This document shows positions 1 through 64,000 of a DNA stretch of 64,000 bases, in pieces. This DNA is from Blastococcus sp. LR1. GTDB lineage: Bacteria; Actinomycetota; Actinomycetes; Mycobacteriales; Geodermatophilaceae. The notes beneath the pieces were generated by a model, which was not told where the DNA came from, did no database searches, and saw only the letters and a program-made list of their open reading frames with translations. The translations under genes were made by a program, and so were the position numbers. Numbering within the stretch: position 1 is the stretch's first letter; each line of letters opens with the position of its first letter. The stretch is taken from positions 558,001-622,000 of the forward strand of contig NZ_JAIUJY010000001.1 in NCBI RefSeq assembly GCF_020166105.1. Reading direction: 5' to 3'.

Positions 1-952
<952 letters not shown>

Positions 953-1056
953 GGGGGGAGAAGCTCCATCCGGCTGGCGGTCGGCGGGTGACCTCACAAC
1001 GGTAGTCGCCGGGCCCGAGCGCTCTCCGGTCCGGTGCCCCTGCCCGGGAACCGCCC

Positions 1057-1575
1057 TCAGACGTCGCCGAGCAGCAGCAGCCAGGCGATCCCCGCACCCA
1101 CGATCACGAGGATCGGCAGCAGGGTCAGCACCACCCACGGCCAGCGCCGCGACGTGCGCCCGACCTGGACCTGCTCGACCGGGCGGTGGCGCTGCTCCGG
1201 CGAGCTGAACGACAGGGTGCGGTCGCGGCGCTGGGCCGCGGGCGGCTGCGCCATCTCGTCGGTGGGCTGGGAGGCCAGCCTGCGTGCCTCGATGCGCGCG
1301 ACGGCCTCCTCCTTCGTCACCTTGGGCGCCGCCGGCTCGGCCGCGGCCGTCTCCGGCTCGGCCGGGGTCACCGCGGGCTGCGCGACAGTCGCCGGCTGCG
1401 CGGAGTTCGGCGGTGCCGCCGGAGCCGTCACCGCCGTCATCGGCTGGTCGACCCCGGGCAGCGACTGCCACGCCTTCGGGATCGCCGGTGCGGGCCGGTC
1501 CGGCAGCGGCGGCAGGGTGATGTCCCGCGTCCGGTCGTCGGGCAGCGGAGGCTCCTGCTGCGGCCCATCGCTCAC
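1057..1575 (-). CDS. proline/alanine-rich protein with one C-terminal membrane segment
   Basis: I do not recognise this 172-residue protein. The GTG at 1575 is preceded by GAAGGAG at a good distance, so I prefer it to longer upstream starts that run through an Arg-rich stretch. The first 110 residues are a low-complexity Pro/Ala/Glu-rich cytoplasmic region. A short charged helix follows ([16 protein letters not shown]), then a basic segment, and a single hydrophobic helix ([20 protein letters not shown]) ends almost at the C-terminus. This is a tail-anchored layout. It sits alone between glyS and a plus-strand gene. No enzymatic motif is visible. Confidence 0.7.
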
Positions 1576-1732
1576 GGGGGAACTCCTTCGTCGTCGTCGT
1601 CGTCGCCGAGCGCCGTCGGCGGCCGGTCCACCAGCGCACGTGCCCAGTTGCGGCCGCCTCACGCGTCACCTGCGCCACGGTCGGGTCCGTCACGGCCCCC
1701 GAAGCCATCCGGATCACATACCGTGCGCGGCC

Positions 1733-2320
1733 ATGCCGTTCCTGTCACGCTCCCGCGGCCCGGAGACTCCGGCCCCGCTCCCCTACGACTCCGCCTCCCC
1801 CGAGGGGCTCGCTGCGCGGTGGGTGCAGTGGGTGGCCGCCGCCGGTCCCCTCGCGAACCCGGTCGAGGACGAGGACGGCCGGCACGCCGCCGCCAACCAG
1901 CCCGACGACGTGTGGTTCCTCGCCGGCACCAGCGGCAGGCCACTGCAGCGCAGCTGCATCGTCCCGGAGGGCCGGCCGCTGTTCTTCCCGGCCTTCAATA
2001 TGTGGGAGTACCCCTCCGAGGGGCCGGCGCCGGTCGTGGACCGGGCGTACGGAGCGGTCCACGTGGACGGCGTCGCGCAGCAGCTGCAGGAGATCGGCAC
2101 GCCGGTGCCCTTCGTCGTCGCCGGCGCCCGGCTCAACGGCGTCACGCGCAGCAAGCGCCCCGTGCCGACGACGGCCTGGGGCCTGTGGTCCCACGTCGCC
2201 CCGCTCGCCCCGGGCGCGCACGAGGTGCACCTGGGCGGCGGAGACGGCTACGGCTTCGAGGTCGAGGCTCGCTACCGGCTGGTCGTGGGAGGCGCGAGCC
2301 CGGTCTATCCGACCAGGTAG
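1733..2320 (+). CDS. conserved hypothetical protein (WFLAGT...LFFP family)
   Basis: 195-residue protein of unknown function. The ATG at 1733 gives [13 protein letters not shown]; longer in-frame extensions upstream are shadows of the opposite-strand gene. The core carries [20 protein letters not shown] followed by [13 protein letters not shown]. That pattern belongs to a widespread uncharacterised family of (often exported) proteins, but no signal peptide is evident here. The gene ends in TAG and overlaps the convergent gene at 2305-2580 by 16 bases. TAG matters because this genome carries a tRNA-Sec that could read UAG. Confidence 0.7.
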
Positions 2321-2580
2321 ACGCCGGGCTCGTCGACGGCGTGCACCCAGACCGGCGCCCCGGCGATCTTCACCTCGTAGGCGGAGAGCGCCCGCCGGTA
2401 GGAGCCGACGCCGTCCCACCGGGTGACCAGCGCCCACAGCGTGGGGTCGTCGGCGGCGGTGCCGACCTCGCCGTCGACGAACCCCGGGCGCCCCGACAGC
2501 GCGGCCAGGAGCTCCCGCACCTGCTCGGCGAGGATCGCCGCGTCGGTGGAGCCCACGCGCAGTCGTGTCACGGCGAACAT
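2305..2580 (-). CDS. small antibiotic-biosynthesis-monooxygenase-like (ABM fold) protein
   Basis: 91-residue protein starting MFAVTRLRVGSTDAAILAEQ. An alternating beta-alpha pattern, a central GFVDGEVGTAADDPTLWALV and a following aromatic pair match the dimeric ferredoxin-like ABM fold. Some family members are cofactor-free oxygenases or haem oxygenases; many have no known substrate. The function here is not established. It lies two bases downstream of uppS on the same strand, so it is probably co-transcribed with recO-uppS. It ends in TAG and overlaps the opposing gene tail to tail. Confidence 0.65.
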   Translation of the reverse strand: MFAVTRLRVGSTDAAILAEQVRELLAALSGRPGFVDGEVGTAADDPTLWALVTRWDGVGSYRRALSAYEVKIAGAPVWVHAVDEPGVYLVG

Positions 2581-2582
2581 GG

Positions 2583-3347
2583 CTACGCGGACCCGAAGCG
2601 GCGCTGCCGGGCGGCGAACTCCTCGCACGCGGCCCACAGGTGGCGGCGGTCGAAGTCGGGCCACAGCGTGTCGAGGAAGACGAACTCGGCGTAGGCCGAC
2701 TGCCACAGAAGGAAGTTGCTCGTGCGGTTCTCCCCCGAGCTGCGCACGAACAGGTCGACGTCCTCCATGTCCGGCTCGTCGAGGAACCGGGCGACGGTGG
2801 ACTCGTCGATCTTGTCCGGGTTCAGCCGGCCGGCCGCCACCTCGCGGGCGATGGCCGCGGCGGCGTCGGCGATCTCCGCCCGGCCGCCGTAGTTCACGCA
2901 CATGGTCAGCGTCAGGACGTCGTTGTCCTGCGTGAGCTCCTCGGCGATCTCGAGCTCCTTGATGACGCTGCGCCAGAGCTTCGGACGTCGTCCCGCCCAG
3001 CGCACCCGCACCCCGAGCTCGTGCATCTCGTCGCGCCGGCGGCGGATGACGTCGCGGTTGAAGCCCATGAGGAAGCGGACCTCCTCGGGGCTGCGGCGCC
3101 AGTTCTCCGTGGAGAAGGCGTAGGCGCTGATCGCCTTGACACCCAGCTCGATGGCCCCCTCGACGCAGTCGAAGAGCGAGGACTCCCCCGCCTCGTGGCC
3201 GGCCGTGCGCGGCAGCCCGCGCTGCTTGGCCCAGCGCCCGTTGCCGTCCATCACCAGCGCGACGTGCCGGGGCACCTTGCCCTTGGGCATCTCGGGCGGG
3301 CGCGCGCCGGAGGGGTGCGGGTTGGGTGCCTTGACCTCGCGCTTCAC
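2583..3347 (-). CDS. uppS: isoprenyl transferase (cis-prenyl diphosphate synthase, UppS family)
   Basis: Condenses isopentenyl diphosphate in cis onto an allylic primer to make the polyprenyl carrier lipid for peptidoglycan and arabinogalactan-type polymers. The 254-residue protein shows the family signature [20 protein letters not shown] (catalytic Asp in MDGNGRWA). It also shows [12 protein letters not shown] and [20 protein letters not shown]. The GTG start at 3347 overlaps the recO stop as GTGA, which fixes the start and indicates translational coupling. In Mycobacterium the same recO-uppS neighbour pair encodes the decaprenyl diphosphate synthase. It ends in TAG. Confidence 0.93.
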
Positions 3348-4174
3348 GGGAGCATGGTCCCCGAGACGACCGCCAGGCCTGACTCCGGCTCCTCGGTCAC
3401 AGCCGGGCGGCGGATGGCGGGAACGGACTCGGAGCGGTCGACCAGCGGCAGCGAGCGCAGTCCGCGCTCCAGGTGCCACTGCAGCATGGCGGCGACCAGC
3501 CCGCTGCCCTCGCGCCGGTTGATGCCCTGGCTGGCCTCGGCCCGCGCCCAGTTCCCGGTGAGCAGTGCGTCGAGGAGCTCGATGGTGACCGGACTGGGCA
3601 TCGCCGACCCGGTCGGGCGGCAGGGCGGGCAGACGGTGCCACCGGCCGGCACGGAGAAGTGCCGGTGCGGCCCCTCCTCCCCGCAGCGGGCGCACTCGCC
3701 GAGCGCCGGCTCCCACCCGGCGACCGACATCGCGCGCAGCAGGAAGGCGTCGAGCACCAGGCCGGCGGGGTGGGTCTTCTCCCCCAGCGACCGCAGCGCC
3801 CCGACGACGAGCAGGAACAGCCGCAGCGACGGCTCCTTCTCCTCCGACGTCAGCCGGTCGGCGGTCTCCAGCACTGCGGTGCCTGCGGTGTAGGCCGGGT
3901 AGTCGGCGACGATCTCCTGGCCGTAGGACCGGATGGCCTCCGCCTGGTTCACGATGTCGAGGTTGCGCCCGGTGTAGAACTGCAGGTCGACGTGGGTGAA
4001 CGGCTCGAGCCGGGCGCCGAACTTGCTCTTGGTGCGGCGCACGCCCTTGGCCACCGCGCGCACCTTGCCCGTGCGCCGGGTCAGCACGGTGATGATCCGG
4101 TCGGCCTCCCCCAGCTTCTGGGTGCGCAGCACGATGCCCTCGTCCCGGTAGAGGGCCTTCGGGGTCGTGCTCAT
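3344..4174 (-). CDS. recO: DNA repair protein RecO
   Basis: Recombination mediator that helps RecR load RecA on SSB-coated single-stranded DNA in the RecFOR pathway. It has 276 residues, normal for the family. The N-terminal OB fold starts [20 protein letters not shown]. The middle is helical, and a zinc finger (CARCGEE ... CPPC) lies near residue 150-190. It overlaps uppS by four bases and ends one base before era begins upstream, so era-recO-uppS look like one transcription unit. Confidence 0.95.
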
Positions 4175-4175
4175 C

Positions 4176-5093
4176 TCAGTAGCCCAGCCGATTCAGCTTC
4201 TTCGGGTCGTCCTGCCACTCGCCGAGGACGGTCACGTGCAGCTCCAGGTGCACCCGGGCGTCCAGCAGCGTCTCCATGCCGACCCGCGCCTCGCTGCCGA
4301 TGGCCTTGATGATCGAGCCGCCCTTGCCGAGCAGCATCGGCTTCTGGGTCTGCCGCTCGCAGTGCAGCAGCGCGTGGATCTCCACCAGCTCGCGGCCCGC
4401 GTGCTTGGGGTCGGGACGCCGCTGCATCTCCTCGATCGTCACCGCGAGGGAGTGCGGGACCTCCTGGAACACCTTCTCCAGCGCGGCCTCGCGGACCAGC
4501 TCGGCCAGCTGGCGCTCGACGTCCTCGTCGGTGGTCTGCTCCTCCGGGTAGAGCGGCGGGCCCTCGGGGAGCAGCGTGATCAGCAGGTCCTCCAGGAGGT
4601 CGACCTGGTCGCCCTTCACCGCGCTGATCGGCACGATCTCGGCGGCCTCGACCAGCTGGCTGGCCGCGATCAGCTGCTCGGTGATCTGCTTCTTGCCGGT
4701 GGCGTCGGTCTTGGTCACCACGACGACGACCGGCGCCTTCACCTCGCGCAGCTGGCGGGCGATGAACCGATCGCCGTTGCCGACCGGCTGGTCGGCCGGG
4801 ATGCAGAAGACGATGACGTCGACGTCGGAGAGCGTGTCCCGGACGACGTCGTTGAGCCGCTTCCCGAGCAGCGACTTCGGCTTGTGCAGTCCGGGGGTGT
4901 CGACGAGCACGATCTGCCCGCCGGGCCGGTGGACGACGCCACGGATGGCGTGCCGGGTGGTCTGGGGGCGGTTGCTGACGATGCCGACCTTCTCGCCGAC
5001 CAACGCGTTGGTCAGCGTGGTCTTCCCGGCGTTGGGGCGGCCCACCAGGGCGACGAAGCCGCTGCGGTGCGGCGTCTGCTCGGGGCTGCTCAC
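4176..5093 (-). CDS. era: GTPase Era
   Basis: Ribosome-assembly GTPase that binds the 3' end of 16S rRNA. The GTG at 5093 gives a 305-residue protein (VSSPEQTPHRSGFVALVGRP). The G1 motif is GRPNAGKTTL, the G3 motif is DTPGLHKP, and the G4 motif is TKTD. The C-terminal KH domain is visible around KPMLLGKGGSIIKAIGSEAR. A longer in-frame start at 5165 would run into the divergent gene's promoter region, so it was not used. It is the first gene of a minus-strand run with recO and uppS. Confidence 0.95.
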   Translation of the reverse strand: MSSPEQTPHRSGFVALVGRPNAGKTTLTNALVGEKVGIVSNRPQTTRHAIRGVVHRPGGQIVLVDTPGLHKPKSLLGKRLNDVVRDTLSDVDVIVFCIPADQPVGNGDRFIARQLREVKAPVVVVVTKTDATGKKQITEQLIAASQLVEAAEIVPISAVKGDQVDLLEDLLITLLPEGPPLYPEEQTTDEDVERQLAELVREAALEKVFQEVPHSLAVTIEEMQRRPDPKHAGRELVEIHALLHCERQTQKPMLLGKGGSIIKAIGSEARVGMETLLDARVHLELHVTVLGEWQDDPKKLNRLGY

Positions 5094-5158
5094 GGCTCCA
5101 GTCTCCCACCCGGGGACGACGGTTCCGGCACAGCGCCGCCACCTGCGACGATCGACTC

Positions 5159-5746
5159 GTGGCACAGCGTGCGAGAGACGGTCGTCGCCCCTCTGCGGAG
5201 GCGGTCGCGACCGCCCGGCGGCGGCACGTCGAGCAGGTGCGCGGGCACCGCTTCGTGGCCGGCTGGGGACCGAAGCGGACGGCGACCGTCGTCCCCGTTC
5301 CGCTGCGCTACTGGCAGTACCGGCCGGGCAGCCTCGCCGCGCTGGCCGTCTCGGTCGTCCTGGTCGTGGTCTGGGTAGGGCTCTTCGGGTGGCGCGGCGG
5401 CTGGCTCGCCGGCCGCGACGAGCTGCCGGTCGCGCTCCTGGCGGGCCTGCTGATCTACGTCACGAGCACCGGCCGGGTCACGGTCTCGGACTCCGGGCTC
5501 TCCTTCGACACCGCGGGCCGGCAGACCGAGCCGGACGCCGTCATCCCGGCCGTGGCGGTGCGGTCGGTGCGCAGCGGCCCGGCGCCGGCCGACTGGCCGC
5601 GCCCGCGGAAGCGCGGCGGCTGGTTGCCGGGGCGGACCCGGGTCGCCGTCCGGCACGTCGGCGACGACGGCGAGCAGGCGTCCGCCCTCTGGGTGCGGGA
5701 CCCCGAGGCCTTCGCCGACGCGCTCGGCGTGCCGCTGACCCGCTAG
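5159..5746 (+). CDS. membrane protein of unknown function with two N-terminal helices
   Basis: 195 residues, GTG start. Hydrophobic segments lie around LAALAVSVVLVVVWVGLFGW and LPVALLAGLLIYVTS. A C-terminal soluble beta-rich part follows (GRVTVSDSGLSFDTAGRQTE ... VRSVRSGPAPADWPRP) and resembles bacterial PH-like domains; that resemblance is inference. It is divergent from era with 65 bases between starts. It ends in TAG, and its stop interlocks with the opposing gene's stop in a shared CTAG at 5743-5746. Confidence 0.65.
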   Translation: MAQRARDGRRPSAEAVATARRRHVEQVRGHRFVAGWGPKRTATVVPVPLRYWQYRPGSLAALAVSVVLVVVWVGLFGWRGGWLAGRDELPVALLAGLLIYVTSTGRVTVSDSGLSFDTAGRQTEPDAVIPAVAVRSVRSGPAPADWPRPRKRGGWLPGRTRVAVRHVGDDGEQASALWVRDPEAFADALGVPLTR

Positions 5747-6075
5747 GCGGAGTCGCGCACGACGCCGTCGGGACCGGCGAGGTGCACCGGGGCGCCGGCG
5801 GTGAGGTCGTGCACGGCGGCCAGGCCGTTCGGCTCCACGGACTCGGCGGCGGAGACGACGACGGCGGCCTCCAGGCCCTCGACGCCGCTGGATACCGCGG
5901 CCGCGACGGCGGCCTGCAGCGCAGTGAGGGTCAGCGACGGCAGCGCCACGCTGGCCGCGACGTAGGTGCGGCCGTCGGTGTCGCGCACGGCAGCCCCCTC
6001 CGTCGCGCCGGTGCGGGCGCGCGCCGAGCGGGCCAGGGTGACGAGCTTCGCGTCCTCGGGGTGCAGTTCAGCCAC
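5743..6075 (-). CDS. cytidine-deaminase-like protein lacking the zinc ligands
   Basis: 110 residues ([20 protein letters not shown]). Position and fold pattern (GAAVRDTDGRTYVAASVALP, then ALQAAVAAAVSSG) match the small CDA-like protein found next to the CorC-like gene in many Actinobacteria. True cytidine deaminases coordinate zinc with an HAE/CAE motif and PCxxC. Neither motif is present here: the expected HAE site reads LTALQAAV, and no Cys occurs in the protein. It is therefore unlikely to be a deaminase and may be structural or regulatory. It overlaps the upstream CorC-like gene by eight bases and ends in TAG. Confidence 0.8.
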   Translation of the reverse strand: MAELHPEDAKLVTLARSARARTGATEGAAVRDTDGRTYVAASVALPSLTLTALQAAVAAAVSSGVEGLEAAVVVSAAESVEPNGLAAVHDLTAGAPVHLAGPDGVVRDSA

Positions 6076-7429
6076 GCGACGAGTCTCCTACGACCGCGTG
6101 CTGCTCGGATCGGGTGGCCCCGGACGGCTGCTCCTCGGACTCGTCCTCGCCGTCCTCCGACGGCTCGGGCACGCGGCTGACCAGCATCGTGTCGATCCGG
6201 TTGCGCCGTCCGCCGGTGCTCTCGGCGACCAGCTTCAGGCCGCCGACCTCGGCCGACGCGCCCTCGATCGGGACCCGGCCCAGCTCGCGGGCGAGCAGCC
6301 CGCCGACCGTCTCGACGTCGTCGTCCTCGGTGAGCTCGACGCCGGGGAACAGCTCGACGAGGTCCTGCACCGGGAGCCGGGCGATGACCCGCACCGACCC
6401 GTCCTCCAGGTGCTCGATCTCCGGGCGCCGGAAGGTGTCGTGCTCGTCGGCGATCTCGCCGACGATCTCCTCGAGGATGTCCTCGATGGTGACCAGGCCC
6501 GCGAAGCCGCCGTACTCGTCGACCACGATCGCGATGTGGATGCGCCGCGCCTGCATGTCGCGCAGCAGTTCGTCGACCGGCTTGGACTCCGGCACGAACG
6601 CCGGCGTCCGCATCAGCTCCTCCACCTTGCGCTGGTCGCCGGAGTTCTGCGACCGGCGGACGAGGTCCTTGAGGTAGACCACGCCGACGACGTCGTCGAC
6701 GTTCTCGCCGATCACCGGGATGCGGCTGAAGCCGCTGCGCAACGCCAGGGCGAGTGCCTGCCGGACGGTCTTGGTGCGCTCGATCCAGACGACGTCGATG
6801 CGCGGCACCATGACCTCGCGGGCGATGGTGTCGCCGAGCTCGAACACAGAGTGGATCATGTTCCGCTCGCCGGACTCCACGACACCGCGCTCCTCGGCCA
6901 TGTCGACCAGCTCGCGCAGCTCGACCTCGGAGGAGAACGGGCCGTCGCGGAAGCCGCGGCCCGGCGTGATGGCGTTGCCGATGAGGATCAGCAGGGTCGC
7001 GACGGGTCCGAGCACGCGGCCGAGCAGCCGGACCACGCCGGCGGTGGCCAGGGCCGTGGCGTACGCGTGCTGACGGCCCAGCGTCCGCGGCCCCACGCCG
7101 ACCAGCACGTAGCTGACCAGCGTCAGGACGCCGGCGGCGCTGAGGAAGGTCTGCCACCCCCCACCCCACAGGCGGTAGAGCAGCACGGTGGCGAGGACCG
7201 CGGCCACCATCTCGCAGGCGATCCGGAGCAGCAGGAGCAGGGAGACGTGCCGGGCCCGCTCCGCGACCACCTCCTCGAGGGCTGCGGCGCGCTTCACGCC
7301 CTCGCGGCGCATCTCCTCGACGCGGGCCTTGGACACCCGCTGGAGAGCGGCGTCCATCGCACCGAAGATGCCGGCCAACGGGACCAGGCAGCAGGCGACC
7401 ACGAGCATCGTGACCGCGGTGGAGGTCAT
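6068..7429 (-). CDS. hemolysin/CorC-family transporter-associated protein (DUF21-CBS-CorC_HlyC)
   Basis: 453-residue membrane protein. The N-terminal DUF21/CNNM-type membrane domain has about four hydrophobic stretches ([20 protein letters not shown] at the start). A CBS pair follows ([20 protein letters not shown] ... [20 protein letters not shown] region), then a C-terminal CorC_HlyC domain ([20 protein letters not shown]). Family members have been linked to magnesium/cobalt efflux or, in mycobacteria, to membrane integrity; the ion is not deducible here. It overlaps ybeY by four bases (ATGA). Confidence 0.88.
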
Positions 7430-7929
7430 CGGGAGCCGGGCTCCTGACCGGTCGCCGCGCCGGTCACGGGCTCACGCGGAGCCGCGCGCCAGGCCTCGAT
7501 GAGCGTCGACTGGAGACCGAACATCTCCTTCTCCTCGTCGGGCTCCATGTGGTCGTAGCCGAGCAGGTGGAGCACGCCGTGGGTCGCCAGCAGCACGAGC
7601 TCGTCGTCCATCGAGTGGCCGGCGGCCCGGGCCTGCCGGACGGCGACGGCCGGGCAGAGCACGATGTCGCCGAGCAGCGCGGGACCCGGGTCGGGGTCGT
7701 CGGGCCGCCCGGTGTCGAACTCGTCCATCGGGAAGGCGAGCACGTCGGTGGGGCCCTTCTCGCCCATCCACCGCTCGTGCAGGCTGCTCATGTAGTCGAC
7801 GTCGACGCAGAGCACCGACAGCTCGGCCAGCGGGTTGATCTTCATCTCGCCGAGCACGAACCGGCAGATGCCTGCCAGCTCGGCCTCCTCGACGGCGATC
7901 TCGGACTCGTTGGACACCTCGACGGGCAC
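7426..7929 (-). CDS. ybeY: endoribonuclease YbeY
   Basis: Single-strand-specific, metal-dependent RNase for 16S rRNA 3' maturation and ribosome quality control. It has 167 residues with a GTG start. The diagnostic zinc motif [11 protein letters not shown] has its three histidines at about residues 117, 121 and 127. The family strand [13 protein letters not shown] precedes it. It lies five bases downstream of phoH and overlaps the CorC-like gene; phoH-ybeY is the conserved actinobacterial order. Confidence 0.95.
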
Positions 7930-7934
7930 GGTGA

Positions 7935-10136
7935 TCAGCTCCCCTGCCGGCGCGGACGGGAGGTCCGGACCGGCGCGCCAGCAGCCGGTCGGGAAGGGGC
8001 GGGCTGGCGGGTGGCGTCGAAGCGCTCGTAGGCGTCGACGATGTCGCCCACCAGGCGGTGGCGGACGACGTCGGTGCTGGTCAGGTTGGCGAAGTGCACG
8101 TCGTCGATCCCGTCGAGGATCTCGCGCACGATCTTCAGTCCGCTCTGCGCGCCACCGGGCAGGTCGACCTGCGTGACGTCACCGGTGACGACGATCTTCG
8201 ACCCGAAGCCGAGGCGGGTGAGGAACATCTTCATCTGCTCGGCGGTGGTGTTCTGAGCCTCGTCGAGGATCACGAACGCGTCGTTGAGGGTGTTGTGCGT
8301 TACGACGAAGTCGTCGGTCACGTACAGCGAGTCCTGCGCACCGACCTGGATGCACATCGTGTCCATCTCGCCCACCGGCTCGATGGAGTGGACGAAGCGC
8401 ATCGGCCGGCCGCCGCCGGACGCGTCGTACACCTGCCGCTTCCGCTCGAGGCGGAACGGCTGGACGCCGGCGGGAAGGCGGATGTCGAGGATGTGGGCAT
8501 CGTGCCGGTGGTGGACGGGGCGACCGAGCGCGAGGCCCGGTCGCCGTCCGGCCGCGACACGGGTCCGCGTCGTGACGACGCCGCCCAGGGAGCGGACCAG
8601 GAACATGACGTCGTCACGGAGTCGCTCCGACGTGGTCGTGTACTGGACCCGACAGGTGCATCCTCGCTGCGTGACGGGTCCGCCGTCACTGTCGAGCAGA
8701 CCCTGGAGCACCGAGAGCCGGACCTCGGCGGAGTTGTGCGTGTACGTCCAGGGGACGAACTTCGTCGCCGAGCGGGTGCCGGCCAGCCCGAGTTCACGGA
8801 TCGCTTCGGTGACCGGGTTCGCGATCCGCAGCCCACCGCGACCGCCGTCCACGTGCCGCAGCGTGTAGTCGGGCCCGGCCTTGTGCACCAGCTCGATGCC
8901 GTCGAGCACCGACTCGAGAGCTCCCACCAGCTCCGGGTCCGTGGTGGAGAAGGAGGGCGTGGTCGCGGTCGTCAGGCAACCGTCCCCGAGCAGGAGGCCG
9001 AGCGCGTAGGGGTCGAGCGGCACCTCCTGCGGCTCGAACTCGACGGCGTCGACCAGCGGCAGCTCGTAGCGGTGGGCACCGGCACCCCATCGGAGGTTGC
9101 CCAGCATCTCCTGCGTCTCGAGCGTCCGCGACGTCCCGCGGCGGCGGTCATCCGGCGTGGTGACGGTCCACAGGTGCTCTCCGCAGGCCAGCGTCGAGCC
9201 GCCGTCCTGGGTGGTGACCCGGTAGACCGCCTTCTTGCCCTGCGGATAGATGCCGAGGACCGGGGTCGGGAGCCCGTCGGAGCCCACCACCAGATCGCCG
9301 ACCTGGAGCGTCCCGATGGGCATGAAGCCGTTGGGGGTGAGGACCTTGGCGTCGTAGGGCTGCGCCCGGCCGCGCATGTAGGCCAGCGGCGCGACCTCGA
9401 TGGTGCCGGAGGCCATGAGCTTCGGGATGGACTCCGGGTCCACCATGTCGTGCAGCGCGTCGTACAGCGGCCGCAGGTAGGGGTCGATCTTCTCGCTGAG
9501 CGTGCCCGGCAGGTACCCGAGCCGCTCCCCCGCCTCGACGGCCGGGCGGGTCAGGATGATCCGGTTGACCTGCTTGGTCGTCAGCGCCTGCACCGCCTTG
9601 GCCATCGCGAGGTAGGTCTTGCCGGTACCGGCGGGGCCGATGCCGAAGACGATGGTGTTCTCGTCGATGGCGTCGACGTACCGCTTCTGGTTCAGCGTCT
9701 TGGGCCGGATCGTGCGGCCGCGACGGCTGATGATGTCGAGGCTCAGCACGTCGGCCGGGCGCTCGGACCCACCGGCGCGGAGCATCGCGACGACCCGCCG
9801 CACGGAGTCCGGGCGCAGCTGCTGCCCGGTACGGACCAGCGCGATCAGCTCGTCGAAGACGCGGACGGCGAAGGCGTTGTCCGCGGCCTGCCCGGTGAGG
9901 GCGATCTCGTTGCCGCGCACGTGCACGTCGGCCTCGAGTTCGGCCTCGAGCAGGCGGAGCAGTTCGTCTGCGGAGCCCAGGAGCGAGACCATGGGCACGC
10001 TGTCGGGAACGGTGATGGAGGTACGGACGGCCGTGGGCGACTGCCCCGCGACGTCGTCGGCGGCGGCGGCCTGCGCCGATGCCTCACGCGACGTAGGGGC
10101 ACCTGGCACGGGGACGTTCGGGGAGGTGTCGGGCAA
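7935..10136 (-). CDS. phoH: PhoH-like ATPase precursor containing an intein
   Basis: The open frame codes for 733 residues, about twice a normal PhoH. Residues 1-257 and 616-733 join into an ordinary 375-residue PhoH-like ATPase (predicted RNA-associated P-loop NTPase). Walker A is [11 protein letters not shown] (about 165-175) and Walker B is [11 protein letters not shown] (about 621-631). The intervening 358 residues are an intein inserted exactly between MRGR and TLNDAF, just before the Walker B strand. The apparent start is a TTG at 10136 with an AG-rich stretch upstream; a GTG nine codons later is an alternative. No PhoH activity is possible until the intein is removed. Confidence 0.93.
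8292..9365 (-). mobile_element. intein with LAGLIDADG homing endonuclease in PhoH, class 3 type
   Basis: In-frame element covering precursor residues 258-615. It opens with Ala ([14 protein letters not shown]) instead of the usual Cys or Ser nucleophile and ends VVTHN before the extein Thr616. Block B has [11 protein letters not shown] (Trp323), block F has DTMCIQV (Cys595), and block G has VVTHN (Thr613). Trp/Cys/Thr at these sites is the WCT signature of class 3 inteins, in which the block F Cys starts splicing. Two LAGLIDADG-type motifs, LGLLLGDG (about 379-386) and LQGLLDSDG (about 477-485), indicate a homing endonuclease with its acidic residues intact. The insertion site is a conserved ATPase motif, as is common for inteins. 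Confidence 0.92.
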
Positions 10137-10229
10137 GAACCCTCGACCCTGCCTTCCTGCTACAGGCGATGGCGGACCGCTCGATGCTACCCGCGTGCGT
10201 GCCGGTGAAGCGCCGGTCGCCCGATGGGG

Positions 10230-11042
10230 TCACCGACCGGTGTAGGTCGCCTTGCCCGGGCCGTCGGTCAGGAAGGACGCGACCGCGCCGCGCAGGTCGT
10301 CGGTGGCGAACAGCGGACCGGAGATCTCCGGCACGCGCGCGTCGGCTGCGCGGGCCCCTTGGCGGACGGCGATGGACGCCAGCTGCTTGGTCGCCGCGTG
10401 GGCCACGGTCGGGCCGGCTGCGACCCGGTGGGCGTAGGCGCGGGCGGCCTCGGCGAAGCCCTCGTCGGGCAGCACCCGGTTCACCACGTTCCACCGCTCG
10501 AGCACGGCGGCCGGGTAGCGCTCGCCGGTGAAGATGAGCTCCTTGGCGCGGGCCGGCCCGGCGCGCTCGGCCAGCCGCTGCGGCCCGCCCATCGACGGCG
10601 TCAGGCCGACGACGATCTCCACCAGGCCGAACGACGCCTTCTCCGCCGCCAGCAGGATGTCGCAGGACAGTGCCAGCTCGAAGGCGGCGGTCAGGCAGAG
10701 CCCGTGCGCGGCGAAGACGGTGGGCACCGGCAGGTCCTCGAAGGTGTTGGCCACCTCCAGCAGCCGGGCCCACAGCGCGCCGCCGCGGCGGGCGGGGTCG
10801 GGCCCCTCGGCGATGTCGCGGAAGTAGGTGACGTCCACGCCACCGGAGACGACCTTGCCGCGCGCCTCGACCAGCACCGCCCGGGCCCGCTGGGGATCCT
10901 CGGGATCGGTGAGGAGCACCAGCTCCTGCGCCACCCGTTCCATCGCGTCGAACGTCGCGGCGTCGAACAGGTTCAGCGGCGGGTTGTCCAGGACGACGAC
11001 GGCGACGTCGCCGTCCCGCTCGATGCGCAGGGGCTCGCTCAT
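10230..11042 (-). CDS. enoyl-CoA hydratase/isomerase family protein
   Basis: Crotonase-fold enzyme acting on a CoA thioester; the exact substrate cannot be read from the sequence. It has 270 residues, ATG start (MSEPLRIERDGDVAVVVLDN). The oxyanion-hole strand is GGVDVTYF, and the second hole region is AAHGLCLTAAFELALSCDIL. The catalytic Glu region reads FGLVEIVVGLTPSMGGPQRL. It stands alone between phoH and the HIT gene with about 90 bases to phoH. Confidence 0.85.
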   Translation of the reverse strand: MSEPLRIERDGDVAVVVLDNPPLNLFDAATFDAMERVAQELVLLTDPEDPQRARAVLVEARGKVVSGGVDVTYFRDIAEGPDPARRGGALWARLLEVANTFEDLPVPTVFAAHGLCLTAAFELALSCDILLAAEKASFGLVEIVVGLTPSMGGPQRLAERAGPARAKELIFTGERYPAAVLERWNVVNRVLPDEGFAEAARAYAHRVAAGPTVAHAATKQLASIAVRQGARAADARVPEISGPLFATDDLRGAVASFLTDGPGKATYTGR

Positions 11043-11074
11043 GCCCCCACCCTCTCAGGCGCCGGCGGGCCGGG

Positions 11075-11434
11075 TCACCCCGGAGGCCAGCCGAGTCCCC
11101 GCCCACCCAGCACGTGCAGGTGGACGTGGTGCACGGTCTGCCCGGCGTCGGGGCCGGTGTTGGCGACCAGCCGGTAGCCGGGCTCCGCGCCGTCGCCGCT
11201 GACCAGCCCCTCCTGGCGGGCGACCGCGTGCGCCGCGGCTACGACGTCGCCGAGCAGCGCCGGGTCGGTCTCGGCCAGCGCGCCCACGGTGGCGTGGTGG
11301 TCCTTCGGGATCACCAGCACGTGCGTGGGCGCCTGCGGGTTGATGTCGCGGAACGCGAACACCCGCTCGGTCTGGTGGACGACGTCGGCGGGGATCTCCC
11401 CGGCGACCATGCGGCAGAACAGGCAGTCGCTCAC
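11075..11434 (-). CDS. HIT-family protein (HinT-like nucleotide hydrolase)
   Basis: 119 residues with a GTG start. The N-terminal zinc-type start SDCLFCRMVAGEIPADVV and the C-terminal histidine triad HVHLHVLGG (catalytic His in the last HxH) identify a HIT hydrolase of the HinT branch. Such enzymes hydrolyse adenosine phosphoramidates. Its length is normal for HinT. A 32-base gap separates it from the enoyl-CoA hydratase on the same strand, so co-transcription is possible. Confidence 0.92.
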   Translation of the reverse strand: MSDCLFCRMVAGEIPADVVHQTERVFAFRDINPQAPTHVLVIPKDHHATVGALAETDPALLGDVVAAAHAVARQEGLVSGDGAEPGYRLVANTGPDAGQTVHHVHLHVLGGRGLGWPPG

Positions 11435-11480
11435 GCGGGCACCATAGAAGAAGGACCCCCGTGCCCCCCACCCGATGCTG

Positions 11481-12203
11481 TCAACTTCCGCTGTCGACGC
11501 CCAGGTAGGCCTGCACGATGCGCTCGTCGGCGAGCAGCTCGGCGGCCGGCCCCGAGTGCACGACCTCGCCGCTCTGCAGCACGTAGCCGTGGTCGGCGGC
11601 GCGCAGCGCCCGGCGGGCGTTCTGCTCCACCAGCACGACCGTCGTGCCCCCGGCCCGGATCTCCTCGATCACCCGGAAGACCTCGTCCACGATCTTGGGG
11701 GCGAGCCCCATCGACGGCTCGTCCATGAGCATCACCTTGGGCGCGGCGACCAGCGCGCGGGCGATGGCGAGCATCTGCTGCTCGCCGCCCGACAGGGAGC
11801 CCGCCGGCAGCGCCCGCCGCTCGGCGAGCACCGGGAACCGGTCGTACATGTCGTCCATCGAGCGCCGGGTGCCGGGACCGGTGTGCCACTGGCCCATCTG
11901 GAGGTTCTCCTCGATGGTCAGCGTGGCCAGGATCTGCCGGCCCTCCGGCACCTGCACCAGGCCGCGGCCGACCAGCTTGTGCGCCGGCGTCCGGGTGACG
12001 TCCTTGCCCTCGAAGGTGATCCGTCCGCCCGCCGGCCGGAGCATCCCGGAGACGGCGTTGATGACCGACGACTTCCCGGCGCCGTTCGCCCCGACGAGCG
12101 TCACCAGCGAGCCCGGCGCCGCCTCGAAGGAGATCCCCCGGACCGCCTCGACCCGCCCGTAACCGACCCGCAGGTCGGTCACGCTGAGGATGGGCTCGGT
12201 CAT
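11481..12203 (-). CDS. livF: branched-chain amino-acid type ABC transporter, ATP-binding protein LivF
   Basis: 240-residue cytoplasmic ATPase of the HAAT family. It shows Walker A GANGAGKSS, the Q-loop region GRGLVQVPEGRQI typical of LivF, signature LSGGEQQMLAIARAL and Walker B VMLMDEPSMGL. It overlaps the livM-livG fusion by four bases (ATGA) and is the last gene of the operon. With the permease genes upstream it powers import of a branched-chain amino acid or related ligand; the exact ligand is not predictable. Confidence 0.93.
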   Translation of the reverse strand: MTEPILSVTDLRVGYGRVEAVRGISFEAAPGSLVTLVGANGAGKSSVINAVSGMLRPAGGRITFEGKDVTRTPAHKLVGRGLVQVPEGRQILATLTIEENLQMGQWHTGPGTRRSMDDMYDRFPVLAERRALPAGSLSGGEQQMLAIARALVAAPKVMLMDEPSMGLAPKIVDEVFRVIEEIRAGGTTVVLVEQNARRALRAADHGYVLQSGEVVHSGPAAELLADERIVQAYLGVDSGS

Positions 12204-14026
12204 GTCGCGTCCCTCGGGGTGGTGTCCGGCGGTTCCAGGGTGCCCGCGGCCGCGGGACGCACGTTCAGCACGGCGTCCGGCGCGGCCGCGTCGGGTCCGC
12301 CCGCGGTCGGGTCCACGGCGGTCCCCTCGGCGATGGAGCCCGCGGCCGGGTCCACGTCCGCTGGCTCGGCGGCGCCGAGGTAGGCCTCGATCACCACCGG
12401 GTCGGCGGCGATCTGCTCCGGGGTGCCGCTGGCGATGACCTCGCCGAAGTTGAGGACGACGACCCGGGTGCAGGTGCGCAGCACCATCCCGACGTTGTGC
12501 TCGATGAAGAGGATCGTCAGGCCGTCGCGGGCCAGCGAGGTGATGAGCTGCGACAGCCGCTCGGCCTCGACGTGGTTCATGCCGGCGGCCGGCTCGTCGA
12601 GGATCAGCAGCGAGGGGTCCGAGGCCAGCGCGCGGGCGATCTCCAGCCGGCGCTGGTCGCCGTAGGACAGCGCCGAGGCGCGGGTCCCGGCGACGTCGGC
12701 CAGCCCGACCCGCTCCAGGCACCGGGCCGCCTGCTGCAGCGCCGCCCGCTCGTCGCGCCGGGCCGAGGGCAGCCAGAGCAGCCGCCGCAGGAAGGTCGGC
12801 CGGCTCACCAGGTGGGCGCCCACGAGCACGTTGTCCAGCGCCGACAACCGGTCGAACAGCTTCGAGTGCTGGAAGGTCCGGCTCACCCCGGCCGCGGCGA
12901 TCCGGTGCACCGGGGTGCGGCCGATCGCCGTCCCGAGGACCGTGGCCGTGCCGGAGCTGGGCGGCACCAGGCCGCTGATCATGTTCACCAGCGTCGTCTT
13001 GCCGGCGCCGTTCGGGCCGATGAGGCCGACGACCTCCCCGGCACGGACCTCCAGGTCGACGCCGCGGACGGCGTGCACCCCGCCGTACTCCTTGCCCAGC
13101 GCCGCCAGGGTCACGACGGCGTCGCCGGCAGCGGGGTGACGGCGTCCGGCCAGGTCCTTGCCCTGGTCGTCGGTGGCCGCAGGCATGCGTACCCGCCGCG
13201 GGATGAAGCTGGTCAGCCCCCCGGGCAGGAAGAGGATGACGACGAGGAGCAGCAGGCTGGCGAGGAACGGCCGGATCCAGCCGGCCTCGATGCCCACGGC
13301 GCGCTGCAGCTCCGGGATCATCGTCTGGAAGCCGCTGCCCAGGATGGGTCCGGCGAACATCGTCGAGCCGCCCAGCACGGCGGTGACCAGGCCGTCGACG
13401 GCGGCGGCGAAGTCGAAGTCGCTCGGCGCGATCAGCCGCACGTAGTAGGCGAACAGCACGCCGTAGAGCCCGGCCACCGCGCCCGAGGTGACGAACGCGG
13501 CCAGCCGGTGCCGGCCGACGTCGATGCCCATCGCGCGGGCGGCGAGCTCGTCCTCGCGGATGGCCTCGAGCGCACGGCCGTACCGGGACCCGCCCATCCG
13601 CCAGAACCAGTAGGCGACGACGGCCAGCGCGGTCCACGCCATGCCGACGGTCAGGACGCGGGGCACGCCCAGACCCTGCGCCCCGCCGGTCCACTCGGCG
13701 TTCAGCAGCACCACCCGCACGGCCTCGGCGAAGCCCAGGGTCGCGATGGCGAGGAAGACACCGCGCAGGTGCATCGTCGGCAAGCCGAGCACGATCGAGG
13801 CCGCGGCGCCGACCCCCATGCCGATGACGATCGCGGTCAGGAGCGCGGGGACGTCGCCGACGTCGGCGGCGCTGGGCGCGAGCGCCGCGGCCGAGAAGGC
13901 CGCGAGCGAGGCGAAGCCCGCCTGGCCGAGGCTCAGCTGGCCGGCGATGAGCACGGCGTAGAACGAGTAGGCGAAGATCGCCCCGAGGGCGATGAAGGTC
14001 AGCGTGGTGGCGTACTGGGCGAGCAT
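12200..14026 (-). CDS. livM: LivM permease fused to LivG ATPase (HAAT-type ABC transporter)
   Basis: 608 residues. Residues about 1-275 are a LivM-type membrane domain with multiple hydrophobic segments, including AGQLSLGQAGFASLAAFSAA, the family hallmark. A linker (about 276-300) leads to a LivG ATPase. The ATPase has Walker A GPNGAGKTT at 337-345, SRTFQHSKLF, signature LSYGDQRRLEIARAL and Walker B LLILDEPAAGM. The C-terminal 50 residues are an Ala/Pro/Asp-rich tail. The start ATG at 14026 shares one base with the livH stop. Separate livM and livG genes are the common arrangement, so the fusion replaces two usual subunits. Confidence 0.92.
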   Translation of the reverse strand: MLAQYATTLTFIALGAIFAYSFYAVLIAGQLSLGQAGFASLAAFSAAALAPSAADVGDVPALLTAIVIGMGVGAAASIVLGLPTMHLRGVFLAIATLGFAEAVRVVLLNAEWTGGAQGLGVPRVLTVGMAWTALAVVAYWFWRMGGSRYGRALEAIREDELAARAMGIDVGRHRLAAFVTSGAVAGLYGVLFAYYVRLIAPSDFDFAAAVDGLVTAVLGGSTMFAGPILGSGFQTMIPELQRAVGIEAGWIRPFLASLLLLVVILFLPGGLTSFIPRRVRMPAATDDQGKDLAGRRHPAAGDAVVTLAALGKEYGGVHAVRGVDLEVRAGEVVGLIGPNGAGKTTLVNMISGLVPPSSGTATVLGTAIGRTPVHRIAAAGVSRTFQHSKLFDRLSALDNVLVGAHLVSRPTFLRRLLWLPSARRDERAALQQAARCLERVGLADVAGTRASALSYGDQRRLEIARALASDPSLLILDEPAAGMNHVEAERLSQLITSLARDGLTILFIEHNVGMVLRTCTRVVVLNFGEVIASGTPEQIAADPVVIEAYLGAAEPADVDPAAGSIAEGTAVDPTAGGPDAAAPDAVLNVRPAAAGTLEPPDTTPRDAT

Positions 14027-14901
14027 CAGACCTCCCGCACCTTCCGCGCACCCAGCAGACCCTGCGGACGCAGCAGCAGGATGATGAACAGCAGGCCGAA
14101 GGCGATGACGTCGCGCCACGACGAGCCGATGTACTGCACCGCGAACACCTCGGCCAGGCCCAGCAGCAGCCCGCCGATCAGCGCGCCGGGCAGCGAGCCC
14201 ATGCCCCCGACGATGATGACGGCCAGGCCCTTGAGCTCGATGGCGATGCCCATGCCGAGCTGGGCGGTGTTCACGTTGATGGCGAACAGCACGCCGGCGA
14301 CCGCGCCCAGCGCCGAGGAGATGGCGAAGACGGTGGCGGTGACCCGGTCGACGTTGACGCCCAGCACCCGGGCGGCCGTGGGGTTCTCCGCGACCGCGCG
14401 CATGCCCCGACCGAGCCGGGTGCGCGTGACCATGTAGGTCAGGCCGACCATCAGCGTCAGGGAGACGGCGAGGATGACGATCTGCACCAGCGTCACCTGC
14501 GCGCCGGCGACCTCGTAGCGGGTGTCGGGGAAGGAGCCGGCCGGGAAGCGGCGGGTGTCGGGGCCGTACCGCCACTGCAGCAGGGCGATGAGCATGCCGG
14601 CGAGGGCGATCGAGGAGATCAGACCGGCGAAGTGGGCGTCGGCCCGGTTCTTCAGCGGCCGGAACGCCAGCCGCTCGATGATCAGCCCGAGGACCGCACC
14701 GAAGACGAAGACCACGGGGAGCGCGGCCCACAGCGACATCCCGCCCCGCGCGACCAGCTCGATGCCGACGAAGGCGGAGGCGGCGAAGACCGAGGGGTGG
14801 GCCAGGTTCAGCCGGTCGAGGATGCCGAACACCAGGGTGAACCCGATCGCGAAGAGCGCGTAGATCGACCCGATGAAGATGCCGTTGAGGAGCTGCTGCA
14901 C
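14026..14901 (-). CDS. livH: branched-chain amino-acid type ABC permease LivH
   Basis: 291-residue inner-membrane permease with about eight hydrophobic segments. It begins MQQLLNGIFIGSIYALFAIG, the typical LivH start, and contains VAENPTAARVLGVNVDRVTA, the cytoplasmic coupling loop seen in LivH proteins. It forms the transport channel with the LivM half of the downstream fusion. A strong hairpin lies between it and the binding-protein gene upstream. Confidence 0.93.
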   Translation of the reverse strand: MQQLLNGIFIGSIYALFAIGFTLVFGILDRLNLAHPSVFAASAFVGIELVARGGMSLWAALPVVFVFGAVLGLIIERLAFRPLKNRADAHFAGLISSIALAGMLIALLQWRYGPDTRRFPAGSFPDTRYEVAGAQVTLVQIVILAVSLTLMVGLTYMVTRTRLGRGMRAVAENPTAARVLGVNVDRVTATVFAISSALGAVAGVLFAINVNTAQLGMGIAIELKGLAVIIVGGMGSLPGALIGGLLLGLAEVFAVQYIGSSWRDVIAFGLLFIILLLRPQGLLGARKVREV

Positions 14902-14937
14902 AGCGGTCCCGTTCTCGTCGTTGGTGGGGATGCGGTG

Positions 14938-14972
14938 GTGCCCTCCGGCCGGTGGGACCGGCCGGAGGGCAC
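14938..14972 (-). terminator. 16-bp perfect hairpin between livK and livH
   Basis: The two arms (14938-14953 and 14957-14972) are perfectly complementary over 16 bases with a three-base GGG loop. It lies in the 79-base gap after the binding-protein gene. No T-run follows on the minus strand, so it is more likely an attenuator or mRNA-stabilising stem than a classical terminator. Such stems commonly keep binding-protein mRNA in excess over permease mRNA. Confidence 0.6.
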
Positions 14973-14980
14973 CGGACCGA

Positions 14981-16159
14981 TCACTCCAGGACGGCGAACT
15001 TCCCGCCCTCGACGACCTGCACGACCGCCGGGTGCTCGGCGTCGCGGTTCTCGTCGATGGAGAACTCGCCGAGCACGGTCGGCACGTCCTCCAGCTCGCC
15101 GAGCGCCGTCTTCAGGCTCTCCCGGTCGGCGGCGCACTCGGAGCGGATGGCCTCGTCGATGAGCATGAGACCGGTGTAGGCCTGCGCGGCGAACTGGTCG
15201 GGAGCAGCGTCGTACTCGGCCTCGTAGGCCTCGAGGAACGCCTGGTTCTCCGGGTTGTCCGACGCGGAGTTCCACGCCGCTCCGACGACGACGCCCTCGG
15301 CCGCCTCGCCGCCGTCCGCCATCAGGCGCGGGTTGTTGAACCCGTTGCCGCCGATGATCGGCACGTCGATGCCGAGCTCCCGGGCCTGGGTGACCAGCGG
15401 GATGGCGGCCTCGATCAGCCCGGAGACGACGAGCGCGTCGGGCTCCTGGCCCTGCGCCTCGGTGAGCAGCGCGCGGAAGTCGGTGTCGGCCTTCGAGAAG
15501 GTCAGGGTGTCGGCGATCTCGACGCCCTCGTCCTGCAGTGCGGCCTCGAACGCCTCGTACCCGGACTCGGTGAACGCGTCGTCGTTGCTGTACATGACGA
15601 CGACCTTCTCCAGGCCGAACTCCTCGGTCGCCTTGGCGATCGTCTGCGGGATGACGGCCTGCTCGGTGAGCGAGTCGCGGAAGATGTAGTCGCCGATGTC
15701 GGTGATGCCGGCGGCGGTGTTCGAGATGCCCAGCACCGGCACCCCGCCCTCCTGCGCGATCGGGTCGGACTGCACGGCGGCGTTGGACAGCGTCGGGCCG
15801 ATGATCAGGCTGACGCCGTCGTTCACGAACTGCTCGAACAGCGTGATGCCCTGGCGGGGGTCGGTCTGGTCGTCCTCGATCGTGAGGTCGTAGGTGACCC
15901 CGCCCTTCTCGGCCAGCTCCTTGGCGGCCAGCTCGAGGCCGCGCTGCTGGGACTCGCCGTAGCTGGCGGCGGCGCCGGTCAGGCTGAGGACGGCGCCCAG
16001 GGGCACCTCGGCGTCGATGGTGCAGGAGTCGCCCGTGCCCTCGCCGGAGAGCTCGCCGGAGGCCGAGGAGCCGCCGCTCTCGCCGCCGGATGAGCAGGAC
16101 GCCAGGACGAACACCGCGGCGGTGGCCGCGGCGACGGTGTGGAGCTTGGTGTGGCGCAT
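14981..16159 (-). CDS. livK: ABC transporter substrate-binding lipoprotein (LivK/LivJ family)
   Basis: 392-residue lipoprotein. The signal peptide MRHTKLHTVAAATAAVFVLA ends in the lipobox LASC with the lipidated Cys at residue 22, followed by a Ser/Gly-rich linker. The periplasmic-binding fold begins EVPLGAVLSLTGAAASYGES, typical of type I binding proteins for branched-chain amino acids. Ligand-contact regions include GPTLSNAAVQSDPIAQEGGV. It is the first gene of the livK-livH-livMG-livF operon. The ligand could be an amino acid, an amide or urea; the sequence does not decide. Confidence 0.93.
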   Translation of the reverse strand: MRHTKLHTVAAATAAVFVLASCSSGGESGGSSASGELSGEGTGDSCTIDAEVPLGAVLSLTGAAASYGESQQRGLELAAKELAEKGGVTYDLTIEDDQTDPRQGITLFEQFVNDGVSLIIGPTLSNAAVQSDPIAQEGGVPVLGISNTAAGITDIGDYIFRDSLTEQAVIPQTIAKATEEFGLEKVVVMYSNDDAFTESGYEAFEAALQDEGVEIADTLTFSKADTDFRALLTEAQGQEPDALVVSGLIEAAIPLVTQARELGIDVPIIGGNGFNNPRLMADGGEAAEGVVVGAAWNSASDNPENQAFLEAYEAEYDAAPDQFAAQAYTGLMLIDEAIRSECAADRESLKTALGELEDVPTVLGEFSIDENRDAEHPAVVQVVEGGKFAVLE

Positions 16160-16479
16160 TGTTCTCCCCTAGTCGTGCAGGACGGCCGCGGAGGCGGCGG
16201 CCGTGCGCACTCGCGTCGGTCCCGGTGCACCCGGGCGCCGTCTGGCCGGCCGCTGTTTCCAGCCGGTTACCGGCGTCACCCTAGGCAGGTCCTCCGGCGC
16301 GCCGGGCCGAGGGGGCGACGGTCGTGCCCAGAACGTGACGCGCCGGTGCTCCCGAGGGCTCGCGGCCGGCGCGACGGGGTCGCGCGGCCGGGGCAGGATG
16401 GGCGGGCCGTTCCCCCAGCTCCCCGGAGGTCCCCCGTGCCCCTGACCCTGTCCGCCCCGCTGCCACCCGCGAGGACGTA
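16160..16479. other. divergent intergenic region
   Basis: 320 bases between two divergent ABC-transporter operons. Open frames here are GC-driven shadows without ribosome sites. The region must hold the promoters of livK and of the PhnD-like gene, but I cannot point to convincing -35/-10 pairs or a riboswitch. No tRNA or repeat is seen. Confidence 0.5.
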
Positions 16480-17421
16480 GTGAGCACAGCAGCCGCCGCC
16501 CGGTCGGGTGGCCCCGCTCCGAGAATCCCGCTCCTCTCCCGCCGCGCACTGCTGGCCGGCACCGGCGTCGCCGTCGCCGCCGCGCTCGCCGGCTGCACCA
16601 GCTCGTCCGCGGAGGACGCCGCCGCTCCGCTGCGCATCGGCGCGATCCCTGACCAGGACCCCGAGGTCCTCCAGCGCCTCTACGGCACCGTCGCCGACTC
16701 GCTCGCCGCCGCCCTCGACCTCGAGGTCGAGTACCGCCCGGTCACCGACTACGCCGCCGCCGTCTCCCTCTTCCGCACCGGCGACCTCGACCTCGTCTGG
16801 TTCGGCGGGCTCACCGGCGTGCAGGCCCGGCTGCAGACCCGCGGCGCCGTGCCGATCGCCCAGCGCGACATCGACGAGGCCTTCCGCTCCGTCTTCGTCG
16901 TCCACGCGGGAACCGGGCTCGCCCCCTCCGACGACCTGGCCCCGCTCGCCGGCCTGCGGTTCACCTACGGCAGCGAGACGTCGACGTCGGGGCGGCTGAT
17001 GCCCGCGTACTTCCTGAGCGAGGCCGGCGTCGACCCGCAGGGTTTCCCCGGTGGCCCGGGCTTCTCCGGGTCGCACGACGCGACGATCACCCTGGTCGCC
17101 TCCGGCAGCTACCAGGCCGGCGTCCTCAACGAGCAGGTGTGGGACAGCCGGCTCGGCGAGGGCGGCATCACCGACTCCGACCTCGTCGAGTACACCCGCA
17201 CCCCGACCTACCACGACTACCACTGGTTGCTGGGCCCGAAGGCCGTCGAGCGGCTGGGCGCGGACCTGCCCGAGCGGCTGACGGCGTACTTCACCGGGCT
17301 GACCCAGGACGACGACGCCGAGGTGCTGGAACTGTTCGGCGCCGGGTCGTTCATCCCCACCGAGGCGGCGAACTACGAGCTGATCGAGCAGATCGGCCGC
17401 GACCTCGGGCTGGTCCGCTGA
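16480..17421 (+). CDS. PhnD-like phosphate/phosphonate/selenate-type ABC substrate-binding lipoprotein
   Basis: 313 residues with a GTG start. A twin-arginine-like SRRALLAGTGVAVAAALAGC ends in a lipobox (Cys at about residue 39). The binding fold starts APLRIGAIPDQDPEVLQRLY and contains FRTGDLDLVWFGGLTGVQAR and LRFTYGSETSTSGRLMPAYF, the PhnD-type oxyanion site with serine-rich loops. Members of this family bind phosphonate, phosphite or, by annotation in public databases, putatively selenate. The nearby selenocysteine genes make selenium oxyanions an attractive ligand; this is inference. It is coupled to the ATPase gene that follows. Confidence 0.85.
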   Translation: MSTAAAARSGGPAPRIPLLSRRALLAGTGVAVAAALAGCTSSSAEDAAAPLRIGAIPDQDPEVLQRLYGTVADSLAAALDLEVEYRPVTDYAAAVSLFRTGDLDLVWFGGLTGVQARLQTRGAVPIAQRDIDEAFRSVFVVHAGTGLAPSDDLAPLAGLRFTYGSETSTSGRLMPAYFLSEAGVDPQGFPGGPGFSGSHDATITLVASGSYQAGVLNEQVWDSRLGEGGITDSDLVEYTRTPTYHDYHWLLGPKAVERLGADLPERLTAYFTGLTQDDDAEVLELFGAGSFIPTEAANYELIEQIGRDLGLVR

Positions 17422-18164
17422 CCGCGATCGCGCGGCTCACCGGCGTCGAGGTCCGCTACGGCGGCGCGCTCGCCCTCGCCGGCGTGGACCTCGAGGTGGC
17501 CGCCGGGTCGCGGGTGGCGGTGGTCGGCGCCTCGGGTGCGGGCAAGTCGACGCTGCTGGGCGTCCTCGACGGGTCGGTGACGCCGACGGCCGGCGTCGTC
17601 GAGGTGCACGGCGCCGACCCCGCCGCGCTCCGCGGCCGGGAGCTGCGCCGGCTCCGGGCCCGCACCGGAACCGTGCGCCAGCACCTCGACCTGCCCGGGC
17701 AGCTGCGGGTGGTGCACAACGTCAACGCCGGCCGGCTCGCCTCGTGGTCGGCCGCCCGGGCGGCCTGGTCGCTGCTGCGCCCGGTCGGGACGGCGGAGGT
17801 CCGCGCCGCCCTCGAGCGCGTCGGGCTCGGCGACCGCCTGCACGACCGGACCGATCGCCTCTCCGGTGGGCAGCGGCAGCGGGTCGCCGTCGCCCGGCTG
17901 CTCCTGCAGCGGCCGGAGCTGGTGCTCGCCGACGAGCCCGCGTCTGCGCTGGACCCGGCGCTGGCCGACGTCGTCCTCGGACTGCTCGGCCGGCTCGCGA
18001 CCGAGCAGGGCGGCGCCCTCGTGACCGCCCTGCACGACCCGGCCCTGGCGCTGCGGCACTGCGACCGGGTGGTCGGCCTGGAGGACGGGCGGGTGGTCCT
18101 CGACGCTCCCGCCGCGACGCTCACCGTGGCATCGCTCGAGGGCTTCTACGGGGTCATCCGGTGA
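17418..18164 (+). CDS. PhnC-like ABC transporter ATP-binding protein, probable CTG start
   Basis: About 248 residues. Walker A GASGAGKST, signature LSGGQRQRVAVARLL and Walker B LVLADEPASAL are intact. The N-terminal strand ARLTGVEVRYGGALALAGVD must be included for a complete ATPase, yet no ATG, GTG or TTG lies in frame between the preceding gene's stop and that strand. The only plausible start is a CTG at 17418 that overlaps the preceding TGA as CTGA, exactly where ATGA coupling is usual. It couples in turn to the permease gene by GTGA. Confidence 0.85.
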   Translation: MTAIARLTGVEVRYGGALALAGVDLEVAAGSRVAVVGASGAGKSTLLGVLDGSVTPTAGVVEVHGADPAALRGRELRRLRARTGTVRQHLDLPGQLRVVHNVNAGRLASWSAARAAWSLLRPVGTAEVRAALERVGLGDRLHDRTDRLSGGQRQRVAVARLLLQRPELVLADEPASALDPALADVVLGLLGRLATEQGGALVTALHDPALALRHCDRVVGLEDGRVVLDAPAATLTVASLEGFYGVIR

Positions 18165-19768
18165 CGACCCTCCTCGACCGCCCGGCCCCGGTCTCCTCTC
18201 GGCCGGTCCGCGACCGCCGCCGGTGGGGCTGGGCGATCGCGGCCGTCGGGCTCGTCGGCTGGGCGCTCGTCGACAGCGGGCTGTTCTCCGGAGCGGTGCT
18301 CAACCCGGGCGGAGCCGCCCAGTTCGGCCGCTTCGCCTCCGCCGCGTTCCGGCCGGAGCTCGCGCCCGAGTTCCTCGCCGTCGTGGCGGAGTCGGCGCTG
18401 GTGACCGTGGCCTACGCGGTGCTCGGCGGCGGCCTCGCGGTGCTGCTCGGCGCGGTCGGGGCCGTCGCGGTCGCCCGCTCGACCTGGGGACGGCGCCGGA
18501 CCGGCTGGCTGGTCGCGCGCGGGGTGGTCGCGCTGCCGCGTGGTCTGCACGAGGCGGTGTGGGGCCTCCTGCTGCTGAACGTGCTCGGGCTCGACCCGTG
18601 GGTCGGGGTGCTCGCCATCGCGATCCCGTACGGCGCGGTCACCGCCACGGTGTTCGCCGGGATCCTCGACGAGGTGCCTCGCAGCGGTTACGACGCGCTG
18701 CTCGCCGCGGGAGCCGGCCGGAGTGCGGCGGCGCTGTACGGGCTGCTGCCGCACGCCGCCGGAAGCCTGCTCTCCTACGCCTTCTACCGCCTGGAGTGCG
18801 CCGTGCGCTCCGCCGTCGTCCTCGGGCTCATCGGAGCCGGCGGGCTGGGCTACCAGTTGTCGCTGTCGTTCACCTCGCTGCGCTGGGAGCAGGTGTGGAC
18901 GACCGTGTACGCCCTCGCCGTCCTGTGCCTGGCCGCCGACGCCGGGGGTCGCGCGGTGCGCCGCCGGGTCGCCGATCCCCGCCCTGGCGGCGACCGCGAC
19001 CGGGTGCTCACCGGCGCGGGAGTCGTCGTCCTCGCGCTCACCGGCTGGGCGGTCTGGTACCTCACCCTCTCCCCCGCCAGCCTCGTCTCCGCCCGCGCGC
19101 TGGAGCAGCTGTCCTACGTCGTCTCCGCCGCCTGGCCGCCGTCCACCGAGGGCGCCCTGCTGGCCGACGTCGCCGGCGCCGCGCTCGACACGGTGCTCAT
19201 GTCGGTGCTGGCGATCGCCTTCGCGACGGCGGGCGCGGTCGCGCTGGCCGGCCTCGCCGCCCGGCCTCCCTCGGCGGGGCTCCCCCGACGCTTCACCGGT
19301 GCGCTGGTGCGCGCCACGCTGCTACTGCTCCGCGCGGTGCCGCCGCCGGTGTGGGCGCTCGTCCTGCTGTTCGTGCTGCTGCCCGGGGTCCTGCCCGGCG
19401 CGCTCGCGCTCGGCGTCTACACCCTCGGCGTGCTCGGCCGCCTGGTCGGCGAGGCGGTCGAGGAGTCCGACCGCCGCCCGACCGAGGCGCTGCGCTCCGC
19501 CGGCGCGTCCCCCGTCGGGGCCTGGCTGTACGGAACCGTGCCCTCTCTCGCCGGGCCGGTCCTGGCCCTGGCCTGCTACCGCTGGGAGGTCGCGATCCGC
19601 GACACCGTGCTGGTCGGGCTGCTGGGCGCCGGCGGGATCGGCGTGCTCCTGTCGGCGGCGACGGCGTCCTTCGACTGGCCCGCGGTCGCCACGGTTCTGG
19701 CGGCGATCGTGCTGCTGAGCCTGGTCGTCGACCTGGTCAGCGAGCGGGCCCGCGCGGCGCTGCGCTGA
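18161..19768 (+). CDS. PhnE-like ABC permease, two permease domains fused
   Basis: 535 residues with a GTG start overlapping the ATPase stop. Two PhnE-type permease units follow one another, roughly residues 1-275 and 280-535. Each carries its own EAA-like coupling loop (SGYDALLAAGAGRSAAALYG, and RRPTEALRSAGASPVGAWLY). Each also repeats a closing ... GAGGLGYQLSLSFTS / GAGGIGVLLSAATAS segment. Most PhnE systems use a homodimer or two separate genes; here one chain supplies both halves of the channel. Confidence 0.88.
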   Translation: MTTLLDRPAPVSSRPVRDRRRWGWAIAAVGLVGWALVDSGLFSGAVLNPGGAAQFGRFASAAFRPELAPEFLAVVAESALVTVAYAVLGGGLAVLLGAVGAVAVARSTWGRRRTGWLVARGVVALPRGLHEAVWGLLLLNVLGLDPWVGVLAIAIPYGAVTATVFAGILDEVPRSGYDALLAAGAGRSAAALYGLLPHAAGSLLSYAFYRLECAVRSAVVLGLIGAGGLGYQLSLSFTSLRWEQVWTTVYALAVLCLAADAGGRAVRRRVADPRPGGDRDRVLTGAGVVVLALTGWAVWYLTLSPASLVSARALEQLSYVVSAAWPPSTEGALLADVAGAALDTVLMSVLAIAFATAGAVALAGLAARPPSAGLPRRFTGALVRATLLLLRAVPPPVWALVLLFVLLPGVLPGALALGVYTLGVLGRLVGEAVEESDRRPTEALRSAGASPVGAWLYGTVPSLAGPVLALACYRWEVAIRDTVLVGLLGAGGIGVLLSAATASFDWPAVATVLAAIVLLSLVVDLVSERARAALR

Positions 19769-19870
19769 ACTCGCCGAACCGCCGCCGGCCGAAGGGGTCG
19801 AAAGCGATCCGGAATCCCTATGCTGCTGCCGCGCGGTGACGCCGGTGTCACCGCCGGGGTGGAGGCACAG

Positions 19871-22093
19871 ATGGCCGGGACGATGACCAAGACCGACGAC
19901 GGCGGGGGCTCGTCCTCCGCGGGCTCGGGCCGCAGCCGCCCGTCGATGAAGAGCGTGCTCATCTGGACGGCGGTGGCCCTCGTCGGCGCCGTCTGCTGGG
20001 GCGTGCTGGCCATCGCCCGGGGCGAGACGATCTCGGCGCTGTGGCTGCTGTTCGCCGCACTGTCGTCGTACGCGATCGCCTACCGCTTCTACTCGCGGTT
20101 CATCACCTACAAGGTGCTGCGGGCCGACGACCGGCGGGCCACCCCGGCCGAGCGACTGGAGAACGGCGTCGACTTCGACGTCACTGACCGCCGGGTGCTC
20201 TTCGGCCACCACTTCGCCGCCATCGCCGGCGCCGGTCCGCTGGTCGGCCCGGTCCTCGCGGCGCAGATGGGCTACCTGCCCGGCACCATCTGGATCGTCG
20301 TCGGCGTCATCTTCGCCGGCGCCGTCCAGGACCTGACGGTCATGTTCTTCTCGATGCGCCGCAACGGGAAGAGCCTCGGCCAGATGATCCGCGAGGAGAT
20401 CGGCCTCGTCGGTGGCATCGCGGCGCTCATCGCCGTCTTCGCCATCATGATCATCATCCTGGCGGTGCTCGCGCTCATCGTCGTCAACGCGCTGGCCGAG
20501 TCGCCGTGGGGCGTCTTCTCCATCGCCCTCACCATCCCGATCGCGCTCTTCATGGGCCTGTACCTGCGGGTGCTCCGGCCCGGCAGGGTGCTCGAGGCCA
20601 CCGGCATCGGCGTCGCCCTGCTCCTGATGGCCATCGTCGGCGGCGGCTGGATCCAGGACACCGCTCTCGGCGAGACGCTGACGCTGTCCAAGGAGTGGCT
20701 GGTCCTCGCGCTGGTCGTCTACGGCTTCATCGCCTCGGTGCTGCCGGTCTGGCTGCTGCTCACGCCGCGGGACTACCTGTCGACCTTCATGAAGATCGGC
20801 GTCATCCTGCTGCTCGCGGTCAGCCTGATCGTCGCCCGCCCGGTCATCCAGGCCCCGGCCGTCAGCGACTTCGCGCTCGAGGGCACCGGCCCGGTGTTCG
20901 CCGGCAGCCTCTTCCCGTTCGTGTTCATCACGATCGCCTGCGGTGCGCTCTCGGGCTTCCACGCACTCATCTCCTCGGGCACGACGCCGAAGATGGTCGC
21001 CAAGGAGAGCCAGGTCCGGCTCATCGGCTACGGCGGCATGCTGATGGAGTCCTTCGTGGCCATCAGCGCGCTGATCGCCGCCGTCGTCATCGACCAGGGC
21101 CTCTACTTCGCGATGAACAGCCCCATGGGCGCCACCGGCGGCACGGCAGAGTCGGCCGCCACGTTCGTCCAGGGCCTCGGGTTCGACACCACCGCGCAGT
21201 CGATCGCCGCGGCCTCGGCCGCCGTCCAGGAGGACTCGCTGGTCTCCCGCACCGGTGGCGCCCCCGCGCTGGCCGTGGGCCTGGCCCAGATCTTCAGCCA
21301 GGCGTTCGGCGGCGGCGGCCAGGCGTTCTGGTACCACTTCGCGATCATGTTCGAGGCGCTGTTCATCCTCACCGCCGTCGACGCCGGCACCCGCGTGGGC
21401 CGGTTCATGCTCCAGGACACGATCGGCAACGTCTGGAAGAAGTTCGGCGACCTGTCGTGGCGGCCGGGCAACATCATCGCCAGCGCGATCGTCGTCGGGC
21501 TCTGGGGCTCGGTGCTCTACATCGGCGTCACCGACCCGCTGGGCGGCGTCAACCAGCTCTTCCCGCTGTTCGGCATCGCCAACCAGTTGCTGGCCGCCAT
21601 CGCCCTGACGCTGGTCACGGTGCTGCTCATCAAGCACGGGAAGCTGCGCTACGCCTGGGTGACGGCGATCCCGCTGGTGTGGGACCTCATCGTCACCATG
21701 ACGGCCAGCTACCAGAAGGTCTTCTCCGACAACCCGGCGATCGGCTACTTCGCCCAGCGGACGCGCTACGCCGACGCGCAGGCGGCCGGTGAGCTCCTCG
21801 CGCCGGCGCAGGACCAGGCGCAGATGGACCAGGTCATCTTCAACTCCACCCTCAACGGCATCCTGCAGTCGTTCTTCGCGGTGCTGGTGATCGTGGTGGT
21901 CGTCCACGCCGCGGTGGTGATCGCGAAGGCGATCCGGTCCGGCGGCCTGCCGACGACCGAGGAGCCGGCGGTGGAGTCGAAGCTCGTCGAACCGGCGGGT
22001 CTCTTCCCGACCGCCGAGGAGAAGCGGGCCATGGCCGAACGCGACCAGTTGGTCGGCGCGGGCGCCGGGCGCAGCGAGGCGGAGCAGAAGTGA
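19871..22093 (+). CDS. cstA: carbon starvation protein CstA (peptide/pyruvate transporter)
   Basis: 740-residue membrane protein with about 16-18 hydrophobic segments. The ATG at 19871 has GGAGG six bases upstream and is preferred over an in-frame ATG at 19820. The family hallmark FGHHFAAIAGAGPLVGPVLA lies near residue 115. CstA-family proteins import pyruvate or peptides when carbon is scarce; in Corynebacterium the homologue carries pyruvate. The small gene that follows overlaps by four bases, the normal pairing. The C-terminal tail is cytoplasmic and charged. Confidence 0.94.
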   Translation: MAGTMTKTDDGGGSSSAGSGRSRPSMKSVLIWTAVALVGAVCWGVLAIARGETISALWLLFAALSSYAIAYRFYSRFITYKVLRADDRRATPAERLENGVDFDVTDRRVLFGHHFAAIAGAGPLVGPVLAAQMGYLPGTIWIVVGVIFAGAVQDLTVMFFSMRRNGKSLGQMIREEIGLVGGIAALIAVFAIMIIILAVLALIVVNALAESPWGVFSIALTIPIALFMGLYLRVLRPGRVLEATGIGVALLLMAIVGGGWIQDTALGETLTLSKEWLVLALVVYGFIASVLPVWLLLTPRDYLSTFMKIGVILLLAVSLIVARPVIQAPAVSDFALEGTGPVFAGSLFPFVFITIACGALSGFHALISSGTTPKMVAKESQVRLIGYGGMLMESFVAISALIAAVVIDQGLYFAMNSPMGATGGTAESAATFVQGLGFDTTAQSIAAASAAVQEDSLVSRTGGAPALAVGLAQIFSQAFGGGGQAFWYHFAIMFEALFILTAVDAGTRVGRFMLQDTIGNVWKKFGDLSWRPGNIIASAIVVGLWGSVLYIGVTDPLGGVNQLFPLFGIANQLLAAIALTLVTVLLIKHGKLRYAWVTAIPLVWDLIVTMTASYQKVFSDNPAIGYFAQRTRYADAQAAGELLAPAQDQAQMDQVIFNSTLNGILQSFFAVLVIVVVVHAAVVIAKAIRSGGLPTTEEPAVESKLVEPAGLFPTAEEKRAMAERDQLVGAGAGRSEAEQK

Positions 22094-22278
22094 CCGCTCC
22101 GCTGACCCGGGCCTGGCAGGGGGTGCGCTGGTACCTCAAGGAGTTCACCGGCGAGGCCCGCTGGGACGACTACCTGGCGCACTGCGCGGAGCACGGGCAC
22201 ACGCCGATGAGCCGGCGGGAGTTCGAGCGCAAGCGCGCCGACGCGGCGGAGGCCAACCCGATGTCGAGGTGCTGCTGA
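22090..22278 (+). CDS. CstA-associated small protein (YbdD/YjiX family)
   Basis: 62 residues with a GTG start overlapping the cstA stop as GTGA. It reads WQGVRWYLKEFTGEARWDDY, HCAEHGHTPMSRREFERKRA and ends MSRCC, matching the YbdD/YjiX family (DUF466), including its conserved His/Pro/Cys positions. E. coli YbdD and YjiX pair with CstA and BtsT, and a small partner is needed for CstA transport in Corynebacterium. It probably supports CstA here too. Confidence 0.9.
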   Translation: MTAPLTRAWQGVRWYLKEFTGEARWDDYLAHCAEHGHTPMSRREFERKRADAAEANPMSRCC

Positions 22279-22290
22279 TCGCCCGCTGAC

Positions 22291-22339
22291 TGTCGGGTTG
22301 TCGTCGTCTCAACGCACTCGAGACGACGACAACCCGACA
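22291..22339. repeat. 20-bp perfect inverted repeat between convergent genes
   Basis: Arms TGTCGGGTTGTCGTCGTCTC (22291-22310) and its exact complement (22320-22339) enclose a nine-base loop. It sits between the 3' ends of the cstA unit and rsmE. It could act as a bidirectional terminator, although neither side has a T-run. The perfect arms and simple TTGTCGTCGTC composition also resemble dispersed palindromic elements. No second copy was noticed in this window. Confidence 0.75.
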
Positions 22340-22359
22340 CTCGGCGTCGACAGCCCGGG

Positions 22360-23115
22360 TCAGGCCTTCCAGCGGGTGCTGATGCTCAGTGCGGCAAGGG
22401 CGGCGGCGCCGGCGGTCGAGGTGCGCAGCACCTCGGGGCCGAGCCGCACCGGCTGGGCGCCGGCAGCACGGAAGGCGACCACCTCGCCATCGGTGAGCCC
22501 ACCCTCGGGGCCGACGACGACGACGACGGTGCCGCTCGAAGGCACCGGCAGCTCGGCCAGGCCCCGGCGGGCCTGCTCGTGCAGGACGACGGCGAGGTCG
22601 GCGTCGGCGAGCAGTCCGGCGACCTCGCGGGTGCTCATCGGCGCCGTCACCTCCGGCAGCCGCGGACGGCGGGACTGCTTGCTCGCGGCGCGGGCGGCGG
22701 AGCGCCACTTCGCCACGCCCTTCTCCACCCGCTCGTCGCGCCAGCGGGTCACGCAGCGCGCGGCCTGCCACGGCACGATCCGGTCCACGCCGAGCTCGGT
22801 GGCGAGGTCGACGGCCAGCGGGCCGTGGTCGCCCTTGGGCAGCGCCTGGACCAGCACGAACTCGTGCGCCGGCAGCGGCACCTCGAACCGGTTCTGCACG
22901 GTGACCCGCAGGCCCTCGGGGCCGGCGGAGACGACCTCGCCCTCGGCGACCGTGCCCTCGCCGTTCCCGACCCGCACCCGTTCGCCGGCCTGGAGCCGCA
23001 GGACGTCGACCGCGTGCCGCCCCTCCTGCCCGTCGACGAGCAGCTCCGGCGCATCGGGCAGGTCCTCGACGAGGAAGAGCGGAGCCCCGTCGAGCTCGGG
23101 GATGCCGGAGGTCAT
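22360..23115 (-). CDS. rsmE: 16S rRNA (uracil-1498 N3)-methyltransferase RsmE
   Basis: 251-residue SPOUT-class methyltransferase. The N-terminal PUA-like domain (APELLVDGQEGRHAVDVLRL) binds RNA. The C-terminal trefoil-knot part has VVVVVGPEGGLTDGEVVAFR and ends RLGPEVLRTSTAGAAALAAL, the SAM site. The length is normal. It lies four bases downstream of dnaJ on the same strand; hrcA-dnaJ-rsmE is the conserved actinobacterial order. Confidence 0.95.
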   Translation of the reverse strand: MTSGIPELDGAPLFLVEDLPDAPELLVDGQEGRHAVDVLRLQAGERVRVGNGEGTVAEGEVVSAGPEGLRVTVQNRFEVPLPAHEFVLVQALPKGDHGPLAVDLATELGVDRIVPWQAARCVTRWRDERVEKGVAKWRSAARAASKQSRRPRLPEVTAPMSTREVAGLLADADLAVVLHEQARRGLAELPVPSSGTVVVVVGPEGGLTDGEVVAFRAAGAQPVRLGPEVLRTSTAGAAALAALSISTRWKA

Positions 23116-23119
23116 CGGC

Positions 23120-24250
23120 TCAGCGCTCCTTGAAGGCGTCGCGCACCCGGGAGAACAGGCCGCCCTGCGCCTCGCGGTGCGACTCCGGCTGGTCCTCCCC
23201 GCGCAGCGCCGCCAGCTCGCGGAGCAGCTTCTCCTGCTCGGCGTCGAGCCGCGTCGGCGTCTGCACCTCGACGTGCACGACGAGGTTGCCGCGGCCGGTG
23301 GCGCGCAGCCGCGGGGCGCCGTGCGCCCGCAGCGTGAGCACGCTGCCGGACTGGGTGCCCGGCTTGATGTCGAGGTCCTCCTCGCCGTCGAGCGTGTCGA
23401 GGCTCAGCGTCGTGCCGAGTGCGGCCGACGTCATCGGCAGGGTGACGCGGCAGTGCAGGTCCTCGCCGTCCCGGGTGAACACGGGGTGCGGGATCTCGTG
23501 CACCTCGACGTACAGGTCGCCGGCGGGCCCGCCGCCGGGGCCGACCTCGCCGTGCCCGGTCAGCCGGATCCGCATGCCGTCCTCGACACCGGCGGGCACC
23601 TTCACCGAGATGGTGCGGCGGGCCCGGACGCGACCGTCGCCGGCGCACTTCGGGCACGGCTCGGGGATGACCTGGCCGGTGCCGGAGCAGGTGGGGCAGG
23701 GCCGGGTGGAGACGACCTGGCCGAGGAACCCGCGCTGCACGCTCTGCACCTCGCCGCGGCCGGAGCAGGTGACGCAGGTGGTCGGGTGCGTTCCGGGCGC
23801 GGTGCCCGCACCCGAGCAGCCGTCGCAGAGGACAGCGGTGTCGACGGTGATCTCCTTGGTGGTGCCGAAGACCGTCTCGTCCAGCTCGAGCTCGACGGGG
23901 ATCAGCGCGTCGCGACCGGCGCGGGTCCGGCTGCGCGGTCCACGCGTGGCTCCCCCGCCGAAGAACGCGTCCATGATGTCGCCGAGGCCGCCGAACCCCG
24001 CGCCGCCGAATCCGGCACCGCCGCCGGCACCGGAGTCGAAGGGGTCACCGCCCAGGTCGACGATGCGGCGCTTGTCCGGGTCGGTCAGGGCCTCGTAGGC
24101 GCGGCTGACCTCCTGGAACCGGTCCTTGGCCTCCGCGTCGGGGTTGACGTCGGGGTGCAGGTCGCGCGCCAGACGGCGATAGGCCTTCTTGATCTCGCTG
24201 TCCGTCGCTCCCTGGGCCAGGCCCAGCACGCCGTAGTAGTCGGTTGCCAT
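23120..24250 (-). CDS. dnaJ: chaperone protein DnaJ (DnaJ2 type)
   Basis: 376-residue co-chaperone of DnaK. The ATG at 24250 gives [20 protein letters not shown], and the HPD motif lies in [12 protein letters not shown] Gly/Phe-rich segment ([15 protein letters not shown]) follows. Four zinc-binding CxxCxGxG-type repeats lie between about residues 140 and 205 ([32 protein letters not shown]). A longer in-frame upstream start is rejected because it lacks homology. It sits 16 bases after hrcA and is probably under the same CIRCE control. Confidence 0.95.
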
Positions 24251-24266
24251 CGGAAAAGTCTCGTCC

Positions 24267-25289
24267 TCAGCTCTCGGCCAGCAGATGGCCGACATAGCGG
24301 GCCACGGCACGAACCGCGGCCATGTTTCCTGGGTAGTCCATCCGGGTCGGGCCGACGATGCCCAGGCCGCCGAGCGACCGGTCCGCCGAGCCGTACCCCA
24401 CGGTCACCAGCGAGGCGCTCGTGAGCGCCTCGTGGTCGTTCTCCTCGCCGATGCGCACCAGCACGGTGCTCGCGTCGACCTCGCTCATGAGGCGCAGGAC
24501 GACCACCTGCTCCTCGAGCGCCTCGAGGATCGGTCGCATCGTGCCGGGGAAGTCCAGTGCGCTGCCGCGGGTCAGATTCGCCGTCCCGCCGATGACCAGC
24601 CGGTCCTCGCTGGGCTCGACGAGGGTCTCGACCAGCGTCGTGCTGACCGTCGCGACCAGGCCGCGCAGGTGCGGCGGCGCCGTCTCCAGCAGGTCGGGCA
24701 CCTTGTCGCCGGCGTCGGCGAGCGTGACGCCGGCGAAGGCCTGGTTGAGCAGCGTGCGCAGGTCGGCGACGGCTCCGGCGTCGACCTCCACCGCTGAGTC
24801 GACCACCCGCTGCTCCACCCGTCCGGTGTCGGTGATCAGCACGACGAGCAGCCGGGACGCGGTGACCTGCACGACCTCGAGGTGCCGGACGGCGCTGCGT
24901 GACAGCGTCGGGTACTGGACGACCGCGACCTGGCGGGTCAGCTGCGCCAGCAGGCGCACGGTGCGCCCGAGCACGTCGTGCAGGTCGACGGCGCCGTCGA
25001 GGAACCGCTCGATGGCCCGGCGCTCGGCACCGGACAGCGGCTTGACCGCCGAGAGCCGGTCCACGAAGAGCCGGTAGCCCTTGTCGGTGGGCACCCGGCC
25101 GGCGCTCGTGTGCGGCTGGGTGATGTAGCCCTGCTCCTCGAGGACCGCCATGTCGTTGCGGATGGTCGCCGGGGACACACCGAGGTCGTGGCGCTCGGCG
25201 AGGGCCTTGCTGCCCACCGGGTCGTTGGTGGAGACGAAGTCCTGGACGATGGCCCGGAGGACCTCCAGGCGGCGTTCGTCGTGCGCCAC
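24267..25289 (-). CDS. hrcA: heat-inducible transcription repressor HrcA
   Basis: 340-residue repressor of class I heat-shock genes, binding CIRCE operators. The GTG at 25289 is preceded by GGGGAGG eight bases before, giving [20 protein letters not shown]. The winged helix reads [20 protein letters not shown], followed by [20 protein letters not shown], both family signatures. The C-terminal part is the GAF-like dimerisation region. A CIRCE-like operator 53 bases upstream indicates autoregulation of hrcA-dnaJ. Confidence 0.95.
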
Positions 25290-25341
25290 GGTGACACCTC
25301 CCCGTACCGGTCGACGCGTCCGCGCGGCGCGCCCTCGCGGG

Positions 25342-25368
25342 CTGGCACTCGCACGGACGGAGTGCCAG
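25342..25368 (-). promoter_or_regulatory. CIRCE-like operator for HrcA
   Basis: CTGGCACTC at 25342-25350 and GAGTGCCAG at 25360-25368 form a perfect nine-base inverted repeat around a nine-base spacer. The CIRCE consensus is TTAGCACTC-N9-GAGTGCTAA, so the core GCACTC/GAGTGC is exact and the outer bases differ symmetrically. Its place just upstream of hrcA fits autorepression. Confidence 0.85.
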
Positions 25369-25525
25369 GCCAGCATACGCGAACGGGCCCCGCTGCCCGC
25401 GCCGCTCGCAGGCTCGCAGCGGGCCCCTGCAGCAAGGCCGGGAGACGGCGGCGGGGCTCCGGCCGGGCGACTAGGGTGAGCACGGTCGGTCGCCCCGCCG
25501 GGGGCTGAGAGCGGAGGTCGGTCCC

Positions 25526-25891
25526 CTGATCTTCAAAGGCGTGCGCGACGGTCGCCCCTACCCCGACCACGGGCTGGCGCCGCGGGACTGGGCGATGATC
25601 CCGCCCCGCCAGGTGCGGATCGACACCCTGACGACGACGAAGCGCGAGCTGGCGCTGGACGCGTTGCTGGCCGACGACTCGACCTTCTACGGCGACCTGT
25701 TCCCGCACGCGGTGCAGTGGCAGGGCGAGCTGTACCTGGAGGACGGGCTGCACCGGGCGCTGCGGGCGGCCCTGCAGCAGCGCAACGTGATCCACGTGCG
25801 GGTACTGGAACTGGACTCGGCGGGCCCGGCCGGACCGGACACCGCCTCGATCCCCGCCCAGCCCCCGGTGCCCGGCCCGCGCACCAGCTGA
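25526..25891 (+). CDS. conserved actinobacterial protein of unknown function, probable CTG start
   Basis: 121 residues if started at CTG 25526 ([20 protein letters not shown]). GGAGG lies eight bases upstream of this CTG. Homologues known to me begin MIFK followed by the same residues, so CTG seems to replace ATG; the next in-frame GTG at 25541 lacks a good ribosome site. The conserved core includes [40 protein letters not shown] and [20 protein letters not shown], which looks ParB/nuclease-fold-like. Some databases label relatives as VapB-like antitoxins, but no toxin gene is adjacent, so I assign no function. Confidence 0.75.
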
Positions 25892-25925
25892 CGTCAGCGC
25901 GCGGGCCGAGCGGCCGTGCGGTCGT

Positions 25926-26240
25926 TCAGGCGGCGGCGGTGCAGGCGACGCAGGTGCGGGCGAACGGGCGCAGTTCCAGCCGCTCCTCCGGGATGGAGGC
26001 GTCGCAGCCGGTGCAGCGGCCGTAGGTGCCGCCGTCGATGCGGACGAGCGCCGCGTCGATCTCCTCGATGGTGCGCTGGAGGTCGGCGCTGCGACGCTGG
26101 GCAACCGGGTCGGGCACCGACGTCGCGCACTCGGCGAGGGCCTCCGCACGGTGCTGCACGCACTCGGTGCGCTGGGCCTGGAGCATGGTGCGGAACCGGT
26201 CCGCAGAGGCGGCGGTCATGGAGTCGAGCTTCGCGGACAT
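25926..26240 (-). CDS. TraR/DksA-type zinc finger protein
   Basis: 104 residues from the ATG at 26240 (MSAKLDSMTAASADRFRTML). An N-terminal coiled-coil hairpin precedes a four-cysteine zinc finger, CTGC ... CVAC near the C-terminus, with YGRCTGCDASIPEERLELRP between. This matches the DksA/TraR family, which binds the RNA polymerase secondary channel and alters initiation. Actinobacterial members of this short type are poorly studied. It may be the only gene in its unit. Confidence 0.88.
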   Translation of the reverse strand: MSAKLDSMTAASADRFRTMLQAQRTECVQHRAEALAECATSVPDPVAQRRSADLQRTIEEIDAALVRIDGGTYGRCTGCDASIPEERLELRPFARTCVACTAAA

Positions 26241-26808
26241 GCGGGTCTCCTTCGGGCAACGCGGAAAGACGCGGTCACCGGGTGGCGGCGCGTCAGGACG
26301 GGCGCTGATGACTCCGGGAGGAGTCAGGAGGTGTGCGGCGGGGCCCGGTCCTGGCTGCGTCGGAGGACGTCGAGTCCTCGCAGCCCTCGGGCCCGCCGGT
26401 TCATCGCCAGCGCGACCAGCATGCCGCCGGAGAGGGCGGGTGCGGCGGGGCGGAGACCTCGAGGGAACGCCGTTCGACGGAACGCGTACGCGTCCACGGG
26501 CGACACCCCCTCGATTCACCCGGCGCCGTTGCCGGAACGGGGACCATAGCCCATGACGTGCGTCACGAACCCGCCCTTTCGGGTGATTACCGGGCCGTCG
26601 TGTCGCCGTGCGGGACCGGGCAACTCGAGGGGAACGTGCCGAGAGCTGCGACGTCGTATCCGTCGGGGTGGCTGCACACCTGCGGCAGCTGCCGGGCGAA
26701 GAACGGCTCCCGGCGCGGCGGGAGCCGGCGCACCGCGCTCAGCACGAGCGCGCTGGACGCCGGGTGCGGGGACGGGAAGCCGGACGCCGCACGCAGCGGA
26801 GGCGTCGG
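26241..26808. other. 568-base gap between the DksA-like gene and hemW
   Basis: The gap holds one candidate small gene (26324-26497, listed separately). A second minus-strand frame at 26587-26745 could code for 52 residues (VLSAVRRLPPRREPFFARQL) but has no ribosome site and is not called. The upstream part must contain the DksA-like gene's promoter. No tRNA or riboswitch is seen. Confidence 0.5.
26324..26497 (-). CDS. possible 57-residue small protein
   Basis: A GTG at 26497 follows GAGGGGG at eight bases. The frame reads VDAYAFRRTAFPRGLRPAAP, then a short hydrophobic stretch ALSGGMLVALAMN, then a basic tail. Codon third positions are mostly G or C, but that is weak evidence at this GC content. 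No family is recognised. It could equally be non-coding upstream sequence of the DksA-like gene. Confidence 0.3.
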   Translation of the reverse strand: MDAYAFRRTAFPRGLRPAAPALSGGMLVALAMNRRARGLRGLDVLRRSQDRAPPHTS

Positions 26809-28047
26809 TCAGTCCGTCAGGTCGCGGACGACGGCGTCTGCCAGCAGCCGGCCGCGGTCGGTGAGGACCGCCAGACCGCCCGCGTGGGCCGCCGGGTCCA
26901 GCAGCCCGTCGGCGACCGCCGACTCCGCGCGCGCCCGGCCGACGTCGGTCAGCGCGGTGAGCGGCAGCCCGTCGCGCAGGCGCAGGCCGAGCATCACCGC
27001 CTCGAGCGCCCGGTCCGCGTCGTCGAGCAGCTCGCTGTCCTGGGCCGGGCTCTCCCCGCGGGCCAACCGGTCGGCGTAGGCGGCCGGGTGCTTGACGTTC
27101 CACCAGCGCAGCCCGCCGACGTGGCTGTGCGCGCCCGGGCCCACGCCCCACCAGTTGGCGTTGGCCCAGTACAGCTCGTTGTGCCGGCAGCGGGCGGCGT
27201 CCGACGTCGCCCAGTTGGAGACCTCGTACCACCGGTAGCCGGCCCGGCCCAGGGTCGCGTCGGCCTGCTCGTACCGGTCGGCGAGGACGTCGTCGTCGGG
27301 CATGGGGAGCTCGCCGCGCTTGATCCGCCGGGCGAGCTTCGTCCCCTCCTCGACGATCAGCGCGTAGGCGCTGACGTGGTCGACCGGTGAGGCGAGGACG
27401 GCTTCCAGGGAGGCCGCCCAGTCGGCGTCGCTCTCCCCCGGCGTCCCGTAGATCAGGTCCAGGTTGATGTGTTCGAACCCGGCGGCACGGGCCTCGTGCG
27501 CCGCCTCGACGGCACGGCCGGGGGTGTGCCGGCGGTCGAGCGCGGCGAGCACGTGCGGCGCCGCGGACTGCATGCCGAGGCTCAGCCGGGTGTAGCCGGC
27601 CTCGCGCAGGCGGGCCAGCGACGCCGGGGAGACCGTCTCGGGGTTGGCCTCGGTGGTCACCTCGACGTCCGGGTCGACCGGGAAGAGTTCGCGGACCGCG
27701 CCGAGCACGGCGGCCAGGTCGTCGGCCGGCAGCAGCGTCGGGGTGCCGCCGCCGACGAAGACCGTGGAGACGGTCGGCAGGTCCGGGCCGAGGGTGCGGG
27801 CGGCGCGCTCCAGCTCGGAGATCGCGGTCTCCGCGTACTCGCTGCGGTTGGCGCCGGGGCCGAGCTCGTCGGAGGTGTAGGTGTTGAAGTCGCAGTAGCC
27901 GCAGCGGGTCGCGCAGAACGGAACGTGCACGTAGAGCCCGAACGGCGTGGTGGCCAGGCCCTCGCGGGCACTGTCGGGGAGCCGGTCGGGGCCGGGTGCG
28001 CCGGGCGGCAGACCCGTGTCGTTCAACAGCGGCAGGACGGTGTTCAT
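26809..28047 (-). CDS. hemW: radical SAM heme chaperone HemW
   Basis: 412 residues from the ATG at 28047. The radical SAM cluster motif is FCATRCGYCDF (CxxxCxxC), followed by the SAM-binding VFVGGGTPTLL. HemW-specific CRHNELYWANANWWGVGPGA separates it from the coproporphyrinogen oxidase HemN. HemW binds haem and delivers it to acceptor proteins rather than oxidising coproporphyrinogen. It is divergent from the enoyl-CoA hydratase gene, with 49 bases between starts that must hold both promoters. Confidence 0.93.
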   Translation of the reverse strand: MNTVLPLLNDTGLPPGAPGPDRLPDSAREGLATTPFGLYVHVPFCATRCGYCDFNTYTSDELGPGANRSEYAETAISELERAARTLGPDLPTVSTVFVGGGTPTLLPADDLAAVLGAVRELFPVDPDVEVTTEANPETVSPASLARLREAGYTRLSLGMQSAAPHVLAALDRRHTPGRAVEAAHEARAAGFEHINLDLIYGTPGESDADWAASLEAVLASPVDHVSAYALIVEEGTKLARRIKRGELPMPDDDVLADRYEQADATLGRAGYRWYEVSNWATSDAARCRHNELYWANANWWGVGPGAHSHVGGLRWWNVKHPAAYADRLARGESPAQDSELLDDADRALEAVMLGLRLRDGLPLTALTDVGRARAESAVADGLLDPAAHAGGLAVLTDRGRLLADAVVRDLTD

Positions 28048-28096
28048 CTGCTCCCAGTGTGCCGCTCCTTCTCGGCGGACCGGCAGGATCCCCGGC

Positions 28097-28873
28097 GTGA
28101 CCTCCGACCGAGTGATCCAGGTGTCCGTGTCGAGGGGCGTCGCGACGCTGGTCCTCGACTCCCCCGCCAACCGCAACGCGCTGTCCCGGGCGCTCCGGGC
28201 GCAGCTCCGGGCGGCGCTGGAGCAGGCGCTGGCCGACGACGCGGTGCGAGCCGTCGTGCTCGACCACACCGGCCGGGTGTTCTGCTCCGGGATGGACCTC
28301 TCCGAGGCGGCCGGCGGGTCCAGCGAGGACCAGGGCGTTCGGGAGTTCCCGGAGCTGCTGGAGCTGGTGTGGTCCTCCCCCAAGCCCGTGGTCGCCGTGG
28401 TCCGTGGGCCGGCGCGCGCTGGTGGTGTCGGGCTGCTGGCGGCCTGCGACGTCGTGGTCGCGGCCGACTCGGCGAGCTTCGCCTTCTCCGAGGTGCGGCT
28501 GGGCCTGGTGCCCGCGGTCATCTCCGCCGTCGTGCTCCCGCGGATGGCGCCGCACGTCGCGCACCGGCTGATGCTCACCGGCCAGGTCTTCGACGCGTCG
28601 ACCGCGGCGGGCGGCGGGCTGGTCGACCTCGTCGTGCCCGATGCCGACGTCGACGCGGAGCTGCACGCGCAGCTGGTGCACCTGACCGCCGGCGCCCCGA
28701 CAGCGCTGGCCGAGACGAAGCGGCTGCTGCGCGCCCGGCAGGGGCTGCTGTCCTTCGACGACCTGCTCGACCTCTCGGCCCGGTTTTTCGCCGGCGAGGA
28801 GGGCCAGGAGGGGATCGCCGCGTTCCGCGAGAAGCGCCCCGCCCGCTGGGTGCCGGCGAGCGGGGAGGCCTGA
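28097..28873 (+). CDS. enoyl-CoA hydratase/isomerase family protein
   Basis: 258 residues, GTG at 28097 (VTSDRVIQVSVSRGVATLVL). The crotonase fold shows VFCSGMDLSEA as the first oxyanion-hole region and GPARAGGVGLLAACDVVVAA as the second. The FSEVRLGLVPAVISAVVLPR segment carries the family Glu. The substrate is unknown; relatives include methylglutaconyl-CoA hydratase-like enzymes. It is distinct from the crotonase at 10230-11042, and the two are clearly paralogues rather than duplicates. Confidence 0.87.
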   Translation: MTSDRVIQVSVSRGVATLVLDSPANRNALSRALRAQLRAALEQALADDAVRAVVLDHTGRVFCSGMDLSEAAGGSSEDQGVREFPELLELVWSSPKPVVAVVRGPARAGGVGLLAACDVVVAADSASFAFSEVRLGLVPAVISAVVLPRMAPHVAHRLMLTGQVFDASTAAGGGLVDLVVPDADVDAELHAQLVHLTAGAPTALAETKRLLRARQGLLSFDDLLDLSARFFAGEEGQEGIAAFREKRPARWVPASGEA

Positions 28874-28901
28874 GCAACGCTCCCTCAGGGCTGGGACGGC
28901 A

Positions 28902-30992
28902 TCACGCCGGCTCCACGGATCTGTCGACGACCTGCCAGGCCGACCCGTCCCACTCCAGGATCACGATCCCGAGATGGCGGGGATCACCTGCAGCATCCCC
29001 TGGCCCGACCGCCGTGCCGGAGATCGTCAATCGTCCGCCGCCGCCCGAAACCGTCGCCGTCTTGAAGAAGTCCTCCACGAGCAGATTGCCCTGTGCGGTC
29101 GGCTCGCCGGTGGTGTCGTCGAATGCCACCAGTGCCTGGTACGACTCGGCCGATCCCGAGGGGCACGCGAAGAGCGCGAGACGAGACGGGGCTCCCGACG
29201 CCGAGGCCGCCAACGGCACCCACCGAATCCTGGCGTCGTCATATTTCTCAGGGGGGAACCGAGCGTCGATCCACTCCTCCCGGGTGGGGCAGCCCGCCGC
29301 GCGGAACGCCGCAGCGCGCTCGTCGGCCACGGGCGCAGCGGGCCCCTCCTTGGTCAGCGTCACGTCGAACCACCCGGTGAATCGCCGGTCCTCCGAGGCC
29401 CAGAGGTACTCCAAGGTGAGCAGCTGACGCCAGGTCGCATAGGTGGTGGGGAGGACCGCCAGGAGGTCTGCCAGGTCGGTGTCTTTCCTAGTCGCGTCCA
29501 GGGCGACTCGAAGGCATCGTCGGGCAACGTTGACCCCTGCGTCCTGGAGTTTCACCGGGTCCGGGTCGGCGCGAGCCTTCTGGACTTCGCCGAAGGTCGC
29601 GGAGACGCAATCGACGACCCCGATGAGCTGGGTCGTCTTCTGGAGAGGGAGCGGTGAGTCCTTCGCGAAACCTCGCCAGGTGTCGGTGAGGATCTCGATG
29701 GCTTCCCGCACGGTCAGCGGGGTCTCCCGATCGAAGGCCTCCTGGATCGCTTTCAGTACCGCCCGTTCCGATGCCCGGCCGATGGCCGCTTTCCCACCCT
29801 TGGTCACGGCGAGTCCGGTCAGCCCCACCTCCATCGCGATCGCGAGCGCATCCGGCACGGCGCGCAGCGTGATCGTGCGAGCAGCGGCCTCCAGTGCACC
29901 GACATGCGCCGCCGGGATGCGCATCGTGGCGTGTCCTTGGGCGGGAACCGGGAGGCCTCCGATCACCTGCCCTACGGCGGTCCCGACCATCGTGATCGTG
30001 TCGACGCCGGCCTCGAGGTCCATGAATCGGACCTGGAGCGGAGGCGGCACCATCAGCAGATAGCGGACATAGCCGTGGTTGGTCACGCGGACCGTGAGGG
30101 AGCCGTCCTGCTCGCGCACGACGCATCCCTGGAAGTCGTCATCCAGGTCGTCGGGCACCTGCACTCGCCAGGTGGGGTCGGCCCGGTCGCAGTCGGCCTC
30201 GTCGGTCACGCCGATCACGAACGTGGTCACCGCTCTCACCGCTCGGTAGGCGGTGACGACCTGCATCCGTGCGGCCAGGTACGCCAGCGAGCAGAGGGGG
30301 GAGTCCGCGCACGCGGAACCCGCACGGGCGGCGACCGCCTCCGCATCCGCTGCCGCCTCCTCGGCGTACCGACGCGCTATCGCAGCAGCCTGTCGCGCCC
30401 GGTCCGCGGCCGATCCGGCGGAATTCACGACCCCGTCGAGCGCCTGCTCCCCCACCTGTCGCACAGTCTCGACGGTCTGCCCGACCCAGTCGATCCCCTG
30501 GTCGAGGACGAACAGGCCGAAACGGCTGAAGTGTGGAGCCTCGGCCACCATCTCCCGGGCTTCGGCGTCATGCACGGTCGGCAACGGGATCCAGGTCTCC
30601 TCCGTTTCCCCGTAGACCGCCAGGAAAGCGAGCGCGGGATCGGCCACCTCCTCAGGCAAGGGAAAGCGAACCACCGCACCGGGCAGCTCCTCGCTGACCG
30701 TGATGTCAGCAACGGGTGCCGCCAGCCTCGCGAACTCCTCAACCGAGTCCAGGTCGGGAGCCATGTCCTTTCTGTCGATGGTGATGGTCGCGGCTTCGGC
30801 CACCCCGCCGGGAACCTCGACGCGGGGCCCACCGATCTCGCCGGCGATGCCCCCGCTGCGTCCGATCTCGGCCACTTCCCCCGAACCCGCCCGCAACCAC
30901 ACGACAACGCCTGCCGCGACGAGCGAGACGACCAGAAGCCCGATGACGAGCGTGCTGCGCCCCGACCGCCATCCCGTGTTCCCCCGTGTCAC
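28902..30992 (-). CDS. large membrane-anchored extracytoplasmic protein of unknown function
   Basis: 696 residues with a GTG start. One N-terminal hydrophobic helix (STLVIGLLVVSLVAAGVVVWL) anchors a long outside domain. Residues about 50-170 (PRVEVPGGVAEAATITIDRK ... FPLPEEVADPALAFLAVYGE ... FSRFGLFVLDQG) resemble ZU5-like beta modules that pair with a hydrophobic axis. A coiled Ala/Arg-rich helix follows (about 190-220). The rest contains scattered Cys residues (ACADSPLCSL, FQGCVVRE, DCVSATF, RRCLRVAL, AAGCPTREEW, FACPSG) that could form disulfides. The base composition is slightly less GC-rich than its neighbours. No enzyme motif is recognised and no operon partner is obvious. Confidence 0.75.
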   Translation of the reverse strand: MTRGNTGWRSGRSTLVIGLLVVSLVAAGVVVWLRAGSGEVAEIGRSGGIAGEIGGPRVEVPGGVAEAATITIDRKDMAPDLDSVEEFARLAAPVADITVSEELPGAVVRFPLPEEVADPALAFLAVYGETEETWIPLPTVHDAEAREMVAEAPHFSRFGLFVLDQGIDWVGQTVETVRQVGEQALDGVVNSAGSAADRARQAAAIARRYAEEAAADAEAVAARAGSACADSPLCSLAYLAARMQVVTAYRAVRAVTTFVIGVTDEADCDRADPTWRVQVPDDLDDDFQGCVVREQDGSLTVRVTNHGYVRYLLMVPPPLQVRFMDLEAGVDTITMVGTAVGQVIGGLPVPAQGHATMRIPAAHVGALEAAARTITLRAVPDALAIAMEVGLTGLAVTKGGKAAIGRASERAVLKAIQEAFDRETPLTVREAIEILTDTWRGFAKDSPLPLQKTTQLIGVVDCVSATFGEVQKARADPDPVKLQDAGVNVARRCLRVALDATRKDTDLADLLAVLPTTYATWRQLLTLEYLWASEDRRFTGWFDVTLTKEGPAAPVADERAAAFRAAGCPTREEWIDARFPPEKYDDARIRWVPLAASASGAPSRLALFACPSGSAESYQALVAFDDTTGEPTAQGNLLVEDFFKTATVSGGGGRLTISGTAVGPGDAAGDPRHLGIVILEWDGSAWQVVDRSVEPA

Positions 30993-31103
30993 GCGGTCAA
31001 GATAGGGGCCGCGCCTCCGGACCGACAGGACTTCGTCGCCGGAGACGCCGAGAGACGGACCGAACGGTTCCGGCCATATTCCTGGGCCGGTCCAGAGCCC
31101 TCC

Positions 31104-32855
31104 TCAGGCTCGGCGCAGGCGGCGGGAGTTATCCGGCAGCCGCTCCGTGACCCCGCGGGCATCCAGCCACTCCATGAGCGGCACGGCGACCCGGCGGCTG
31201 GTGCCCCACGCCTGCCGGGCCTGGCTGAGCGTGAACGGCTGCGGGACGGTGGCCAGCCGGGTCCGGGCGACGCCCTCGACCTCCGGCGCGAGGTAGACGC
31301 CGTCGCCGATCTTCACCAGCTGGCCGCTGCGCACAGCCGCCGCCAGCTCGCGGATCCCGAGCCCGGCCGCGACCAGATCCGGCGCCTCCGGGGCGGCGAA
31401 CGGGTCGAGGACCAGGCGCGCGCGGATCTCGTCGACGGCCTTCTGCACGGCCGGCGGCAGGTCGGTCGAGCCGTCGACGACCCGGCCCTCGCGCAGGAGC
31501 AGCGGCTCCCGGACGAGGGCGGGCACCAGGTCTGCGCCCGGGAGGTCCAGCGCGCGGCGCACGACCTCCACCGGCGGCCCCGGCTCCAGCGGACGCAGCC
31601 GCCGGTACCGGGCGACGACGTCGGGCACGCGGGCACTCAGCTCCTCCGCGAGCCCCGGCGCGAGCAGCCACGGCCCGTGCTCGGTGGCCCCGGCGGGCAC
31701 CGGCCAGCCCATCGCGGCGAAGTCGGCGGCGCGGACGAACCGGCGGCGGGCGAGGTCCGTGGCGGCTCCGGCGTCGCCGGACGGCTGGGCGGCGAGCTCG
31801 GCCCCCCGCTGCCGGGCCGCACCTCGCCGCCGGAGCTCCGGTGGGTCGACGTCGCGCACGTCGGCACCCAGCACGCGGCGCGCACCGGGGTCACGCAGCA
31901 GCAGCCGGTCACCGATCCGCAGCGGCAGCGGCCTGGTGAGCCGCAGCCGGACCGCGGCGCCGTCCAGCGGTCGCAGCCGTGCGCCGACCGTCGCCGAGCC
32001 GACGTGCACGACCGGCTCCGCCGGCAGCTGTGCGTCCGGTTCGGCGTCGAGGGTCAGGTCGACGACGTCGGTCAGCCGGAACGCGCCCGGGGTCAGCAGC
32101 GCGTCGCCGCGGGAGATCTCCTCGACCGCGACGCCGCGCAGGTTGAGTGCCACCCGGGCGGTGGCCGACGCCTGCTCCACCGACTGGCCCAGGGACTGCA
32201 CGCCCCGCACGGTCACCTCGCGGTCGCCGAGCAGGAAGCGGTCGCCGGCCGCCACGGTGCCGGCGGCGAGTGTGCCGGTGACCACGGTCCCGGCGCCGGT
32301 GATGGTGAACGCCCGGTCGATCCAGAGCCGCACCGGCGCGGCGCCGTCCGGGGCGGGCAGCCCGCCGAGCAGGTGCTCCAGCGCGGCGGTCAGCTCGGGG
32401 ACCCCGGCCCCGGTCACCGAGCTGACGGCGACGCCGGGCACCTCGCCCATCGACGTCGCGGCCAGCCGTTCCCGCACGTCGGCGAGCACCGGCTCCGGGT
32501 CGGCGAGGTCGGACTTGGTGACGGCGAGCAGCGCGTGCCGCACCCCGAGAGCGTCGAGCACGGCGACGTGCTCGGCGGTCTGGGCCGACCAGCCGTCGTC
32601 GGCGGCGACGACGACCAGCGCGGCGGGGACCGAGCCCACTCCGGCGAGCATGTTGCCGACGAACCGCTCGTGCCCCGGGACGTCGACGACGGCGAGCCGG
32701 CGGCCCGAGGGCAGCGTCGTCCAGGCGAAGCCGAGGTCGATGGTCAGCCCGCGGCGCCGTTCCTCGGCCCAGCGGTCGGGCTCCATGCCGGTGAGCGCGC
32801 GGACCAGCGCGGACTTGCCGTGGTCGACGTGGCCGGCGGTGGCGATCACGTCCAC
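31104..32855 (-). CDS. selB: selenocysteine-specific translation elongation factor SelB
   Basis: 583 residues with a GTG start; the start region overlaps the end of selA by ten bases. The G domain shows [34 protein letters not shown] and the G4 motif TKSD, with [11 protein letters not shown] in switch I as in SelB. EF-Tu-like domains II and III follow. The C-terminal third is a string of winged helices that read the SECIS hairpin of selenoprotein mRNA. It carries Sec-tRNA to a recoded stop; in this genome that stop is predicted to be UAG because the tRNA has anticodon CUA. Confidence 0.95.
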
Positions 32856-34156
32856 TTCTCCGCCACCTCCAGCACGGCGTCGGCCAGGGCGTGGTCGGCG
32901 GCGGGCAGGACGCTGCGCAGGTTGAGCAGCGTGCGGTCGTCCTCGACGTAGCCGACGACCGGCCGGGCGCCGAGGCGCAGCGGCTCGGCGAACTCCAGCG
33001 GCAGCGAGACGGCGGCGCCGGGCAGCGGGTGTTCGGGCGCCCCTCCCCCGCCGACCCGCGACTCGGCGTCCACCGCGACGGCGTCGATCCCGGCGTCGGC
33101 CAGCCGGGCGGCGATCGCGCTGGCACGCGCCCGCAGCCCCTCGACGTCGGCGGCGAGCATCTCCTGCACCGGCGGCAGCGGGCCGCGGAGCGTCGCCTCC
33201 AGCGCAGCCAGCGTCGTCTTGTCCACCCGGAGCGCCCGGTAGAGCGGATGCCGGCGCAGCCGCTGCACCAGCTCGGCGCGGCCGAGGACCAGCCCCGCCT
33301 GCGGTCCGCCGAGCAGCTTGTCGCCGCTGGCCAGCACCAGGTCCGCGCCGGCGGCGAGCGTCGTCTGCAGGTCGGGCTCGTCGGGCAGCACGGGATGCGG
33401 GCGGAGCAGCCCGGAGCCGACGTCGGCGACCAGCGGAACGCCGGTGCCGGCCAGCGCCGCCGCCAGCTCGCCCACCTCGACGGCACGGGTGAAGCCGCGG
33501 ACGACGAAGTTCGACGGGTGAACCTTGAGCACGGCGCGGGTCTCCGGGCCCAGCGCCCCGCGGTAGTCGGCAAGCGCGACGCGGTTGGTGGTGCCGACCT
33601 CGCGCAGCCGGGCGCCGGTGCTCTCCAGCAGCTCGGGGATGCGGAAGCCGTCGCCGATCTCGACCAGCTCGCCGCGAGCGATCACCAGCTCGCCGCCGAG
33701 CGCGGTCGCCACCAGCGCCAGCGCGGCGGCGCAGTTGTTGACCACGATCGCGGCCTCGGCGGCGGGCACGGCGCCCAGCAGCGCGGCGATCGCCGCCTCG
33801 CCGCGCGGGCCCCGCCGTCCCGTGCGCAGGTCGAGCTCGACGTCGGTGGTGCCGGTCGCGGCGGCGATCGCCTCGGCGGCGGCAGCCGAGAGCGGTGCCC
33901 GGCCGAGGTTCGTGTGCACGACGACGCCGGTCGCGTTGAGCACCGGGCGCAGGCTCGACGCGGTACCGGGCAGCTCCGCCAGGACGGCGTCGACGGCGCC
34001 CTCGGGGCTGACCTCACCGGCGCGCACCCGTTGCTGCACGCGCTGCACCGCGCCCTTCACCAGCGCACGGCCGAGCCGCTGCCCGGCGTCGGCCAGGCGC
34101 GGGTCGGCGAGCAGCGTGTCGGTGCGCGGCACCTGCCGGCGCGGATCGGCGCTCAT
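32846..34156 (-). CDS. selA: L-seryl-tRNA(Sec) selenium transferase SelA
   Basis: 436 residues from the ATG at 34156 ([20 protein letters not shown]). It is a PLP enzyme converting Ser-tRNA(Sec) to Sec-tRNA(Sec) with selenophosphate. The PLP lysine lies in [14 protein letters not shown] (Lys280). The family opening [20 protein letters not shown] and the [12 protein letters not shown] segment are present. It forms an operon with selB. Nothing looks truncated, so the selenocysteine pathway appears intact. Confidence 0.95.
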
Positions 34157-34202
34157 CGCCCGGGAGCGTAGGCCCCGCACGGAATCCCGGCCGGACCCGC
34201 CG

Positions 34203-34230
34203 TTGACATACAGAGCACGCGCTCTCTAAC
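34203..34230 (+). promoter_or_regulatory. promoter with embedded operator for the TetR/sterol-desaturase unit
   Basis: TTGACA (34203-34208) and TCTAAC (34225-34230) are spaced 16 bases. Between and over them lies AGAGC-ACGC-GCTCT (34212-34225), a 14-base palindrome. The TetR gene begins 30 bases further on, so autorepression through this site is likely. The assignment rests on sequence pattern only. Confidence 0.65.
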
Positions 34231-34259
34231 CTTCCGCGACCGATGTGACGGGAGCAACA

Positions 34260-34856
34260 GTGGCGACCCAGGACGAACGACGCGCGGCGACCCGCGCGGC
34301 ACTGCTGGACGCGGCGCAGGACTCCCTCGTCGACCGTGGCGTCGCCGGCACCACCACCGCCGAGGTCTGCGCCCGGGCCGGGGTCTCCTCCGGGGCGCTG
34401 TTCAACCACTTCCCCAGCAAGGCCGCCCTGCTGGGCGCCGTCGCCGGGCGGGCCTTCGACGCCGCCGTCGAGCAGTACGTCGCCCGGTTCACCGCGGTGT
34501 CCGCCGTGGGCGGCGATCCGCTGGGCGACGCCGTCCGGCTGTTCTGGCAGATCCACGACGAGCCCCGCATGGCCGCGGTCCTGGAGCTGTTCGTCTCGGC
34601 GCGCACCGACGCCGAGCTGGCCGGGCACCTGGCCGCGGTCAACGCCCCGCACACCGTCCGCGTGCTCGGTGTCGCCCGCGACCTGCTGCCCCAGTACGCC
34701 GACCATCCCGCCCTGGAGGCGGTCTTCGACCTCGCGGCCAGCGCCGTCTTCGGCGTCGCGCTCGGCGTCGCCGGGGAGGCCGACCGCAAGAGCCGGGTCG
34801 AGACCCTCGTGACCGTCGTCCGGGCCCAGCTCGATCCCCCCTCCCCTCCCTCCTGA
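34260..34856 (+). CDS. TetR-family transcriptional regulator
   Basis: 198 residues from the GTG at 34260, which has GGGAG five bases upstream; an in-frame GTG at 34245 is the alternative. The N-terminal helix-turn-helix reads TTTAEVCARAGVSSGALFNH followed by FPSKAALL. The C-terminal ligand domain is not diagnostic. It lies 14 bases upstream of the hydroxylase-like gene and likely regulates that gene and itself through the palindrome at 34212-34225. Confidence 0.88.
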   Translation: MATQDERRAATRAALLDAAQDSLVDRGVAGTTTAEVCARAGVSSGALFNHFPSKAALLGAVAGRAFDAAVEQYVARFTAVSAVGGDPLGDAVRLFWQIHDEPRMAAVLELFVSARTDAELAGHLAAVNAPHTVRVLGVARDLLPQYADHPALEAVFDLAASAVFGVALGVAGEADRKSRVETLVTVVRAQLDPPSPPS

Positions 34857-34870
34857 AGGAGCACCGCACC

Positions 34871-35779
34871 GTGGAGCAGTTCCTGCGCGGCTCGCTGGCC
34901 GACATGGCCGAGGTCGACCTGATCCTGTGGGCGATCCCGGTCTTCTTCCTGCTGATGCTCCTCGAGGGCGTCGTCCTGACCCGGGAGGCCAGGGAGGACG
35001 CCATCGACCGCGCCGGCGAGGAGGCGGCACGGAAGGGCTATGCGCTCAAGGACACGGTCACCAGCCTGACGATGGGGCTGGGCAGCCAGATCATCCTGGC
35101 GCTCACCACGCTCCTCGGCCTCGGCGGCTACCTGGTGTTGTGGAACCTCACGCCGTTCGACCTCGGGTCGGGCTGGGTCGCCTGGACCGTCGCGATCCTC
35201 GGCAAGGACTTCGTCTACTACTGGTTCCACCGCGCCTCGCACGAGATGCGGTTCCTGTGGGCCGCGCACGTCGTGCACCACTCCAGCGAGCACTACAACC
35301 TGTCGACGGCGCTGCGCCAGGCGTGGACCCCGCTCACCGCCTGGCCGTTCGGCGCCGTGCTGATCCTGCTCGGTGTGAACCCGGCGCTGTTCGTGCTCGC
35401 CAGCTCGATCAACCTGCTCTACCAGTTCTGGATCCACACCGAGGCGATCGACAAGCTGTGGCGGCCGTTCGAGTACGTGTTCAACACCCCGAGCCACCAC
35501 CGCGTGCACCACGGGATGAACCCTCAGTACCTCGACAAGAACTACGGCGGCATCCTCATCGTCTTCGACCGGTGGTTCGGCACGTTCGAGCCCGAGGTCG
35601 AGAAGGTGCGCTACGGGATCACCAAGCCACTGGAGAGCTACAACCCGTTCTGGGTCTTCGCCCACGAGTACGTCGCGATCGTCCGTGACATGCGCTCGGA
35701 CCGGCGATGGGCCCACCGGGTCGCCCGGCTCTGGCGCGGTCCGGGGTGGGCCCCCGCCCCGGCCACCGCGGACTCCTGA
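34871..35779 (+). CDS. sterol desaturase / fatty acid hydroxylase family membrane protein
   Basis: 302 residues with a GTG start preceded by GAAGGAG. Several hydrophobic segments enclose the di-iron histidine motifs: HRASHE, HVVHHSSEHYN, and HHRVHH with NPQYLDKNYGG. A GKDFVYYWFHRASHE stretch marks the family. The enzyme should hydroxylate or desaturate a lipid or sterol at the membrane; the substrate is not known. It is probably co-transcribed with and repressed by the TetR gene just upstream. Confidence 0.9.
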   Translation: MEQFLRGSLADMAEVDLILWAIPVFFLLMLLEGVVLTREAREDAIDRAGEEAARKGYALKDTVTSLTMGLGSQIILALTTLLGLGGYLVLWNLTPFDLGSGWVAWTVAILGKDFVYYWFHRASHEMRFLWAAHVVHHSSEHYNLSTALRQAWTPLTAWPFGAVLILLGVNPALFVLASSINLLYQFWIHTEAIDKLWRPFEYVFNTPSHHRVHHGMNPQYLDKNYGGILIVFDRWFGTFEPEVEKVRYGITKPLESYNPFWVFAHEYVAIVRDMRSDRRWAHRVARLWRGPGWAPAPATADS

Positions 35780-35833
35780 CCGGTCGGCAGCGGGCCCGGC
35801 ACGTGCTGCCGGGCCCGCCGCCGGCGGCGGAAT

Positions 35834-35929
35834 TGGCGGAGGCGGACGGGAATCGAACCCGCCTGGCCGAGATGCTCGACCACGTCGGCTTTAGAGGCCG
35901 CGGGGGCCACCAGACACCCTGACGCCTCC
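35834..35929 (-). tRNA. selC: tRNA-Sec with anticodon CUA (reads UAG)
   Basis: 96 nucleotides including an encoded 3' CCA. Bases 34-40 form the anticodon loop CTCTAAA, so the anticodon is CUA, complementary to UAG, not UCA for UGA. Between the T loop (TTCGATT) and the discriminator G there are 13 bases (T stem 5 plus acceptor 8), the tRNA-Sec hallmark. There is a D stem of six with one mismatch and a four-base loop TGGT, and a long variable arm with an eight-pair stem. The 8th acceptor pair is T-C, one D-stem pair is T-C, and the outer anticodon-stem pair is G-A. SelA, SelB and SelD lie within 5 kb. UAG-reading tRNA-Sec is reported for Geodermatophilus and Blastococcus. Confidence 0.93.
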
Positions 35930-35982
35930 ATCGGGCAGCGTACGTGCCGGAAACTGTCGGAGGGTCCTGCCAGCCTTTCCCC

Positions 35983-36567
35983 GTGACCCGCACCGAGCAC
36001 CGCACCCCCGCTCCGCTGCCCCCGGTCGACCTCACCCCCGAGGAGGCCGCGGCCGTCGTGGGCGCGCTGGCGGCCCGGCCCGACGGTCCGTTCGCCGAGG
36101 CCGGGCACGCGGCGCTGGAGAAGGTGCTCACGGCGCTGGAGCCCGATCCGGGCCGGCGGTCGCAGATGCTGGCGAGCAGCCGGTGGGTGGCCGCGGACGC
36201 CACGCGGACGGCCGAGGTGCGGCGCTCGGTCGAGCAGGGGCTCGCCGAGCGCCGGGTGCTGGTGCTGGACTACTGCGACGGGCAGAACCGCTGGTCGCAG
36301 CGCGCTGTCGAGCCGCAGCTGCTCGTCCGCGACGGATCCGCAGAGTTCCTCGTCGCCTGGTGCCGCGAGCGCGAGGCGCTGCGCTGGTTCCGGGCCGACC
36401 GGATCAGCGAGGTCCAGCTCACCAGCGAGGCGGCCCCGCGGCGCGAGCTGCCCGGCGTCGACACACCGCAGGCGTCGAACCACCCCGCCGGCCGGAAGCT
36501 CCCCCGCGCTCCGGTCGCGCAGCCGGAGGCACCCCGTCTCCGGCTGCTCCCCGGCGGCCTCACCTGA
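35983..36567 (+). CDS. WYL-domain protein without a DNA-binding domain
   Basis: 194 residues from the GTG at 35983. The N-terminal half is helical (LTPEEAAAVVGALAARPDGP). The WYL core reads VLVLDYCDGQNRWSQRAVEP, followed by FLVAWCREREALRWFRADRI. WYL domains sense nucleic acids or nucleotides in transcriptional regulators. No helix-turn-helix is visible, so this may be a stand-alone ligand-binding module. It sits 21 bases upstream of selD on the same strand, so it is probably co-transcribed with it. Confidence 0.75.
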   Translation: MTRTEHRTPAPLPPVDLTPEEAAAVVGALAARPDGPFAEAGHAALEKVLTALEPDPGRRSQMLASSRWVAADATRTAEVRRSVEQGLAERRVLVLDYCDGQNRWSQRAVEPQLLVRDGSAEFLVAWCREREALRWFRADRISEVQLTSEAAPRRELPGVDTPQASNHPAGRKLPRAPVAQPEAPRLRLLPGGLT

Positions 36568-36588
36568 CCCGCGCCTAGATTCGGTCCC

Positions 36589-37596
36589 GTGACCACCGCA
36601 TCCACCAGCATCCGGCTCACCCAGTACGCACACGGCGGCGGCTGCGCCTGCAAGATCCCGCCCGGCGAGCTCGAGGCGGTGGTCGCCGGACTGACGTCGC
36701 GAGGGCCGGTCGATCCGGCGGCCGAGCTGGTGGTCGGCCTGGACGACGGCGACGACGCGGCAGTGGTGCGCATCGCCGGGGGGCAGGGGCTGGTGCTCAC
36801 CACCGACTTCTTCACCCCGGTCGTCGACGACGCCTACACCTTCGGCCGGATCGCGGCGGCCAACGCGCTGTCCGACGTCTACGCCATGGGCGGCACCCCG
36901 GTGGTCGCGGTCAACCTGCTCGGCTGGCCGCGTGACGTGCTGCCCACCGAGCTCGCCGCCGAGGTGCTGCGCGGTGGCCTCGAGGTGGCGCAGGAGGCCG
37001 GTTGCCACGTCGGCGGCGGCCACTCCATCGACGACCCCGAGCCCAAGTACGGCATGGCGGTGACCGGCGTCGTCGACATCGACCGGCTCATCACCAACTC
37101 CGGCGCGGTCGCGGGCACGCCACTGAGCTTGACCAAGCCGCTGGGCGTCGGGGTGCTGAACAGCCGGATGAAGGCCACCGGCGAGGTGTCGGAGGAGGCG
37201 GTCGCCTCCATGACCGCGCTCAACCGCGACGCCGGCCGGGCCGCGGTCGCCGCCGGCATCCGCGCGGGCACCGACGTCACCGGGTTCGGGCTGCTCGGCC
37301 ACCTCTACAAGATGGCGCGGGCCAGCGGCGTCACCGCCGTCGTCGACGCCGCCGCCGTCCCCTACCTCACCGGCGCCCGGCAGGCGCTGGCCGACGGGTT
37401 CGTCTCCGGGGGTACGCGGCGCAACCTCGACTGGGTGCGGCCGCACACCGACCTGTCCGGGGTGAGCGAGGACGAGGCGCTGCTGCTCGCCGACGCCCAG
37501 ACCTCCGGTGGGCTGCTGCTGGGCGGCGAGGTGCCCGGCGCACCGGTCATCGGTGAGTTCGTGCCGCGGCAGGAGTTCGTGGTCGTCCTCCGCTGA
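36589..37596 (+). CDS. selD: selenide, water dikinase (selenophosphate synthetase) SelD
   Basis: 335 residues with a GTG start. It makes selenophosphate from selenide and ATP, the selenium donor for SelA. The catalytic motif reads GGGCACK: Cys19 occupies the site that is Sec in some SelD proteins, followed by Cys21 and Lys22. This is therefore the cysteine form and needs no recoding. The AIRS-type N domain continues with LVVGLDDGDDAAVVRIAGGQ. Its 3' end overlaps the opposing transporter gene by 50 bases. Confidence 0.95.
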   Translation: MTTASTSIRLTQYAHGGGCACKIPPGELEAVVAGLTSRGPVDPAAELVVGLDDGDDAAVVRIAGGQGLVLTTDFFTPVVDDAYTFGRIAAANALSDVYAMGGTPVVAVNLLGWPRDVLPTELAAEVLRGGLEVAQEAGCHVGGGHSIDDPEPKYGMAVTGVVDIDRLITNSGAVAGTPLSLTKPLGVGVLNSRMKATGEVSEEAVASMTALNRDAGRAAVAAGIRAGTDVTGFGLLGHLYKMARASGVTAVVDAAAVPYLTGARQALADGFVSGGTRRNLDWVRPHTDLSGVSEDEALLLADAQTSGGLLLGGEVPGAPVIGEFVPRQEFVVVLR

Positions 37597-38457
37597 CCTC
37601 CCGGCGCAGTGCCAGGGCCACCCCGACCGCGCAGACGAGGATCCCGGGCAGCGCGGTCGGTCCGGGGGCCTGGCCGAACATCGCCCACGCCCACAGCGCG
37701 GTCGCCGGCGGGGTCAGGTACAGCAGGGTGCTGGCGGCGGTCGCGCCGGAGCGCCGCACCACGAACAGGTAGCTGCCGTAGCCACCGATGGTCGACAGCA
37801 GCACCAGCCACCCCATCGCCGTCCAGAACACCGGGTCGGCCGGCGGGGCGAACTCCCCCCGCACCCCCGCCACCGAGCCGAAGACGAGCGCGGCGACGGC
37901 GGACTGCAGGGCCAGGGAGACGACCAGCGACTCCGACGGGGCCCACCGCCGCTCCAGCAGCGTGCCCGCGGCGAGCCCGGCGAGGGCGACCACCGGGAGC
38001 AGGTAGGCCACCGGCGCGGCACTGCCGTCCCGAGGTCGCCGGCGACCACGAGGGCCACCCCGCTCGCTCCGACCAGCAACCCCACCCGCTGCCGGACCGA
38101 CGTCCGCTCCCCCAGCAGCGCCCCGGCGAGTGCGGCGACGAGCAGCGGCTGCAGCGCCGCGACGAGGGCCGAGGTCCCCGCGGGGACGCCGGCCCCGGCG
38201 GCCGCGAAGACCCCGCCCAGGTAGACCGCCTGCACGAGGACCCCGAGGCAGACCTGCCGCAGCAGCGGGCCGCGCCGCACGCGGGCGCCCCGGAGCAGCG
38301 CCCAGCCGCCGAGGAGTACGGCGGCGAGCCCGGTCCGCCAGGCCAGCACGGTGCTGACCGGGGCGTCCCGGGTGGCCAGCTCGGCCCCGACGAAGCCGGA
38401 GGACCAGCACACGACCAGGACGGCGGCGGCCGCAGCATCGGTTCGGGAGCTTCTCAC
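37547..38457 (-). pseudogene. EamA/DMT-family transporter interrupted by a one-base frameshift
   Basis: The N-terminal half reads from a GTG at 38457 (VRSSRTDAAAAAVLVVCWSS), through about five hydrophobic segments to VALVVAGDLG. It then leaves frame near 38030. The C-terminal half continues in another frame as DGSAAPVAYLLPVVALAGLA and ends at 37547. Adding one G in the run at 38029-38031 restores one unbroken protein of about 303 residues with two EamA repeats. It could be a real recent inactivation, a sequencing error or, less likely, a programmed shift. It was probably a small-metabolite exporter. The tail overlaps selD by 50 bases. Confidence 0.8.
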
Positions 38458-38466
38458 CGGTCCGAG

Positions 38467-38489
38467 ATAACCACACCGGTCGGTATACT
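38467..38489 (+). promoter_or_regulatory. probable TetR operator and -10 box between eamA and tetR
   Basis: A partial dyad ATAACCACACCGGTCGGTAT spans 38467-38486. TATACT at 38484-38489 is a good -10 for the plus-strand TetR gene 23 bases on. The site lies in the 54 bases separating two divergent starts, so the regulator could control both itself and the transporter. No clear -35 is visible. Confidence 0.45.
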
Positions 38490-38511
38490 CGCAGTGGACC
38501 CAGGAGGCCCC

Positions 38512-39078
38512 ATGCCCGATGTGCAGCAACGTCCGCTGACCCCGGCCGGCGAGCGCCTGCTCGCGGCCGCCTCGTCGCTCTTCTACGCCCACGGGATCCG
38601 GGCCGTGGGCGTCGATGCGATCGCCGAGGCAGCGGGCACGACGAAGAAGACCCTCTACGACCGGTTCGGCTCCAAGGACGCGCTGGTCGCCCGCTACCTG
38701 CAGCACCGCGCCGCGCGCTGGCAGCAGGACCTGGAGGAGGAGCTCGCCTCGCGCCCTCCCGGCGTCGATCGGGTGCTCGCCGTCTTCGACGTCGTCCGCC
38801 GCTGGCAGGAGGGGCGAGACCGCGGCTGCGCGTTCATCAACGCCTACGCCGAGATCGGCGGGACCGACCATCCGGCCCTGCCGGTGATCCGCGCCGAGAA
38901 GGAGTGGATGCGACGGCGCTTCACCGACCTGGTCGCGGACACCGGGGCCGCCGATGCCGGACGCGTCGCGGCGACCGTGCACCTGCTCTACGAGGGCGCA
39001 CTGGTGGCGTCCACCGCCGGCGACGACCCCGACGCCCTGTCGACGGCACGGGAGGCAGCCGCCCGCCTGCTCGGATAG
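38512..39078 (+). CDS. TetR-family transcriptional regulator
   Basis: 188 residues from the ATG at 38512 with AGGAGG just upstream. The helix-turn-helix is VDAIAEAAGTTKKTLYDRFG. The GCAFINAYAEIG segment after the DNA-binding domain is typical of one common TetR subgroup. It is divergent from the damaged EamA transporter, the usual regulator-exporter layout, and followed closely by the oxidoreductase gene. It ends in TAG. Confidence 0.9.
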   Translation: MPDVQQRPLTPAGERLLAAASSLFYAHGIRAVGVDAIAEAAGTTKKTLYDRFGSKDALVARYLQHRAARWQQDLEEELASRPPGVDRVLAVFDVVRRWQEGRDRGCAFINAYAEIGGTDHPALPVIRAEKEWMRRRFTDLVADTGAADAGRVAATVHLLYEGALVASTAGDDPDALSTAREAAARLLG

Positions 39079-39088
39079 GTTCGCGATC

Positions 39089-40054
39089 ATGCTGGCAGCC
39101 TTCGTCTCCACCCCCGCCCCGAAGGACCCGCTCTCCGTGCTGGAGGTGGGCGAGCGTCCCGAGCCGGAGGCGCCCGACGGCTGGACGACGATCCAGGTGA
39201 AGGCGGTCTCCCTCAACCACCACGACCTGTTCAGCCTGCAGGGCATCGGGCTGCCCGCCGAGCGGATGCCGATGATCCTGGGCACCGACGCCGCGGGCAT
39301 CGACGAGGACGGCAACGAGGTCGTCGTCCACGGGGTCGTCTCCACCCCCGACTGGATGGGTGACGAGACCCTCGACCCGAAGCGCTCGCTGCTGTCGGAG
39401 GTGCACCAGGGGTCGATGGCGGAGAAGGTCGCCGTCCCCCGCCGCAACCTGCTGCCCAAGCCCGCCGAGCTCTCCTTCGCCGAGGCCGCCTGCCTGCCCA
39501 CCGCGTGGCTGACCGCCTACCGGATGCTCTTCGTGAAGTCCGGCCTGCGCCCCGGCCAGACCGTGCTCGTGCAGGGCGCCAGCGGAGGCGTGGCGACGGC
39601 GCTCATCGTGCTGGGCCGGGCTGCCGGCTACCGGATCTGGGTGACCGGCCGCAGCGAGGACAAGCGCGCCGCCGCGCTGGCGCTGGGCGCGGAGCAGGCC
39701 TTCGAGTCCGGCGCGCGGCTGCCCGAACGGGTCGACGGCGTGATGGAGACCGTGGGCGAGGCGACCTGGAGCCACAGCATCAAGTCGCTCAAGCCCGGTG
39801 GCGTGCTGGTGACCTCCGGCGCCACCACCGGCTTCAACCCGGGCGCCGAGCTGAACCGGGTGTTCTTCACCCAGCTGTCGGTCATCGGGTCCACGATGGG
39901 GACCAAGGCCGAACTCGAGGCGCTCATCCAGATGTGCGCCGTGACCGGCATCCGGCCGCAGATCGACGTCGAGCTGCCGCTGGCGCAGGCCCACGAGGGC
40001 TTCGCGCGGATGCTCGAGGGACGTACGAACGGGAAGATCGTCTTCACTCTCTGA
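39089..40054 (+). CDS. zinc-type alcohol dehydrogenase/quinone oxidoreductase (MDR family)
   Basis: 321 residues from the ATG at 39089. The medium-chain dehydrogenase layout shows an N-terminal GroES-like domain (VKAVSLNHHDLFSLQGIGLP ... ILGTDAAGI) and a Rossmann NADPH site GASGGVATALIVLG. Catalytic zinc cysteines are absent, so this is probably a zinc-free quinone oxidoreductase-like enzyme. It follows the TetR gene by 10 bases and precedes a small ABM gene by 11; the three probably form one unit. Confidence 0.85.
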   Translation: MLAAFVSTPAPKDPLSVLEVGERPEPEAPDGWTTIQVKAVSLNHHDLFSLQGIGLPAERMPMILGTDAAGIDEDGNEVVVHGVVSTPDWMGDETLDPKRSLLSEVHQGSMAEKVAVPRRNLLPKPAELSFAEAACLPTAWLTAYRMLFVKSGLRPGQTVLVQGASGGVATALIVLGRAAGYRIWVTGRSEDKRAAALALGAEQAFESGARLPERVDGVMETVGEATWSHSIKSLKPGGVLVTSGATTGFNPGAELNRVFFTQLSVIGSTMGTKAELEALIQMCAVTGIRPQIDVELPLAQAHEGFARMLEGRTNGKIVFTL

Positions 40055-40065
40055 GGAGGCCGCCG

Positions 40066-40374
40066 GTGATCGCTCGCACATGGCGAGGCTGGGTCGCGAC
40101 CGCGGACCGGGACGCCTACGTCCGCTACGTCGAGCGCACCGGGGTCGCCGAGTACCGACAGACGCCGGGCAACCGGGGCGCACACCTGCTCACGCGCGAT
40201 CTCGGCGACGGGCGCACCGAGATCCTGACCGTCAGCTTCTGGGACGACCTCGAGGTGATCCGCGGGTTCGCCGGCGAGGACGTCGAACGGGCGGTCTTCT
40301 ACCCCGAGGACGACCGCTACCTGGTCGACCGCGAGGACACGGTCAGCCACTACGAGGTCGCCGCCGGGAGCTGA
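40066..40374 (+). CDS. ABM-domain protein (dimeric ferredoxin-like fold)
   Basis: 102 residues from the GTG at 40066, preceded by GAGGAGG. It starts VIARTWRGWVATADRDAYVR and has the pattern of antibiotic-biosynthesis-monooxygenase-like proteins (GNRGAHLLTRDLGDGRTEIL, then VSFWDDLEVIRGFAGEDVER). Its substrate is unknown. It lies in the same unit as the oxidoreductase and perhaps acts on related molecules. Confidence 0.75.
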   Translation: MIARTWRGWVATADRDAYVRYVERTGVAEYRQTPGNRGAHLLTRDLGDGRTEILTVSFWDDLEVIRGFAGEDVERAVFYPEDDRYLVDREDTVSHYEVAAGS

Positions 40375-40381
40375 CCCGGGC

Positions 40382-40696
40382 TCAGTGCACGAGCTTCAAC
40401 CCGACGACGCAGCCGACGATCCCGGCGAGCAGGAGCATTTTCAGCACGGACGCGGACTCGGCGCCGGTGACCATCGCGTAGGAGACGGTGAGCACCGCGC
40501 CGATGCCGACCCACACCGCGTACGCGGTGCCCAGCGGTATCTCCCGCATGGCGTAGGCGAGACCGGCCATGCTGCCGACGAGCGCCACGCCGAACACCAG
40601 CGACGGCACCAGCCGGCTGAACCCTTCCGTGCGGTCCAGGGCCGTGGCCCACACCGCCTCGAGCAGGCCCGAGACCACCAGCACCAGCCACGCCAT
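40382..40696 (-). CDS. sugE: SMR-family guanidinium exporter (SugE/Gdx type)
   Basis: 104 residues, four hydrophobic helices. The N-terminal Glu in LVVSGLLEAVWATALDRTEG is the SMR proton/substrate site. The LGTAYAVWVGIGAVLTVSYA segment carries the family's Trp and Gly. SugE-type (Gdx) SMR proteins export guanidinium, and the guanidine-III riboswitch in the leader strongly supports that substrate. They act as dual-topology dimers. GGGAG lies six bases before the ATG and inside the riboswitch's outer stem. Confidence 0.93.
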   Translation of the reverse strand: MAWLVLVVSGLLEAVWATALDRTEGFSRLVPSLVFGVALVGSMAGLAYAMREIPLGTAYAVWVGIGAVLTVSYAMVTGAESASVLKMLLLAGIVGCVVGLKLVH

Positions 40697-40702
40697 GACG
40701 AA

Positions 40703-40755
40703 CTCCCGTGGCGCCGTCTTGTCGCACTCCGGGTACGGCACCGCTCGTCCGGGAG
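40703..40755 (-). promoter_or_regulatory. guanidine-III riboswitch (ykkC-III) in the sugE leader
   Basis: Read on the minus strand, CCGGACGAGCGGTGCC (ending 40737) continues GTACCCGG, then GACAAGACGGCGCC; the core spans 40710-40752. These match the conserved ykkC-III core: CCGG pairing CCGG, plus a pseudoknot GTGCCGT with ACGGCGC. An outer stem CTCCCG/CGGGAG (40750-40755 with 40703-40708) covers the sugE ribosome site GGGAG. Guanidine binding should change access to that site. Position, core and target gene agree. Confidence 0.9.
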
Positions 40756-40805
40756 CCGTGATCCCGGCTCGCCCTCGACCATAAGCCTTTCCGTGCGTCA
40801 AAGCA

Positions 40806-40838
40806 GGTTGACACCTCCCGCGATTGCAACCTAAGTTG
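40806..40838 (+). promoter_or_regulatory. promoter and dyad site for the HTH/Clp-N pair
   Basis: TTGACA at 40808-40813 is followed after 17 bases by a weak -10, CTAAGT (40831-40836). A palindrome CAACCTAAGTTG (40827-40838) covers it. The start codon at 40845 is only a few bases beyond the expected transcript start, so the mRNA may be leaderless. The dyad is a likely operator, perhaps for the HTH protein itself. Confidence 0.55.
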
Positions 40839-40844
40839 ACAGCC

Positions 40845-41078
40845 ATGGCCGACACAGCAGAGGTGGCCACCGCCGCCGGCAGCAAGGACCCGTCCGTGGG
40901 CCTGAAGGCGGTCCGGTCGATGCGGGTGCTCGTCGAACGCCTGGAGGCCCTCCAGGTGCAGAACGCGCGCGAGCAGGGCTGGACGTGGGAGCAGATCGCC
41001 CAGCTGCTCGGCGTCACCCGGCAGGCGGTGCACAAGAAGTACGCGAGCGGTCGTGGGCCGCTCCGACGGAAGGACTGA
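40845..41078 (+). CDS. small helix-turn-helix protein next to a Clp-N gene
   Basis: 77 residues, ATG start without a ribosome site, fitting a leaderless transcript. A helical N-terminus (SVGLKAVRSMRVLVERLEAL) leads into WTWEQIAQLLGVTRQAVHKK, a clear HTH resembling phage/sigma-type readers. The next gene starts two bases after this stop. HTH protein plus Clp-N protein is a recurrent actinobacterial pair; the HTH protein probably binds the palindrome at 40827-40838. Confidence 0.85.
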   Translation: MADTAEVATAAGSKDPSVGLKAVRSMRVLVERLEALQVQNAREQGWTWEQIAQLLGVTRQAVHKKYASGRGPLRRKD

Positions 41079-41080
41079 CC

Positions 41081-41617
41081 ATGTTCGAACGCTTCGCCCG
41101 TGAGGCCCGCGAGGTCGTCGTCGGCGCGCAGGACGAGGCCCGCGTCCTGCACTCGCCCACCATCGGCACCGAGCACCTGCTGCTCGCGCTGCTCCGCCAG
41201 CCCACCCCCTCGGCCGCGGTGCTCACCCGGCACGGACTGTCGGCCGACGAGGTCGCGACCGACGTCGTCCGGTTCACCGGCAGCGCCGATCTGGACGCCG
41301 ACGCCCTCACCAGCGTGGGCATCGACCTCGACGCCGTCCGCAGCAGCGTGGAGGCCGCCTTCGGTCCCGGCGCCCTCGACGACCCGAAGTCGAAGCCGGC
41401 GCGCCCCGGGCACATCCCGTTCACCCCACGGGCCAAGAAGATCCTGGAGCTCTCGCTGCGCGAGGCGCTGGCTCTGAAGTCACGCAGCATCGCCGACGGC
41501 CACATCGCGCTCGGACTGCTGCGCGAGGGCGAGGGCCTGGCCATGAAGATCCTGCACGACCGGGGCGTCGATGCGGTCAGCCTGCGGAAGGACCTCGAGC
41601 TGGTGCTGAACTCCTGA
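41081..41617 (+). CDS. Clp N-terminal-domain protein without ATPase module
   Basis: 178 residues. Two Clp-N repeats are visible (FAREAREVVVGAQDEARVLH with IGTEHLLLALLRQPTPSAAV, then FTPRAKKILELSLREALALK with HIALGLLREGEGLAMKIL). They match the substrate- and adaptor-binding domain of ClpC but no AAA+ domain follows. Stand-alone Clp-N proteins such as mycobacterial ClpC2 can bind and sequester ligands of ClpC1. A protective or regulatory role in the Clp system is plausible but inferred. It overlaps the convergent MFS gene by 41 bases. Confidence 0.88.
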   Translation: MFERFAREAREVVVGAQDEARVLHSPTIGTEHLLLALLRQPTPSAAVLTRHGLSADEVATDVVRFTGSADLDADALTSVGIDLDAVRSSVEAAFGPGALDDPKSKPARPGHIPFTPRAKKILELSLREALALKSRSIADGHIALGLLREGEGLAMKILHDRGVDAVSLRKDLELVLNS

Positions 41618-43334
41618 GCAGGATCGCGGCCGCGACGGCGGCCAGCGCCGCCGCGATCGCCGCGCCGGCGAAGACCGTGTGCAGCTGGGTGAGCAGCGCG
41701 GCCTCCGTCGCGGCGTCGTAGGCGGCGCAGTCCGCCGGCGACGAGGGACACAGCTCCATCGGCGTTCCGACGGCCGCCACCTCGGCGGTGAACCGGCGCA
41801 GGGCGACGGCGGTGAGCAGCGAGAGCCCGACCAGCATCCCCACCGTCCGGGCGACGACGGCGAGCGCACCCGCGCTGCCGTGCACCTCGGGCCGGGTGAC
41901 GGCGAGCAGGACGGCGTTCACCGGGGCGATCGCCAGGCCGAAGCCGAGGCCCGCCGCGAGCAGGACCACCCAGGAGCCGGCGCCGTCCAGCGCCTTCTCG
42001 TCCCAGCCGGTCATCACCACGAAGGCCACGGCCGCCAGCGCCATGCCTCCCGCCGCCACGATCCGCGGCGCGACGAACCGGCACAACCATCCGCCGGCGA
42101 CGGCGCCCACCGGCACGGCCACCAGCAGCCGCACCAGCACGAGTGCGGCTCCCAGCTGATCGCCGGGCGTGGTGGTCGCCCGGGCGAAGAGCGGGATGTC
42201 GACCAGCGCCGCCACCAGTGCGACGCCGACGAGCAGGTTCACGACCAGCGCCCCCCAGGCGCCCACGGGCCGCAGCGCGTCCAGCGGCAGCACGGGGTTG
42301 GCTGCGCGCCGCTCGTGCAGCACGAACAGCAGCGCCGCGACCGCCGACAGCGGCAGGAGGACCCAGCCGTGGGCGACGACCTGCGTCTCGGTGTCGGCGG
42401 CGGCGAAGGCCCACACCAGGGCACCGAGCGCGACGACGGCGAGCGTCGATCCCACGACGTCGACCTCGCGGGCCAGCGCACCCAGGCCACGCAGCGGGAG
42501 CACCGCACCGGCCGGGTGCAGCAGGCTCCTCGCTGCGAGCCCGGCCGCCGCGACGAGGGCCGCCAGGACCAGCGGCGTCGTCCACGACGCCGAGTCGGTG
42601 AGGGGGACGTAGAGCAGGCCGAGGGTCACGTCCTCGGCGAGCGCCGTCGGCTCGGCGAGCTGCAGGCCGAGGGCGGCGGCCGCGACCGACGCCAGCAGCA
42701 GTCCGACGACGTCGGGCCGCCGCACCCGTCCGGCGACGGCGATCCCCGCTGCCAGCCCGAGGCCCAGCAGCAGGTTGAGCCAGAAGATCGCCCGCCAGTC
42801 GGCCACGGCCAGGACGGCGGCGCCGGCGAGCGGGCCGAGCACCGCGCCCGCCTCCTGCACGGCGCCGACCACGCCCAGCGGCACCGACCGGCGCTCCGGC
42901 GCCCACCGGTCGGCGACGAGCGCCAGCGTGGCCGGCACGAGTCCGCCGGCCCCGATGCCCTGCAGCCCGCGCCCGGCCACCGCGAGCCCGAGGCTGTCCG
43001 CCGTCGCGGTCAGCAGCGAGCCGAGGGCGAACAGCAGCAGGCAGCCGATGAGCACGGGGGTGCGACCGCGCAGGTCGGCGAGCCGGCCCAGCAGCGGCAG
43101 GGTGGCGGTGTAGCCGAGCAGGAAGCCGCCGACGATGGGCGTCGCCCGCTGGAGGTCGTCCAGCCCGACCCCGACACCGGTCAGGATGTCGGGCAGCGCC
43201 AGGACGACGACGTAGGTGTCGGCGGCGGTGACCAGGACCGCCAGGGTGGCGAGGGCGACCGCCGCCAGACCCGGGGCGCGGGCGCTGCCGACGGCCGACG
43301 TCTCAGCCGGTGGCGGGTGCGGTGATCTCGACAT
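41577..43334 (-). CDS. MFS drug/lipid exporter (14-helix DHA2 type, P55-like)
   Basis: 585 residues with about 14 hydrophobic helices. The cytoplasmic loop motif reads LLGRLADLRGRTPVLIGCLL (GxLaDrxGrkxxl type). It overlaps the LprG-like lipoprotein gene upstream by 32 bases, so the two are translated as an operon. In Mycobacterium the LprG-P55 (Rv1411c-Rv1410c) pair exports triacylglycerides and affects drug resistance. The same pairing here suggests lipid export. Confidence 0.9.
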   Translation of the reverse strand: MSRSPHPPPAETSAVGSARAPGLAAVALATLAVLVTAADTYVVVLALPDILTGVGVGLDDLQRATPIVGGFLLGYTATLPLLGRLADLRGRTPVLIGCLLLFALGSLLTATADSLGLAVAGRGLQGIGAGGLVPATLALVADRWAPERRSVPLGVVGAVQEAGAVLGPLAGAAVLAVADWRAIFWLNLLLGLGLAAGIAVAGRVRRPDVVGLLLASVAAAALGLQLAEPTALAEDVTLGLLYVPLTDSASWTTPLVLAALVAAAGLAARSLLHPAGAVLPLRGLGALAREVDVVGSTLAVVALGALVWAFAAADTETQVVAHGWVLLPLSAVAALLFVLHERRAANPVLPLDALRPVGAWGALVVNLLVGVALVAALVDIPLFARATTTPGDQLGAALVLVRLLVAVPVGAVAGGWLCRFVAPRIVAAGGMALAAVAFVVMTGWDEKALDGAGSWVVLLAAGLGFGLAIAPVNAVLLAVTRPEVHGSAGALAVVARTVGMLVGLSLLTAVALRRFTAEVAAVGTPMELCPSSPADCAAYDAATEAALLTQLHTVFAGAAIAAALAAVAAAILLRSSAPARGPSAG

Positions 43335-44013
43335 CGGCCCCGAAGTCGCTGAGCTCGAGCGTGTAGGTGCCGTCCTCGCCGGCGGCGAAGAACGGGCCGG
43401 TCAGCGTCGCCCGGCGCAGCTCGCCGGACTCCGATGCGATGGAGAACGTGGCCTGCACCGCCTGCGACGGGTCCTGGCTGGTGAGCAGCTCCTGGACCAG
43501 GTCGCCGGGCAGCTCGGCGGTCACCTCGCGGACGACCTCGCCGTCGACCCGCCGCTCCTCCCCCAGCTCGGCGTCCCGCGCCTCGGTGAAGAGCTGGGAG
43601 ATGCCGGTGTCGGGGTCGATGAGCGCACCCGGGTCACCGATGCCGAACTGGGCGGGGTCGATGACGGTGAAGTTCGGCGCGAAGGGCAACTGGGCGTAGA
43701 CGGTGCCGTCGACGGAGACGACGTCCAGGTCGACGGTGGAGCCGAGCGCCACGACCTTCAGCGTGCCCGTGAACGAGGCCGGACGGGCGATGTCGCCCTC
43801 ACCGCCGACGAGGGCGGTGCCCGTGCTCGGCGCTCCCTCGCTGGCCAGGACGAAGTGCGCGCTGGAGGCCTCGTCCAGCGCCGTCTTGGCGCGGTCGAGC
43901 AGCTCCGTCGCCGACTCCCCGGACTCCTCCTCGCTGCCGCTGCAGCCGGCGAGCACCGGCCCGACGACGAGGGCGAGCGCGATCAGCGGAACCCGTGACC
44001 GGCGCAGCAGCAT
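43303..44013 (-). CDS. lprG: LppX/LprAFG-family lipoprotein (LprG-like)
   Basis: 236 residues with an ATG start. The signal peptide LLRRSRVPLIALALVVGPVL ends in the lipobox LAGC (Cys24). The mature part has the LppX/LprAFG pattern: LLDRAKTALDEASSAHFVLA, GDIARPASFTGTLKVVALGS, VDGTVYAQLPFAPNF. This fold has a hydrophobic cavity that holds acylated lipids. Gene overlap with the MFS exporter supports the LprG assignment over other LppX paralogues. Confidence 0.9.
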   Translation of the reverse strand: MLLRRSRVPLIALALVVGPVLAGCSGSEEESGESATELLDRAKTALDEASSAHFVLASEGAPSTGTALVGGEGDIARPASFTGTLKVVALGSTVDLDVVSVDGTVYAQLPFAPNFTVIDPAQFGIGDPGALIDPDTGISQLFTEARDAELGEERRVDGEVVREVTAELPGDLVQELLTSQDPSQAVQATFSIASESGELRRATLTGPFFAAGEDGTYTLELSDFGADVEITAPATG

Positions 44014-44079
44014 GGTGACCTCCCCGTGGGCCGGGCGGAGCCCGGGCGTACCGAGGGCGGACAGTAGCGCGGCGGTACG

Positions 44080-44736
44080 TCAGACCGCAGGAACGGTGCG
44101 CGCGGCGATCCGCGCGGCGGCCTTCGCCCGGTTGCGCTCGGGGAGGAAGTCCAGCGCCGGCGCCAGCTCGGCGGCCCGGTACTTCTGCGTCGTCCAGGCC
44201 CTGAACGTGAGGTCGACGGTCACCGAGTGGTCGGGGCGGGAGACGACCTCGATCGGATCCCCCGCGCCGAGCTCGCCGACCTCGAGCACGCGGAGGTACG
44301 CGCCGGGGGCGCCGCGGGCGGTGAACCGCTTGACCAGCTGCGGAACGTCCCAGAAGCGGGCGAAGTTGGCGCACGGGATGCGGGGGGCTGTCACCTCGAG
44401 CAGCGCCGTCCCGACCCGCCACCGCTCGCCCAGCAGGGCGAGCGTCAGGTCCAGCCCCGACGTCCGCAGGTTCTCGCCGAACCGGCCGGGCGGCAGCTCT
44501 CGGTCGAGCTCCGCCGCCCACCAGTCGGCGTCCTCCTGGGCGTAGGCGTAGACCTGCTGGCCGTCGCCACCGTGGTACTTGCGGTTGACCTGGACGTCGC
44601 CGTCCAGACCGTGCTCGCCGACGGCGACGCGGCCGAGCACCAGCTGCTTGTCGATGCCGGTGCGGACGGGCTTGCGGCCCGCCACCGCGGGCAGGTCCGT
44701 GCCCGATACGCAGACGGCCTCGAGCCGCCCGCTCAC
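44080..44736 (-). CDS. MOSC-domain protein (YiiM-like)
   Basis: 218 residues with a GTG overlapping the lepA stop as GTGA. The MOSC core reads [20 protein letters not shown], then [14 protein letters not shown], with the conserved Cys in [11 protein letters not shown]-terminal helical tail follows. MOSC proteins handle molybdenum-cofactor sulfur chemistry or reduce N-hydroxylated compounds (YiiM). The Cys is encoded by a normal Cys codon, so no recoding is needed. Tight coupling with lepA is probably just operon packing. Confidence 0.87.
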
Positions 44737-46583
44737 TTCGGCTTGGACGACGCGGTGGACTCGTTGGTGGAGAGCGCGGCCACGAAGGCCTCCTGGGGGA
44801 CCTCGACGCGGCCGACCATCTTCATCCGCTTCTTGCCCTCCTTCTGCTTCTCCAGCAGCTTCCGCTTGCGGGTGATGTCACCGCCGTAGCACTTGGCGAG
44901 GACGTCCTTGCGGATCGCGCGCACCGTCTCGCGGGCGATGACCCGGGAGCCGACGGCTGCCTGGATCGGCACCTCGAACTGCTGGCGCGGGATTAGCTCG
45001 CGCAGCTTGCCGGCCATCATCACGCCGTAGCTGTAGGCCTTGTCCTTGTGCACGATCGCGCTGAACGCGTCGACGGCCTCGCCCTGCAGCAGGATGTCCA
45101 CCTTGACCAGCGCGGACTCCTGCTCGCCGGCCTCCTGGTAGTCCAGGCTCGCGTAGCCGCGGGTCTTGGACTTCAGGGCGTCGAAGAAGTCGAAGATGAT
45201 CTCGCCGAGCGGCAGCGTGTAGCGCAGCTCGACGCGGGACTCGCTCAGGTAGTCCATGCCGCCGAGCTGGCCGCGGCGCCCCTGGCAGAGCTCCATGATC
45301 GCGCCGGTGTAGTCACTCGGCGCGATGATCGTGGCGTTGACGATCGGCTCGAAGACCCGGTCGATCTTGCCCTCGGGCCAGTCGCTCGGGTTCGTCACGG
45401 TGATCTCGGAGCGGTCCTCCATGACCACGCGGTAGACGACGTTCGGCGCGGTGGAGATGAGGCTGATCCCGGCCTCGCGCTCCAGCCGCTCGCGGACGAT
45501 CTCCAGGTGCAGCAGGCCGAGGAAGCCGACGCGGAAGCCGAAGCCCAGCGCCGCCGACGTCTCCGGCTCGTAGGTCAGCGCCGCGTCGTTGAGCAGCAGC
45601 TTGTCCAGCGCCTCGCGCAGCAGCGGGTAGTCGCTGCCGTCGATCGGATAGAGACCGGAGTAGACCATCGGCTTGGGGTCGCGGTAGCCCCCGATCGACT
45701 CCGCCGCCGGCTTGTGCTGCAGCGTGACGGTGTCGCCGACGCGGGACTGGCGGACGTCCTTCACGCCGGTGATGAAGTAGCCGACCTCGCCGACGCCCAG
45801 GCTCTCGACGGGCTTGGGCTCCGGGGAGATGACGCCGATCTCGAGCAGCTCGTGCGTCGCGCCGGTCGACATCATCTTGATCTTGTCGCGCGAGGAGATC
45901 CGGCCGTCGACCACGCGCACGTAGGTGATGACGCCGCGGTAGATGTCGTAGACCGAGTCGAAGATCATCGCGCGGGCCGGGCCTGCGGCCTCGCCGGTCG
46001 GGGCGGGGATGCGGTCGACGATCAGGTCGAGCAGCTCCGGAACGCCGACGCCGGTCTTGCCGCTGACCCGCAGGACGTCGTCGGGCTCGCAGCCGATGAT
46101 GTGCGCGATCTCCGCCGCGTACTTCTCGGGCTGCGCCGCGGGCAGGTCGATCTTGTTGAGGACCGGGATGATCGTGAGGTCGTTCTCCAGCGCCAGGTAC
46201 AGGTTGGCCAGCGTCTGCGCCTCGATCCCCTGCGCGGCGTCGACCAGCAGCACGGCGCCCTCGCAGGCGGCCAGCGAGCGGGACACCTCGTAGGTGAAGT
46301 CCACGTGGCCCGGGGTGTCGATCATGTCGAGCACGTACTCGGTGCCGGTGTGGGCGCCGGAACGCGGCGTCCACGGCAGACGGACGTTCTGCGCCTTGAT
46401 CGTGATGCCGCGCTCGCGCTCGATGTCCATGCGGTCGAGGTACTGGGCACGCATGTGCCGCCCCTCGACGAGGCCGGTGACCTCGAGCATCCGGTCGGCC
46501 AGCGTCGACTTGCCGTGGTCGATGTGGGCGATGATGCAGAAGTTCCGGATGAGGGCCGGATCGGTGGCAGCAGGAGTCGTCAC
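44733..46583 (-). CDS. lepA: elongation factor 4 (LepA)
   Basis: 616 residues from the GTG at 46583 ([20 protein letters not shown]). G-domain motifs: [39 protein letters not shown], and [10 protein letters not shown]. Domains II-V and the LepA-specific C-terminal domain ([20 protein letters not shown]) are complete. LepA binds ribosomes and supports translation under ionic stress. The long in-frame upstream extension has no homology and was excluded. Confidence 0.95.
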
Positions 46584-46770
46584 AGTGGCGCCATCGTCCC
46601 ACGCCTCCGACGGCCGGGGCGGCACGACCCGGCAGATCGGGCCGCGGACCTCCCGTGGTTCCGCGAACGCCGGTTCGGGGCAGAGGCAGCACGTGTTCCT
46701 GACAGCGACCCTGCGGCCCGCGCCGACGGCCTCCCCACGGGCCCTCCCGCGAGCCCCGGCGGGGACGGCG

Positions 46771-48345
46771 ATGCGCCGCTCGCCGCGATCGCTGCGCACG
46801 CACCCCGTCGCGGTCACCGCGTTCTCCGCCCTGGTGCTCGCGCTGCTCGTGGAGGCCGCGCCGGTCGTCGGTGGGGATTTGGTCGCGCAGGAGTGGTGGG
46901 CCTCGTGGGCGACGACGAACCGGGCTCCGGTGGACCTCGGCTGGTACGGCGGCGTGACCGTCGCCTCCTACAGCCTGCTGAGCCCCTGGGTCCAGGCGCT
47001 CCTGGGCCTGCCGCTGGCGGGGGTCGTGGGCACGGTGCTGGGGGCGGCCTGCACCGCGACCCTGCTCGGCCGGCTCGCGCCCACCCCCACGCGCTGGACC
47101 GTCGCCGGGATCTGCGCTGCCGCCACCTGGGCCGCCAACGAGTGGAGCGGTCGCACCACCTTCGGGCTCGGCGCCGCGCTGGCGTGCCTGGCGCTCGTCG
47201 TGGTCAGCGGACGCCGCGCGCGCATCGGGCGACCGGCCGGCGTCGTGCTGGCGGCGATGGCCGGGGCGATGAGCCCCGTGGCGTCGGTCTTCCTGCTGCT
47301 GGCGGCCGCCGCGTGGTGGTGCGGCCGGCAGCCGTCGGTGCGCATCTCCTCGTGGCGCCCGGGTCCGGTGGAGCCGTGGCTGATCGCCGCCGGCGCGCTG
47401 GTCCCTGTCGGGATGGCGCGGCTGCTGGGCGCGGTCAGCGGTCCCCAGCCGACGAGCGCCGCCCAGATGCTGGCCGCGGTGGCGGCGACCGGCCTGGTCG
47501 CGGCTCTGGTTCCGCCGGGGCACCGGGCGCTGCGCGCCGGCGCGGGCTTCACCGTCGTCCTCCTGCTCGCGACGTGGCTAATCAGCAGCCCGGTCGGCTC
47601 GACGTCCACCCGCCTGGTCCTGCTCTTCGCCGTCCCGGTCCTGGTCGCCGGTGCCCGCCACCGCCCGGCGGTGGTCTTCCTCGCCGTGGTGGGGGTCGGC
47701 TGGCTGCTGCCCCCGGTCGTGGCGAAGGACCTCATGCCCCGGGAGCCGGCGCAGCCGACCGGGGCGCTGCTGGCCGAGCTCCAGGACCGCGGGCCGGTCG
47801 GCCGCATCGAGGTGGTGCCGCTCAACAGCCACGAGGAGAGCGTCTCCGTGGCGCAGGACATCCCGCTGGCCCGCGGCTGGCTGCGGCAACTGGACACCGT
47901 GCACGCCGGACTGTTCTACGACGGCTCGCTGGACGCCGACAGCTACCTGGACTGGCTGCGCGACGCCGGCGTCTCCTACGTGGTGCTCCCCCGCGCAGAC
48001 TTGGACTGGCCCTCCGGCGGCGAGGCGCGGCTGCTGCGCGACGGGGTGCCGGGCCTGCGGGAGGTGTGGTCCGACCGGTCGTGGCGGCTGTTCGAGGTGT
48101 CCGACGGCGGGCTGCTGCGGGGCGACGCCACCCTGGTGTCCAGCGACCGGTCGCAGCTCGTGGTGGACGTGCCGGCCGCCGGTCAGGTGGACATCGCGCT
48201 GCGCTGGACGCAGTGGTCGTCGGTCGAGGGACCTGGTGGCTGCGTGAGCCCCGGCGACCGCGACGGCTGGACGACGCTGACGGCGGACAGCCCGGGCCGC
48301 TACGTGCTCACGAGCGCGTGGCAGCCCACGGGCCGGTGCGGGTGA
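46771..48345 (+). CDS. multi-spanning membrane protein of unknown function
   Basis: 524 residues from the ATG at 46771 ([20 protein letters not shown]); an in-frame GTG at 46693 with a possible ribosome site is an alternative. About ten hydrophobic helices occupy residues 10-320. A soluble C-terminal domain follows ([20 protein letters not shown] ... [20 protein letters not shown] ... SWRLFEV). The layout, membrane part plus outside domain, resembles GT-C type glycosyltransferases or related membrane proteins, but no catalytic motif is certain. It is divergent from lepA and precedes rpsT. Confidence 0.75.
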
Positions 48346-48363
48346 GGATGTCGACCAGCCGGG

Positions 48364-48393
48364 TTGGGAACCATCCCGGTGCGCTGGTATCTT
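48364..48393 (+). promoter_or_regulatory. probable rpsT promoter
   Basis: TTGGGA (48364-48369) and TATCTT (48388-48393) are separated by 18 bases. The element lies 85 bases before the rpsT start, leaving a leader of about 78 nucleotides. It is a moderate match to the -35/-10 consensus and the only plausible one in the interval. Confidence 0.5.
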
Positions 48394-48477
48394 GGCAGAC
48401 CGGTCCTGTCGCGCGGTCGTACGCAGCGCCCGGACGCATTGTCAGAACCATTCCCTCCAGACTTTCGAGGCTCACGC

Positions 48478-48738
48478 GTGGCGAACATCAAGTCCCAGCT
48501 CAAGCGGATCAAGACCAACGAGAAGGCGCGTCAGCGCAACGTTGCCGTCAAGTCCGCCCTGAAGACGGCCGTCCGTCGCGTCCGCACGGCCGCCGAGTCC
48601 GGTGACGCTGCCGCTGCCGCCGCCGCTCTGGCGACCGCCAACAAGCAGCTGGACAAGGCCGCCAGCAAGGGCGTCATCCACAAGAACCAGGCTGCCAACC
48701 GCAAGTCGGGCCTGACGAAGCTCACCTCCGGCCTCTGA
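48478..48738 (+). CDS. rpsT: 30S ribosomal protein S20
   Basis: 86 residues from the GTG at 48478, with CGAGG seven bases upstream. Lys/Ala-rich helical protein beginning [20 protein letters not shown] and ending [13 protein letters not shown], as in actinobacterial S20. S20 binds 16S rRNA in the body of the small subunit. A strong terminator follows, so it is a single-gene unit convergent with holA. Confidence 0.95.
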
Positions 48739-48767
48739 GCCTGCGGTCGCGCTCCGGCGCAGACCGA

Positions 48768-48801
48768 ACGAGCCCCTGTCCCTTCCGGGACGGGGGCTCG
48801 T
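48768..48801. terminator. bidirectional terminator between rpsT and holA
   Basis: Arms of 15 bases (48768-48782 and 48787-48801) pair with one G-T wobble around a TTCC loop. The element sits in the 104-base gap between convergent genes. T-runs are weak on both sides, normal for high-GC genomes. Confidence 0.85.
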
Positions 48802-48842
48802 CGCATTCCCAGGCTTCCCCGCTCCGCGGCGGGCTCTCCGGC

Positions 48843-49844
48843 TCAGCGGCGAGCCGGCATCCGTCCACGGCCGGTCTCGGTGCGGATCGTGACGATCGTG
48901 CGGACCGCGCGCTCCAGGGCGTAGTCGGCGCTGGCCGCGGCGCCCTTCACGTCGGCGTTGAGGTCCGCGGCGACGCCGAGCGCCAGCTGCAGGCCCTCGA
49001 TGCTCCAGCCACGCGCCTGCGCCTGGGCCTTCTTCACCTTCCACGGCGGCATCTTCAGCGTTCGGGCGAGATCACCGATGCTGGTGGAGCTCAGCGAGGC
49101 CACCCGTGCGGCGGTGCGCACGCCGTCGGCGATCGCGTCGGCGATGAGCACGTGGGCGACGCCCCGCTCCAGGGCCCAGCGCAGCATCTCGATCGAGCCG
49201 GCCCGATCGCCGGTCAGCACCCGCTCGGCGACGGTGAAGCCGGTGACCTCGGCCTGGCCGCGGTGGAAGCGGGCGACGTCGTCGGCGTCGATGTTGCCGC
49301 CGAAGTCGCTCACCAGCTGGCTGGCCGCCGCCGACAGCCCGCGGAGGTCGGCGCCGATCGCGTCGACGAGCGCCGTCACCGCGTCCGGGGCGATGCGCCC
49401 ACCGAAGGTGCGCACCTCGTTGCGGACGAAGGCGATCCGGTCGCCGACGGAGCTGATCTTGGGGCACTCGTCGACCGCGGCCCCGGCTGACTTGAACGCC
49501 TTGACCAGGGCCTCGTTGCGCTTTCCGCCGGAGTGGACGATGACCAGCGTGAGCTCGGGGTCGGGGTCCTTGGTGTAGGAGATCAGCGAGTCGGCCAGCG
49601 CGCTCGCGGCCTCGTTCGCCCCGGTGACGACGACCATCCGGTGCCCGCCGAACAGCGAGGGCGCCAGGACGTCGGCCAGCTGACCGACCGGCAGACCCAT
49701 GGCCGCCAGCTCGTGCACCTCCGCGTCGGGGTGGCGCCCGAGGACGGCGGCGCGGACGGCGCTCACGGCACGGGCCCGGAGCAGCTCCTCCTCGCCGATG
49801 ACGACGCGCAGCCGGGAGGTCGGCTCGACCGGTGACGCAGGCAC
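48843..49844 (-). CDS. holA: DNA polymerase III subunit delta
   Basis: 333 residues with a GTG start (VPASPVEPTSRLRVVIGEEE). The clamp-loader delta subunit opens the beta clamp. It shows the family opening GEEELLRARAV, then FGGHRMVVVTGANEAASALA, and C-terminal WKVKKAQAQARGWSIEGLQL. There is no ribosome site at proper spacing. The gene lies 12 bases after the likely true end of comEC, whose actual open frame runs on through holA in another frame. Confidence 0.93.
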   Translation of the reverse strand: MPASPVEPTSRLRVVIGEEELLRARAVSAVRAAVLGRHPDAEVHELAAMGLPVGQLADVLAPSLFGGHRMVVVTGANEAASALADSLISYTKDPDPELTLVIVHSGGKRNEALVKAFKSAGAAVDECPKISSVGDRIAFVRNEVRTFGGRIAPDAVTALVDAIGADLRGLSAAASQLVSDFGGNIDADDVARFHRGQAEVTGFTVAERVLTGDRAGSIEMLRWALERGVAHVLIADAIADGVRTAARVASLSSTSIGDLARTLKMPPWKVKKAQAQARGWSIEGLQLALGVAADLNADVKGAAASADYALERAVRTIVTIRTETGRGRMPARR

Positions 49845-49856
49845 CTCCGCATGGTG

Positions 49857-52206
49857 TCACGCGCCGCTGACGTTCCCGGCCGGGCGGCGGACCGCGGACG
49901 GCGACGCCCCAGTCCCCCGCCTCCCCCACCACAGCGAGGTCACCCTCGCGGTCGGTGCGGTGCACCTGCATCCCTTCCTCGGCGAGCCCGTCGAGCAGTC
50001 GCGGCGCGGGGTGGCCGTAGGTGTTGTCCGCACCGACGGACACGAGCGCGACGCTCGCTCCGGTGGCCGCCAGGAACTCGGGATCGACGTCGCCGCTGCC
50101 GTGGTGCGGCACCTTGAGGACGTCGGCCCGCAGGTCGACGCCGTCGCGCAGCAACCGCGCTTCCGCCTCGGCGCCCAGGTCGCCCGTCAGCAGGAGCCGG
50201 AGGCCGCGGAAGGTCACGCGCACGACCAGCGACAGGTCGTTCCCCTCGGCCGCAGCCGTCGCGCGGCGCGGCGAGGGTGCCAGCACCTCCAGCACCGCTC
50301 CCCCGGCCACGCGACGGTCGCCGGGCACGAGGACCTCGCGCGTACCGCCCGCCTGGCGGACGAGCTCGTCGACAGGCCGGCTGCGGTCGTCCGCCGGAGG
50401 GAGGACGCCGGTCGCCACCGCGCCCACCTCCCGGCCGGCCAGCGCCCCCGCGAGTCCGCCCACGTGGTCGGCGTCCAGGTGCGAGAGCAGCACCAGCGGC
50501 AGGTCGTCGATCCCCAACCGGTCCAGGCAGGCGTCGACCGGGCCCACCTCGGGTCCGGCGTCGACGAGCACCCCGGCACCGTCCCCGAGCGGCAGCACCA
50601 GGGCGTCACCCTGACCCACGTCGCAGGCCACCAGCACGGTTCCGGCGACCGGCCAGCCGTCCAGCGGCTGCCGGAGCGGCCAGCCCACGACTCCCAGCCC
50701 GACGAGGGCGGCCAGCGCCAGCGGGCGCAGCCGGGAGAAGCGCCAGAGCGCCCAGCCCATGATCGCCACGAGCGCGGCGAGGAGCACCGCACCCCGCACT
50801 CCCCCGGGCCAGCCGGCCACAGCGTCCGGCATCGCGGAGGCCCGCTCGGCCACCAGCACGATCCAGCGCACCGACCAGCCGGCGAGCCATACCAGGACGT
50901 CGCCCAGCACCGGCACGACGGCGGCGGTTCCCGCGGCGAGCAGCCCGAGGACCGTGGCCGGCGCGACGGCCGGCGCCGCCAGCAGGTTCGCGGGCAGGGA
51001 CACCAGGCTGACCGTGCCGTTCAGACCGGCGATCAACGGCGCCGTCGCCAGCCCCGCGGCGGCGCTCACGGCCACCGCGTCGGCCGGCCATGACGGCCAG
51101 CCCCGCCGGCGCAGCCGCCGCGCCCAGCCGGGGGCGAGGAGCACGATCGAGGCGGTGGCGGCGACGGAGAGCGCGAAGCCGGCATCGCGGGCGAGCGAAG
51201 GGTCGGCCAGCAGCAGCACCGTGACCGCGGCGGCCAGCGCCGGGAGCGCTGCCCGTGACCGGCCGGAGGCGAGCGCCAGCAGGGTCACCGCGCCCATGGC
51301 CGCGGCACGCACGACGCTGGCGCTCGGGCCGGCGAGCAGGACGAACGCCGCCAGGGCGCCGAAGCCGACGGCCGCCTGCACCCGCCGATCGACCGCCCGC
51401 CGTCGCAGGGGCCAGAGCACCCCGGCGATCACGATGGCGACGTTCGCCCCGGAGACCGCGGTCAGGTGGGACAGGCCCGCCCGCCGGAACTCCTCGTCGA
51501 GGACCGGATCCATGGCGCTGGTGTCGCCGACCACCAGGCCGGGGAGCAGCCCTCCGGGGCGGTCGTCGAGCACGCGCGCCGACGCCTCGGCCAGCGCTTC
51601 GCGGACTTCCGCCGCCACCCGCTGCTCCGGCGGCGGCGCCTGCACCACCTCAGGCGGTCCACGGGCCGACAGCACCGCGGCGACGTCGTCCCCGGGTCGA
51701 GGCGGCGCGGTCCCTGCCCGCGCCCGCACCTCCTGTCCCGGCAGCAGGCCCGCCCATCCGTCCGCGGGCGCGAACACGATGACCGGAACTCCCGGCCCGT
51801 GCTCGGGAGAGACGATCTCCGCGTCGAGCACGACCCGGGGCTCCCCCGCTCCACGCACGAGGTGCGGGGTGCCGGTGACGGCCAGCCAGGTCTGGACCGT
51901 CGTCCGGGCCGTCGCGAGATCGGTGAGCGGCGCGGCTTCGCGCTCGGCTACCCGGATCGCGCCGGTGCCCGCGGCCGCGACGACCGCGGCGAGCACCGTG
52001 ATGACGACCGGCGCCCGGGCCCAGGACGACCTGCCGACCGCGAACGCCGACACCGCAGCACAGCCGGCTCCGATCCCCAGCACCCGCGCGTCGAGGTACG
52101 GCGCGGCCAGCCCGAGCGCCCACACGGTCGCCGCGACCGGCCACAGCCGCAGGTCGAGCCACTGCCACCGGGAGTCGGGCAGCTCGTCGGGCTCGTCCGC
52201 CCTCAC
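49857..52206 (-). CDS. comEC: ComEC/Rec2-family DNA uptake channel, last codons apparently shifted
   Basis: About 783 residues from the GTG at 52206. N-terminal helices lead into the competence channel domain (GLVVGDTSAMDPVLDEEFRR, GLSHLTAVSGANVAIVIAGV). A C-terminal metallo-beta-lactamase-like domain (VACDVGQGDALVLPLG, LLSHLDADHVGGLAG, VPHHGSGDVD) completes the protein. The frame in use has no stop near the expected end and runs to 49072 across holA. One base fewer near 49900 would give a tail RPAGNVSGA and TGA at 49857, just before holA. I list that end as the likely one. The start overlaps the comEA stop by four bases. Confidence 0.8.
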
Positions 52207-53021
52207 ACGGCCACCAGCTCGGCCAGCTCGGCCGCGATCGCCGGTCCGATGCCCGGGACGTCGTCGAGCTGCTCGACGCTGCGGAAGGGGCCCTGCTCGG
52301 TGCGGTGGTCGACGATCCGCTGGGCCAGCACGGACCCGATGCCGGGCAGGGCGTCCAGCTCGGCGACCCCCGCGGTGTTGAGGTTCACCCGCCCGCTCCC
52401 CGGCGGCGTCGAGCCCCCGGGGGCGGCCGCCCCTCCGGGACTCGGCAGCCCGACCGCGATCTGCTCGCCGTCGTTGACGGGGGCGGCGAGGTTCACCGAC
52501 GCGGCGTCGGCTCCCGGCAGCAGTCCACCGGCCGCCGCCAGGGCGTCCGCGACCCGGGCGCCGGTGGGCAGGGTGACCAGGCCCGGCCGCGCGACCTGGC
52601 CCACCACCGACGCGACCACGGTCGGGGACGTCTCGGCCGCCTCGCCGACGGGCGTTGTCGACGGAGCCGGCGCTACCGCGGGGACGTCGGCGGCCGGCTC
52701 CACGACCGGGCGGTCCAGCCACGTCCAGCCCAGCAGCAGGGCCACCGCCAGCAGGGCAGCCACCCACAGCGCCCGGGCTCCGCGCCGACCGGTGTCCCAG
52801 CGGGCCGCCGTTCCGGGCGCCCGGTGCCGCCCCAGTCCGGGCGGCAGGCTCTCGTCCTCGTCCGCGTCGGCGAGCGGCTCCGGTGCCTCGACGTACGGGG
52901 CGGGCGCGAGGTCGTCGTCCGGCAGCCATCCACCCGGCAGCTCCGCCTCGCGCGCCAGGAGCAGCCGCAGACGGGCACGGATCAGGTCCGCGTCGTCGTC
53001 GCGGCGGAGTGGGAGGCGCAC
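52203..53021 (-). CDS. comEA: ComEA-family DNA-binding protein
   Basis: 272 residues from the GTG at 53021. A cytoplasmic Asp/Glu/Pro-rich N-terminus precedes one hydrophobic helix (ALWVAALLAVALLLGWTWL). An SLBB domain follows (VVASVVGQVARPGLVTLPTG), then a Pro/Gly linker and two helix-hairpin-helix motifs (RVNLNTAGVAELDALPGIGS ... SVEQLDDVPGIGPAIAAEL). ComEA binds incoming double-stranded DNA outside the membrane and hands it to ComEC, encoded next. Confidence 0.94.
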   Translation of the reverse strand: MRLPLRRDDDADLIRARLRLLLAREAELPGGWLPDDDLAPAPYVEAPEPLADADEDESLPPGLGRHRAPGTAARWDTGRRGARALWVAALLAVALLLGWTWLDRPVVEPAADVPAVAPAPSTTPVGEAAETSPTVVASVVGQVARPGLVTLPTGARVADALAAAGGLLPGADAASVNLAAPVNDGEQIAVGLPSPGGAAAPGGSTPPGSGRVNLNTAGVAELDALPGIGSVLAQRIVDHRTEQGPFRSVEQLDDVPGIGPAIAAELAELVAV

Positions 53022-53109
53022 CCGGCCGACGCTAGGGAGACGGCGGCACCCGGAACGGGTCCCGGAGCGATCTGTGGACGCCGCCGCCCGCTGTGGACGA
53101 CACCGCCCC

Positions 53110-53991
53110 TCAGTCCGTCTCGGCGGTGCTCTCGGTGGTGTCCTCGGCCGGCAGCGAGACGACGACGCCGACCGCACCCGGCCCGACGTGCGCACCGATG
53201 GCCGCTCCGAGCTCGCTGACGTGCAACTCCCGCACCGAGGGGACCTTCGAGCGCAGCTCACTGACCAGGCGCTCGGCGCGGTCGGCGGCCGCGAGGTGGT
53301 GCACCGCGATCGACACCTCCCGGTCCCCGGCGTACTCGACCACGTGCTGCACCAGCCGGTGCAGCGCCCGCGCGGAGGTGCGCACCTTCTCCAGCGGCAC
53401 GACCCGTCCGTCCACGACGTGCAGCACCGGCTTCACCGCGAGCGCGGAGCCGAGGATCGCCGCCGCCGAACCGATCCGGCCACCGCGGCGCAGGTGCTCG
53501 AGGGTGTCGACGACGAAGAGCGTGCGGGTGCGGTCCACGGCCTCGCGGGCGATCCGGTCGACGGTGTCCCGGTCCGCGCCGTCGGCCGCCGCACGGGCGG
53601 CCTCGAGCACGGCGAAACCGGTGGCCATGGCGGTCGACCGCGAGTCGACGACGGAGACGATGTGCTCCCCCACCTGGGAGGCGGCCACGCGGGCGGCGTC
53701 CCAGGTGCCGGAGAGCTCCGAGGACAGGTGGATCGACACGAGCCGGTCGGCACCGGCGTCCAGTGCCGCGCGGTAGGCGGCCACGAAGTCGCCCGGCGTG
53801 GGCCGCGACGTCGAGACCTTCTGCCCCCTTGTGGAAAGGGCCTTCGCGACGTCCGCGGAGGTGATGTCCTCGCCCTCGCGACCCGACCGACCCGAGAGCA
53901 CGACGTAGAGCGGGACGACGTGGATGCCGTAGGCCTCCACCAGCTCGCGGGGAAGGTAGGCCGCCGAATCGGTGAGCACGGCGACGGACAC
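53110..53991 (-). CDS. DegV-family fatty-acid-binding protein
   Basis: 293 residues (MSVAVLTDSAAYLPRELVEA). DegV signature residues STSRPTPGDF and SIHLSSELSGTWDAARVAAS are present, and the C-terminal domain HHLAAADRAERLVSELRSKV completes the fold. DegV proteins bind fatty acids and in Firmicutes feed the fatty acid kinase FakA; no fakA-like gene is visible here. It is 68 bases downstream of the histidine-phosphatase gene on the same strand. Confidence 0.92.
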   Translation of the reverse strand: MSVAVLTDSAAYLPRELVEAYGIHVVPLYVVLSGRSGREGEDITSADVAKALSTRGQKVSTSRPTPGDFVAAYRAALDAGADRLVSIHLSSELSGTWDAARVAASQVGEHIVSVVDSRSTAMATGFAVLEAARAAADGADRDTVDRIAREAVDRTRTLFVVDTLEHLRRGGRIGSAAAILGSALAVKPVLHVVDGRVVPLEKVRTSARALHRLVQHVVEYAGDREVSIAVHHLAAADRAERLVSELRSKVPSVRELHVSELGAAIGAHVGPGAVGVVVSLPAEDTTESTAETD

Positions 53992-54058
53992 CCGGCGAGG
54001 CTAGCCGGGGCGGACACCGGATCGGGAACGGTGCCCCGATCGGAGGAGCTGTGGCGAC

Positions 54059-54745
54059 TCAGCCGACCGCGTCGGCGTCCTGGACCGGACGGCGGGGAGC
54101 GACGCCCTCCGGGAGGGGCCCGGCGGAGGAGTTGTGCCGCAGCAGCCGCCAGCGGCCGCTCTGGCGGGCCAGCTCGCTCCACGCGCAGTTGCCGAGGGGG
54201 CCGAACACCCGGCGGTGCTCGGGGCCGAGCTCCAGCAGGCGCTCGATCAGCCGGCCGCTCGTACCTCCGTGGGTCACCACGACGGCGACGTCGACCGGCG
54301 GCAGCTCGGCCAGTGCGGCCAGCACCCGCTGGGCCACCGCCGCCGTCTCCTCGCCGCCGCGCCCGCGGACGGACCGACCGGCCATCCAGTCGGCGTACTG
54401 CTCGGGGTGCCGTTCGGCGATCTCGTCGCGGGTCAGGCCCTCCCAGGACCCCATCCCGTGCTCGCGCAGCCGCTCGTCCAGCCGCAGCTCCACGCCCATC
54501 AGGTCGGTGAGCAGGCGGGCGGTGTCCGCGGCGCGCACGAGGTCGCTGGAGACCACGACGACGTCCTGCCCGTCGAGACCGGCGAGCAGGTGCGGTGCGG
54601 CGTGCGCGGCCTGGGCGCGGCCGACGTCGTCCAGCGGCGGGTCCAGCTGCCCCTGGAAGCGGCCGGCCGCGTTCCACTCGGTCCGCCCGTGCCGCCAGAC
54701 GACCAGCCGGCCGATCGGCAGCTCGGGCAGGGCCGCCGCGGTCAC
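54059..54745 (-). CDS. gpgP: histidine phosphatase, probable glucosyl-3-phosphoglycerate phosphatase
   Basis: 228 residues. The phosphohistidine motif is VVWRHGRTEWNAAGRFQGQL, with the second catalytic His in VVVTHGGTSGRLIERL and the Glu in LREHGMGSWEGLT. In Mycobacterium the gene in this position (Rv2419c) is GpgP, which removes phosphate from glucosylphosphoglycerate in methylglucose-lipopolysaccharide synthesis. The match of place and motifs supports the name; substrate proof is absent. It overlaps rsfS by four bases. Confidence 0.8.
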   Translation of the reverse strand: MTAAALPELPIGRLVVWRHGRTEWNAAGRFQGQLDPPLDDVGRAQAAHAAPHLLAGLDGQDVVVVSSDLVRAADTARLLTDLMGVELRLDERLREHGMGSWEGLTRDEIAERHPEQYADWMAGRSVRGRGGEETAAVAQRVLAALAELPPVDVAVVVTHGGTSGRLIERLLELGPEHRRVFGPLGNCAWSELARQSGRWRLLRHNSSAGPLPEGVAPRRPVQDADAVG

Positions 54746-55164
54746 TGGCCGGCCGTCTCCGCGACCGGGGCGGATGCCTCTGCCGGAGCGGCCGGGGCGG
54801 GCTGCGCCGCGTCCACGAACGGAATGGTCGGGCAGTCCTTCCAGAGCCGCTCGAGGGCGTAGTAGGCCCGCTCCTCGGCGTGCTGCACGTGCACGACGAC
54901 GTCCACGAAGTCCAGCAGCACCCAGCGCGCCTCGGCGACGCCCTCGCGGCGCACCGGCTTCACCCCGTGCTCGCGGAGCTTCTCCTCGACCTCGTCGACG
55001 ATGGCCTGCACCTGCCGCTCGTTGGGCGCGGATGCGAGCACGAAGGCGTCGGTGATGGCGAGTCGCTCGCTGACGTCGACGATGGCGACGTCGGTGGCGA
55101 GCTTGTCCGCAGCCGCCTGAGCGGCGACGAGCGCGGTTTCCCGGGCTTCGGCCGAGGCGGTCAT
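54742..55164 (-). CDS. rsfS: ribosomal silencing factor RsfS
   Basis: 140 residues. RsfS binds L14 (uL14) and blocks joining of the ribosomal subunits in starvation. The core [20 protein letters not shown] and [20 protein letters not shown] match the family; [20 protein letters not shown] carries its conserved aromatic pair. The C-terminal 25 residues are an Ala/Pro-rich tail. It overlaps nadD by four bases and gpgP by four; the three genes are translationally coupled. Confidence 0.94.
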
Positions 55165-55895
55165 CGGGGTACCTCCTGGAGGTGAGATGTCGGTGATGGG
55201 TCAGCGCCGGCGCCGGGAGAGGTGTTCCCGGGCGCGTCCGGCGATCGGCGGTCGTAGGTGGGGCGGTCGCCCCGGGGACGCCCGTCGGCGGCCGTCTGGC
55301 GGCGGAGCGGCTGGCGGTAGAGGCCGCGCTTCTCGATGTACTGCACGACGCCGTCGGGCACGAGGTACCAGACCGGCATCCCGCGATCGACCCGCGCGCG
55401 GCAGTCGCTCGAGCTGATGGCGAGCGCGGGGATCTCGACCAGGCTCACCCGGCCCTCGGGCAGGTGTGCGTCCGCCAGCGTGTAACCGGGGCGGGTCACC
55501 CCGACGAAGTGCGCCAGCTCGAAGCACCGGGCGCCGTCGCGCCAGGTCATGATCTGGGCCAGCGCGTCGGCGCCGGTGATGAAGAACAGCTCGTCGTCGG
55601 GACGCTGCGCGTGCAGGTCGGTGAGCGTGTCGAAGGTGTAGGTCGGGCCCCCGCGGTCGATGTCGACCCGGCTCACCGAGAACCGCGGGTTGGACGCGGT
55701 CGCGATGACCGTCATCAGGTAGCGGTCCTCCGCGGGGCTGACCTTCTGGTCGCTCTTCTGCCACGGCTCACCGGTGGGAACGAAGATCACCTCGTCGAGC
55801 CCGAAGAGCCCGGCCACCTCGCTGGCGGCCACCAGGTGGCCGTGGTGGACGGGATCGAAGGTCCCACCCATCACACCGACTCGTCGCCCCGCCAC
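55161..55895 (-). CDS. nadD: nicotinate-nucleotide adenylyltransferase NadD
   Basis: 244 residues from the GTG at 55895 ([20 protein letters not shown]). It makes nicotinate adenine dinucleotide for NAD synthesis. The nucleotidyltransferase motifs are [11 protein letters not shown] and the C-terminal [10 protein letters not shown]. The C-terminus carries a 45-residue charged extension. A longer in-frame start at 56138 has no homology and was not used. It is the first gene of nadD-rsfS-gpgP. Confidence 0.94.
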
Positions 55896-56204
55896 CGAAC
55901 GAGCGTATCCGGGGCTACCGGGGCCGGCCCCGTGAGGACCGGCCCCGGCCCCGCGAACCCGCCCGTCCCGGTCCTGGGACCGGGCCGGACGGACCCGCTG
56001 CGACCGGCTCCCCCGTGCAGCCGGTCGCGGTCCGGCCGCGACGTTGCGGTCAGCGGTGACGACTTGTCGACACCGCGTTGACAACGCGGCAGCGGCCTTT
56101 CGGTTACGCCGCCGTCTCGCACCCCGGGTGTGCCGCACGCCACGTCTGTCGACATGGCGGCACGTCGACCTGCGGACCTGCCGACGGATCGACCGCGAAC
56201 CGGC
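55896..56204. other. intergenic region with hairpins and one palindrome
   Basis: 309 bases between the VWA gene's end and the nadD start. Hairpins: 55918-55948 (10-base arms, 11-base loop) and 55967-55984 (seven-base arms). A 17-base palindrome CCGCGTTGACAACGCGG lies at 56073-56089. One may terminate the VWA transcript and another may be an operator for nadD; I see no coding evidence and no clear -10. Confidence 0.5.
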
Positions 56205-57608
56205 TCAGAGGGTGGTCACGAACTCCGTCAGTTGCGCTGCATTGCGGCACTCGACCATGTCGATGACCTCGCCGTACCGGTCGGCAGCCGAGTCACCGCT
56301 CCCCCACAGCCGACGCGGCTCCGGATTCAGCCAGTGCGCCGAGCGGGCCCGGCGCACCAGGTCGGCGAGCACCGGGACGCCGGGCTGCCGGTAGTTCGTG
56401 CGCCCGTCGCCGAGCACGAGCAGCGAGGTCTTCGGGCCGATGGCCGACGCCCAGCGGTCGGCGAACACCTCGAAGGCGGTGCCGTAGTCGCTGTGCCCGT
56501 CGTAGGCCACGACCTGCGCCTCCCGGCCGATGCGGGCGATCGCGTCGGCGACGTCCACGCCCGGGTGGAAGAAGCGGGTCACCTCGTCGGTGGAGTCGAC
56601 GAAGGCGAAGGCCCGGACGCCGCTGAAGTGCTCGCGTAGCGCCTGGGTGAGCATCAGCGTGAAGTGGCTGAACCCGGCGACCGAGCCGCTGATGTCGCAG
56701 AGCACGACCAGCTCGGGCTTGTGCACCTTCCGCGGCTTGTGGTGGGTCACGACCGGCACGCCGCCGGTGGCCAGCGAGGCCCGCACGGTCTTGCGGAAGT
56801 CCAGCCGGCCCTGGCGGCCCATCCGCCGCCGGGCCGAGAGCCGGACGGCGAGCCGCCGAGCGAGCGGGGTGACGGCGCGGCGCAGCTCGGCGAGGTCGGC
56901 GGCCTGGGCGCGGAGGAAGTCGACCTGGTCGGCGAGCGGCCGCACGGCGTTCTTCGCGACCCGGTCCCGCCCCTTCTCCGCCGCTGTCCGCCGGCGGACC
57001 TCCGCCTCGACCGCGGACTTGAACGCCGACACCCGGTCGCGCACCGTCTGCCGGGCGACCTGCTCGGCCAGCCCGCCGCGGTCGGCGTCGCCCAGCAGCC
57101 CGGCGAGCAGCTGCGCCACGAGGGTGTCCGGCGAGAGCGCCCGCAGCACCCGGTAGCTGAAGTAGGACTGCCCGGACGGCGTCGGCTGCCCCTGGCCGAG
57201 CTGGTCGACGGCGTCCCGGGCGAAGCGGCGCAGCTCCTCGGGGTCGCCCTCGGTCAGCAGCCGGAGCAGCTCGTCCCGCATGAGCTGGGCGAGAGCGGCG
57301 CCGTCGGGAACGTCGAGCGTGGACTCCCCGCCCTCGCCCGAGGCGTCGGCGTCGCCCTCGACGACCGGCCGGTCGCCGAGCGGCCACCACAGGTCGAACA
57401 GGACGTCGTAGCTCTGCCGCTGGGCGGCCCGCTGCAGCAGGACGGCGGCCAGCCCGTGGCGCAGCTGCTCGCGGTCGAGCAGGTCGACGACGGTGAGGAT
57501 CTCGGCGGCGTCGACCGCCTGGCTGATCCCGACCGGGATCCCGGCCTCGCGCACCGCGCGCACGAACCCGTCGAGGTGCCCCGGGAGCCCACCGACCGCC
57601 GTGACCAT
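56205..57608 (-). CDS. von Willebrand factor A (CoxE-like) protein
   Basis: 467 residues. The N-terminal 250 residues are helical, with a Ser/Glu-rich insert. The VWA domain has the MIDAS motif LVVLCDISGSVAGFSHFTLM and later MIDAS residues in FAFVDSTDEVTRFF. It pairs with a MoxR-type ATPase 16 bases upstream. MoxR-VWA pairs act as chaperones that insert cofactors or activate enzymes. Homologous CoxD/CoxE pairs serve carbon monoxide dehydrogenase maturation; no such client lies in the window. Confidence 0.88.
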   Translation of the reverse strand: MVTAVGGLPGHLDGFVRAVREAGIPVGISQAVDAAEILTVVDLLDREQLRHGLAAVLLQRAAQRQSYDVLFDLWWPLGDRPVVEGDADASGEGGESTLDVPDGAALAQLMRDELLRLLTEGDPEELRRFARDAVDQLGQGQPTPSGQSYFSYRVLRALSPDTLVAQLLAGLLGDADRGGLAEQVARQTVRDRVSAFKSAVEAEVRRRTAAEKGRDRVAKNAVRPLADQVDFLRAQAADLAELRRAVTPLARRLAVRLSARRRMGRQGRLDFRKTVRASLATGGVPVVTHHKPRKVHKPELVVLCDISGSVAGFSHFTLMLTQALREHFSGVRAFAFVDSTDEVTRFFHPGVDVADAIARIGREAQVVAYDGHSDYGTAFEVFADRWASAIGPKTSLLVLGDGRTNYRQPGVPVLADLVRRARSAHWLNPEPRRLWGSGDSAADRYGEVIDMVECRNAAQLTEFVTTL

Positions 57609-57624
57609 CAGTTCAGCCCCGACA

Positions 57625-58506
57625 TCAGTTCAGCCGCAGCTCGGCGGCGGCCCGGGTCTGGTCGCTGGCGTGCTTGAGGACCACGCCGAGCGTCGAGCTC
57701 ATCGCCGACTCGTCCAGGGTGTCCAGGCCCAGCTCCAGCAGCGTCTGCGCCCAGTCGAGGGTCTCCGAGATCGACGGCGACTTCTTCAGCTCCAGGCCGC
57801 GCAGCGCGCGCACCGTGCGCACCAGCTGGTCGGCCAGGCCGGGCGCGAGGTCGGGCACCCGGGACAGCACGATCTCCCGCTCCCGCTCCGCCGACGGGTA
57901 GTCCAGCGACAGGTACAAGCAGCGCCGCTTGAGCGCCTCGGAGAGCTCGCGGGTCGCGTTGGAGGTGAGGACGACGATCGGCCGCCGGGTCGCGGTGATG
58001 GTGCCGAGCTCGGGGATCGTCACCTGGAAGTCCGAGAGCACCTCGAGCAGCAGGCCCTCGACCTCGACGTCGGCCTTGTCGGTCTCGTCGATGAGGAGCA
58101 CCGTGGGCCCGGTGCGGCGGATGGCGGTGAGCAGCGGCCGGGAGAGCAGGAACTCCTCGCCGAAGATGTCGTCGTGGACGGTGTCCCAGTCCGCGCCGTC
58201 ACCGGCCTGAGAGGCCTGGATGCGCAGCAGCTGCTTCTTGTAGTTCCACTCGTACAGCGCGCGGGCCTCGTCCAGGCCCTCGTAGCACTGGAGCCGGATC
58301 AGCTCCGAGCCGGTCGAGGCCGCGAGCGCCTTGGCCAGCTCCGTCTTCCCCGTGCCGGCCGGCCCCTCGACCAGCAGCGGCTTGCCCAGGCGGTCGGCGA
58401 GGAAGACCGTGGTCGAGATCTGCGCGTCGGGCAGGTAGCCGGCCGCGGACAGCCGCTTGCCGACGTCGGCGACCGAGGAGAAGTTCGGGGACTGCTGGCG
58501 GGACAT
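57625..58506 (-). CDS. MoxR-family AAA+ ATPase
   Basis: 293 residues. Walker A is [20 protein letters not shown] and Walker B is VLLIDETDKADVEVEGLLLE. Sensor I lies in PIVVLTSNATRELSEALKRR, with the arginine finger after it. The family's QCYEGLD and YEWNYKKQLL segments are present. It likely remodels a client protein together with the VWA protein encoded just downstream. ProA is the next gene upstream on the same strand (17 bases), perhaps the same transcript. Confidence 0.92.
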   Translation of the reverse strand: MSRQQSPNFSSVADVGKRLSAAGYLPDAQISTTVFLADRLGKPLLVEGPAGTGKTELAKALAASTGSELIRLQCYEGLDEARALYEWNYKKQLLRIQASQAGDGADWDTVHDDIFGEEFLLSRPLLTAIRRTGPTVLLIDETDKADVEVEGLLLEVLSDFQVTIPELGTITATRRPIVVLTSNATRELSEALKRRCLYLSLDYPSAEREREIVLSRVPDLAPGLADQLVRTVRALRGLELKKSPSISETLDWAQTLLELGLDTLDESAMSSTLGVVLKHASDQTRAAAELRLN

Positions 58507-58523
58507 GGAGCTCCTCGGATCGG

Positions 58524-59777
58524 TCAGCGGGTGTGGCCGTTGCCCGTGACGACGTAGGTGGTGGAGGTCAGTTCCGGCAGCCCGAGCGGGCCGCGGGCGT
58601 GCAGCTTCTGGGTGGAGATGCCGATCTCGGCACCGAATCCGAACTCACCGCCATCGGTGAACCGGGTGGAGGCGTTCACCATCACCGCGGCCGAGTCGAC
58701 GCCGGCGGTGAACGCGGCGATCGCGGCAGCCGAGTCGGCGACGATCGCCTCGGTGTGCCCGGTGCTCCACCGCGCGATGTGCTCCAGGGCCTGCGGCAGG
58801 TCGTCCACCACCCGCACGGCCATGTCCATCGACAGGTACTCGGTGGCCCAGTCCTCGTCGGTCGCCGGGGCGACGGCGTCGTGGGCCGCCCGGGAGGCGT
58901 CGTCGCCGTGCAGGTCGACGCCGGAGCCGGACAGCGCCGCGAGGAGACGGGGCAGGTGCGGGTAGTCGCGGTGCACCAGCAGCGTCTCGGCGCTGTTGCA
59001 GACGCTCACCCGGTGGGTCTTGGAGTTGAGCACGACCGCCTCGGCGATGGAGGGGTCGGCGGAGGCATCGACGTAGACGTGCACGTTCCCCTCGCCGGTC
59101 TCGATGACCGGCACCCGCGACTCCCGCACGACCCGCTGGATCAGCGAGGCGCCGCCGCGCGGGATCACCACGTCGACCAGGCCGCGGGCGTTCAGCAGCT
59201 CGCCCACCGACGCGCGGTCGGCCGGCAGCAGCTCGACGAAGCCGGCCGGCAGCCCCGCCTTCTCCCCCGCCTCGGTGAGGACGGCGACCAGCGCGGTGTT
59301 GGTGCCGAACGCCGACGCCGAGCCGCGCAGCAGTGCGGCGTTGCCGCTCTTCAGGCAGAGCCCGGCGGCGTCGACGGTCACGTTCGGGCGGGCCTCGTAG
59401 ACGATGCCGACGACGCCGAGGGGCACGCGGACCTGCTTCAGCTCGAGCCCGTTGAGCAGCCGCGACCCGCGGACGACGTCGCCGACCGGGTCGGGCAGCG
59501 CGATCAGCTGGCGCAGTGCGTCGGCCACGCCCGCGATCCGGTCGGCGTCGAGGCGCAGCCGGTCCAGCACCGAGTCAGGAGTGCCCGCGGCGGCCGCGGC
59601 GTCGACGTCGGCGGTGTTCGCGGCGAGGATCTCCTCGGTCCGCTCGACGAGCGCCTCGGCCATCGCCGTCAGCGCGGCGTCCTTGGCGTCGGTCGGCAAG
59701 GTGCGGAGCACCCGGGCGGCGGCCTTGGCGCGCAGCGCGGCGGCACCGATCAACGGCAGCTCAGCGGCGTCGGTCAC
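58524..59777 (-). CDS. proA: glutamate-5-semialdehyde dehydrogenase (gamma-glutamyl phosphate reductase)
   Basis: 417 residues with a GTG start. NADPH-dependent reduction of glutamyl phosphate, the second step of proline synthesis. The catalytic Cys lies in [16 protein letters not shown], and the cofactor region includes [20 protein letters not shown]. Family length is normal. It is divergent from the zinc-uptake operon with 87 bases between starts. No proB is seen next to it. Confidence 0.95.
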
Positions 59778-59850
59778 ACCACGAGCCTACGCGGGCACCC
59801 CCTCTTTCCCCGGCCCGCCGGGGCCGTGGAGGTGACACGCCCGTCGTATG

Positions 59851-59865
59851 TGAGAATGATTCCCA
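59851..59865. promoter_or_regulatory. Zur box at the znuA start
   Basis: TGAGAATGATTCCCA at 59851-59865 is a 7-1-7 inverted repeat with one mismatch, matching the actinobacterial Zur/Fur-type box. It ends on the first base of the znuA ATG, so Zur binding would block transcription, perhaps of a leaderless mRNA. The operon's last gene encodes Zur itself, giving feedback control. Confidence 0.8.
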
Positions 59866-60872
59866 TGAGCACGCACGCCGCACGCTGGACAGCCGCCCTC
59901 ACCCTCTCCGCCACCGCGCTCCTCGCAGCCGGATGCGGGAGCGACGGGGACGACGGCGCTGCCGACGGCGAGCTGACAGTCGTGGCGGGCTTCTACCCGC
60001 TGGAGTGGGCGGCCGCCCGGGTCGGCGGCGAGCGCGTCTCCGTGTCGTCCCTGACCCCGGCCGGCGCCGAGGCGCACGACCTGGAGCTCGCGCCGCGCGA
60101 CGTCGCGGCGGTCGGCGAGGCGGACCTGCTGGTCTACCTGGAGGGCTTCCAGCCCGCCCTCGACGAGGCCGCCACGTCCGAGGCCGGCGACTCAGCCTGG
60201 GACGCCGGCCAGGCGGCCGACCTCATCGAGGGCGAGCACGACCACGGGCACGAGGAGCACGAGGGCGAGGAGCACGAGGGCGAGGAGCACGAGGGCGAGG
60301 AGCACGAGGGCGAGGAGCACGCCGAGGAGGAGCACGACCACGGCGACGAGGCGGTCGATCCGCACTTCTGGCTCGACCCCATCCGCCTGGCCGCCGTCGG
60401 CGACGCGCTGGCCGAGCGCCTCGCCGAGCTCGACCCGGACGGCGCCTCGACCTACGAGGAGAACGCGGCCGCGCTCCGGGCGGATCTCTCGGCGCTCGAC
60501 GGCGAGATGACCGCGGGCCTGGCCGGCTGCACGGTGGACACCCTGGTCACCAGCCACGACGCCTTCGGCTACCTCGGCGAGCGCTACGGTCTGGACGTGG
60601 TCGGGATCAGCGGGCTGAGCCCGTCGCAGGAGCCCAGCGCCGCCGGGCTGGCCGAGATCACGAACCTGGTGCAGGAGCGCGGGATCACCACCGTCTACAC
60701 CGAGACCCTGGTCGACCCGGCCGTCGCCGAGACCGTCGCGGAGGAGGCCGGCGTCCGGACCGCCGTGCTCGACCCGATCGAGGGGCTGACCGACGAGTCG
60801 CAGGGCGAGGACTATCTGCAGGTGATGCGCGCGAACCTCGCCACCCTGCAGGAAGGCCAGAGCTGTTCATGA
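59865..60872 (+). CDS. znuA: zinc ABC transporter substrate-binding lipoprotein ZnuA
   Basis: 335 residues. The signal peptide ends in lipobox LAAGC (Cys24). The cluster A-I fold starts LTVVAGFYPLEWAAARVGGE, and zinc-binding positions include AEAHDLELAPRD and DPHFWLDPIRLA. A His/Glu/Gly-rich loop of repeated EEHEG units (residues about 130-155) is the typical flexible zinc-gathering loop. The C-terminus overlaps znuC by four bases. A Zur box sits at the start codon. Confidence 0.94.
   Translation: MSTHAARWTAALTLSATALLAAGCGSDGDDGAADGELTVVAGFYPLEWAAARVGGERVSVSSLTPAGAEAHDLELAPRDVAAVGEADLLVYLEGFQPALDEAATSEAGDSAWDAGQAADLIEGEHDHGHEEHEGEEHEGEEHEGEEHEGEEHAEEEHDHGDEAVDPHFWLDPIRLAAVGDALAERLAELDPDGASTYEENAAALRADLSALDGEMTAGLAGCTVDTLVTSHDAFGYLGERYGLDVVGISGLSPSQEPSAAGLAEITNLVQERGITTVYTETLVDPAVAETVAEEAGVRTAVLDPIEGLTDESQGEDYLQVMRANLATLQEGQSCS
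60252..60320 (+). repeat. 15-bp tandem repeat in the znuA histidine loop
   Basis: The unit GAGGAGCACGAGGGC repeats perfectly four times plus nine bases (about 4.6 copies), encoding EEHEG each time. Perfect identity at the DNA level suggests recent slippage, and copy number may vary between strains. Each unit adds one histidine to the zinc-gathering loop. Confidence 0.9.
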
Positions 60873-61675
60873 CCCCTAGCTCTTCCGACGCCGTCCGGCT
60901 GCGGGACGCGCACATCGGCTACGACGACGTCGCAGTCGTCGCGGGCGTGGACCTCACGGTCCGGCACGGCGAGGCGCTCGCGGTCCTCGGGTCCAACGGG
61001 TCGGGCAAGACGACGCTCGCCCGGGGAATGCTGGGCCTGGCCACCGTCCTCGGCGGCGACGTCGAGCTCCTCGGCGCACCCGTCGGCCGGCTGCGCGACC
61101 GCGGCCGGGTCGGCTACGTGCCGCAGCGGCACACGGTCAGCGGCGCCGTCCCCGCGACGGTCCGCGAGGTCGTGTCCGTGGGACGCCTGGCCCGGCTGGG
61201 CCTGTTCCGCCGACTGCGGGCCGCCGACCGCGTGGCCGTGGGCGAAGCGGTCGCCGCCGTCGGGCTGGCCGACCGCATGGAGGAGCCGGTCGCGTCGCTC
61301 TCCGGCGGTCAGCAGCGCCGCGTCCTGGTGGCGCGTGCGCTGGCCGCCCAGCCCGAGCTGCTGATCATGGACGAGCCGACCGCCGGCGTGGACGCCGCGA
61401 GCCAGGACGCCCTGGCCGAGGTGCTCGGCCGCGTGTCGGCAGCCGGCACCACACTGCTCGTGGTCACCCACGAGACCGGTCCGCTGGCCTCCGTGCTGAC
61501 CCGCGCCGTCGTCGTCGACCAGGGCCGGATCAGCTACGACGGACCGCTCGCCGGAGCCGAGACCGGGCACGGCGACCACCACTGTGGACCGGAGGACGAC
61601 GGCGCCCGCGCCGGGTACCGCATGGACCAGCCCACGGTCAGCGCCCGTTCGGCACGATCGCTCGGAGGTCGCTGA
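60869..61675 (+). CDS. znuC: zinc ABC transporter ATP-binding protein ZnuC
   Basis: 268 residues with an ATG overlapping the znuA stop. Walker A GSNGSGKTT, signature LSGGQQRRVLVARAL and Walker B LLIMDEPTAGV are intact. The Ser/Arg-rich C-terminal tail of about 35 residues includes HGDHHCGPEDDGARAG, a small His cluster that may also touch zinc. Cytoplasmic partner of ZnuB. Confidence 0.93.
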   Translation: MTPSSSDAVRLRDAHIGYDDVAVVAGVDLTVRHGEALAVLGSNGSGKTTLARGMLGLATVLGGDVELLGAPVGRLRDRGRVGYVPQRHTVSGAVPATVREVVSVGRLARLGLFRRLRAADRVAVGEAVAAVGLADRMEEPVASLSGGQQRRVLVARALAAQPELLIMDEPTAGVDAASQDALAEVLGRVSAAGTTLLVVTHETGPLASVLTRAVVVDQGRISYDGPLAGAETGHGDHHCGPEDDGARAGYRMDQPTVSARSARSLGGR

Positions 61676-61676
61676 C

Positions 61677-62705
61677 GTGGAGATCCTCGAGTACGGCTTC
61701 ATGCAGCGCGCGCTGCTGGCCTCCCTGATGGTCGGCCTGGTGGCCCCCGCGGTGGGCATCTTCCTGGTCCAGCGGCGGCTGTCGCTGCTCGGCGACGGCC
61801 TCGGGCACGTCGCCCTGACCGGCGTCGCGATCGGCGTCCTCACCTCCACGGCACCGGTGGGCACGGCCCTGGTCGCCGCCGTCCTCGGCGCGGTGCTCAT
61901 CGAGCTCGTCCGCGCCCGTGGGCGCACCAGCGGGGACGTCGCGCTCGCGGTGCTCTTCTACGGCGGCATCGCCGGCGGCGTGGTGCTGCTCAGCCTCGCC
62001 CCGCGCGGGCAGGCGACCAACCTCGAGTCCTACCTCTTCGGCGCCATCACCACGACCAGCGGCGGGGACCTCGCCGTCTTCGCCGCGATCACCCTCGCCG
62101 TGCTGCTCGTCGTCGGCCTGCTGGGCCAGCGGCTCTACGCGGTGAGCGACGACGAGGAGTACGCCCGGGCCGTCGGCCTGCCGGTGCTGGCCCTCAACAT
62201 CGTGCTCGCCGCCCTGGTCGCCTCCACCGTCGTGCTGTCGATGCGAGTGGTCGGCCTGCTGCTGATCAGCGCGCTCATGATCGTGCCCAGCGCGGTGGCG
62301 CAGCTCGTGGCCCGCAGCTTCCGCCAGGCGCTCTACCTGGCGTGCAGCATCGGCCTGGTCGTCAGCGTCTCGGGGACCACGGCGTCGTACTACACGGGCA
62401 CTCCGTCGGGCGGCACGATCGTGCTGCTGGCGATCGCCCTGTTCCTGGTCGTGGCCGCGGCCGTGGCGCTCCGCGAGGCGACCGCCCGCCGTCGGCACCG
62501 CCGTCGGGGCGACGTCCACGCCGCCCACCCGCACGAGCACGGACCGGGCTGCGGTCATCCGGCCGTCCGGCACGGCGACCACGTGGACTACGACCACGAC
62601 GGACACCTGCACGCGCCGCACCTGACCGGGACCGGCGTGCACTACGACGAGCACGGCACCGACTCCGCACCGGCGGACCGGGCCGCGACGGAGGGCGCCC
62701 GATGA
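61677..62705 (+). CDS. znuB: zinc ABC transporter permease ZnuB
   Basis: 342 residues from the GTG at 61677, with GGAGG upstream. About eight hydrophobic helices of the ABC-3 family follow, including LSLLGDGLGHVALTGVAIGV, the family signature. The C-terminal 60 residues are an unusual His/Asp-rich tail (HPHEHGPGCGHPAVRHGDHV ... DGHLHAPHL), probably a cytoplasmic zinc-binding extension. It overlaps zur by four bases. Confidence 0.93.
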   Translation: MEILEYGFMQRALLASLMVGLVAPAVGIFLVQRRLSLLGDGLGHVALTGVAIGVLTSTAPVGTALVAAVLGAVLIELVRARGRTSGDVALAVLFYGGIAGGVVLLSLAPRGQATNLESYLFGAITTTSGGDLAVFAAITLAVLLVVGLLGQRLYAVSDDEEYARAVGLPVLALNIVLAALVASTVVLSMRVVGLLLISALMIVPSAVAQLVARSFRQALYLACSIGLVVSVSGTTASYYTGTPSGGTIVLLAIALFLVVAAAVALREATARRRHRRRGDVHAAHPHEHGPGCGHPAVRHGDHVDYDHDGHLHAPHLTGTGVHYDEHGTDSAPADRAATEGAR

Positions 62706-63124
62706 GCGTGACGGAGCAGCCGGAGGGCGGCGCCCGCCGCCAGAGCCGGCAGCGGAGCGCGGTGCTCACGCTGCTCGACGAGCTGGACGGGTTCCGCAGC
62801 GCGCAGGACCTGCACGCGCTGCTGCGCGAGCGCGGGGACTCCGTGGGCCTGGCGACGGTCTACCGGGCGCTGCAGGCGCTGGTGGACGACGGCCAGCTGG
62901 ACGTGCTGCGCAGCCCGGACGGCGAGGCCGCGTACCGGCGCTGCTCCCCCAGCCACCACCACCACCTGGTCTGCCGCTCCTGTGGCCGGACGGTGGAGGT
63001 CGCCGATCCGCCGGTGGAGCGCTGGGCGGCACGCGTCGCCGCCGAGCACGGCTTCGTCGACGTCCAGCACGACGTCGAGGTGTTCGGCACCTGCGCCGTC
63101 TGCGCGGCCACCCGCCAGGGCTGA
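62702..63124 (+). CDS. zur: zinc uptake regulator Zur (Fur family)
   Basis: 140 residues. The winged helix reads GDSVGLATVYRALQALVDDG. The HHHHLVCRSCGRTVEV segment and the C-terminal CAVC hold the regulatory and structural zinc sites. Its place at the end of znuACB and the Zur box at the operon start make it Zur rather than Fur. The stop lies in a 14-base palindrome CTGACCGCGGTCAG (63121-63134) that also contains the opposing gene's stop. Confidence 0.93.
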   Translation: MSVTEQPEGGARRQSRQRSAVLTLLDELDGFRSAQDLHALLRERGDSVGLATVYRALQALVDDGQLDVLRSPDGEAAYRRCSPSHHHHLVCRSCGRTVEVADPPVERWAARVAAEHGFVDVQHDVEVFGTCAVCAATRQG

Positions 63125-63130
63125 CCGCGG

Positions 63131-63913
63131 TCAGTTGAGCGCCCGCGTGCCGGGCGGCAGGACACCTCCGGCGACCATCTCGACGGCGGCATCCTGCAGC
63201 GCGGTGAGCGCGACCCGCTGGCTGAACGGGCCGGTGGACACCCGGGCGACACCCAGTTCCTGCATCTCGCGCGCCGGGAGCGAGGCGCCCGGCACGCTGA
63301 TCAGCGTCAGCTTGTTGCGACCCAGACCCTCGACGACCGCAGCGATCTCGTCGTGGTCGACCAGACGCGGCACGAAGACCACCGGCGCTCCGGCCTCCAG
63401 GAAGGCACGCCCGCGCCGGATCGCCTCGGCCACCAGCTCGCCGCGGTCGGCGCCCTCGGCGGCGCGGACGAAGGCGTCGGTGCGGGCGTTGAGCACGAAC
63501 TCCATCCCGGCGTCGCGACCGGCACGCACGACCGCCTCCACGGCGGCCACCGCCTCGTCCAGCGGCTTCATCTGGTCCTCGAGGTTCCCCCCGACGACCC
63601 CCATCCCGATGGCGCGGCGTGCCGTCTCGCCGGGGTCGCCGTAACCGGCCTCCATGTCCATGCTCACCGGCAGGTCCACGGCCGCGGCGATCCGCCCGAC
63701 CATGTCCAGGTGCAGGTCCAGAGGGATGTGCTCGCCGTCGGGGTAACCGAAGGTGGAGGCGATGCCGTGGCTCGCGGTGGCGAGGGCCCGGACGCCGTCG
63801 GTGGCGGCGACCACCTGGGCGGAGACGACGTCCCAGACGTTCGTCAGGACGAGGATCTCCGGGGCGGTGTGGAGATCGAGGAGAGCGCGGGCGCGCGCCG
63901 CGAGGTCGGTCAT
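63131..63913 (-). CDS. isocitrate lyase/PEP mutase family protein
   Basis: 260 residues from the ATG at 63913. TIM-barrel motifs: ILVLTNVWDVVSAQVVAATD at the start, VSMDMEAGYGDPGETARRAI with metal-binding acidic residues, NLEDQMKPLDEAV and FVLNARTDAFVRAAEGADRG. The family includes PEP mutase, oxaloacetate-type hydrolases and 2-methylisocitrate-lyase-like enzymes. The gating KKCGH-type motif of true isocitrate lyases is absent, so a hydrolase or lyase on a small oxo-acid is more likely. It ends convergently with zur. Confidence 0.88.
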   Translation of the reverse strand: MTDLAARARALLDLHTAPEILVLTNVWDVVSAQVVAATDGVRALATASHGIASTFGYPDGEHIPLDLHLDMVGRIAAAVDLPVSMDMEAGYGDPGETARRAIGMGVVGGNLEDQMKPLDEAVAAVEAVVRAGRDAGMEFVLNARTDAFVRAAEGADRGELVAEAIRRGRAFLEAGAPVVFVPRLVDHDEIAAVVEGLGRNKLTLISVPGASLPAREMQELGVARVSTGPFSQRVALTALQDAAVEMVAGGVLPPGTRALN

Positions 63914-63960
63914 GCCCGCGACCGTACGGCCCCGGGAGCACCTCCGCGGCCGGGCATCGT

Positions 63961-64000
63961 TCAGCGGTCGCGCAGCGCCCGCAGGGCCGACTTCCGCGCC
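63961..64000 (-). CDS. possible C-terminal end of an unidentified gene
   Basis: On the minus strand the last codons read ARKSALRALRDR followed by TGA at 63961-63963. Only 12 residues are visible, basic and helical. The frame stays open to the window edge and the gap to the upstream PEP-mutase gene fits, but no family can be named. Confidence 0.3.
   Translation of the reverse strand, partial: ARKSALRALRDR

Follow-up and report, generated by a model that had tools for sequence, protein, structure and literature searches.

A 64,000 nt stretch of the genome of the soil actinobacterium Blastococcus sp. LR1, here called the window, carries a 96 nt tRNA gene with an encoded CCA, located near intact selA, selB and selD genes that all lie inside the window (Table 1). 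A first-pass annotation, made from the sequence alone, had described this gene as a selenocysteine tRNA whose anticodon is CUA. The covariance-model search that it proposed supports the described body plan. Specifically, the match to the Rfam model RF01852 covers the full model with an E-value of 6.5e-12, and its score exceeds the gathering score of 47. The anticodon loop is CTCTAAA, as had been read, and ARAGORN recovers the same anticodon, cta, but labels the gene tRNA-Pyl.

Table 1. Features of the window and of related loci. Positions refer to the window unless another contig is named.
Feature	Position	Strand	Evidence
SelB, Sec-specific elongation factor, 583 aa	31104..32855	-	TIGR00475 288 bits, cut-off 242
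SelA, L-seryl-tRNA(Sec) selenium transferase, 444 aa	32846..34180	-	TIGR00474 415 bits, cut-off 268
tRNA-Sec gene, anticodon CUA, CCA encoded	35834..35929	-	RF01852 65.8 bits; ARAGORN span identical
Anticodon CTA (CUA), predicted to read UAG	35892..35894	-	ARAGORN position 36; sequence; identical loop in 101/112 family genomes
SelD, selenide water dikinase, 335 aa	36589..37596	+	TIGR00476 390 bits, cut-off 125
Guanidine-III riboswitch	40708-40773	-	63 bits, cut-off 36
Formate dehydrogenase (FDH), 1155 residues	C2:719503-722970 (host genome)	-	NF041513 1916 bits with TAG read through, cut-off 1400
UCA tRNA-Sec of Geodermatophilus sp. LHW52908	L165 (G085 C17) 1169-1263		81.8 bits, near end of 69-kb contig

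Alignment to RF01852 gives the tRNA an acceptor/T branch of 8 + 5 pairs (13 in all), a D stem of six pairs closed by a 4 nt loop, a long variable arm and G73. The three stem mismatches that had been flagged for checking do exist; they are U.C at acceptor pair 8, U.C at one pair of the D stem and G.A at the outer pair of the anticodon stem.

The host genome (4.02 Mb, 10 contigs, 100% complete) yields 10 matches to RF01852, the CUA tRNA included. ARAGORN typing, which covered the next five, gives tRNA-Ser (three), tRNA-Tyr and tRNA-Leu; the four that remain score 30.6–31.7 bits. The tRNA-Ser genes score 38–50 bits, compared with 65.8 bits for the CUA tRNA. As one tRNA-Ser, at 49.5 bits, exceeds the cut-off, the RF01852 cut-off is insufficient alone, and it is the score together with the anatomy and the gene context that decides. 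Neither the RF01852 search nor ARAGORN typing found a second tRNA-Sec in the host genome, with UCA or otherwise, which is the finding that the first-pass annotation had named as speaking against its reading. The gene is a tRNA-Sec with anticodon CUA.

The products of selA, selB and selD all score above their NCBIfam cut-offs, in agreement with the earlier description of these genes as intact. The selA and selB genes overlap by 10 bases, and SelD has a Cys residue within its GGGCACK stretch. The genes between selA and the tRNA gene encode a TetR-type regulator and a hydroxylase-like membrane protein; both names rest on matches that fall short of curated cut-offs. Elsewhere in the window, the Guanidine-III riboswitch resides directly upstream of a gene that starts at about 40696 and, by an NCBIfam match below cut-off, encodes a SugE-like SMR exporter; this is a known arrangement. 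There are 24 listed frames in the window that are interrupted by TAG. Two were considered as selenoproteins and rejected, as their translations do not resemble any. A Pfam scan of 20 frames read through TAG (leaving out 32846-35890 minus and 37466-38470 plus) gave a domain match in five, none of them spanning the TAG.

In our effort to find a target of the tRNA, we searched the host genome for the molybdopterin-binding domain and obtained three Molydop_binding proteins. One of these is a formate dehydrogenase (FDH) whose frame stays open only with readthrough of one TAG, and in that form it matches the actinobacterial formate dehydrogenase model (Table 1). The TAG is at residue 245, in the context ..IENQARI[U]HSATVPG.., and a bSECIS apical hairpin is located 3′ of it. 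The first-pass annotation had predicted that selenoprotein genes would carry TAG in frame at their Sec sites, and had suggested a formate dehydrogenase with such a codon and a SECIS hairpin as the place to look; both features are present, and TGA is absent from the Sec site of the host FDH. The second protein is a full-length nitrate-reductase-like protein and the third an 844-aa frame; both lack TAG and were rejected as targets. The UGSC model, which matched 54 of 112 Geodermatophilaceae genomes, has no match in the host genome, and none of the eight AhpC-TSA matches there contains an inner stop. FDH is therefore the sole target found among the families searched (FDH, UGSC and AhpC-TSA).

The hairpin was compared across 70 FDH copies, with the first base of the Sec codon numbered 0. 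It consists of a seven-pair stem, with positions 14–20 paired with 26–32, and a loop that reads GGTCT in 59 copies, AGTCT in eight and AGTTT in three. The E. coli SECIS, printed as ggttgcaggtctgcacc in an excerpt of PMC3834832, likewise has the loop GGTCT. Stem positions are paired in 264 of 266 cells among the 38 copies with TAG and in 208 of 224 cells among the 32 copies with TGA, and every failure of pairing falls in the outermost pair. In total, 376 of 392 cells are paired in the true register, compared with 128–242 when the register is slid. Pair 17:29 joins two codon wobble positions and is formed in all 56 distinct downstream sequences by five types of pair (GC, GT, CG, TA and TG). Shuffled sequences, which ignore the relatedness among the 56 and against which four of the seven stem pairs are uninformative, give a mean of 28.5 paired at this position, and none of 2000 shuffles reaches 56. 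The bSECIS stem covaries at these two wobble positions. Folding of single sequences recovers the hairpin in many FDH copies, not all.

The CUA anticodon is widespread in the family. The host genome falls in one genus group with G016, a genome whose tRNA stretch is identical to that of Blastococcus xanthinilyticus contig L025, and other genus groups correspond in like manner to Modestobacter, Geodermatophilus and Klenkia. A tRNA-Sec was found in 108 of 112 Geodermatophilaceae genomes, and 101 of the 112 contain an exact match to the CUA pattern. The 11 genomes that lack the pattern are nine fragmented genomes of genera g56-g58 together with G232 and G233 (72–80% complete), and no tRNA-Sec was found in the latter two. 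In g56-g58, a tRNA-Sec was found in seven of the nine genomes, with UCA in every case (7/7), and the FDH match is absent from all nine (G207-G215). FDH was matched in 99 of the 112 family genomes; the match rows contain one TAG each and never TGA, excepting G216, whose two FDH rows end before the Sec codon. Both FDH copies of G216 (L253 and L254) are without the stretch that carries the Sec codon and SECIS, and the frame shifts there; this gap is perhaps an assembly fault, such as a collapse between the two copies. Among the UGSC rows of the family, some have one TAG and others lack a stop, but none has TGA. In all 12 UGSC rows with TAG that were checked (L241-L252), TAG stands at the U of the UGSC motif, D[TAG]GSC.

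FDH occurs in 98 of 150 genomes surveyed across the order. The codon is TAG in 18 of 18 family members, and outside the family it is TGA in 75 of 80 FDH-bearing genomes and no stop in five. One FDH of another family (G110:C295:6227-6994) carries, in the matched stretch, an additional TAG besides its one TGA. Typed tRNA-Sec loci outside Geodermatophilaceae have UCA in 29 of 29 cases, and that of G066 has UCA too; the tRNA-Sec match in G049 was discarded as a false match. Named genomes, scanned with a pattern, yielded at least 117 stretches, and 40 of these 117 have a CUA tRNA-Sec body. Among the titled stretches up to L096, 31 carry a CUA tRNA, of which 29 are titled to the family (Geodermatophilus, Blastococcus, Modestobacter, Klenkia, Trujillonella or Geodermatophilaceae) and two otherwise. 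The latter (L047 and L071) bear the titles Bacillus sp. AZ43 and Jatrophihabitans sp.; both have the CUA tRNA-Sec, their sequences align to the window, and they are probably misnamed Geodermatophilaceae. A pattern search of viral contigs for the CUA tRNA-Sec returned zero exact matches.

The association between Sec codon and host was examined in an FDH tree built from 70 copies and 507 columns, with the Sec column set to X. The 70 rows comprise 30 loci from the order survey and 40 chosen from the order and family surveys, divergent second copies included. The stop codon falls in one common alignment column in all 70 copies. It is TAG in 38 of 38 family copies and TGA in 32 of 32 others, so that the codon fits its host in every one of the 70 copies. 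On the tree, the TAG label requires five changes, and the starred branches by themselves force five. An AU test rejects TAG as a single clade (p 7.5e-5, the group having been set by codon before the tree). Several second copies of the family branch with TGA copies of other families and yet have TAG (L270 with f13/f16, L273-L276 with f15/f8), and L277, the copy matched in G236, stands beside an f2 copy, yet has TAG. In the genes compared, the codon tracks the host and not the ancestry of the gene. A change from TGA to TAG takes two base changes. With at least five codon changes and a 70 of 70 match to host, FDH copies were rewritten repeatedly; the Sec codon changed on several branches, whichever direction or route applies (transfer in, transfer out or old paralogues).

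The tRNA bodies bear on the origin of the CUA form. We compared 62 CUA bodies with seven UCA tRNA-Sec over 92 positions; five of the seven are from Geodermatophilaceae and two (L159 and L161) from another family, and L223 and L226, also UCA, were left out. Each UCA tRNA-Sec lies 6 to 9 differences away from its nearest CUA body, and four of these differences recur in every one of the seven. They comprise two letters of the anticodon (TCA to CTA) and the two sides of the loop-closing pair (T-A to C-G). Acceptor pair 8 is U.C in 62 of 62 CUA bodies, and the D-stem mismatch is U.C in 50 and C.C in 12. Because both U.C mismatches are also present in all seven UCA forms, they are inherited features and not errors, and the tRNA body predates the new anticodon. 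A Modestobacter tRNA (L018) has a compensatory acceptor change from G-C to A-T.

UAG also retains its meaning as a stop. A crude GC3-based gene picker gave, for 59 ORFs of the host genome, 55 TGA, three TAG and one TAA terminators, and a stricter setting gave 53, one and none of 54; one TAG-ended gene is the TetR gene ending at 39078. Since some host genes end in TAG, UAG keeps its stop meaning in this genome. TAG accounts for 17 of 194 ends in CUA genomes vs 18 of 99 in other families (Fisher p 0.023), in a sample that is small, phylogenetically non-independent and different in GC content, and we draw no conclusion from it. One TAG of L013 in this count may be the FDH Sec codon itself. We assume that the hairpin discriminates a Sec UAG from a stop UAG.

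Given the observed tRNA, sel genes, TAG-bearing target, hairpin and family-wide concordance, the host very probably reads UAG, and not UGA, as selenocysteine in FDH. In the reading that we favour, with a probability of about 0.96, the gene is the sole functional tRNA-Sec (selC) of the strain, its anticodon, formerly UCA, became CUA in a common ancestor of most Geodermatophilaceae, and it serves SelB-delivered insertion of Sec at UAG followed by a bSECIS, with FDH as target. SerRS would charge the CUA tRNA with serine, which SelA and SelD would convert to Sec on the tRNA. SelB would then deliver the Sec-tRNA to a UAG with the bSECIS hairpin close behind, in competition with release factor 1 (RF1), and selenium would be incorporated into FDH. 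UAG elsewhere would remain a stop because SelB needs the hairpin.

Other identities of the tRNA can be weighed against this reading. The ARAGORN label and the cta anticodon would suit a pyrrolysine tRNA, with UAG meaning Pyl. The label, however, tracks the anticodon, as ARAGORN gives it to 31 CUA tRNA-Sec homologues among 80 loci scanned and calls the UCA homologues tRNA-SeC. Moreover, the tRNA body matches RF01852, CUA bodies differ at as few as 6 of 92 positions from the UCA tRNA-Sec of relatives, selA, selB and selD are nearby, and the FDH Sec site has TAG in place of the TGA of relatives. The whole-length RF01852 match and long variable arm do not fit a tRNA-Pyl body, and a pyrrolysine function is scarcely credible. 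A class II tRNA (Ser or Leu) turned nonsense suppressor, which would insert Ser or Leu at UAG generally, might also have a long variable arm, and tRNA-Ser genes do score in RF01852, one of them above the cut-off. The gap between 38–50 and 65.8 bits, the 13-pair acceptor/T branch, six-pair D stem and G73, and the placement of TAG at Sec sites with a covarying hairpin behind them make such an origin extremely improbable. We give just as little weight to a sequencing error in the anticodon, or to a decayed gene copy with UGA still the Sec codon. The three stem mismatches and a covariance score below that of most UCA relatives could be taken in this sense, but the CUA form is present in 101 of 112 genomes with FDH TAG in step, the mismatches are common to UCA relatives, and the Modestobacter acceptor change is compensatory.

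A further possibility is that the family is in a part-way state in which UGA and UAG are both read as Sec and mobile DNA spreads UCA tRNA-Sec genes. It is raised by Geodermatophilus sp. LHW52908 (G085, with sequence identity to that strain over 6001 bases), which has both CUA and UCA tRNA-Sec genes (Table 1). The first 6 kb of contig C17, in which the UCA gene lies, is 64% GC and has a tetranucleotide likeness to family DNA of 0.52–0.59, a score that the shortness of the stretch itself depresses. Beyond 6 kb, the contig resembles the family (0.86–0.92) more closely than it does a 15-kb sample drawn from other families (0.77). An IS30 transposase and an IS110 match below cut-off lie 5–7 kb from the UCA tRNA. 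The low-GC end also encodes a JAB-domain protein, for which PADLOC gave weak hits only. Against a part-way state, this is one genome of 112 and not that of the window, both its FDH and its UGSC have TAG, and selA, selB, selD and FDH were not matched on C17. Inspection of translated TGA-readthrough frames in the first 6.5 kb of C17 revealed no recognisable selenoprotein. We consider a part-way state of the family very unlikely; the UCA gene itself may serve as a second decoder or be a passenger, or it may reflect contamination or an assembly join.

The favoured reading, in which UAG has replaced UGA, has an extension towards which we lean only slightly. The anticodon change might act as a code barrier, with the FDH lineages of CUA hosts each rewritten between UGA and UAG, so that the Sec codon would be set by the host, and the dual-tRNA strain might be a living bridge that reads Sec at both stops. 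Codon changes that can be traced gene by gene are rare, and a natural, clade-wide change of the Sec codon is one of them. Some genera of the family have UCA and the rest CUA, with selenoprotein genes in step. How a recoded stop is swapped without loss of the protein can be tested directly in this setting. There is also a practical consequence, as standard gene calling cuts such FDH genes at TAG and ARAGORN misnames the tRNA as tRNA-Pyl.

The UAG-decoding tRNA-Sec of Geodermatophilaceae was reportedly first described by Mukai and colleagues in 2016. The first-pass annotation stated that UAG-programmed Sec is known in this group, and passages of PMC5330540 bear this out; they give CUA for the tRNA-Sec of three Geodermatophilaceae genomes, state UAG-Sec at the level of the family, cite FDH and UGSC with TAG as reported earlier and add AhpC with TAG from Blastococcus saxobsidens. 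UAG for Sec is also mentioned in parts of PMC5133445, PMC8124441 and PMC10778597, and according to the excerpt of PMC3834832 a CUA tRNA-Sec with UAG and a SECIS supports Sec insertion in E. coli. As UAG-Sec in the family has been published, the core finding is already known. Among the open-licence papers covered by our searches, we found none on UCA genera within the family, repeated rewriting of FDH or the dual strain. What is added here is the distribution over 112 genomes, the UCA-bearing genera within the family and the repeated rewriting of the FDH codon.

The LR1 system resembles the published Geodermatophilaceae UAG system in its anticodon, its family and the use of FDH as a TAG selenoprotein, whereas the targets there are FDH, UGSC and AhpC and the target set found in LR1 is FDH alone. 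With the tRNA-Pyl/PylRS system it shares the CUA anticodon and the reading of UAG, but the tRNA body is different, LR1 has Sec machinery, and action is expected only with a SECIS. The canonical tRNA-Sec(UCA) system (selA/B/C/D and bSECIS) has the same tRNA body, sel genes and GGTCT hairpin loop. In contrast to that system, the LR1 tRNA has a CUA anticodon and a C-G loop-closing pair where its UCA relatives have U-A, UAG replaces UGA, and competition is expected with RF1 instead of RF2.
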